Shown here one piece after another: positions 1-33,653 of a stretch of DNA of 33,653 nucleotides (position 1 is its first letter; each line of letters opens with the position of its first letter). The DNA comes from Verrucomicrobiota bacterium (GTDB lineage Bacteria > Verrucomicrobiota > Verrucomicrobiia > Chthoniobacterales > UBA10450). The notes under the pieces are model-generated. The model saw only the letters and a list, made by a program, of their open reading frames with translations. It was not told where the DNA came from and did not search any database. The stretch is taken from assembly GCA_003220075.1 (NCBI GenBank), contig QHRJ01000004.1, positions 1 to 33,653 on the forward strand, in the 5' to 3' direction. Both the position numbers and the translations under genes were made by a program.

Positions 1-1
1 A

Positions 2-32
2 AATGACGAAAATTTCTTCGTGCTTCGTCATT
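2..32. repeat. Short inverted repeat (aatgacgaa ... ttcgtcatt), possibly the edge of a palindromic element
   Basis: Arms AATGACGAA (2-10) and TTCGTCATT (24-32) are exact reverse complements. Confidence 0.6.
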
Positions 33-189
33 ATGATCGAGCATCCACTTGCGGCCGGCAAGGCCGCAACTATAGGGCAACCTAAGGATGACATAGGCGG
101 GAGGCTGCTTTATTTTGGCTCAGAGCGAAGTGAACGGGCGCGCGGGATGCTAGTTCTAATGTGAGCCCGATAACGAGGGTCCTTAACTA

Positions 190-1245
190 ATGCAACCTAG
201 AAGCGAACGACAGAAAATCCTGTGGGCGGTATTCGTTTCGCTCCTGCTGCATCTTGTAGTCGGCGTTTCCATCGCTTCTTTCGGGGACAAACTTCAACCC
301 TCACTTCCCGAAGACGAGAAACCGGTGGAGTTAACAATTATGGATCTCGCCCCGGGGCCAACTCCACCGATCGTGCCAACGAGCACGCCATTTATCGACA
401 CGACGGAGCAGACAGCGACAAAGGAAGAACCCAAGGAAAAAACGTTCGAATCAAATACGAATTCGACTGCGGCCAGTGAATTGCCAGCATTAGGAATCGC
501 GCCCATACCGACCCAAGAGGGGGAAGAACTGCCGACGATGGATTTGACAAATCGCCAGCATTCATTGGAGCGAGAAGGCGTTCAATCGCAGCCCAGTTCG
601 CGCCCAAGTTCGCCTCCGGTTCCAAGCGCAACGCCGCCCCCAACGCCGCAACCGACGGCGGCGCAATCACCCACCGTCACTCCTCCTTCTACGCCCCAGC
701 CGACACCGACGGCAACGCCGACGCCGAATGCCGATTTACTGGCAATATTTCGCGCCAGTCCGCCGCCTACTGCTCGTACGCCCGGGCCAGAAAACGAGAT
801 CAAGCCTCCTTCCCAAAAGGCATCGCCGCCACCAGTTTCACAGCCCCCGGCATCGTCAGCGTACCGACGTGAGCAAATACAAGAGCGAATGGCTGGTAAC
901 ATTTCGAAGCGGGGAGTTTCATCGGTAAACGCCGTCGGCACACCGCTTGGCCGCTATGAGAAGAGTGTCTACGATTCAATTGGAAAGCGCTGGTACGCTC
1001 TATGTGATGCAAATCGCGACCGTGTTGATATTGGGACAGTGCATGTACAGTTTGTCGTCGCGCCAAATGGGAAAATCAACGATATCAAAGTAACTAGCGG
1101 TGGGACATCCGAATCGTTCGCAAATCTTTGTCTGCAATCGATTCAAGAAGCGAAGCCCGGAGCTATTCCCGAAGAGGTTATGGCTGTACTGCCACCGCAG
1201 GGGTTACCTGGCGAAGTCAGCTTTACCGGTTTTCAAAACCCTTAA
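190..1245 (+). CDS. TonB/TolA-like energy transducer with N-terminal TM helix and Pro/Thr-rich linker
   Basis: N-terminal hydrophobic segment (AVFVSLLLHLVVGVSIASF), long P/T/S-rich linker, TonB-C-like end (VHVQFVVAPNGKINDIKVTSGGTSESFANLCLQSI); directly followed by ExbB and ExbD homologs. Confidence 0.85.
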   Translation: MQPRSERQKILWAVFVSLLLHLVVGVSIASFGDKLQPSLPEDEKPVELTIMDLAPGPTPPIVPTSTPFIDTTEQTATKEEPKEKTFESNTNSTAASELPALGIAPIPTQEGEELPTMDLTNRQHSLEREGVQSQPSSRPSSPPVPSATPPPTPQPTAAQSPTVTPPSTPQPTPTATPTPNADLLAIFRASPPPTARTPGPENEIKPPSQKASPPPVSQPPASSAYRREQIQERMAGNISKRGVSSVNAVGTPLGRYEKSVYDSIGKRWYALCDANRDRVDIGTVHVQFVVAPNGKINDIKVTSGGTSESFANLCLQSIQEAKPGAIPEEVMAVLPPQGLPGEVSFTGFQNP

Positions 1246-1251
1246 TCTTAC

Positions 1252-1947
1252 ATGAGCGAAGCCCTCTATAACGTCATCGGTTTTTTCGAACGCGGTGGTC
1301 TCTTCATGTGGCCACTGCTCATCTGTTCGATCGTCGCACTAACGACAATTATTTTGCGCGGCTTCGCTTTGCGGGAAAAAAATGTGATGCCACTGGTGAT
1401 CGAGAGCGAGATCGAACGATTGCTGCCGGGCGGGAGCGCGGATCGGTTGATGCGAATTGTCGAAAACGATCAATCTTCCCTCGGGCGAATCGTGCGAGTT
1501 GCGCTGCAGCATTTACGCTCGCCTCGTTCCGAGAATGTCGAGGCGGTGCAAACGCGCGCTCGTCACGAGATGGTGATTCTGGAAAAGGGCCTGATCGTGC
1601 TGGAAGTGATCGTCGGTATCGCGCCGTTGTTGGGTCTGATCGGCGCTGTTTCAGGATTGGTCCACGTTTTCTCGCATTTGGGATTGAGCTCGGGTGCATC
1701 CGACACGCGGCAAATTGCACTCGGTATCGCGGAAGCGTTGAATGCCACAGTCTTCGGTCTTTCCATCGCGGTGCCAACGTTGGTCGCCTTCAGTTACTTT
1801 TCAAAAAAAGTCGAGGTAATGTCGGTGGAAATGGAAACGCTGGTGGTGGAGCTGATTGCGAAATGTTATTTCGGCCGAGGCGCGCAGGACACCCCGCCAG
1901 TACGGATGACCACGCGAACCCAGGTGTTAACGACCTCACCGGGATGA
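1252..1947 (+). CDS. exbB: MotA/TolQ/ExbB proton channel family protein
   Basis: GIAPLLGLIGAVSGLVHVF and ALNATVFGLSIAVPTLVAFSYF match ExbB/TolQ TM motifs; operon context. Confidence 0.9.
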   Translation: MSEALYNVIGFFERGGLFMWPLLICSIVALTTIILRGFALREKNVMPLVIESEIERLLPGGSADRLMRIVENDQSSLGRIVRVALQHLRSPRSENVEAVQTRARHEMVILEKGLIVLEVIVGIAPLLGLIGAVSGLVHVFSHLGLSSGASDTRQIALGIAEALNATVFGLSIAVPTLVAFSYFSKKVEVMSVEMETLVVELIAKCYFGRGAQDTPPVRMTTRTQVLTTSPG

Positions 1948-1948
1948 G

Positions 1949-2350
1949 ATGAATTTCGCGGTACGGAAGCGGCGCGCGCCCTCGATCATTATCGTTTCGC
2001 TGGTCGATATTCTCATCATCCTTCTTATCTTTTTCGTGGTCTCAACCACCTTCAAAAAGGACCAGCCTGAAGTGCAGATCAACTTACCGGAATCGAAAAC
2101 AGCAACGAAAGCACCGGCGGAGCTGGAGCATGCAATCGTAACGGTAGACGAAACCGACGACATCAAACTGGACGGTCGACCTATCGGCGTCGACGAACTA
2201 GAACGCGCGGTCCGGAACCTTTCACCTACCCAAAAAGCATCGCTCGCCTTGCAGGCGGACAAAAAGGCGTCCTTCGGCACAATCGTCAAAGTAATGGACG
2301 CCCTGAAACTGGCGGGCGTGCGAAATCTTCCGGCGTTCACTCGCGAGTAA
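1949..2350 (+). CDS. exbD: ExbD/TolR family biopolymer transport protein
   Basis: N-terminal TM with PSIIIVSLVDILIILLIFFVVSTTF (conserved membrane Asp), periplasmic domain; adjacent to exbB. Confidence 0.9.
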   Translation: MNFAVRKRRAPSIIIVSLVDILIILLIFFVVSTTFKKDQPEVQINLPESKTATKAPAELEHAIVTVDETDDIKLDGRPIGVDELERAVRNLSPTQKASLALQADKKASFGTIVKVMDALKLAGVRNLPAFTRE

Positions 2351-2352
2351 AA

Positions 2353-2952
2353 ATGAAACTGGCCATTCGGAAGTACGGCGATCCGGCGTTGCGCGCGAAA
2401 GGGAAACGGGTGGCGGAAATCGACGGCGCAATCCGCGAACTCGCTGACAATATGCTGGAAGCGATGCGTGGGGCCAACGGGATTGGATTGGCGGCGCAAC
2501 AAGTGGGCCAAGCGCTCCAGCTCACTGTTCTTGATATTTCAGCGGTGGAAGATCGGCCGAGCTCAATGGCTTGGAACGGCAAAGAAGTCGATCCGAAAGA
2601 GCAGATGCCGCTGGTCTTGCTCAACCCACAAATTGAGACTGGCCCCGAAAAGGAAATTGCTTCCGAGGGTTGCCTCAGTTTTCCCGAAATTTCGGCTGAG
2701 ATCGAACGTGCGGCATGGGTTAAAGTACAGGCCCAGATCCTGACCGGCGAGATGGTCGAAATCGAGGCGACCGGATTACTGGCGCGCGCGCTGCAACACG
2801 AGATCGATCATCTCAATGGTATCCTCTTTATCGACCGAATGAATTCGGCGGCGAAGGCGAGTGTGTCGAGTCGCCTGAAACGTTTGCAGAAAGAAACCCA
2901 ACGTGGCCTAACGACAAATAGACAGACGCGGGCGGTAGAACCAGCGCTCTGA
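2353..2952 (+). CDS. def: Peptide deformylase
   Basis: Motifs GIGLAAQQVG, EGCLSFPE and HEIDHLNGILFIDRM. Confidence 0.97.
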   Translation: MKLAIRKYGDPALRAKGKRVAEIDGAIRELADNMLEAMRGANGIGLAAQQVGQALQLTVLDISAVEDRPSSMAWNGKEVDPKEQMPLVLLNPQIETGPEKEIASEGCLSFPEISAEIERAAWVKVQAQILTGEMVEIEATGLLARALQHEIDHLNGILFIDRMNSAAKASVSSRLKRLQKETQRGLTTNRQTRAVEPAL

Positions 2953-3006
2953 ATATCGCCCGCTTTTCTTATGCTCGTATTTCTATCTCAAACATCGTCC
3001 CGAATG

Positions 3007-3057
3007 GAACACAGGTCTGAGACCTGTGTGGCGCACAGGCTTTCAAGCCTGTGTTCC
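3007..3057. repeat. Palindromic element, GGAACACAG...CTGTGTTCC type (two nested hairpins)
   Basis: gaacacaggtctgagacctgtgtggcgcacaggctttcaagcctgtgttcc: hairpins ACAGGTCTgAGACCTGT and ACAGGCTTtcAAGCCTGT inside outer GGAACACAG/CTGTGTTCC arms. Confidence 0.9.
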
Positions 3058-3092
3058 GTCGCCAGATGCTTTTCAACAAAGCCATCCAATAT

Positions 3093-3920
3093 CTAGGACC
3101 GCCTATCCTTCTTAATCTCCTCCCAAATCGCGTCGAGCTCTTCCAAGTTTGCTTCGCCCAGCTTCCCGCCCCGTGCGCGCAGGCGATCTTCCATTTCGTT
3201 AAAACGTGCGACGAATTTGTCGGTCGCGAATTGCAGCAAACTCTCGGCCTCGAGCTGACATTTGCGGGCTAGATTCACGACCGCAAACAACAAATCGCCA
3301 ATTTCATCGGCAATCATTCGCGCTTCCGCCGACGCAAGGGCGCTTTTCGTTTCCTTCAGCTCTTCCTCCACCTTTGCGATCACGTCGCGCAATTCCCGCC
3401 AGTCAAAATTTACGCGGGCCGCTTTCTTCTGCGCCTTCTCTGCGCGCATCAACGCAGGTAGTGCCATCGGCAAACTGGCGAGGTAATGCGCATCGCCTTT
3501 TTTCTCTTCCCGCTTGATCGCTTCCCATTGCCGGACCACTGCCTCGCTTTCCCGGGCCTCACTTTTGCCGAAAACGTGCGGATGCCGGCGGATCAATTTT
3601 TCGCTAATTTCGCGCGCGATTTCGTCGATACCGAAACGCCTCTCTTCCAAAGCGATTTGGGCGTGCATGAGAATTAACAGGAGCAAATCCCCCAGTTCCT
3701 CGCGCAGGTTGGCGTCGTCCTGCGCGTAAACGGCCCCGGCGACTTCGTAAGCTTCCTCCAGCAGCCCGGGGACCAGCGAGGCGTTGGTTTGTTCGCGATC
3801 CCATGGACAACCCTCGGGAGAGCGCAATTTTGCGACTATGTCGCAGAGTTGCGCAAAGTGATTCGTGAATCGTGACTGGTGAATCGATTTCGTCGAATCG
3901 GACTGGTTCGAACTACTCAC
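3093..3920 (-). CDS. mazG: Nucleoside triphosphate pyrophosphohydrolase MazG (start uncertain; ORF open to 4013, GTG candidates at 3920 and 3941)
   Basis: LRSPEGCPWDREQTNASLVPGLLEEAYEVAGAV, LREELGDLLLLILMHAQIA and DEIGDLLFAVVNLAR MazG motifs. Confidence 0.92.
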   Translation of the reverse strand: MSSSNQSDSTKSIHQSRFTNHFAQLCDIVAKLRSPEGCPWDREQTNASLVPGLLEEAYEVAGAVYAQDDANLREELGDLLLLILMHAQIALEERRFGIDEIAREISEKLIRRHPHVFGKSEARESEAVVRQWEAIKREEKKGDAHYLASLPMALPALMRAEKAQKKAARVNFDWRELRDVIAKVEEELKETKSALASAEARMIADEIGDLLFAVVNLARKCQLEAESLLQFATDKFVARFNEMEDRLRARGGKLGEANLEELDAIWEEIKKDRRS

Positions 3921-3945
3921 GATTCGCTTATCACTATTCACTAAA
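3856..3945. repeat. Repeat of gtgaatcgtgact-like units with inverted arms, overlapping the mazG 5' end
   Basis: gtgattcgtgaatcgtgactggtgaatcg ... actcacgattcgcttatcactattcacta: recurring GTGAATCGTGA units on both strands. Confidence 0.6.
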
Positions 3946-4701
3946 TCAAATCCGCCAGAGCGACCGATGCGCACCGAACTCCGTGATTTCCCCAGAGGAC
4001 TTCTTGCCGACATAGATGGTAATGGCGATCACACAGACAAAAGTCCCGATGAAAGTGCCCGCCACCAGCCAGGAGGGAATGTGACCAACCCGCAGGGCGT
4101 GATAAAGCGCTCGGCCGCTTGTGATCGGTTCAGACGCGTGCAGAAAAATTTTCGTTACCCATGCCACCATAATGAGAATGAAAATGAAAACGTAATTCCG
4201 TTTCAACCGGCGCCCGATGGCTTCGAGTTTCGAAATCTTGAATGACGGTAAAATCAGGTCCTCGCAGACCAGCTTCTTCCATTCGCCCTGAAGCATCTGG
4301 CGGTTTTCCATCACCATTGGCACGAGAAAATGCGCTTCGAGCATCCGCACCCGGGCGCGAAAGGCATCGTAAAACCGGTAGCGCCGGCTTTCGATCCAGA
4401 GCATTACCCAAACGATAGCGAGATTGAAAAAGAAAATGATGTGCGGGACTTCGCGATTAGCAAAGGCAATTGTGATGATGGCGGTGCTGCTGGTGATGGC
4501 CCAGTTGGTCGTAATGTCGAGCCGCTGCCGCCAGACCATGATGCGCCCGAGCTCGCCGCGATAGAAATGCGACATGGCATTGACGTAGCCGGGATCATAA
4601 AGGCTGCGTTGCAGCGAAATGGTTGCTTCGTCGGTAGGGGCGGACGCGGTTTTTTCTGTTGCCACGGTTCTTCGATTAACTGGATAACTGCTTCGCCTCA
4701 A
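3946..4701 (-). CDS. DUF2270 family integral membrane protein
   Basis: MSHFYRGELGRIMVWRQRLDITTNWAITSSTAI...IESRRYRFYDAFRARVRMLEAHFLVPMV resembles the DUF2270 family; hydrophobic segments. Confidence 0.8.
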   Translation of the reverse strand: MRRSSYPVNRRTVATEKTASAPTDEATISLQRSLYDPGYVNAMSHFYRGELGRIMVWRQRLDITTNWAITSSTAIITIAFANREVPHIIFFFNLAIVWVMLWIESRRYRFYDAFRARVRMLEAHFLVPMVMENRQMLQGEWKKLVCEDLILPSFKISKLEAIGRRLKRNYVFIFILIMVAWVTKIFLHASEPITSGRALYHALRVGHIPSWLVAGTFIGTFVCVIAITIYVGKKSSGEITEFGAHRSLWRI

Positions 4702-4898
4702 TAATCCAGCCTTTCTCTATGGCCATCGTGCTGGCGGATGCATGCGTGCGGGAACCTTTTCTGTAGTGGCGGCCGTGTCCGCTGCAAAAAGCACACCGCA
4801 AAAAAAGAGCACGCATTACCCGGAACGAGCAACAGCGCCAGGCTTTGCTCCTTGCACCAACCCCGGCTGAATTTAGCGAGAGCCGGTGCCGCGTGGCC

Positions 4899-5810
4899 TT
4901 ATTTTGATTCTTTCAACAACCGATTGCGCGCACGATCGAGCGTTCGCCGCTCACTCGGAGTGAGACTGCCAATGCCCGACTTGGCAATTTTGTCGAGAAT
5001 AGGATCGACCGCCTCAGAGATGTCATCTTCTTCGCGACGCGTCGGAACGGGTTTGGGGACAATCTTAAACTTTGGCTTGGGCTGCAACCGGGCTTTGAAA
5101 TTCTCCAACCAGATTAACTCCGGTCCAACCCCCAGCAGACGGACAAAACAAAATCCGGCAGCGATACTCGTCCAAAGGACGGCCAGATCCGTCCAGGAAT
5201 GATAGGCCAGCAATTGCAAGGTGTAGATTGCGCCCAGAATCAGTGCCGTCCATTTCGCTGTGATCCGCAAGAGCAGTTCGGCCGATGGATAAATTGTCGC
5301 GAAGGCCACGAAAACTCCGAAATGCAACGCAAGGGATCCGGCCAGTCCAGCCCGTTGGCCGAAAAATCCCCAAAGTGTCAGTAGGAATGAGGGCGTGAAA
5401 AGCAAAACGGCATAAAGAACGATGTAAGCACGTTGCCCGATGAATTTTTCTACTTCGCGGCCGAAGACAAAAAGCATGTACATTTCGATCGCGAACCAAA
5501 GCAGCTGCATGGGCGAATGGATGAAGGCATAAGTCGCGAGGCGCCAGACTTGGCCGCTTCCCAGGACGCGAGCACTGTCGAACATCATGAGATCGAGCAA
5601 ACCGCCGCCGCCAGCTGCGACGAGGAGACAGGCCACGACGGCAAGGGCGACATGGATGCCGACAAGAATCGTCGTGACATCCACCGGAAAACGCCCCATC
5701 CACGCAACCGGCCGATAATCGTCGGAAGTGGTCACTCCGAACATACTCAATAATCGGCCACGGTTTTCGGAGCGCAAGCGTACGGTAGGATGTCGAGCAT
5801 TTACTTTCAT
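4899..5810 (-). CDS. Rhomboid-like multi-pass membrane protein, possibly catalytically inactive (true start may be 5744 or 5699)
   Basis: YAFIHSPMQLLWFAIEMYMLFVFGREVEKFIGQRAYIVLY and GLAGSLALHFGVFVAFATIYP follow rhomboid topology; canonical GxSG and HxxG residues are not evident. Confidence 0.7.
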   Translation of the reverse strand: MKVNARHPTVRLRSENRGRLLSMFGVTTSDDYRPVAWMGRFPVDVTTILVGIHVALAVVACLLVAAGGGGLLDLMMFDSARVLGSGQVWRLATYAFIHSPMQLLWFAIEMYMLFVFGREVEKFIGQRAYIVLYAVLLFTPSFLLTLWGFFGQRAGLAGSLALHFGVFVAFATIYPSAELLLRITAKWTALILGAIYTLQLLAYHSWTDLAVLWTSIAAGFCFVRLLGVGPELIWLENFKARLQPKPKFKIVPKPVPTRREEDDISEAVDPILDKIAKSGIGSLTPSERRTLDRARNRLLKESK

Positions 5811-5937
5811 GCCAGGCTGCGCTCGGCTCCGGGCTAGTCAAACCATCAAAAAATTCTTGGAGAAGCGGCGGAAGCGGGGGAAATTCGTCCTCCGCGCGAT
5901 CGATGAGATCAACACCATCTCGGATCGCCGTGAATTT

Positions 5938-7743
5938 ATGAACAATCCCGCGCCTGCCATTTCGCTGCCTGCCGGAATTGGCGATCAGAAACCAGCGAAT
6001 CAGGCCGTGCTTGATTGGGTGCACGAAATCGAACTGCTTACCCAGCCGGAAAATATTTTTTGGTGCGATGGATCCGAGCGCGAGAACGACTTTCTGATTG
6101 CGGAATCGCTCAAACAGAACGTGCTCTTAAAGCTGAACGAGAAAAAAGCCCCACGCTCGTATTTGCATCGCTCGAATCCGAACGATGTCGCGCGGGTCGA
6201 GCAATTCACCTTTATTTGTACGCCGACGAAGGCGGAGGCGGGACCAACGAACAATTGGTCCGAGCCAGCAGAGACATATTCGAAATTACAGGGCCTGCTC
6301 AAAGGCGCGATGCGTGGACGCACCATGTTTGTCGTGCCTTATATTATGGGGCCGCCCGATTCGCCGCTAACGAAGATTGGATTCGAGATCACGGATTCCA
6401 AATATGTCGTGCTGAGCATGCGAATCATGACTCGAATGGGGGAGATCGCGGTTAAACGGCTCGGCCACGACCCGAAAGCAGAATGGAACCGCGGGGTGCA
6501 TTCGCTGCTCGATGTCAATCCGGAGCGACGCTTCATTTGTCATTTTCCGCAAGACAATGCGATCATCTCGGTTGGTTCGGGTTACGGTGGAAACGTCCTC
6601 CTCTCGAAAAAATGCCTGGCGCTGCGCATCGGTTCTTACCTTGCGCGCAAACAAGGCTGGCTCGCCGAACACATGCTGATTCTTGGGGTCGAATCGCCGG
6701 CCGGGAAGAAACATTACGTCGCAGCTGCGTTCCCGAGCGCATGCGGCAAAACGAATTTCGCGATGTTGATTCCGCCGAAACATTTCGCCGGCTGGAAAGT
6801 CACGACCGTCGGCGACGACATTGCCTGGATGCAAATTCGCGACGGCCGTTTGTGGGCAGTCAATCCGGAGAACGGTTACTTCGGAGTGGTGCCGGGGACG
6901 AGCTGCAAATCAAATCCGAATGCGATGAAATCGATTGAGCGCGACACGCTTTACACCAACGTCGCGCTAACGGACGACGGCGATGTCTGGTGGGAGGGCA
7001 AGGATGGCGCACCGCCGAAGCACGCGATTGATTGGCGAGGGAATGATTGGACGCCGGACTCGAAGGAAAAAGCGGCCCACCCCAATAGCCGTTTCGCCAC
7101 TCCGATGCGCAATAATCCCGTGCTCGATCCGCATGTCGAGGACGGCAATGGCGTTCCCATCAGTGCGATTATTTTCGGCGGACGTCGGAGCGATACCATG
7201 CCGCTCGTGTTCCAGGCATTCGATTGGGAACACGGCACCTACGTTGGTGCGACCATGGCATCGGAAACCACCGCGGCCGCGACCGGCGCGGTTGGGCAAG
7301 TCCGGCGCGATCCGATGGCGATGCTGCCGTTCTGCGGCTACAACATTGGTGATTATTTCCGGCACTGGCTCGAAACCGGCAAACGGCTGACCAACCCGCC
7401 ATTGATTTTTCACGTCAACTGGTTCCGCAAATCTGCGGACGGAAAATTTCTGTGGCCCGGTTTCGGCGACAACATGCGGGTCTTGGAGTGGATTATCGAT
7501 CGTTGCGAAGGGCGCGTCGGTGCCACTGAATCGACGATCGGTTACATTCCGCGGATGCAGGATCTGGATCTCGATGAACTCAGCGGCGTCACGCCCAATC
7601 AAATGCGCGAGCTTCTGAATGTGAACGCTGAGGAATGGCAAAAGGAGATTTCGGATCACGCGAAATTCTTCGAGTCATTAGGCGGCGGCGTGCCAAAGGA
7701 ATTGCACACGCAGCGCGAACAATTGGCGGCCCGTCTTCGCTAA
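5938..7743 (+). CDS. pckG: Phosphoenolpyruvate carboxykinase (GTP)
   Basis: AAFPSACGKTNFAMLIPP P-loop, TVGDDIAWM, EGKDGAPPKHAIDWRGNDWTP and FGDNMRVLEWI motifs of GTP-type PEPCK. ORF open from 5728, but ATG at 5938 gives the usual N-terminus. Confidence 0.96.
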   Translation: MNNPAPAISLPAGIGDQKPANQAVLDWVHEIELLTQPENIFWCDGSERENDFLIAESLKQNVLLKLNEKKAPRSYLHRSNPNDVARVEQFTFICTPTKAEAGPTNNWSEPAETYSKLQGLLKGAMRGRTMFVVPYIMGPPDSPLTKIGFEITDSKYVVLSMRIMTRMGEIAVKRLGHDPKAEWNRGVHSLLDVNPERRFICHFPQDNAIISVGSGYGGNVLLSKKCLALRIGSYLARKQGWLAEHMLILGVESPAGKKHYVAAAFPSACGKTNFAMLIPPKHFAGWKVTTVGDDIAWMQIRDGRLWAVNPENGYFGVVPGTSCKSNPNAMKSIERDTLYTNVALTDDGDVWWEGKDGAPPKHAIDWRGNDWTPDSKEKAAHPNSRFATPMRNNPVLDPHVEDGNGVPISAIIFGGRRSDTMPLVFQAFDWEHGTYVGATMASETTAAATGAVGQVRRDPMAMLPFCGYNIGDYFRHWLETGKRLTNPPLIFHVNWFRKSADGKFLWPGFGDNMRVLEWIIDRCEGRVGATESTIGYIPRMQDLDLDELSGVTPNQMRELLNVNAEEWQKEISDHAKFFESLGGGVPKELHTQREQLAARLR

Positions 7744-7747
7744 ACCG

Positions 7748-7861
7748 GCGGGGCGCAGACATCCTGTCGGTGTGGCTGGCAGGCATCTCTGCCTGCCCTA
7801 TTAAAAAGACGCATTAGGCCAGACGCGTGCTTGCCCTACAGGCAGGATGCCTGCGCCCCGC
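7748..7861. repeat. Palindromic intergenic element, GCGGGGCGCAG...CTGCGCCCCGC type
   Basis: gcggggcgcagacatcctgtcggtgtggctggcaggcatctctgcctgccct ... ttgccctacaggcaggatgcctgcgccccgc: complementary outer arms and an internal GGCAGGCA/TGCCTGCC hairpin. Confidence 0.9.
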
Positions 7862-7925
7862 AGAATTTGCAGCCCGCATCGCGGGTAAAATTTGCGAAGG
7901 GCATCGCATTCTGGAATAATTTCCA

Positions 7926-10900
7926 GTGGGTTCGAAGGTCGTCGAAAAAAATTGCGCCTCCCCGAAAGCTTTCGGAGCTGCGCGCGGGTGTGTCGAAATC
8001 CGCGGTGCTCGCCAGAATAACCTCAAAGGCATCGATCTCGATCTTCCGCTTGGAAAGCTGACCGTTGTCACTGGCCCGAGTGGAAGCGGAAAGTCTTCGC
8101 TCGCTTTCGACACAATCTATGCCGAAGGGCAGCGCCGCTACGTCGAAACCTTCAGTCCTTACATGCGGCAATTCCTCGAGCGCATGGATAAACCGCGGGT
8201 CGAGGACATTCGCGGAATTCCGCCAGCGATCGCGATCGAGCAATCGAACCTGGTAAAGACGTCACGCTCCAGCGTTGGCACCATCACGGAGATCAACGAT
8301 TTCTTGAAGCTATTTTGGACCCGCACGGCGCGCGCGTTCTGTCCAAGCTGCGGCCGCGAAATTCGCCCCGAAACGGCGAAGACGATCTCGGATCAAGTGC
8401 TCGCATTGTTCGCGGTTCGTCATTCAGAAGGTAACGCCGGTGCACAAACCATTCTCATCACCTTCTGGGTCGCCGTTTCGGCGAAGGCCAAACCGCGCGA
8501 GTTTTTCCAGTTTCTTCAGCAACAAGGCTACCTGCGTGTTTGGCTGAACAACAAAATCATCCGCGTAGATAGCGACGCAAAAGTCGAGCGCCTCGGCGCG
8601 CGCGTTCAAGTCATCCAGGATCGCATCGTCGTCAGCGAGGAAAATCGTGCGCGATTAACTGAGGCCATCGAGATAGCGCTTCGTTTCGGTAAGGGCAAAA
8701 TCAACGTCATTCCGTTTCCTGCGGAGGCAGGTGCGTCGCCTGCAATTTCGAAGACCGCGGTCGACGCGGCCGCCGCTACAGGTCACGAATTCCCATTCTC
8801 CACCGGCTGGCACTGCGCGCATTGCGATCTCGACATTCGACCGCCTACGTCGGGGCTTTTCAGCTTCAATAATCCACTTGGCGCGTGTCCGGAATGCCGT
8901 GGGTTCGGTCGCACCATCGCGATCGATCTGAATCGCGCGATTCCGGACCGATCCCTCTCGATCGCGCAAGGGGTGGTGCGCGTTTTTCGCGGGCAGGAAA
9001 TGGGCGAATCGCAAAAGGATCTGCTGCGTGCCTGTGCCCGCGAGGAGATCGATGTGCATAGGCCTTTCGAGGAACTGCCCAAGGCCGATCAGGATTTTGT
9101 CATTAACGGCGAGAAACATGCGGGCGAATACACCGATGACGATTACGAAAATAATCGCTGGTACGGAGTGCGCGGTTTCTTTCGCTGGCTCGAATCGAAG
9201 ACTTACAAAATGCACGTGCGCGTGCTGCTCAGTCGCTATCGCGCTTATGTAAAATGTCCAAGCTGTGACGGTGGACGCTACCAACCGGAGACGCTGAATT
9301 ACAAATTGGAGGGACGCGCGCCGTCGCGTCCCAAGAATGGTGCCGACAGCGCGGCGCCCTCCAAGCTCACTCTCCCCCAATTCGCCGCCCTCCCGATTTC
9401 TGACGCGCGCGATTTACTGGCGCACATCGAAATCGCGCCGGATGACAGCACTGCGGAAATGCTGCGCAACGAAATTTGCGCGCGACTCCGTTACCTTTGC
9501 GAAGTCGGCGTCGGTTATCTCACCCTCGATCGTTCCACTCGCACCCTGAGCGGCGGCGAAATGCAGCGGGTCAATCTCACCACCTGCCTCGGCGCGTCGC
9601 TCGTGAACACGCTCTTCGTCATGGACGAACCAAGCGTTGGATTGCATCCGCGCGACGTCGGGCGGCTCGTGCGAGTGATGCACAACCTGCGCGATAAAGG
9701 CAACACCTTGCTCGTGGTCGAGCACGATGAACAAATCATCCGCGCAGCGGACAATTTGATCGACATCGGCCCCGGTCGCGGCGAACGCGGTGGCGAGTTG
9801 GTCTTCATCGGTCCGCTCGATGAATTTGTAGGTAGATCCCTCACGCGCGATTACCTGAGCGGTCGCAAATCCATCCCGATCCCAAAATCACGGCGGAAAT
9901 TCACTTCTGTGGTCAAAATTGCCGGCGCGATTGAGCACAATCTCAAGAACGTCGATGTCGAAATCCCACTCGGAATTTTTACCGCCATTACTGGCGTTTC
10001 CGGCTCGGGAAAATCGACCCTGATTCAGGATATATTGTATCGAAATCTTTTGCGGGCGAAGGGCCAACCAAGCGAACACGAGCCGGGCGCATGCCGGAGA
10101 GTGACTGGCGCACATCGCTTCAACGAAATTGTCATGGTCGATCAATCGCCACTGGCGCGCACCCCGCGTTCGACGCCCATCTTGTATCTTGGGCTTTATG
10201 ATCGGGTGCGCGAACTTTTCGCCGCCTTGCCGGAAGCGCAGGCGCAAGGACTGACCGCGAGCGCATTTTCGTTCAATTCCGGGACCGGCCGTTGCGAACG
10301 TTGCAACGGCACCGGTTTCGAGAAAATCGAGATGCAGTTTTTGAGTGATCTTTATGTCCGTTGCGCGGAATGCGAAGGCAAACGCTTCCAGCCTCACGTG
10401 CTCAAAATTCAGCTCCACGGAAAATCGATTCACGATGTGCTCGAACTTACGGTTACGGAAGCGGCCGCCTGGTTTGCCCAGATCGGCGAGGGCGAAAGAT
10501 TATCCGACCCGCTGGAAGTTCTCGAAGAAGTCGGGCTTGGTTATCTTCGGCTTGGCCAACCGCTCAACACTTTGTCCGGAGGCGAATCGCAGCGTCTAAA
10601 ACTCGTTAGTCACCTTGCTGACACATCTGGGGTGGCGGGCGTGTCGCCTGCGAACAAAAACCGTGCAGCCGGCACGGCTGCCTCTACAGAAAAAACCGCG
10701 AATCTCTTTATCTTCGACGAACCAACCACCGGACTGCATTTCGATGATGTCGCGATTTTATTGCGATTGTTCCAGCGATTAATCGATGCCGGGCAGTCGC
10801 TCGTGGTGATCGAGCATAACCTCGAAGTGATTAAATGCGCCGACTGGATCATCGATCTCGGACCCGAAGCGGGCGAGGAGGGCGGTGAAGTTGTTGCCGT

Positions 10901-13871
10901 TGGAACACCAGAACAGATTGCGAAGGTTGAGCGCTCGCATACGGGAAGGTTCTTGAGGAGCGTCATCCCGAGCGCAGTCGAGGGATCCCGTCGCAAAAAC
11001 TTCAAGGTAACGCAACGGGATCCTTCGACTCCGCTGCGCTACGCTCAGGATGACGGGGAGGAATTTGCGTTACGCGTCGCGGAAGAGCCGTCCGGCAGAA
11101 TGCTCGCGCGCTCCCGACAAAATATCGCGAGCGGCGCCATCCAAATTCATGGCGCGCGCGAGCATAATTTGAAAAACATCGATGTCGCGATCCCGCGCGA
11201 CCAGATGGTCGTGATCACCGGCCTGAGCGGGTCAGGAAAATCAACGCTCGCTTTCGACATTTTGTTCTCGGAAGGCCAGCGCCGCTTTCTCGACAGCATG
11301 TCTCCCTATGCCCGACAATTCGTCGAGCAACTGGAAAAACCGGACGTCGATCTGGTCGAAGGGTTGCCGCCGAGCGTCGCGATCGAGCAGCGTGTCACAC
11401 GCGGGGGCGGGAAATCAACCGTCGCGACGGTGACGGAAGTTTATCATTTCCTGCGGTTGCTCTTTGCCAAAACCGGCACGCAATTCTGTCCGGATTGCAA
11501 TCTGCCGGTCGAAAAACAAACTCTGGCTGCAATCGTAAAACAAGTGGAGGCGGCCACCCGCCGTGGTCCACTCAAGGTGCTGGCGCCGCTGGTAAAGGCG
11601 CGCAAGGGGTTTCACACCGATGTCGCGCGTTGGGCGGAGCGCAATGGATTCGACGCCCTTTTGGTCGACGGGCAGCTCGTTCCGGTGGAGCAGTTCCGCA
11701 GGCTTGAGCGTTTCAAGGAACATACCATCGACGTCCTTGTCGGTGTAATCGACAAGAAGCGGATCGCCAAGGCGCGCAATCTCAGCCAGCGCGCGCTCGA
11801 GATTGGTCGCGGCACCGCCCGCCTCGTCGATGCGAAAAATCGAGTCACGGTCATGAGCACGGAGATGAGTTGTCCGGGTTGCGGGCGCGCCTTCGAAGAA
11901 CTCGATCCGCGATTGTTTTCATTCAATTCGCCGCACGGTGCCTGCGAAGAATGCGGCGGCTTTGGCGAAATCTGGAACCAATCGCTCCAAGTTGGCGGAA
12001 GCGAGGATGGCGAATCAGTCCTCGAAAACGAGCTGACCGCCGAACGTGAATCGGAATGGATCGACGAAAGTGAAGCGCAGATCTGCCCGGCTTGCCACGG
12101 CTCGCGTCTGAACGCGGTCGCGCGTCACGTGCGCGTGCAAAATATGACGATCGACGATTTTTCGGCGCTTTCCGCCGCCACTGCTGCCAAGCAAATCGGA
12201 CGATTAAAATTTAGCGGCAAACAAAAAACCATCGCGAACGAATTGATTCCGGAAATAGTGCAGCGCCTTCGATTCATGAAGAATGTCGGTCTCGGCTATT
12301 TGTCGTTAGGTCGATCGGCCAAGACTTTGAGTGGCGGTGAATCTCAGCGGATTCGCCTGGCGGCGCAGCTCGGCTCGAATTTGCGTGGCGTCCTCTACGT
12401 GCTGGATGAACCGACCATTGGTTTGCATCCGCGCGATAATGTGCGGCTGCTCGAGACGCTGGCCGCATTGCGCGCAAAAGGGAACTCACTCGTCATTGTC
12501 GAGCATGACGAAGCAACCATGCGTCGCGCCGACCACATCATTGATCTCGGCCCGCGCGCCGGGATTCACGGCGGCGAAGTTGTGGCCAGCGGATCGCTGC
12601 GTGAAATCGAGCGCGCGAAAGATTCCGAGACCGGACGTTGTCTAAAAACGCCGCTCTGCCATCCCATTCGCAAATCGCGGCGAAGCCTGCGCGCTGTTGC
12701 GAGTTGGGTCGAGATCAGGAATGCGCGGGCGAACAATCTGAAAAACATCGAGGTGAAGTTTCCCGTCGGTCGCTTGTCGGTCATCACCGGAATTTCCGGC
12801 AGCGGCAAATCCACCTTAATGGGCGACGTCCTTTTACCGGCCGTGCATGAGCAACTAAATCGAAAACGTCAACGCACCGGCGAGTTATTCGAGCGAGTTG
12901 AAGGCATGGAGGCGATCGATGCGGTTTACGAAGTCGATCAATCACCCATCGGGAAAACTTCGCGCTCGACCCCAGCAACCTACATCAAAGTCTTCGATGA
13001 GATTCGCAATCTTTACGCACAAGTTCCGGTTGCGCGCATGCGCGGTTACGGCCCGAGCCGGTTCTCCTTCAACGCCGAGGGCGGACGTTGCGAGTCGTGC
13101 AAGGGCCAGGGCATGATCAAATTGGAGATGAATTTTCTGCCGAGCACCTACGTGCCCTGTGAAGATTGCGGCGGGAAACGTTACAACGCCCAGACTCTCG
13201 AAGTTCTTTACCATGAAAAATCGATCGGGGACGTAATGGAAATGACGATCGAAGAAGCGGCCGAATTTTTCAAAGCCAACCCCAAGGTCGCGCGATCCCT
13301 TTCACTGCTCGTCGATACCGGACTCGGTTATCTAAAGCTGGGGCAGCCGAGCCCGACTTTGAGCGGCGGCGAAGCGCAACGGCTGAAGCTAGCGACTGAG
13401 CTAACCCGCGGGATCGGCCGCGTGCAAAACGAACGGATCCGTAAAATGCGCCGACCGAAATCGACGCTCTATCTACTAGAGGAACCGACGATTGGGTTGC
13501 ACATGGCCGATGTTGAATTGCTGCTGAACTTGCTGCACCGGCTGGTAGATGACGGTCATACCGTCATCGTGATTGAGCACAATCTCAGCGTAATCGCGGA
13601 AGCGGATTACATTGTCGATATCGGTCCGGAAGCCGGCGAGGCCGGCGGTGAGATCGTTGCCACCGGGACACCGGAGCAGGTCGCAAAAAGCCGGCTGAGC
13701 CGCACCGCGCCATTCTTGCGGGAAGTTCTGGCGACGAAGAATGACGGCGCCGTAAGACCGAGCTGGCGCAAGAACGGAGAACCCTCACCTGGCGCTTCGC
13801 GTACGGTCTCCCGCCGGAATTCCCAAGACACCCGCGACCTATGTCCTCCTCTCCCTGTGGGAGAGGATTGA
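7926..13871 (+). CDS. uvrA: Giant tandem excinuclease ABC subunit A (two UvrA copies fused, four ABC modules)
   Basis: Four Walker A motifs ([48 protein letters not shown]), four signatures ([44 protein letters not shown]) and paired UvrA zinc fingers (CERCNGTG...CAECEGKRF and CESCKGQG...CEDCGGKRY). Confidence 0.95.
8719..8783. repeat. In-frame repeat-like insertion in uvrA (gcggaggcaggtgcgtcgcctgc ... gcggccgccgctacagg)
   Basis: Translates as low-complexity [21 protein letters not shown] inside a conserved UvrA region; core resembles the repeat at 10631-10690 (GTGTCGCCTGC / GTGCGTCGCCTGC). Confidence 0.65.
9307..9363. repeat. In-frame palindromic insertion in uvrA (ggagggacgcgcgcc ... ggcgccctcc)
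   Basis: ggagggacgcgcgccgtcgcgtcccaagaatggtgccgacagcgcggcgccctcc: arms GGAGGG...GCGCGCC / GGCGCCCTCC; translates as [19 protein letters not shown]. Confidence 0.75.
10631..10690. repeat. In-frame repeat-like insertion in uvrA between an ABC signature and Walker B
   Basis: ggtggcgggcgtgtcgcctgcgaacaaaaaccgtgcagccggcacggctgcctctacag; translates as [19 protein letters not shown]; internal GCAGCCGgCACGGCTGC hairpin. Confidence 0.75.
10961..11055. repeat. In-frame CGTCATCCCGAGCG...GATGACG palindromic element in the uvrA inter-copy linker
   Basis: cgtcatcccgagcgcagtcgagggatcccg ... cgggatccttcgactccgctgcgctacgctcaggatgacg; same family as 20992-21082 and 30761-30857. Confidence 0.92.
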
Positions 13872-13882
13872 GGTGAGGGCGT
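13781..13882. repeat. CCCTCACC...GGTGAGGG element supplying the uvrA C-terminus and stop codon
   Basis: aaccctcacctggcgcttcgcg ... cctcctctccctgtgggagaggattgaggtgaggg; termini CCCTCACC and GGTGAGGG, internal CTCTCCCtgtGGGAGAG hairpin; related sequence at 33149-33188. Confidence 0.8.
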
Positions 13883-13939
13883 ACTATCGGCCCGCTCCTT
13901 TTTGTTTGCGCGGCGTAGAGGCGGCGACAAACTGAATTC

Positions 13940-15252
13940 GTGACCGAATTCTTCGCCAGCTATGATACCGGCGAATTTTACGATGAGATGTTTGCCGCGC
14001 CGGGCCAGGCCCGGCCTCATTACCAGCGGCTGCTGCAACGTTTCACCGAACTGACCGAAGGAGAATTCGATCGCAAACGTGACCTGGCCGCGCTCACTCT
14101 CTTGCGCCAGGGCGTCACCTTCACGGTTTACAACGATGCCCAGGGGACCGAGCGGATTTTTCCATTCGATCTCATCCCGCGAATTATTTCGGGAGAGGAA
14201 TGGAAAAAAATTGAGCGCGGTTTGGAGCAGCGAATCACCGCGCTCAATCTTTTTCTGCACGACATCTATCACGGTCAATCCATTCTGCGCGATGGCGTGA
14301 TTCCGAAAGATTACGTCTGGCGGGCCGCGCACTTTCGTCCGGAGTTCGCCAGGTCATGCGCCGGGTCTTTCCAAATTTGTTCGCGCAACACCGTGTCCGG
14401 CCGGTAGAAGATTACAGCCAGGAGCTCCTCAACGTTCTGCGTTATATCGCGCCGGCAGGGAAAACGAATCCCACCGTCGTGCTCCTTACGCCGGGCATCC
14501 ACAACTCCGCCTATTACGAGCATTCGTTTCTCGCGCGTTCCATGGGAATTGAAATTGTGGAGGGCCGCGATCTCATTGCGCGCGATGGAAAAATTTTCAT
14601 GCGCACGACCAAAGGCCTGCAGCCGGTCGACGTTATTTATCGCCGAATTAATGACGATTTTCTTGATCCAAAGGTTTTTCGAAAAGATTCGGGACTTGGC
14701 GTTCCTGGATTGGTCGATGCCTATCGCAAAGGAAATGTCAGTCTGGCGAATTCCATCGGCACTGGGATCGCAGACGACAAAGTCATCTATCACTTCGTGC
14801 CGAAAATGATCCGCTACTATCTCGATCAGGAGGCGATTCTGCCGAACGTCGATACCTATCTGGCGGCGGACGATACCGATCGCGCATTCATTTTGGACAA
14901 TCTGGAAAAGCTTGTCGTCAAAGCAGCCAACGAAAGCGGCGGCTATGGCATGCTGGTCGGCTCACATTCCACCGAGTCGGAGCGCGAAAAATTTCGGGGA
15001 CGCATTCGAAAGGAACCGCGCAATTACATTGCCCAGCCTATCATTCCGCTCTCGCGCTCGCCCGCCTTCGATGAAGGCGTCATCCGTGGGCGACACGTTG
15101 ATTTGCGTCCCTACATTTTATCGGGGGAGAAAATCAAAATCATTCCCGGCGCGCTTACCCGGGTGGCGTTGTGCGAAGGATCATTGGTGGTGAACTCATC
15201 GCAAGGTGGCGGGAGCAAGGATACCTGGGTGCTCGAAGAGGAGATGGAGTAA
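13940..15252 (+). pseudogene. Circularly permuted ATP-grasp protein (DUF404/DUF407 type) split by a frameshifting internal deletion at about 14344
   Basis: ORF 13940-14407 matches the family N-terminus up to HFRPE; ORF 14356-15252 (another frame) resumes at (RQV)[20 protein letters not shown]. The segment expected between (PxGIYxHVxGTDLxRD...YVLEDNxRxPSGxSYVLEN) is missing. Confidence 0.8.
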
Positions 15253-15280
15253 TGCCAATGCGACGAATCGTCTCTTCCCT

Positions 15281-15312
15281 TGCTCCACTACTCCATTACT
15301 CCATTACTCCAC
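15281..15312. repeat. Short tandem repeat, 8-bp unit (ccattact)
   Basis: ctccactactccattactccattactccac: about three ccattact units between the ATP-grasp and alpha-E genes. Confidence 0.7.
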
Positions 15313-15318
15313 CTTGGT

Positions 15319-16293
15319 ATGCTTAGCCGCGTCGCTAATTCCCTTTTCTGGATGAGCCGCTATATCGAGCGCGCGGAAAATAATGCCCGCATCGCCGACG
15401 CAAATTTGCAATTGCTCCTCGATCTCGAAAACACGCGCGATCCCGACACTCAGCAGCAATGGAATCCGATCATCAGTTCGCTGGAAGAAAACGAACTCTT
15501 CACCTCGCTCTATCAAAACCCCGATGGCCAGGCCGCAGTCGATTTCGTCTGTCTGCAACGCCAGAACCCGAACTCAGTTTACGCCTGTCTCGCGGCCGCC
15601 CGCGAAAACGCGCGCACGGTGCGCGAACAAATTTCGAGCGAAATGTGGGAACACATCAATCGTCTCTACCTTTTCATCAAAGGCGAGACCGGGAAAAAGA
15701 TGCTTCGTCTGAGTCCCTACGAATTTTTCCGGCGCATTATTACGGGCTCACATCTAATCCAGGGAATCGCCGATGCGACCATGACGCACAGCGAAGGCTG
15801 GGATTTCATTCGCATCGGAAGATTTCTCGAACGCGCCGACAACACCTCGCGCATTCTCGACGTCAAATATCATCTCCTTTTGCCTTCGGGAGAAAAAGTC
15901 GGTGGCAACATCGATACCGTCCAATGGATGTCGGTCCTGAAATCGTGCAGTGCGCTCGAGGCTTACCGCAAGGTTTACGTCGGCCAGGTCGCCCCCTGGA
16001 AGGTGGCGGAATTTTTGATCGCCCACCCCGAATTTCCCCGGTCCATCCGCTTCAGCGTCGAGTCTCTTGATGCTGCCCTTCATCGCATTTCCGGCTCACC
16101 CGAGACGAATTACGCCAATGAAGCAGAACGTCTTTCCGGCCGCTTACGTTACGATCTCAATTTTGTTACGATAGGCGACATCTTCGAATACGGCCTGCAT
16201 CAGTATCTCATTCTCACCCAAAAACGTCTGGCCGAAATAAGCAGCGCCCTTTTCGAAATCTATTGTGCCACCAACGAAACGATTTCGGTTTGA
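15319..16293 (+). CDS. Alpha-E domain-containing protein (DUF403)
   Basis: MLSRVANSLFWMSRYIERAENNARIADANLQLLLDL and IGRFLERADNTSRILDVKYHLLLPS; downstream of the ATP-grasp partner. ORF open from 15280. Confidence 0.92.
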   Translation: MLSRVANSLFWMSRYIERAENNARIADANLQLLLDLENTRDPDTQQQWNPIISSLEENELFTSLYQNPDGQAAVDFVCLQRQNPNSVYACLAAARENARTVREQISSEMWEHINRLYLFIKGETGKKMLRLSPYEFFRRIITGSHLIQGIADATMTHSEGWDFIRIGRFLERADNTSRILDVKYHLLLPSGEKVGGNIDTVQWMSVLKSCSALEAYRKVYVGQVAPWKVAEFLIAHPEFPRSIRFSVESLDAALHRISGSPETNYANEAERLSGRLRYDLNFVTIGDIFEYGLHQYLILTQKRLAEISSALFEIYCATNETISV

Positions 16294-16325
16294 CCAACCA
16301 GTGCCTGGCGGGACTTTACCTTATC

Positions 16326-16511
16326 GTGAAGACGTGGTATTTCGCTTTGCTCGCGTGCGGAATTGTTTCCTTTAGCGGTTGCGCTACCGATGAAGAATTC
16401 AACGCCGGTGAGGCAGTGAAAACGCGCGAGGCCATTCCCGGCGAAGTGAACCCGAATGCGCCCGACGCGTCGCAACAGCAAGTGCGCACCCAGCCTGGCT
16501 TTAACTTTTGA
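16326..16511 (+). CDS. Small predicted lipoprotein
   Basis: GTG start; signal peptide with lipobox: VKTWYFALLACGIVSFSGCATDEEF. Confidence 0.6.
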   Translation: MKTWYFALLACGIVSFSGCATDEEFNAGEAVKTREAIPGEVNPNAPDASQQQVRTQPGFNF

Positions 16512-16699
16512 CCGACCGCCGATCGAGGTACATCCGAGCACCCTGCCTCGCTCGCAAAAAATCTGCTACCGCTAGCACGTTGAAAAGCGCGCCGAAGCAT
16601 CCCGGCAAGTTTTTATATTTCTCCTCCATGCCAAATCTTGAGAGATCACACGGTCCATTTTCCTCTTTAGCATCGTCGCCATTAATGTAACCAACTTCT

Positions 16700-17218
16700 G
16701 TGAAGGAAACTCCTCTTTCCTGGCGCTCGCCCAAAACCGAAGTGCGGCAAAGTCCAGTTCACGGAAAAGGGCTATTTGCTGTCGCCGATATTGCCGAAGG
16801 CGAGATAGTGATGATCAAGGGCGGTCACATCGTCAGTCGCGACTTTCTGGAGCGCGAAGTTACGCTCCGGCTTGGCCCGGTGGAGATCCAGATTGACGAC
16901 GATTTATTCATCGCGCCGGTTACACAGGAGGAACGCGAAGGTTCCATGCTCTACAGTAATCATTCCTGCGACGCCAACCTCGGCCTGCGCGGTAACATCA
17001 TCTTTGTCGCCATTCGCGATATTCGTGCCGGGGAAGAATTGACCCACGACTGGTGCATGACGGACGACGACAGCTACGAAATGGAATGCAAATGCGGTTC
17101 GCCCAATTGCCGTCGCATTCTTACCGGCAAAGATTGGCAGCGGCCGGAATTGCAAGCCCGCTATCACGGTTATTTCGCTACTTACCTTGCCGATAAGATT
17201 GCGGCACGCGCTCGCTGA
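16700..17218 (+). CDS. SET domain-containing protein (predicted lysine methyltransferase) with post-SET Cys motif
   Basis: GKGLFAVADIAEGEIV, LYSNHSCDANLGLRG, FVAIRDIRAGEELTHDW (SET motifs), then CKCGSPNCR (post-SET). GTG start. Confidence 0.9.
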   Translation: MKETPLSWRSPKTEVRQSPVHGKGLFAVADIAEGEIVMIKGGHIVSRDFLEREVTLRLGPVEIQIDDDLFIAPVTQEEREGSMLYSNHSCDANLGLRGNIIFVAIRDIRAGEELTHDWCMTDDDSYEMECKCGSPNCRRILTGKDWQRPELQARYHGYFATYLADKIAARAR

Positions 17219-17358
17219 AAACACTACCTTAGCTGTTCGGACATTGCGAAAAACACAGCAAGATGGGCGCGGCGCGTTTTAGCGCCGACAGCGCTCGCTC
17301 ATTAGACCACCGCGGGCATCGTATCTCTTCTCCCGAGCAGCACTAAGCAGACCGCCCA

Positions 17359-18048
17359 TTACAAAATTCGCCAGCGCGGTTTTCCCGTTTTGCGATCGGT
17401 TTCCCACAAACGGCACCCCCCGAGAAATGCATTGCGGTTATCGCCTCTCTTCACCTCGTGCGGCAATTGCTTCATCTTTTTCACGTTGCCGCCACCGAGG
17501 ACGACGGTATCGGCGACGAAAGAGAGCTTCAACTGGGTCACGCAGTAAAGCACTTCCGCGCGCCACGCTTTTTCGCCGAGGTGCTCCAGCCCGTCTATGC
17601 CGAGCCAGTCTTCAATTTTGCGATGATCGCGGTAAGGCAGATCACCGAGCTCGAGCGGTAAAAGGTTATTCTCCCAAACCAGCGCAGCGCCCAACCCTGT
17701 GCCCAGCCCGAGAAAAAGCATGCGGCCGCGAATATGACTGCCCAGCGCCTGCATAGCGGCGTCGTTAATGACCCGACTGGGCTTTTTTAGGGCGCGACTA
17801 AAGTTGAACCCGACCCAGCCTTTGCCGAGATGTTTCGGGTCCTTCACGATCTTGCCGTTGCGCACAACCGAAGGAAACCCGATGGAAATAGTGGCGAACT
17901 TTAGCTCCGCCGAGGTCTCGTGAAAGTTCCTTACGAAATTGCGCGGCGTCATGTCCGGTCCGGAATCGAATTTCAATTTGTCCTTCGCCGACATCAGCAG
18001 TTTGACGTGAGTGCCACCGATATCGACGACGAGAACGTTCCGTTTCAT
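17359..18048 (-). CDS. ROK family / polyphosphate glucokinase-like kinase
   Basis: VLVVDIGGTHVKLLMS phosphate-binding motif, VINDAAMQALG and LFLGLGTGLGAALV. Confidence 0.85.
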   Translation of the reverse strand: MKRNVLVVDIGGTHVKLLMSAKDKLKFDSGPDMTPRNFVRNFHETSAELKFATISIGFPSVVRNGKIVKDPKHLGKGWVGFNFSRALKKPSRVINDAAMQALGSHIRGRMLFLGLGTGLGAALVWENNLLPLELGDLPYRDHRKIEDWLGIDGLEHLGEKAWRAEVLYCVTQLKLSFVADTVVLGGGNVKKMKQLPHEVKRGDNRNAFLGGCRLWETDRKTGKPRWRIL

Positions 18049-18073
18049 CGCGCGTCCCTGGGCGGGTAAAGAA

Positions 18074-19891
18074 TTACTCCCCGATCCCTATCGACCGGCC
18101 CAGTCGTTTGAAAACGCTCCCCCGCTCCGCCTTTTCAGAAGCAGCCGGGGGCCAGCATTCGACAATCTCGAGCTCTACGAAACGGAAGAGGGTCAAGCGG
18201 GCGAATTTCAAATCCAGCCGAAGATTGCGCGCGATCTGGGCGATGGAGCGAGTGCCGTTGAACTGCGAGGCGAATTGTGCTTCGGCCACCGTAAGCCGCA
18301 GTTTTTGGATACGCTCAAAACCATCGCGCGTATAAGCGGGAATCCAGGCCGGGTCATAATTGGCTTTCTCGGCAACATCCTGCGCCTGGACGAAGCGCAA
18401 TGTGCTCAACATCCAATGCTCGATGTCATCCTCGGCGGGGATGTCGTTGGTGAAATCAGGCAGCTCGCTTGTTTGCTCAAAGGCGAATCGCACTCTCGGT
18501 GCGCTCCATTGTTGCGCGAAAAGTTTTTGCCCATAATGCTGGACCAATTGCAGCGCCGGATCGCGCAAAATCAGATCCTCCCGTAGGAGAGTGATAAACA
18601 ACGGGCAACCGGTTTGAGTTTGAGTCTCTCGCGCCGCAGCCACGCGGTCGGGATCGATGTTTACCAGCGTGACCGGCGCTTCGGAGCAGTAACCCTCGGC
18701 ATCACGGGTCGTCACTAGCACGACCTTTCCTTCGCGAGCGTGAAGATCGACGTTTTCCCTCGTCCCGGCAGAGCGGAGTGTGCCGGTCAACTTTTCGTGA
18801 CCGATTACCCTCAGCACGCGGCTGAAGGAAAAGAACCCGGTATCACCGGAAAAATAGATGTTCGCCAACGCACCGGATTCGAAAAAAGCCGGCTCGGGTG
18901 GCGCGGGGAAGTCCAAATCGCCAAAACCACTGTGCGTTTGCTCGTTTTCCTGCGACGAGGCGGATGCCGGTTCGTTCCAGAGCGGCGAAAAAGTGACTAC
19001 GGAGGTCTCCTCTTCTCCCGGACTGACCACATTGGTAAATTCCGAGCGCACCGCCGGCTCTGCGCCTTCTTCGCGCGATAGGTTTTCCTCGACCACTTTC
19101 AAGAGTGAATCAGAAGTAAACGGTTTATGCAAAATTCCCAAGACATTCTCGGATCTGGCTTGTGCATCTTCCAAATCAGTGCCGAACCCCGACATGAAAA
19201 GGACTGGGATGTGCGCAGTCGACTCATCTTCGCTCAAGCGCTGACTAAGTTCATCGCCTGGCAAATCAGGCAGCAAATAATCGAGCAGGATCAAATCAGG
19301 TTTCTGCTGGCGAGCCGCTTGCAATCCCTCTTGGCTTGTTCCGGCGGTGACGACTTGATAGTTTGCTTCGGTCAGAATCTCCTCGACGAAACCTAATAGC
19401 ATCAGACTGTCGTCGATCACCAGAATGCGCTGCCGTTCCGGCAGCCGAACATCTTCGCCGGACCGTAAGAGGTTCTGCGCCAAGTTTCTGAAATCCGAAT
19501 CCGAAAATGGCTTTCCCAGGAAATGAACGTCCCCCATCCTCTCCGATTCTTCGGGCGGCGAAGCAAGGTGCCCAGCCGTCAAAAATATGGCCTCCGCCTT
19601 GGGATGGCTGGCCCGCAAATCCCCCAGAAGAGCTGAATCGCACGCAGCATCCAGGTCGAGCACGAACAGCTCAACCGGCTCATCTGCGGTAATGCGATGC
19701 GCCTCCTCCAGATCATGGGCCACATCCACCACCGCTTCCGGCGCAACCTCGTGCAACGCACTCAAAATTGATGAGAGCATTGATTCGTCTGGCTCTAGAA
19801 CCAGAATGCGCTCTTCGCGTTTCGTAGTCCAAGCAGTAGAATCTTTCACTGGGAAACAAGCGCACCGCCGCAAGAAATGTCCCGCTGCCAA
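18074..19891 (-). CDS. Response regulator with two receiver-like domains and a DUF4388 (PatA-type) region
   Basis: RILVIDDSLMLLGFVEEILTEANYQVVTAGTSQEGLQAARQQKPDLILLDYLLPDLPGDEL is a canonical receiver; a more diverged receiver precedes it; GFFSFSRVLRVIGHEKLTGTLRSAGTRENVDLHAREGKVVLV resembles DUF4388. Confidence 0.8.
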   Translation of the reverse strand: MAAGHFLRRCACFPVKDSTAWTTKREERILVLEPDESMLSSILSALHEVAPEAVVDVAHDLEEAHRITADEPVELFVLDLDAACDSALLGDLRASHPKAEAIFLTAGHLASPPEESERMGDVHFLGKPFSDSDFRNLAQNLLRSGEDVRLPERQRILVIDDSLMLLGFVEEILTEANYQVVTAGTSQEGLQAARQQKPDLILLDYLLPDLPGDELSQRLSEDESTAHIPVLFMSGFGTDLEDAQARSENVLGILHKPFTSDSLLKVVEENLSREEGAEPAVRSEFTNVVSPGEEETSVVTFSPLWNEPASASSQENEQTHSGFGDLDFPAPPEPAFFESGALANIYFSGDTGFFSFSRVLRVIGHEKLTGTLRSAGTRENVDLHAREGKVVLVTTRDAEGYCSEAPVTLVNIDPDRVAAARETQTQTGCPLFITLLREDLILRDPALQLVQHYGQKLFAQQWSAPRVRFAFEQTSELPDFTNDIPAEDDIEHWMLSTLRFVQAQDVAEKANYDPAWIPAYTRDGFERIQKLRLTVAEAQFASQFNGTRSIAQIARNLRLDLKFARLTLFRFVELEIVECWPPAASEKAERGSVFKRLGRSIGIGE

Positions 19892-19953
19892 CGCGCTCTC
19901 CTAACAATTTATGCTTCTCGGCAAATGAAAAGCATTTTCTCGCTCAACTTGCG

Positions 19954-21411
19954 CTAGCGAACGACTGGATAGCGCCGAGCCAGCTCGCGCCGGCTGGTTT
20001 TGCCGCGTTCATTTACCGGGATCGCCTCCACGAAATAAATGCGGCGCGGCACCTGCCAACTGCTCAGCCGCACCCGACAATGCGTGAGCAATTCTCTCTC
20101 GCTCAAGCCTTTCGCTACCACGCAGGCGGCGATTTCTTCATTCCGACGCTCCGATTCGCGACCGAAAACGATCGCCGCTCGCACTCCCTGGCAGCGCAAG
20201 ATTTCGGCTTCCACTTCCGCTGGATGCACTTTCTTGCCGGCGACGTTGATCAAGTCTGAGCCGCGTCCGACGATCCGGTAACCCCCCTTCGTTTTTTCCA
20301 ACAAGTCATCCGGGGCAAAAATGCCGTGGCCCAGTTTGTCTTCATCAGGCTCGGGGAAATAACCGGCGGCCACCGCGCGACTTCGCACCCGAATGGGCGA
20401 GATCGGATTGTCGGGATCGACCTGTTCAATCTCAACTCCGGACATCGCCTCACCAACAAATCCCTGGACCGGCTGCGCTTTACGGACGTAACAAATTCCG
20501 CCACACTCCGATGCGCCATAAAAGGAGTGGATCTCGCGTCCGAATTTTCCGCAAAAGCCTTGCGCGGTTTCCGACGGCAAGGGCGCTCCGGCCGAAATGC
20601 AAAGCCGTAAATCCGGTAAAGAGGGCGCCTGGGCCATTTCGCAAAACGATTGGTAGAAAACCGGCATTCCCGGAAAAACACTCGCGCGAGTCGCGGCGAG
20701 GGCGTCGATGATCGCTCGCGGCATCCGATCGCTACTGAGCGCAAGCGAAACGCCGCGCACGATGAGCGGCGTCAGCAAATTGCTAAAGCCATAGGAATGC
20801 GAAATTGGGATGACGCCAAAGTTCAAGTCGCGCTGGCTGATGCCCATCGTCTCGCAAATGTTCTCGCAATCGGCCAGCAATTGTTCGCTGCGAAAACGAA
20901 TCGCGCGCGGCGCGGCGGTGGTGCCAGACGTGAGCTTCAGTAGCGAAGGACGCTGGCCCTGCCAGTCGATCGGTCCGGCCGCCACCATAGGCCTGTCATC
21001 CCGAGCGGAGTCGAGGGATCCCGCGGATGTTACCTTAAAGATTACGCAGCGGGATCCCTCGACTTTCGCTCGGGACGACAGGCTTGCGAGAGCAGCTAGA
21101 TTGAAGATTTGAAAAGCGCTTTTTCTCTGTTCCTCCGCAATCGTCTGTTCCAGTGGGAGAACGACAAGTTGCTTCCGCAGGCACGCCAGAAACAACGATG
21201 GCCAATCCGGATGATTGCCGATTTGGATTGCGACCACTCTGCCTGGTTCAATCGCTTTCAGCTCGGCCGCGAAATGCTCGGCGCCCTCCTCAATTTCAGA
21301 AAATGTGCGCGCGACTCTCCCTTGGGCGTCAAAGATGGCGGCGCGATCACGGTTCTTTGTGCGGGTAGCTTCCCACACCTCGAGAATCCGGTCGCCTAAT
21401 GTGGTCCTCAC
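19954..21411 (-). CDS. AMP-dependent synthetase/ligase (acyl-CoA synthetase-like)
   Basis: [59 protein letters not shown] and NERGKTSRREL motifs of the ANL superfamily. Confidence 0.9.
   Translation of the reverse strand: MRTTLGDRILEVWEATRTKNRDRAAIFDAQGRVARTFSEIEEGAEHFAAELKAIEPGRVVAIQIGNHPDWPSLFLACLRKQLVVLPLEQTIAEEQRKSAFQIFNLAALASLSSRAKVEGSRCVIFKVTSAGSLDSARDDRPMVAAGPIDWQGQRPSLLKLTSGTTAAPRAIRFRSEQLLADCENICETMGISQRDLNFGVIPISHSYGFSNLLTPLIVRGVSLALSSDRMPRAIIDALAATRASVFPGMPVFYQSFCEMAQAPSLPDLRLCISAGAPLPSETAQGFCGKFGREIHSFYGASECGGICYVRKAQPVQGFVGEAMSGVEIEQVDPDNPISPIRVRSRAVAAGYFPEPDEDKLGHGIFAPDDLLEKTKGGYRIVGRGSDLINVAGKKVHPAEVEAEILRCQGVRAAIVFGRESERRNEEIAACVVAKGLSERELLTHCRVRLSSWQVPRRIYFVEAIPVNERGKTSRRELARRYPVVR
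20992..21082. repeat. In-frame CCTGTCATCCCGAGCG...CGGGACGACAGG palindromic element in the AMP ligase gene
   Basis: cctgtcatcccgagcggagtcgagggatcccgcggatgttaccttaaagattacgcagcgggatccctcgactttcgctcgggacgacagg; core nearly matches 30761-30857. Confidence 0.93.
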
Positions 21412-21458
21412 TTGCGAATTTGCCGTTTCGCGGCTAGATTTCGTGCTCGTTTTTCAAC

Positions 21459-21683
21459 ATGAAGGCGGACATTCATCCCGATTATCACGAGACTGATATC
21501 GTTTGCGCGTGCGGCGCGGCTTATCACACCCGCTCGACTAAACGGGACATTAAAATCGGGATCTGCGCCGCGTGCCATCCGTTTTTCACCGGCGAACAAA
21601 AATTCGTCGACACCGCCGGGCGCGTGGAAAAATTCGCGCGTCGTTACGGCAGCACCAAGGCCGCCCGCGCCGGCAAGGCTTAG
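21459..21683 (+). CDS. rpmE: 50S ribosomal protein L31 (Cys-containing type)
   Basis: [27 protein letters not shown]...[25 protein letters not shown]. Confidence 0.95.
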
Positions 21684-21686
21684 CTG

Positions 21687-21750
21687 AATGTAGAGGCGCT
21701 CGCCGCGGCGAGCGCCCGCGCCAACGGCTGACACGGCCACCGCTACAACA
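21687..21750. repeat. Intergenic repeat element (tgtagaggcgctcgccgcggcgagcgcc ... ggccaccgctacaac)
   Basis: Outer TGTAGAGGC / GCCACCGCTACA arms and GGCGCTCGCCgcGGCGAGCGCC hairpin; resembles the in-gene repeats at 8719 and 10631. Confidence 0.75.
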
Positions 21751-21753
21751 ATC

Positions 21754-22833
21754 ATGGACTTCGATCTTCTCATTCAACGTAAACGCGAGCGTTTCGAACA
21801 ACTCGAACGCGAAATTGCCGACCCGTCCCTTTTCGACAATCGCAATCGTGCCGGCGAAATCATGCGGGAACACGCGAACGTAAAGGCGTTGCTGGCGAAA
21901 TGGAACGAATTGTCGAATGCGCGAATGCAATTGGCGGACAACCGCGAACTCGCCAATTCGACCGACGCCGACCTGGCCCAAATGGCGCAGGAAGAAATTC
22001 CCGCGCTGGAAAAACGCGTTGCCGACCTCGAACGCGACATGCAGGTGGCGTTGCTTCCGCCGGACGAAAACGAAAATCGCGACGCCATCATTGAGATCCG
22101 TGCGGGCACGGGCGGGAGCGAGGCGGCAATTTTCGCCGCCGATTTATGTCGAATGTACAATCGCTATGCCGAGTCAGCCGGATTGAAAATCGAGAGTATG
22201 GATTCGAGTCCATCGGAGCTTGGTGGATTAAAGGAAGTAATTTTCAAGGTGAGTGGCGAATCGGTTTTTCGAAAATTGCGTTACGAAAGTGGGGTGCACC
22301 GGGTCCAACGTGTCCCCGCAACCGAGGCGCAGGGGCGCATTCATACTAGCACCGCCACGGTCGCGGTTTTGCCGGAAGCGGAGGAAATCGATCTGGAATT
22401 AAAACCGGAAGAACTCCGTATCGAAGTTTGCCGCTCCGGCGGACCAGGCGGCCAGGGCGTGAATACGACTGATTCCGCGGTGCAGATTTTGCATATTCCT
22501 ACAGGTACAATCGTCCGCTGCCAGGACGGGCGGAGTCAGCAAAAGAACAAGGAGAAAGCGCTCAATGTTTTGCGCTCGCGTTTGCTCGAAACCAAACAAC
22601 ATGAAGAAGCGGAGAAATACGCGGCCCATCGCCGAAGTCAGATCGGATCGGGTGGCCGCGAAGAAAAAATCCGCACTTACAACTTTCCGCAGAACCGCGT
22701 CACCGACCACCGCATCGCGCTTACGCTTTACAATCTGGACCGGTTTATGGAAGGCAACCTCGAGGAAATGATTTCAGCACTGCAAGTGGCCGATTTGGCC
22801 GAGCGATTGAAAGACAGCGCGCTGACCAACTGA
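21754..22833 (+). CDS. prfA: Peptide chain release factor 1
   Basis: RAGTGGSEAAIFAADLCRMY, HRVQRVPATEAQGRIHTSTATVAVLPE and RSGGPGGQGVNTTDSAVQILHIPTG. Confidence 0.96.
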   Translation: MDFDLLIQRKRERFEQLEREIADPSLFDNRNRAGEIMREHANVKALLAKWNELSNARMQLADNRELANSTDADLAQMAQEEIPALEKRVADLERDMQVALLPPDENENRDAIIEIRAGTGGSEAAIFAADLCRMYNRYAESAGLKIESMDSSPSELGGLKEVIFKVSGESVFRKLRYESGVHRVQRVPATEAQGRIHTSTATVAVLPEAEEIDLELKPEELRIEVCRSGGPGGQGVNTTDSAVQILHIPTGTIVRCQDGRSQQKNKEKALNVLRSRLLETKQHEEAEKYAAHRRSQIGSGGREEKIRTYNFPQNRVTDHRIALTLYNLDRFMEGNLEEMISALQVADLAERLKDSALTN

Positions 22834-22958
22834 TGTCATCCCGACCGCAGCGAAGCGTAGTCGAGGGATCCGGCGGCGTTAGGATAAAGCTGTCGCAAGC
22901 GGGTTCGTCGACTTTCCGCCTTCGCCAGGCTGAGGCGCAGAGCTCGCGCGGAACGACA
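22834..22958. repeat. Diverged TCATCCCGA...GATCC palindromic element between prfA and prmC
   Basis: tgtcatcccgaccgcagcgaagcgtagtcgagggatccggcggcgttaggataaagc ... gttcgtcgactttccgcc...cgcggaacgaca; same left arm as the 10961 and 20992 copies. Confidence 0.8.
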
Positions 22959-22960
22959 AA

Positions 22961-23833
22961 ATGACCGTGCTCGACGTTCTTCAATCCACGACCGCTTATT
23001 TCAAAAAACGCGGGATCGAAAATCCGCGCTTGAACGCCGAGCATTTGCTGGCGCATTCACTCGGGCGGAAAAGGCTCGAAGTTTATCTCGAGTTCGAGCG
23101 CGATCTCGCCGAGCCTGAACTGGCGCCTTTACGCGAGCTGGTCCGGCGGCGAGGGCAAAACGAGCCGCTCCAACATTTGCTCGGCACGGTCGAATTTTGC
23201 GGAAACATCTTTCTCTGCGACAAACGCGCGCTCGTTCCGCGACCGGAAACGGAGGAATTTGTCGAGTTCCTCGATCCGGAGATCAGAGGTCAACCTTCGG
23301 CCCATAGTGGCCTACGGCCCGGCGGGAAGTCAGACGTCAGAATTATTGATGTCGGCACAGGATCAGGTGTCATCGCGTTGAGTCTGGCGGCGAAATTTCC
23401 CGAAACGGAAATCATTGCCACTGATATCTCGGACGATGCGCTGTTGCTGGCGCGTGAAAATGCCGTCCGGCTCGGGATCGCTAGCGTTCAGTTTCTCAAA
23501 AGCAACTTGTTGGAGAATATCGATCGGAAATTCGACTTAATCGTCGCGAACCTGCCCTATATTTCCCGGCATGATCGCGGCCAGCTCGCGCCCGAAGTTT
23601 TGCGCGATCCGGAAGTCGCCCTTTTTGCCGGCGAGAAGGGCGATGAAATCATTCGCCAATTGATTGAGACCGCGCCGCCGCATCTGAACGCTGGGGGATT
23701 GCTGGCGCTGGAGATCGGGCTTGGCCAGGAACTCGTCCTAATCGACCTTTTGCGCGATAAAAATTACGGCGACATCGAGGCGAAAAACGATTATTCAGGT
23801 AGAACGCGTTTTCTCTTCGCCCGGTATGGATAA
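22961..23833 (+). CDS. prmC: Peptide chain release factor N(5)-glutamine methyltransferase
   Basis: IIDVGTGSGVIALSLAAKFPETEIIATDIS, IVANLPYISRHD (NLPY motif); adjacent to prfA. Confidence 0.95.
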   Translation: MTVLDVLQSTTAYFKKRGIENPRLNAEHLLAHSLGRKRLEVYLEFERDLAEPELAPLRELVRRRGQNEPLQHLLGTVEFCGNIFLCDKRALVPRPETEEFVEFLDPEIRGQPSAHSGLRPGGKSDVRIIDVGTGSGVIALSLAAKFPETEIIATDISDDALLLARENAVRLGIASVQFLKSNLLENIDRKFDLIVANLPYISRHDRGQLAPEVLRDPEVALFAGEKGDEIIRQLIETAPPHLNAGGLLALEIGLGQELVLIDLLRDKNYGDIEAKNDYSGRTRFLFARYG

Positions 23834-25085
23834 GATACTTGTGCATGGCGGGAATTCTCTCGCCGGTTCGATCAAGATCAGCGGCTCGAAGAACTCCGCC
23901 CTCCCCATTCTTGCCGCCACCCTGCTGACGCGCGAGCCCTGCACGATTCATCGCGTGCCCGACCTGAGCGACACACATTACATGTTGCAAATTCTCACTC
24001 ATCTCGGCGCCCAGGTGGAACGCGCCAGCGGGATTGTCACCGTCACCGCCGATAAAGTGCAATCGGTCGCCCCCTATGACGTTGTCCGAAAAATGCGCGC
24101 CTCGGTTGGCGTGATCGGGCCGCTCCTCGGGCGTTGCAAGGAAGCAACCGTTTCCCTCCCTGGAGGTTGCGTCATCGGCGATCGGCCGATCGACCTGCAT
24201 TTGAAGGGCTTCGAAGCCCTCGGCGCGGCGGTGCGAGTGGAGGGCGGTAACGTGAAAGTTTTTGCCCCGAAACTAGCCGGCGCCGTGATTAATCTGCGCG
24301 GCAAATTCGGACCGACTGTTCTCGGCACCGATAATGTAATGATGGCTGCGGTTCTCGCCGAAGGCACAACTGTAATTGAAGGCGCGGCGCAAGAGCCCGA
24401 AGTTTGCGATTTGGCTGATTTTCTCAACAAGATGGGCGCGAAAATCGAGGGCGCCGGGACACGACGAATCATTGTCGAGGGTGTTAGCGAACTACACGGG
24501 GCCGAGCACGACATCATTCCCGACAGGATTGAAGCTGGCACTTTTCTGGTGGCGGGCGCAATAGCTGGCAACGGAGTGACCGTCAACCGAGTTGAGCCAA
24601 AACACCTCACTGCAATTACCGAGGCGCTGAGCGGTTGCGGATTCAAAATCGAAGCGAATAAACAATCCATAACCGTTTCACCAAATGGTGCGCCCAAACC
24701 GTTGGAAATCACGACGGAACCCTACCCCGGCTTCCCGACTGATATGCAGGCGCAAATGTGCGCGTTGCTTTCCACCACTGACGGAATCAGCGTGATCACG
24801 GAAAATATTTTCCCGCAACGTTACATGCACGTGGCCGAGCTGAAACGGATGGGCGCCCAGGTGCAAATGGAAGGCGCAACCGCAGTGATTCAGGGGGTGG
24901 AGCGCTTGACCGGCGCGCCGGTAATGGCGAGCGATCTGCGCGCCTCAGCCGCGCTGGTGCTGGCGGGACTGAAGGCCGAAGGAATCACCGAAGTGAGCCG
25001 CGTTTATCACATCGATCGCGGCTACGAACATCTCGATGAAAAATTGAGCGAACTCGGCGCGCACATCGAGCGGGTGAAGGCCTGA
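23826..25085 (+). CDS. murA: UDP-N-acetylglucosamine 1-carboxyvinyltransferase
   Basis: GSIKISGSKNSALPILAATLLT, VSLPGGCVIGDRPIDLHLKGFEALGA (catalytic Cys present), YPGFPTDMQAQMCALLS. Overlaps the prmC end by 8 bp. Confidence 0.97.
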   Translation: MDKILVHGGNSLAGSIKISGSKNSALPILAATLLTREPCTIHRVPDLSDTHYMLQILTHLGAQVERASGIVTVTADKVQSVAPYDVVRKMRASVGVIGPLLGRCKEATVSLPGGCVIGDRPIDLHLKGFEALGAAVRVEGGNVKVFAPKLAGAVINLRGKFGPTVLGTDNVMMAAVLAEGTTVIEGAAQEPEVCDLADFLNKMGAKIEGAGTRRIIVEGVSELHGAEHDIIPDRIEAGTFLVAGAIAGNGVTVNRVEPKHLTAITEALSGCGFKIEANKQSITVSPNGAPKPLEITTEPYPGFPTDMQAQMCALLSTTDGISVITENIFPQRYMHVAELKRMGAQVQMEGATAVIQGVERLTGAPVMASDLRASAALVLAGLKAEGITEVSRVYHIDRGYEHLDEKLSELGAHIERVKA

Positions 25086-25346
25086 AATCGGAGGAAAAGA
25101 GTAAGTGCAGCTTAACGTGTAAGTGCAAGGGGACGGTCACTCTCAGCTTTAAACATATACTTTAACCTTGACTCCAGCCGCACTGACCGTGTAACTCTAA
25201 GTCAATATTCGGGTGTTGCAGGTGCAACATCTAAATGTCAACTCGCTGGGCGCTTGGGCTTTTCAACAGAGTTGACGTGGGTTTAGAGATAGCGCGCGAG
25301 CCTCCGGCTTGCGTTCGATCAAAACAAGCGAGACGCTTCTTTTACT

Positions 25347-25721
25347 ATGGAAACTACTCAACCTCCTCCCGCGCCCGCCTCTTCCGCCGATGTCCGCACC
25401 TGGAACGTGCTTTGCCACGCCAGCGCGCTTCTGGGATTCTTCTTTCCCTGGGCCGGTCACATCCTCGCGCCTTTAATCGTGTGGCTGGTAAAACGCGGCG
25501 ATTCCCCCGAAATCGATGCGCACGGAAAAGAATCACTCAATTTCCAGCTTTCCATGCTCATTTACTCAGTGATCTCTGGTATTCTGTGTCTGGTGCTGAT
25601 CGGATTCGTTTTGCTCGCGATCCTGCACGTTCTCAATGTCGTCTTTGTCATCATCGCCTCCATCCGCGCGAGTGAAGGAAATTTTTATCGTTATCCGCTG
25701 ACGATCCGTTTTCTGAATTAG
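25347..25721 (+). CDS. DUF4870 domain-containing membrane protein
   Basis: TWNVLCHASALLGFFFPWAGHILAPLIVWLVKRGDSPEIDAHGKESLNFQLSMLIY matches the DUF4870 pattern. Confidence 0.85.
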   Translation: METTQPPPAPASSADVRTWNVLCHASALLGFFFPWAGHILAPLIVWLVKRGDSPEIDAHGKESLNFQLSMLIYSVISGILCLVLIGFVLLAILHVLNVVFVIIASIRASEGNFYRYPLTIRFLN

Positions 25722-25748
25722 AAATCGCGCTCTCGCAGTCTGCACGAC

Positions 25749-25919
25749 TCAACGAGTTCGAATTGTGCCCTGCCCGTAGGCCACGCCTACCTCGCCGTGA
25801 ACTTTCCAATCTTGATCAGTGCGTTGCAACATTGGATCGGAGTTCTGAGTTTGTTCATGAGTAGCGCAGCCGGTTTCGAAAATCGCAGCCGCGAGAAGTA
25901 AACAACATAGAAGTCGCAT
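25749..25919 (-). CDS. Small predicted lipoprotein (56 aa)
   Basis: MRLLCCLLLAAAIFETGCATHEQTQNSD: signal peptide plus lipobox. The ORF extends further upstream, but this ATG gives a clean signal peptide. Confidence 0.55.
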   Translation of the reverse strand: MRLLCCLLLAAAIFETGCATHEQTQNSDPMLQRTDQDWKVHGEVGVAYGQGTIRTR

Positions 25920-25955
25920 AAAGTAATTCGCGTTAGCTTGAGAAAGACCAACCCG

Positions 25956-26702
25956 ATGTCGGCGGACAAGACAACTGACCCTTCGACTACTGCGGTCATG
26001 ATTTCGTTCATTGTGCCGGCTTATAATGAGGAAGCCGAACTGCCAGGCACGCTTCGCGCCATTCGTTCTGCCGCCGCCGGTTACGAGCACGAGATTGTGC
26101 TGGTGAACGATGGATCGACGGATGCGACCGGCGCAATCGGCGAAGAATTCGGCGCGCGCGTGATTTCGATCAAGCGCCGGCAAATCGCAGCCGCGCGTAA
26201 CGCCGGGGCCGCTGCTGCGCGCGGCAACGTTTTTATTTTCGTCGACGCTGATACCCGGATCGGACCGGAACACGTGCGGGGGGCAGTTGAAGCGCTCGAG
26301 AATGGTTGTGCCGGCGGCGGTGCGTGGCTGGCAACAGATCGCGAAATTCCGCGCTGGGGCAGAATCTTTTTCCGTGTTTTTACTATCCTGTATTTCGGAC
26401 TCAACCTCGGCGCCGGCGCCTTCCTCTTCACCACGCGGGAAAATTTTTTTGCGGGCGGCGGCTTCGACGAAATTTATTTTGCGGGCGAAGAAATCTTTTT
26501 CACCATCGCACTGAAACGCCTGGGAGAATTCAGACTATTGCGCGAACCAGCCATGACCTCGGGCCGAAAACTGCGGATGTATTCAGGCTGGAAAATTTTT
26601 ACCCGCTCTCTTTCTTTGATTTCCGGCGGCCCGCGTGGAGTAATGTCGCGGAAAAAGCTCGACATGTGGTATGGTGGCGATCGCGAGAAACACATCGGCT
26701 AA
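25956..26702 (+). CDS. Glycosyltransferase family 2
   Basis: ISFIVPAYNEEAELPGTLRAI, IVLVNDGSTDATGAIG and FVDADTRI motifs. Confidence 0.9.
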   Translation: MSADKTTDPSTTAVMISFIVPAYNEEAELPGTLRAIRSAAAGYEHEIVLVNDGSTDATGAIGEEFGARVISIKRRQIAAARNAGAAAARGNVFIFVDADTRIGPEHVRGAVEALENGCAGGGAWLATDREIPRWGRIFFRVFTILYFGLNLGAGAFLFTTRENFFAGGGFDEIYFAGEEIFFTIALKRLGEFRLLREPAMTSGRKLRMYSGWKIFTRSLSLISGGPRGVMSRKKLDMWYGGDREKHIG

Positions 26703-26770
26703 GGTGCGGAAGATAGTGGTCAGGCCCGACTCGCCCGTGTATTCTCGCGGGATCTAACCGCAAAAAACCT

Positions 26771-27031
26771 ATGCTTAACATCATTTGGCACATCATTGTT
26801 GGTTTCGTTGTCGGTCTGGTCGCACGCGCCGTCATGCCGGGCGCACAATCCATGGGACTAATCAAAACGACCCTGCTCGGGATCGTAGGCGGCATTCTCG
26901 GTGGATTAATTGCGCGGCTCTTCTCCAAGCCAGAGCCCGGCTCGGCCTTTCATCCGGCCGGGTTCATCATGTCAGTCATCGGCGCCGTTATTGTCCTCTT
27001 TCTTTGGACGCGATTGGCGCCGGCCGGGTAA
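26771..27031 (+). CDS. GlsB/YeaQ/YmgE family stress-response membrane protein
   Basis: IIVGFVVGLVARAVMPGAQSMGLIKTTLLGIVGGILGGLIARLF typical of the family. Confidence 0.88.
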   Translation: MLNIIWHIIVGFVVGLVARAVMPGAQSMGLIKTTLLGIVGGILGGLIARLFSKPEPGSAFHPAGFIMSVIGAVIVLFLWTRLAPAG

Positions 27032-27032
27032 G

Positions 27033-27461
27033 TTGGAAGCAAAGATACGCGATTTCACAAACGACGAGGAAGTGCGCGAATTGGTGCGCGCCTTCGAGGA
27101 AGCGACGATTCTGCCTTCGCAATTCCACCATTGCGCCCATATCGCGGTGGCTTTGACTTATCTGGCTGAAGCCCCGCTCGATGATGCGACGGTGCGAATG
27201 CGGCAGACCCTGCAAACATTCACGCTACGCCACGGGGTCAATGTTTATCACGAAACCGTGACGCGCTTTTGGATGAAGCTGCTCGACCATCTCGCGACAA
27301 CTCATTACCGCGGCATGCCATTGTGGCGCCGGATCAATTTGATCGTGGAACGCTGGGCCGTGGCCGACCCGATCGCTGCGCATTATTCGCGCAGCGTTAT
27401 CAGTTCGCGCGCTGCCCGCGAAACGTGGATCGCGCCGGATCGGTTGCCGCTGCCGTTCTAA
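27033..27461 (+). CDS. Conserved hypothetical protein (TTG start suggested)
   Basis: LEAKIRDFTNDEEVRELVRAFEEATILPSQFHHCAHIAVALTYL...; ORF open from 26910, but the upstream part overlaps the YeaQ-like gene. Confidence 0.6.
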   Translation: MEAKIRDFTNDEEVRELVRAFEEATILPSQFHHCAHIAVALTYLAEAPLDDATVRMRQTLQTFTLRHGVNVYHETVTRFWMKLLDHLATTHYRGMPLWRRINLIVERWAVADPIAAHYSRSVISSRAARETWIAPDRLPLPF

Positions 27462-27481
27462 CTTGGGGCGTGTTTCAGGCA

Positions 27482-27552
27482 ATGGAGGCGGAGCTCTGGA
27501 CATCGGGACCGCGGTCCGCTCGGACCGGGCTCGCAGGAACTCGCCCCTCCAT
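27482..27552. repeat. Palindromic intergenic element, ATGGAGGCG...CGCCCCTCCAT type
   Basis: Outer ATGGAGG/CCTCCAT arms and inner GGTCCGctCGGACC hairpin. Confidence 0.8.
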
Positions 27553-27606
27553 AGATTAATGAGACCGTGGCGCGACCTCATCCTTCGTCACGTGCGATAG
27601 ATTCTT

Positions 27607-28098
27607 GTGAGCGAACAGGAATCGCCGGGCTGGGAGCGTCTCCACACTTATCTCAACGATCATCTCTCCGGTTCGGTTGCGGCGATTGAATTACTCGATG
27701 GCGTGATTGAGCACCATTCGGAAGACCGAATCACAAAAATCTTTCGCGATCTGCGCGATGAGATTCAGGATGATCAAGAAACGCTTCGCAATTTGATTCG
27801 GAAACTCGGAGCCAAAGAAAGCGCGATGCGCAAAGCAGGCGCGTGGCTGGCCGAGAAATTCAGTCGGGTAAAAATCGGTGATGCGGATGACAGTGTCGAG
27901 TTACTTCAGGCGCTGGAAGCGCTCGCCCTCGGAATTACCGGCAAGCAACTTCTTTGGCGCTCGTTAGGGGCGATCGCACCAAGTTTTCCGGCATTGCAAG
28001 GAACTGATTTCAGCAGGCTGGAAAAGCGCGCGCAGGAGCAATTTGGGCGCATCGAAACTTTGCGGATACAAACGGCACGCGAAGCGTTTCGAGCCTAG
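27607..28098 (+). CDS. Hypothetical helical protein
   Basis: Open ORF (GTG start) with acidic/helical composition; no family recognised with certainty. Confidence 0.6.
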   Translation: MSEQESPGWERLHTYLNDHLSGSVAAIELLDGVIEHHSEDRITKIFRDLRDEIQDDQETLRNLIRKLGAKESAMRKAGAWLAEKFSRVKIGDADDSVELLQALEALALGITGKQLLWRSLGAIAPSFPALQGTDFSRLEKRAQEQFGRIETLRIQTAREAFRA

Positions 28099-28111
28099 CG
28101 ATCGCAAGGCT

Positions 28112-28222
28112 CCGGGTAGCGCACGCGTGTTGGCGATGGCGTCCTCGCTATCGCGGACTTCTCTGAAAAGACTGTTTCGGCGAGACGCCGAAACCAACAC
28201 GCGAGACGCGTGCGCTACCCGG
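28112..28222. repeat. Palindromic intergenic element, CCGGGTAGCGCACGCG...CGCGTGCGCTACCCGG type
   Basis: Arms ccgggtagcgcacgcgtgttgg and ccaacacgcgagacgcgtgcgctacccgg; internal GTTTCGGCGagaCGCCGAAAC hairpin. Confidence 0.92.
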
Positions 28223-28268
28223 GCAAGACCATTGCGTGCCCGCGAGTTCAGCGGAACCTTTGCGGCTC

Positions 28269-30617
28269 ATGAGGGTCCTCATTGCAATCAGTTTTGCGCT
28301 CACGACATCACTTCTCGGACAAACGCCAGCGCCCGCTATTTCCAGCGGCAAACATCCTTTCACTTTCGAAGACATGATGAAGCTCAAACGCGTCGGCGCG
28401 CCCGTGCCGTCCCCGGATGGGTTATGGGTCGTGTTCGATGCGGAAGATGTCGATCTGGAGGCGAACGTAAAAATTTCGCATTTGTGGATCGTGCCGGCGC
28501 AAGGAGGAGAATCGCGCCGGCTCAACCCGACTCCAAACCATGAGGAACGACCACGTTTTTCTCCCGATGGCAAACGGCTCATTTGGACGTCGAAAGCGAC
28601 CGATCCGACGCAAATCTGGATGTGCGACTTTGATACGAATGCGGGAGGCCTCATTGGTCAGCCGCATCAGCTGACAAACATTTCGACCGGCGCGGAAGGC
28701 GCGATCTGGTCGCCGGACGGGAAGAACATCGTGTTCGTGTCGGCGGTGTATCCAGATTGCAAGGATGACCCGTGCAACAAGCAGCGCGACGACGAACTGA
28801 AAAACAGCAAAGTGAAAGCTAAGACTTTCACGCGCTTGTTTTATCGGCATTGGAACGCGTTCACCGAATTCAAGCGCAGTCATTTGTTTGTCGTTAGCGC
28901 GGATGCAACCGCCGACCGGAACACAGACTCGCAGTCTGTGCGCCCAGCGGAGTTGAACTCCGCTGAATCCGACAAAACCCAGACAGCGGAGAGCATCTCC
29001 GCTGGGCGCACAGGGCAGAGCCCCGTGTTCCGACAGCCGCGCGATCTCACCCCGGGGGATCACGATGTCCCGCCGTTCCATCTCGGTGGGCAGGACATGT
29101 ATGCGATTTCGCCTGACGGCCAGGAGGTGGCTTACACCAGCAACATCAACGAAGTGGAGGCGACCAGCACGAACAACGAAATTTTCATCGTGCCGATGGC
29201 CGGCGGCGCAGCCAAGAAAATTTCCACCAGTCCCGGCAACGATTCGACCCCGCTCTATTCCCCGGACGGAAAATACATCGCCTGGCGATCGCAAGCGCGC
29301 GCCGGCTTCGAGGCGGATAAATGGCGGCTCTTCGTGCAAGATCGACAATCAGGGAAGACGCGCGATCTGACTGAGAAGTTTGATCGCTCGGTCGGCAGCT
29401 ACACTTGGACAATCACGCCCGCGCCGTATGACAAGCCAATCAGACCGATAATTTTCTCTGCCGAAGATCACGGCGAAGCGCCGCTGTTTTATAATGATGT
29501 CGAGGGCGATGAGCCGCCGATAAGATATGGCGGCTTGCATGCCGACGATCTGATCTTCGCAAAGAGCTCAGCTGAAATCGGCAGTTTGTATTTCGCGAAT
29601 ATGTCGATCCAAGCGCCAAATGAAATTTGGCGAATGGATTTTCCTTCACCGAAAGGCAAAGTTGGTTCAGAGCCCGTCACGCACATGAACGACGCGCTGC
29701 TGTCGCAGATCGACATGCAGCCGCTGGAATCGTTCACGTTTAAGGGTGCGAATAACGACGATGTGCAGGGATTGATGGTTAAGCCGCCGGGATTCGATCC
29801 GGCGAAGAAATATCCGCTGAAATTTTTGATTCACGGCGGGCCACAAGGGGCCTGGGGAAATTCGTGGACGTATCGCTGGAACGCGGAGTTGTTCGCGGCG
29901 CCATCTTCGCCGCAGTCGGTAGGGCGAGAATCTGTCGAGCGGAAATCCGGTACATCGCCTGACGGCTCGACGGAGTCTTCCCCTACCAAAGCAAACTCGT
30001 CTCTCGCGAATGGTGCCACGGACGGCTACGTCGTCGTGATGATCAATTTCCATGGCTCCACCGGATACGGGCAGAAGTTTACCGACTCGATCAGCGGAGA
30101 TTGGGGCGGGAAACCGTATGTCGATCTAACGAAGGGCCTCGATTATGTCGAAAAAACATATCCGTTCATCGACAAAAATCGCGAGGCTGCGCTGGGCGCG
30201 AGCTATGGCGGTTACATGGCCAACTGGTTGCTAGGCCACACCGATCGTTTCAAGTGCATCGTGTCGCACGACGGGATTTTCAATACGGAATCTGGTTACG
30301 GAACGACGGAAGAGCTTTGGTTCCCGGAATGGGAGTTCAAAGGGCCGCCGTGGAAACAGCGCGAGCTTTACCGGAAATTTTCGCCACACCTCTTCGCCGA
30401 GAAATTCAAAACGCCGACGCTGGTGATCCATGGACAGAATGATTATCGACTCGATGTCAGTGAAGGGTTTCAGCTCTTCAGCACGCTTCAGCGACTAAAG
30501 GTGCCCTCAAAGATGTTGTATTTCCCGGATGAAGGGCACTGGGTGTTGAAGCCGCAGAATTCGCAGCTGTGGTACAAAACGGTGAACGACTGGGTGGATC
30601 AGTGGTGCGGGAAGTAA
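28269..30617 (+). CDS. S9 family prolyl oligopeptidase / acylaminoacyl-peptidase with signal peptide
   Basis: Signal-like MRVLIAISFALTTSLLG; WD40-like beta-propeller repeats (SPDGKNIVFVS, SPDGKYIAWRS); catalytic GASYGGYMANWLLGH, HGQNDYRLDV and DEGHWV. Confidence 0.93.
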   Translation: MRVLIAISFALTTSLLGQTPAPAISSGKHPFTFEDMMKLKRVGAPVPSPDGLWVVFDAEDVDLEANVKISHLWIVPAQGGESRRLNPTPNHEERPRFSPDGKRLIWTSKATDPTQIWMCDFDTNAGGLIGQPHQLTNISTGAEGAIWSPDGKNIVFVSAVYPDCKDDPCNKQRDDELKNSKVKAKTFTRLFYRHWNAFTEFKRSHLFVVSADATADRNTDSQSVRPAELNSAESDKTQTAESISAGRTGQSPVFRQPRDLTPGDHDVPPFHLGGQDMYAISPDGQEVAYTSNINEVEATSTNNEIFIVPMAGGAAKKISTSPGNDSTPLYSPDGKYIAWRSQARAGFEADKWRLFVQDRQSGKTRDLTEKFDRSVGSYTWTITPAPYDKPIRPIIFSAEDHGEAPLFYNDVEGDEPPIRYGGLHADDLIFAKSSAEIGSLYFANMSIQAPNEIWRMDFPSPKGKVGSEPVTHMNDALLSQIDMQPLESFTFKGANNDDVQGLMVKPPGFDPAKKYPLKFLIHGGPQGAWGNSWTYRWNAELFAAPSSPQSVGRESVERKSGTSPDGSTESSPTKANSSLANGATDGYVVVMINFHGSTGYGQKFTDSISGDWGGKPYVDLTKGLDYVEKTYPFIDKNREAALGASYGGYMANWLLGHTDRFKCIVSHDGIFNTESGYGTTEELWFPEWEFKGPPWKQRELYRKFSPHLFAEKFKTPTLVIHGQNDYRLDVSEGFQLFSTLQRLKVPSKMLYFPDEGHWVLKPQNSQLWYKTVNDWVDQWCGK
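28919..29034. repeat. In-frame GGAACACAG...CGTGTTCC palindromic element in the S9 peptidase gene
   Basis: cggaacacagactcgcagtctgtgcgcccagcggagttgaactccgctg ... cagcggagagcatctccgctgggcgcacagggcagagccccgtgttccg; several nested hairpins, same outer ends as 3007-3057. Confidence 0.93.
29918..29987. repeat. In-frame GGTAGGGCGAGAATCTGTCGAGC...GCTCGACGGAGTCTTCCCCTACC element in the S9 peptidase gene
   Basis: The left arm and the reverse complement of the right arm (ggtaggggaagactccgtcgagc) agree at most positions; translates as VGRESVERKSGTSPDGSTESSPTK. Confidence 0.88.
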
Positions 30618-30620
30618 CGT

Positions 30621-30739
30621 GCCGTCATCCCGAACGAAGTGAGGGACCTCGCAAAAACTTCGTGGCTGCCGCGTATTTCCTTGTGTGATCAAGAGCTTAG
30701 GTGAGGTCCCTCGCCGCCTTTCACGGCTCGGGATGACAA
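30621..30739. repeat. GTCATCCCGAACGAAGTGAGGGACCTCGC...GGTCCCTCGCC...CGGGATGAC palindromic element
   Basis: ccgtcatcccgaacgaagtgagggacctcgc ... gaggtccctcgccgcctttcacggctcgggatgacaacg: complementary arms. Confidence 0.88.
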
Positions 30740-30760
30740 CGCGTAGGAGAGGCGCAGCTC

Positions 30761-30857
30761 CGTCATCCTGAGCGAAGCGTCAGCGAAGTCGAAGGATCCC
30801 GCGGTGTTACCTTAAAGGTTGCGCAACGGGATCCCTCGACTCCGCTCGGAATGACAA
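30761..30857. repeat. GTCATCCTGAGCGAAG...GGATCCC...TCGGAATGAC palindromic element
   Basis: cgtcatcctgagcgaagcgtcagcgaagtcgaaggatcccgcggtgttaccttaaaggttgcgcaacgggatccctcgactccgctcggaatgac; core matches 20992-21082. Confidence 0.92.
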
Positions 30858-30950
30858 AATCGAGGGACACGTGCACTACCTAGGACAAGACGGTGAACTA
30901 CTTGGTGAATCGGTACTAGCAAAAGGAACACATTTCTGTGGCCTGTGTTT

Positions 30951-32168
30951 CTATCGTCGTCGTCGCCCAAAGGAATACCCGCGATGGGTGCGACCGCCAC
31001 CGATAGCACGTTTGCCGCCCGTGATAACCTCCGGTTCAAACAGTACTGTGTAAATGTAAGGAAAGTTCTCCAGCTTCAGCCGCGGAATTTTTTGTCCGAT
31101 GAAATGCTCAATCGCTTGCAACGAGGGCAACTCCTCGCCGTTCATCAAGGTGAAGGCGTCGCCGACATTTTGCGCGCGACCAGTTCGCCCAATGCGATGG
31201 ACGTAATCTTCCGGGTGTTCGGGAACATCGTAATTAATGACGTGACTGACGCCGGCGATATCGAGCCCGCGCGCGGCGATATCGGTCGCGACCATCACTT
31301 CGTATTTGCCGCTCTTGAATCCTTCGAGCGCCTCGATCCGTTCGCGTTGCGTGCGATTCGAATGCAAGACCGCGACTGAATGGTTCCCCTGTTTCAATTT
31401 GTGTGCGATGCGATCCGCGCCGTGTTTGGTTCGCGAAAAAATGAGCGCGCTGTCAAAATTGGTTCGCTCGAGCAGCACCATGAGCAGATCAAATTTTTGT
31501 TCGGCCGCCACCGGATAAACGGCGTGGGTGACAGTTTCGGCGGGGGAACGGCGCACACCGATTTCCACCAACTCGGGCTCGCGCAGCACCCAGGCGGCCA
31601 GGCGCTCGATCTCGGGCGGCAAGGTTGCCGAAAAAAGCAGCGTTTGTCGGTCACGTGAAATTTTTTCCACGATCCGCCGGACATCGGGCAAAAATCCCAT
31701 GTCGAGCATGCGATCGACTTCATCGAGCACCAGAATCGTGACGTCGCGAAAATGGAGCGTGCCCTGCTCGAGATGATCGAGCAGGCGGCCCGGCGTGGCG
31801 ATGACGACATCGACGCCGCGTTTCAATTCCTCGCGCTGTTTGCCGTAGCCAACGCCGCCGTGGACCACGGTCGCGCGCAAATCAGTAAAGCGTCCGTAGT
31901 CGCGAAAGGCGGTCTCGACCTGCGCAGCGAGCTCGCGCGTTGGCTCCAGGACTAAACAACGAAATTTCCCGTGATGTCCGAGCAACGTCAGAATCGGAAG
32001 CGCGAAGGCAGCGGTTTTTCCGGTGCCGGTTTGGGCGGTGCCGATCAGATCTTTGCCGGCGAGAATAATGGGGAAGGCGCGAAGCTGGATAGGGGTCGGC
32101 TCAGCAAAACCCATCGCTTGCACGCCGCGCACCACTTCGGGCGAAAGGTCGAAATTATTGAATGACAC
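30951..32168 (-). CDS. DEAD/DEAH box RNA helicase (RhlE-like)
   Basis: AQTGTGKTAAFALPIL, PTRELAAQ, VLDEVDRMLDMGF, FSATLPPEIE, IFSRTKHGAD, ATDIAARGLDIAGVSHVINYDVPEHPEDYVHRIGRTGRA. Confidence 0.96.
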   Translation of the reverse strand: MSFNNFDLSPEVVRGVQAMGFAEPTPIQLRAFPIILAGKDLIGTAQTGTGKTAAFALPILTLLGHHGKFRCLVLEPTRELAAQVETAFRDYGRFTDLRATVVHGGVGYGKQREELKRGVDVVIATPGRLLDHLEQGTLHFRDVTILVLDEVDRMLDMGFLPDVRRIVEKISRDRQTLLFSATLPPEIERLAAWVLREPELVEIGVRRSPAETVTHAVYPVAAEQKFDLLMVLLERTNFDSALIFSRTKHGADRIAHKLKQGNHSVAVLHSNRTQRERIEALEGFKSGKYEVMVATDIAARGLDIAGVSHVINYDVPEHPEDYVHRIGRTGRAQNVGDAFTLMNGEELPSLQAIEHFIGQKIPRLKLENFPYIYTVLFEPEVITGGKRAIGGGRTHRGYSFGRRRR

Positions 32169-32196
32169 GGGCAGAAACTAGTGCCTGTCGCCAAAC

Positions 32197-32336
32197 TTGT
32201 CATTCCGTCCCGCGTTTGTCATTTCGAGTGAAGTCGCTTGTCGCGCCGTAGCTTTATGCGAAGGCTGGGAGGAATCTCTGACTATTTCTCTCTTGAAACG
32301 AGGATAGAGATGTCTCGGCTTTGCTCGACATGACAA
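32197..32336. repeat. Diverged TTGTCATTTCGAGTGAAGTCGC...TTTGCTCGACATGACAA element
   Basis: tttgtcatttcgagtgaagtcgc ... ggctttgctcgacatgacaaaa: TTGTCAT/ATGACAA arms around tcgag/ctcga. Confidence 0.65.
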
Positions 32337-32776
32337 AAGTGCTCGTCATCGCTGACACGCATAATAAATTGCCCCCGATCATCTGTGCGATCGCGCGTGG
32401 CGCGGACGAGATCTGGCATCTGGGCGATGTGTGCGATGAATGGATTGTTGATGAACTGCGCGCTCTCGGTCCGCCGTTGACTCTGGTGCGCGGAAACTGC
32501 GATAGCAATTACACGTGGCCGCTGGTGCGGGATCTAACGAGAAATGGGATCTGGTTCCGCTTGCGACATATACCTCCTTCGCCAAGCCAACCTGTCGATT
32601 GCGAGGTTCTCCTCCATGGCCATACTCATGTGCCGCGCGACGAAACGATCGGCGGCGTGCGGTTTTTAAACCCGGGTTGCGTGACGCGCCCGAATCGCGG
32701 AGCACCGCCGAGCGTCGCCTGGCTCGATGTCAGTGACGACGGTAATTTGACCTGGGAATTGAAATCAATTCGCTGA
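32330..32776 (+). CDS. YfcE/MJ0936-type metallophosphoesterase
   Basis: KVLVIADTHNKLPP, EIWHLGDVCD, VRGNCDS, LLHGHTHVPR and FLNPGCVTRPNRG. Confidence 0.93.
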   Translation: MTKVLVIADTHNKLPPIICAIARGADEIWHLGDVCDEWIVDELRALGPPLTLVRGNCDSNYTWPLVRDLTRNGIWFRLRHIPPSPSQPVDCEVLLHGHTHVPRDETIGGVRFLNPGCVTRPNRGAPPSVAWLDVSDDGNLTWELKSIR

Positions 32777-33100
32777 ACGTCGTCTGGCCCGATTCGATCG
32801 CCAGTGTCGTAGAACGCGGTGCGCCGGCACTGCGGTCCAATGCGCGCGCGATGTCTTCACCAACTGACGGAAACGCAACGTGGCAAGGGCGCTTTGCACC
32901 GCGCTTTTGGAAAGCCCGGTTTCATCGGCCAACATGCGCAGGCTGGCTTTAACCGGTCGCCAGCGTTGGCGAGCGGCGCGCCCGGAAAGATAAAGATAGA
33001 CGAGGAATGCCGCCGGTTGCTGATCGTGGCCGACAATGTCGCGCATGAGTATGTCCAGAACGTAATCATCGATCGGCACGGTTTGATGGAAGCGCGGCAT
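32765..33100 (-). CDS. Helix-turn-helix domain protein
   Basis: KASLRMLADETGLSKSAVQSALATLRFRQLVKTSR resembles a winged HTH (replication/GntR-like). Confidence 0.7.
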   Translation of the reverse strand: MPRFHQTVPIDDYVLDILMRDIVGHDQQPAAFLVYLYLSGRAARQRWRPVKASLRMLADETGLSKSAVQSALATLRFRQLVKTSRAHWTAVPAHRVLRHWRSNRARRRSAN

Positions 33101-33148
33101 TTGGGGGGTTGAAAGTTGAGGATCGACTGTTGAAATGAGATAGAGATT

Positions 33149-33188
33149 ACCCTCACCTTAATCCTCTTCCAGTGGAAGAGGAGATTGA
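33149..33188. repeat. Partial CCCTCACC...CTCTTCCagtGGAAGAG element
   Basis: accctcaccttaatcctcttccagtggaagaggagattgaag; CTCTTCC/GGAAGAG hairpin, related to the element at the uvrA 3' end. Confidence 0.65.
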
Positions 33189-33312
33189 AGCGGAAACGGA
33201 GCATCGGCGGGGCTTGGAACCTATCAGCTATACCGATAAACGGACAACACTTTTCGCGCCGGAATCCCCTTCACGCTGGACGCCGGTAAAGTGTGCGTCC
33301 TACGTTTCGGAC

Positions 33313-33653
33313 ATGATCAAACAAATAAAATTTGTCAGTTTGCCGGTGGCGGACCAGGACCGCGCACTCGATTTCTACACCGAGAAATTAGGGTTCACCA
33401 TCATCACCGACCAGCCGTTCGACGATAAGCAGCGCTGGATCGAACTGCGCATTCCCAAAGCGGAAACGCGCGTTGTCTTGTTCACCACCGATGAGGACAA
33501 GGACCGCATTGGCACGTTCATGAACCTGTCCTACACCTGCGATGATCTGCAAAAGACCTACGAAGACCTAAAAAAGCGAGGGGTTGAGTTTGAGAACCCG
33601 CCGAAAAAGGAGCATTGGGGTGACTTCGCCATCTTTAAAGACAGCGAAGGAAA
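33313..33653 (+). CDS. VOC family (glyoxalase/bleomycin resistance-like) protein, truncated by the window end
   Basis: MIKQIKFVSLPVADQDRALDFYTEKLGFTIITDQPFDDKQRWIELRIP...FAIFKDSEGN; no stop before the window end. Confidence 0.88.
   Translation, partial: MIKQIKFVSLPVADQDRALDFYTEKLGFTIITDQPFDDKQRWIELRIPKAETRVVLFTTDEDKDRIGTFMNLSYTCDDLQKTYEDLKKRGVEFENPPKKEHWGDFAIFKDSEG

Follow-up and report, generated by a model that had tools for sequence, protein, structure and literature searches.

The gene for an AMP-forming ligase of an uncultured soil Verrucomicrobium (Spartobacteria/Chthoniobacterales) contains, in frame, a 91-bp palindromic element of a family that is dispersed across the host genome. 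This element is very probably a non-autonomous repeat that is translated and tolerated in a permissive loop of the enzyme, such loops being places where elements are gained, lost, swapped and inverted. The window, i.e. the whole stretch of 33,653 nucleotides that was analyzed, comes from a draft genome (370 contigs, 85% complete; G000 below), has a coding fraction of 0.895 (89.5%) and, when compared in its entirety with Rfam, gave no family match. The features of the ligase gene and of the dispersed family (family 1) in the window are the following.

10962-11054, minus strand: family-1 copy read as part of the tandem uvrA gene, in frame (family profile)
19954-21411, minus strand: gene for an enzyme of the ANL superfamily, an AMP-forming acyl-CoA ligase/synthetase, with the element in its reading frame (PF00501, E 2e-39; PF13193, E 1.5e-12)
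20905-20931, minus strand: A3/P-loop motif TSGTTAAPR, residues 161-169, 20 residues past the insert
20989-21081, minus strand: codons of the element-encoded peptide LSSRAKVEGSRCVIFKVTSAGSLDSARDDRP, residues 111-141 (ORF translation)
20992-21082, no strand assigned: family-1 element, a dispersed, CGTC/TGTC-tagged imperfect palindrome (core 20995-21079 fits the 84-position family profile with 80.4 bits)
20992-21024, plus strand: left arm of the hairpin, with the TGTC tag and ATCCC...GGGATCCC (DNA fold)
21025-21048, plus strand: asymmetric loop gttaccttaaag, which sets the orientation of the element (DNA fold; conserved across family copies)
21049-21082, minus strand: right arm of the hairpin, the left arm inverted (DNA fold)
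22835-22915, minus strand: degenerate intergenic family-1 copy after a prfA-like gene (family profile, 32.8 bits)
30624-30737, minus strand: longer, divergent intergenic relative of family 1 (family profile, 17.5 bits)
30762-30855, minus strand: intergenic family-1 copy, named in the original prediction (family profile)

The 91-bp element with near-perfect, albeit imperfectly palindromic, ends (CCTGTCATCCCGAGCG and CGCTCGGGACGACAGG) is found at 20992-21082 as originally quoted, and the core that was said to be common to the ligase copy and the intergenic copy at 30762-30855 shows 92% identity over 37 nt. As single-stranded DNA, the element is predicted to pair about 32 bases per side around a 24-nt loop, with a folding energy of -36.4 kcal/mol (z = -10.2 against shuffled sequences), and the gene-strand RNA of the same 91 nt folds at -68.8 kcal/mol (z = -11.8 against shuffles), so that the palindrome lies far beyond chance expectation. 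The stable fold is that of the whole 84-91 bp pair and not that of a single unit, which consists of a 5-bp stem (ATCCC/GGGAT) with a 12-nt loop and folds no better than shuffled sequences. The tag of the ligase copy is TGTCAT.

In a BLAST search of the host genome, about 40 places were listed for family 1 (80 rows, the palindrome matching on both strands), among 201 first-look candidates. A profile of 84 positions, built from the host-genome copies and reading, by eye, roughly GTCATCCCGAGCG-AAGTCGAGGGATCCCG-(TGGAAGTTACCTTAAAGGTTTCGCGG)-CGGGATCCCTCGACTTCGCTCGGGATGAC, detected 64 copies in 252 kb of sampled host-genome sequence. When applied to 691 kb from the genus, it detected 204 copies, of which 183 are full length; this sample was drawn around high-scoring copies and hence is not a random draw. 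Nearly all copies are inverted pairs with the tags pointing outward. The base that precedes GTCAT is C in 77, T in 48, G in 43 and A in 5 of 173 copies, and because C or T occupies this position in 125 of the 173, the ends of the family are read as CGTC/TGTC. Flanking direct repeats of 2-6 bp occur at the level of shuffled sequences, i.e. no target site duplication was detected, and no insertion-site consensus was found beyond the terminal C/T and G/A of the element itself. Of the 30 Y1_Tnp genes examined in the genus, none is accompanied within 400 bp by family-1 units both upstream and downstream, and none of the RAYT genes examined is flanked by family 1 on both sides.

Copies of family 1 are strongly depleted from genes. 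Under a conservative test (an open frame through the element, flanked on each side by no fewer than 50 codons with a coding-like composition), only 16 of the 179 scorable full-length copies (~9%) lie in genes, compared with ~90% coding DNA; against a coding fraction of 0.85, the binomial test gave 1e-113. The 16 are a lower bound (for example, the copy in the G008 ligase, described below, went uncalled) and are spread over 8-9 different genes, the hosts being tsaD, miaA, a VOC-domain protein gene, a PutA-like bifunctional enzyme (putA), the error-prone polymerase DnaE2 (dnaE2), a ResB-like gene, uvrA and the ligase. The same register, VIPS(E/N/G)VEGSR..., is used in 11 of the 16 in-gene calls, or about 6 of 9 when counted by independent site, a bias that is suggestive only. 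When the six frames were checked in 57 full-length copies, each proved open in only 12-27 of them; a special coding bias, with one register free of stops in all copies, is thus unsupported, and the common register looks, from these frame counts, like a survivor effect. The original suggestion that the element is tolerated as coding sequence in different readings is borne out only in part: the ligase ORF indeed reads it in a register other than that of uvrA, whereas the frame comparison across the in-gene copies of the genus sample revealed one common register in most of them. The strand of reading matters little because the element is a palindrome.

Other dispersed repeats are also read in frame in genes of the window. 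The UvrA protein encoded at 7926-13871 has a tandem architecture and hence double length (1981 amino acids); its gene carries in frame, at 10617-10705, a fourth dispersed repeat, present in about 17 other places of the host genome, so that at least two repeat families are represented in this gene, and two further stretches look like more repeats. The gene for an S9 peptidase contains, in frame at 28936-29013, an inverted repeat (CTGTGCGCCCAGCGGAG...CTCCGCTGGGCGCACAG, encoding TDSQSVRPAELNSAESDKTQTAESISAGRTGQSPV). The repeat belongs to a third dispersed family, found several dozen times in the host genome, and the Y1-transposase gene on contig C318 is flanked by copies of it.

The ligase gene itself is intact. 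The minus-strand ORF is open throughout the element and, as originally proposed, yields LSSRAKVEGSRCVIFKVTSAGSLDSARDDRP (residues 111-141) shortly before the P-loop, TSGTTAAPR starting at residue 161. The motifs A3, A5, A8 and A10 are present (at 161, 298, 382 and 467), as are both the AMP-binding and the C-terminal domains; the relatives in the PDB include 8weu and 4fuq, and a Foldseek search with the structural model returns ANL enzymes. The gene has named relatives in metagenome-assembled genomes of Verrucomicrobia, Spartobacteria or Chthoniobacterales. The orthologues in the genus are intact, with 65-86% identity, and the dN/dS ratio outside the linker is 0.15-0.24 (about 0.2), which indicates that the ligase is under purifying selection. 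These two observations rule out a pseudogene, one of the outcomes that the original prediction had named as refuting it.

The insert lies in the linker between the LACLR motif and A3, which spans 53-111 residues among the homologues measured and varies in the solved ANL relatives as well. The AlphaFold (AF2) model is weak (mean pLDDT 61.7, from 13 sequences) and places residues 112-156, mostly at low confidence, between strands 105-111 and 157-160; it agrees with a disordered segment only and is too weak for precise placement of a loop. Together, the variable linker length, the variation among solved relatives and the low model confidence point to an insert in a naturally variable loop. Thus, the structural check suggested originally yielded a poorly ordered, length-variable stretch, from which a surface position may be surmised. 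The central claim, an in-frame insertion of a dispersed repeat that is tolerated as coding sequence, is supported by the other copies, the relatives without the element, the lack of the peptide at this position outside the genus, the purifying selection and the variable loop.

Comparison of the same linker across relatives shows how changeable its content is. In the G008 orthologue, a family-1 element is found at the same junctions, the whole element being inverted relative to G000. The linkers of G003 and G006 hold other variants, and those of G002, G004, G007, G009, G010, G005 and G001, as well as of species of other genera, hold an unrelated palindrome of the GTAG type (family 2; GTTGTAGCTGCCGCCGTCGCCGGCGGCAGA..., inverted, translated as AAAVSGGRDVQILPPETAAATT). 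Other ligase homologues have neither element in the linker, and no copy of the peptide turned up at the linker position outside the genus when it was looked for in unrelated taxa. The alignment proposed to define an empty site accordingly yielded relatives free of family 1 at the linker but no clean empty site because the nearest relatives hold the GTAG element, which also prevents an exact reconstruction of the insertion event. A single simple insertion within the genus is not claimed either, given that the sister pair G003 and G010 carries different elements in the linker. On a ligase tree of 29 sequences, built with the linker left out, the CGTC state requires 4 changes, 3 of them forced by well-supported branches, and the three linker states together require 8. 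Judged from this gene tree, the linker is a recurrently occupied spot, with at least 3-4 switches.

The same seems to apply to other loops. The loop that is occupied in tsaD, in miaA and in the VOC gene varies in content from one species to another, holding either differing variants of the element or other repeats. The copy in the VOC gene of G000 is inverted relative to those of G002, G004 and G007 (identity 0.88, 0.86 and 0.83 inverted, compared with 0.81, 0.71 and 0.72 direct). At the miaA loci L231-L241, the content of the loop RAIEIA|...|GVLLLRDRDDLY changes with almost every species, being of family 1, GTAG-like or of another kind, which makes it a second recurrently occupied loop. Conceivably, such a linker could be a targeted hotspot, in which the mobilizing enzymes prefer a DNA site or hairpin-prone sites rather than a permissive loop. 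The fact that CGTC and GTAG elements take turns at one place on the tree, the differently occupied loops of miaA, tsaD and the VOC gene, and the similar left junctions of G000, G008 and G003 (TCGCAA followed by (C)CTGTC or GCTGTC) would fit this possibility; however, the host sites have no obvious sequence in common, neither a target duplication nor a consensus beyond the terminal C/T and G/A of the element is seen, and the copies are strongly depleted from genes overall, all of which makes a hotspot unlikely.

The inversion in the ligase linker is well defined. When the elements of G000 and G008 are compared in inverted orientation, 85 of the 91 positions agree (93%), compared with 73 of 93 columns (78%) in direct orientation, and an arm-specific extra base moves along with the inversion. 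Apart from itself, the window's copy matches none of the copies searched better than that of G008, which is, therefore, most simply viewed as the orthologous insertion after an inversion in place. The two orientations encode different peptides, LSSRAKVEGSRCVIFKVTSAGSLDSARDDRP in G000 and LSFRAESRDPPDVTLKITHRDPSTCARDDRP in G008. A more speculative and rather improbable extension is that permissive loops serve as exchange sites, where unrelated palindromes swap and invert with the frame kept and a single inversion replaces a loop of 30 residues, resulting in a loop diversity of housekeeping enzymes that resembles phase variation.

Between G000 and G008, the element has accumulated 6 differences in 91 positions compared with 75 in 405 in the flanks (p = 0.004), i.e. 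it is better conserved than its surroundings, which is not expected of a purely neutral insert unless the copy is young or has been exchanged. This conservation, along with the recurrence of the VIPSEVEGSR register in 11 of the 16 in-gene calls, could signify that the peptide was recruited as a regulatory or structural segment of the ligase and is under selection; the sister enzymes, however, carry the peptide of the inverted element (LSFRAESRDPPDVTLKITHRDPSTCARDDRP), the GTAG peptide or nothing, with the gene intact in each case, and recruitment appears quite improbable. The peptide is most likely neutral because the sister enzymes lack it or carry another. A role at the level of nucleic acid, with an mRNA hairpin or a cruciform tuning ligase expression, could be envisaged from the very stable predicted RNA hairpin (-68.8 kcal/mol) but has little to recommend it: the same intact gene exists in the closest relatives without a family-1 element, intragenic copies are rare and their position is not conserved across the family. 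An artefact, whether misassembly at the palindrome, which short-read assembly of a draft genome (370 contigs, 85% complete) can mis-orient, or a decaying pseudogene, is hardly credible considering the orthologous element at the same place in the independent genome G008, the open frame with a dN/dS of about 0.19, and the same pattern in several genes and genomes.

Dispersed palindromes read as part of genes are, as a kind, already known, from the intragenic REPs described in 2013 and the earlier Rickettsia palindromic elements (RPEs). In the survey by Di Nocera et al. (2013, PMC3733652), CGTC- and GTAG-tagged REPs are described as mainly intergenic, with a minority in frame in genes of many species. 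The hosts named there include uvrA (Verrucomicrobia included; this gene also has double hits), DnaE2, and DNA repair and tRNA genes; the largest number of intragenic GTAG copies is given for the Verrucomicrobium Opitutus terrae, and recB of two Xanthomonas provides a single precedent for distinct REPs in roughly the same position. According to the same survey, CGTC repeats carry a terminal CGTC, TGTC or CCTC tag, have no dedicated transposase, consist of units with an 8-9 bp stem and a 4-5 nt loop that mostly form inverted (HH) dimers, and are listed in five phyla, Verrucomicrobia not included. Family 1 resembles these repeats in its CGTC/TGTC tag, the stem starting with AT, the spaced inverted pairs, the mainly intergenic location with an in-frame minority, and the lack of transposase association (0 of 30 Y1_Tnp genes), but its unit has a 5-bp stem and a 12-nt loop instead of 8-9 bp and 4-5 nt. 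Because its unit hairpin departs from the definition, family 1 is better described as CGTC-tagged and REP-like than as a CGTC REP. Elements inverted in place, or a linker that holds CGTC and GTAG elements in turn, are not described in the parts of PMC3733652 that were consulted.

The RPEs, among which PMC3733652 classes RPE-4 and RPE-6 with the CGTC REPs, are the classical case of dispersed palindromes in frame in unrelated housekeeping genes, nearly half of those of R. conorii lying in ORFs (PMC10969869). Like the RPEs, which are translated and apparently compatible with protein function, family 1 is read in frame in several unrelated genes; unlike them, it has only ~9% of the scorable copies in genes and differs in sequence and host phylum. 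Bacterial MITEs (PMC10969869) are likewise short, non-autonomous and dispersed, with terminal inverted repeats, and are sometimes fused in frame, but they derive from DDE transposons, whereas family 1 has no target site duplication, no parental transposon was found, and the palindrome spans nearly the whole element. From GTAG REPINs, family 1 is set apart by its tag and by the RAYT genes examined, none of which it flanks on both sides.

Family 2, on the other hand, matches the GTAG REPIN/RAYT systems. Dispersed in all 11 of the 11 genomes of the genus, it has a GTAG-tagged unit hairpin with a 9-bp stem (GTTGTAGCTGCCGCCGTC...), forms a perfect inverted pair at L012:1813-1883, and flanks a RAYT gene (L203:1833-2544, contig C74 of G005) with units on both sides, one more unit being located inside its coding sequence; on these sequence criteria, family 2 is a GTAG REPIN. 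GTAG elements are also found in frame in an apparent ATP-dependent DNA ligase gene (L072:697-762 and L072:1468-1533; L206:2001-2064), with two copies in one gene, followed by the motif VYVEDKFDGIRA. Three details appear new: the occurrence in Verrucomicrobia of long hairpins with a CGTC tag, the inversion of elements in place and, on the ligase tree, the alternation at a single protein loop of element families unrelated to each other; a literature search of incomplete coverage found no description of such elements in Spartobacteria.

The favored explanation, a tolerated non-autonomous palindrome, can be put together as follows. Family 1 is a CGTC/TGTC-tagged inverted pair with a long hairpin and no target duplication, and would be spread by an enzyme acting in trans, a putative transposase, possibly of the HUH type; a single-strand (HUH) mechanism would fit since target duplications are absent. 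Selection would remove most insertions in genes, such that the survivors stay open and sit in permissive loops. The ligase copy, with its in-frame length, freedom from stops in the register used, and location in what is probably a surface loop free to vary, would be translated and tolerated rather than removed. Permissive loops of this kind would repeatedly gain and lose elements, or have them replaced by family 1 or the unrelated GTAG REPIN, and an element could be inverted in place when its long arms recombine or when strands are switched between them.

The ligase linker amounts to a well-resolved natural experiment on the entry of mobile repeats into proteins, in which one enzyme loop holds, depending on the closely related species, a CGTC element, its inverse, a GTAG REPIN or nothing while purifying selection persists. 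Intragenic REPs are hereby extended to CGTC-tagged long hairpins in Verrucomicrobia, and elements that turn in place bear on REP-type movement and recombination. There is also a warning for genome annotation: peptides such as VIPSEVEGSR... and AAAVSGGRD... represent repeat DNA, not protein domains.

Follow-up and report, generated by a model that had tools for sequence, protein, structure and literature searches.

The 114-bp nested-hairpin segment that lies in frame within a Dpp5-type S9 peptidase gene is, with a probability of roughly 0.8, a non-autonomous REPIN-like mobile element of the transposase RAYT-A, the REPIN and the RAYT both being kept where they land in frame and the RAYT being translated as a domain of its host. 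In the source genome and one relative, this RAYT, which is under purifying selection and has no gene of its own, lies within the sole copy found of a core gene and is bounded by the repeat that populates the genome.

The window (the whole stretch of DNA analysed; 33,653 nucleotides) contains one copy of the long form of this repeat (LONG), one copy of its two-hairpin form (SHORT) and a REPIN of a second family (Table 1). An earlier note on this DNA had placed the long copy at 28919–29034; the element is real, and those limits were off by 1–3 bases. It consists of a 48-bp half-unit, an 18-bp spacer and a second, inverted half-unit, with two hairpins in each half-unit. The outer inverted repeat of 28918–29031 is CGGAACAC/GTGTTCCG, an inner inverted repeat of 30 nt (28936–28965/28984–29013) is 90% complementary, and further inner inverted repeats lie at 28945–28954/28956–28965 and 28984–28992/28996–29004. 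The folding z-score was about −10 for either strand, and none of 200 shuffles folded equally well; together with the mapped inverted repeats, this bears out the description of a nested-hairpin element in frame in an S9 peptidase gene. The host open reading frame matched Pfam Peptidase_S9 and PD40 above their cut-offs and NCBIfam NF053518 below its cut-off, and the element continues its frame (RNTDSQSVRPAELNSAESDKTQTAESISAGRTGQSPVFR).

Table 1 Coordinates of the repeat elements, their parts and the host gene in the window
Feature	Position	Strand	Details
SHORT (two-hairpin) family member, intergenic	3006..3057	+	Same ends as the LONG element
GTAG-tagged REPIN, family B, intergenic	28114..28220	+	Directly upstream of the Dpp5 host gene
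Host gene, Dpp5-type S9 prolyl oligopeptidase family protein	28236..30617	+	793 aa
LONG element	28918..29031	+	114 bp, 38 codons; in frame in the Dpp5 gene; peptide RNTDSQSVRPAELNSAES...SAGRTGQSPVFR
Left half-unit	28918..28965	+	GGAACACAG-h1-CTGTGCGCC-CAGCGG-h2-CCGCTG; alignment A1; model R1 match, 70.2 bits
Hairpin 1	28923..28939	+	ACAGACT-cgc-AGTCTGT
Hairpin 2	28945..28965	+	CAGCGGAGTT-g-AACTCCGCTG
Spacer separating the half-units	28966..28983	+	18 bp
Right half-unit, inverted	28984..29031	-	Model R1 match, 67.8 bits
Hairpin 3	28984..29004	+	CAGCGGAGA-gca-TCTCCGCTG
Hairpin 4	29010..29026	+	CAGGGC-aga-GCCCCG region; mirrors hairpin 1

The loop that holds the element differs among Dpp5 orthologues. 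In the nearest sampled orthologue without an insert (genome G001), the loop is 48 bp long and has no strong palindrome, as expected from the earlier proposal that the element replaces a short S9 loop. At least five other orthologues have different palindromic inserts in the same loop: a GTAGCACAG-type element in G004 and G009, where it is also dispersed (27 tag–hairpin sites in each genome), and other nested palindromes in G010, G005 and G006. Given that the palindromes differ between species, this single loop has acquired several repeat families. A normal domain of the S9 family was ruled out as the identity of the insert, on the basis of the short loop in G001 and the unrelated palindromes in other orthologues. 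Conservation of the segment at the protein level, named in advance as a finding that would count against a mobile element, was not seen across the Dpp5 orthologues. Elsewhere in the same gene, a second in-frame palindromic insert (SSPQSVGRESVERKSGTSPDGSTESSPTKANSS; window approximately 29904–29990) is missing from most aligned relatives. The window also encodes a UvrA-like frame of 1981 aa (7926–13871), apparently two tandem UvrA units, with several in-frame palindromic inserts (for example, 10614–10709 and 10959–11066).

The element belongs to a large family. The source genome (G000; 2.79 Mb, 370 contigs) contains 83 exact GGAACACAG sites, all of which we read in context, compared with 4 for a reversed control pattern, an excess well beyond chance. 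Strict matching yielded 25 LONG copies (spacers of 9–42 bp) and 9 SHORT copies, plus single half-units, so that the further copies on which the earlier note had staked its proposal exist in number. Its idea of a modular hairpin family stands, with the correction that hairpins are not gained at random: a two-hairpin half-unit is used singly, as an inverted pair (LONG) or in the SHORT form. The intergenic element that it had likened to this one (3007–3057 in its count) is kin, with the same ends and two hairpins. This short copy and two others (L056 and L060) share similar adjoining sequence (TTTTCAACA), and copies of this type may be part of a larger repeat. Pairing holds in 98.2% of the hairpin cells of 52 distinct half-units, and 81 cells have changed on both sides (27.3 in shuffles), so it is the structure of the hairpins that is maintained or copied, even as the cores vary. 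A half-unit covariance model found at least 140 matches in the source genome and from at least 136 down to 40 in seven congeners (up to 150 candidates scored per genome); 7 matches were found in G001, 6 in G005 and none in G006, and the exact core pattern was not found in nine sampled genomes of other genera.

Approximately 42 of the 61 copies in genome G000 are intergenic according to a weak coding score that separates poorly and was used roughly, which makes in-frame residence a minority outcome for the small element. Inspection of open frames identified six in-frame genic copies—the Dpp5 copy, two in mqnA, one in a NuoL-like protein (read from sequence), and half-units in an unnamed gene and in a methyltransferase-like gene—and five of the six use the same frame (NTDxxSVRPAE...). 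Frames were open in 76 of 150 cases across LONG copies, compared with 25–30% in shuffles; as all copies have one consensus in common, this excess carries no weight as proof of selection. A consistent target duplication was not found among several copies inspected by eye. In build, the family is that of REPINs, that is, two inverted REP palindromes around a short spacer, dispersed through the genome; its tag is GGAA rather than GTAG, the tag carried by sister families B and C of the same genus. A cognate RAYT flanked by the same repeat occurs in the mqnA cassettes of G000 and G002 and in a carB cassette (L187).

In G000, one Y1_Tnp match (contig C318) is bounded on both sides by LONG copies, which are directly oriented. 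A single open frame of 530 aa takes in both repeats, the RAYT between them and the MqnA (chorismate dehydratase) sequence on either side, the cassette entering a loop that corresponds to the region between residues ~129 and 148 of SCO4506. The gene mqnA serves in the synthesis of vitamin K2 (menaquinone). The same cassette is present in G002; in G004 (L170), part of the second LONG copy is missing, which breaks the frame of mqnA, through either decay or an assembly fault. Other genomes differ at this site: there is a half-unit in G003 and G010, a decayed remnant in G008, a different hairpin in G009 and neither cassette nor repeat in G001 and G006. Each genome with a match has only one mqnA N-terminus, meaning that in G000 and G002 the only detected mqnA carries the cassette. 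The RAYT lacks a free-standing gene or start of its own, being inside the mqnA frame, and retains the HUH motif (MPNHVH) and the invariant catalytic tyrosine of the Y1 HUH fold. It matches TnpA-REP 4er8 in sequence (1.1e-5) and in fold (7.1e-6; TMt 0.58). Against the curated NCBIfam family NF047646 it scored 76.2 bits, below the cut-off of 80, which RAYT-B of the source genome passes. Across one set of three genomes, dN/dS was 0.08–0.13 for the RAYT and 0.08–0.10 for the MqnA N-terminus. G009 and G007 each have more than 100 model matches and no RAYT-A at 90% identity (mqnA is intact without RAYT-A in G009 and cut off in G007), suggesting that their copies are relics or are served by another RAYT. 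Neither the linked RAYT nor its in-frame cassettes in core genes had figured in the earlier note, which also had nothing on the different palindrome families in the one Dpp5 loop.

In the relatives and named genomes searched, RAYTs close to that of mqnA are commonly located within host genes, of which carB is the main one. Leaving aside frames truncated at contig ends, carB frames fall into two classes, 1057–1165 aa when empty and 1325–1380 aa when a RAYT is present; the gene occurs once per genome, apart from two partial matches in G005 and a fragment in G014. The RAYT enters between residues 482 and 487 of Escherichia coli CarB, and the rest of the protein aligns normally. Many relatives have an empty carB. 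In G000, this site holds a different RAYT group flanked by the GTAG-type REP that also lies just upstream of the Dpp5 gene (28114–28220), and the same CarB loop has thus received two different RAYT groups. This family B group is embedded in both carB and recG of the source genome. A RAYT from the GTAG-repeat group lies in frame within recG in several genomes (L146, L138, L149, L150 and L152), and metH of G020 contains parts of two RAYTs (L151). Other hosts, read from sequence or named by Pfam, are metH, alaS, leuS, valS, tsaC, priA, xseA and cca/pcnB, as well as genes for adenosine deaminase, HsdR, Eco57I- and MmeI-type enzymes and an SNF2 helicase. Embedded RAYTs span Verrucomicrobiota, Kiritimatiellota, Planctomycetota, Chloroflexota, Ignavibacteriota, Bacteroidota and Pseudomonadota. 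The genomes are mostly draft MAGs; embedding occurs in several phyla and also in records not marked as MAGs (L193 and L197). Frames of more than 400 aa hold 44 of the best 80 RAYT loci; in a phylum-wide draw with a general RAYT family model, approximately 20 of approximately 150 among the matches listed were in such frames, which makes embedding a minority state across the phylum.

No ATG, GTG or TTG occurs within 30 codons upstream of the LPHW motif in 19 of 41 embedded RAYTs, compared with 2 of 31 stand-alone ones, and in nearly all of 23 embedded cases the flanking repeats (better of the direct and inverted scores) outscored every one of 60 shuffles. RAYTs group by host gene (22 changes for 17 labels; shuffled mean, 48.5) in a quick tree whose only support values are SH-aLRT, and the mqnA clade is nested within the carB clade with L187, in carB, as its sister (SH-aLRT 99). 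Repeats flanking the L187 RAYT encode the same peptide family as those of the mqnA cassette. The branching and the shared repeats are most readily explained by a transfer of the cassette from carB into mqnA. The CarB–RAYT segment of L187 was modelled with AlphaFold (overall pLDDT 69; CarB part shallowly sampled), which gave mostly 86–97 for the RAYT core and less than 50 for the two REP-encoded linkers, and the modelled RAYT domain matches 4er8.

We propose that the inverted half-units, each with a GGAA tag and two hairpins, are substrates of RAYT-A, a Y1 HUH single-strand transposase that would cleave and transpose them and would itself usually travel between two LONG copies. An insertion of either kind, small element or RAYT cassette, would be retained if it kept the reading frame and fell in a loop where the host protein tolerates it. 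There, translation would yield a single chain in which REP-encoded linkers hold the RAYT as a domain of the host protein (MqnA in this genome, CarB in relatives), and the host would keep its function. For known TnpA-REP enzymes, the substrate is a single-stranded REP folded into a hairpin, which they bind and cut beside the tag (PMC8266576); the GGAACACAG hairpins would be the analogous substrate of RAYT-A. As the cell needs the host gene, selection would act against any loss of the RAYT that breaks the frame, and this would favour the persistence of the RAYT and its REPIN population. We are evenly divided on the wider reading that embedding in host genes is a strategy of RAYT persistence, in which start-less, REPIN-bounded cassettes jump in frame between core genes (carB to mqnA) and are expressed only as domains of host proteins, their loss breaking the host, with small in-frame REPINs as by-products. 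If so, embedding in CarB, LeuS, ValS and RecG would be a simple, testable answer to how single-copy RAYTs and REPINs persist over millions of years, and some core proteins of soil Verrucomicrobia and other phyla would carry a transposase domain that annotation filters treat as a fusion error.

Alternatively, the repeats and embedded RAYTs could be passive relics—dead, immobile insertions in flexible loops that bring no benefit and appear in frame through survivorship. The intergenic majority of copies, the broken cassette of G004, the decayed half-units at the mqnA site of G003, G010 and G008 and the many copies that G009 retains without RAYT-A are consistent with this, and survivorship may still explain the small inserts. 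As a general account, we consider it unlikely: dN/dS of the RAYT is as low as that of the host N-terminus, its HUH motif and tyrosine are invariant, the diverse repeat cores nevertheless pair, and the cassette appears to have moved from carB to mqnA. Lower still we place removal of an intron- or intein-like cassette after transcription or translation (RNA excision, ribosome bypass over the nested hairpins or protein splicing), with the host made without it. The direct repeats around the RAYT and the nested hairpins at both ends would suit such removal, but in the intact cases repeats and RAYT are read in frame without a stop, a constraint that neither bypass nor RNA splicing would impose, and Pfam and NCBIfam scans of the fusions examined found no intein family. 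Least probable, by a small margin, is recruitment of the RAYT to a function for its host in CarB or MqnA, such as DNA sensing; co-option would account for the purifying selection and for the long persistence of a RAYT at one carB site in different genera, whereas the hosts are functionally unrelated (CarB, LeuS, HsdR, XseA, PriA and others), two different RAYT groups occupy the same CarB loop and carB is empty in many relatives.

The reading as a REPIN-like element with an embedded RAYT draws on known systems. In-frame REPs, Rickettsia palindromic elements and REPIN–RAYT pairs are already known; RAYTs carried in frame in core genes appear to be new, no report of them having been found in a literature search that missed most subscription journals. 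A survey of TnpA proteins set aside unexpectedly long ones, attributing them to fused genes or faulty annotation (PMC6006769); in the leading model of persistence, a REPIN copied into a gene is assumed to destroy that gene (PMC8049555). As in REPIN and RAYT/TnpA-REP systems (Bertels and Rainey 2011, PMC3116915; Nunvar 2010, PMC2817692; Corneloup 2021, PMC8266576), the repeats are dispersed inverted pairs of short palindromes, the transposase is a Y1 HUH enzyme with the REP_Tyr_transpos signature and the 4er8 fold, bordered by copies of its own palindrome, and the RAYT is under purifying selection. In contrast to those systems, each half-unit here has two hairpins, the tag is GGAA and not GTAG, cores vary with compensation, and the RAYT lies in frame inside mqnA or carB and not in a separate gene. 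REPs in frame in coding genes, including uvrA of Opitutus terrae (Verrucomicrobia), and TIR-associated RAYTs (TIRYTs), RAYT-like genes bordered by long inverted repeats, are described in PMC3733652, in whose passages on them no RAYT within a host gene was found. The Rickettsia palindromic elements (compare PMC3733652) are likewise palindromes in frame in many protein genes; their sequences and phylum differ. Inteins with homing endonucleases also place a mobility enzyme in frame in conserved host proteins, with the insertion site shared by several relatives; here, by contrast, the enzyme is an HUH transposase joined by repeat-encoded linkers, and the fusions examined have no Hint splicing domain in Pfam and NCBIfam scans.
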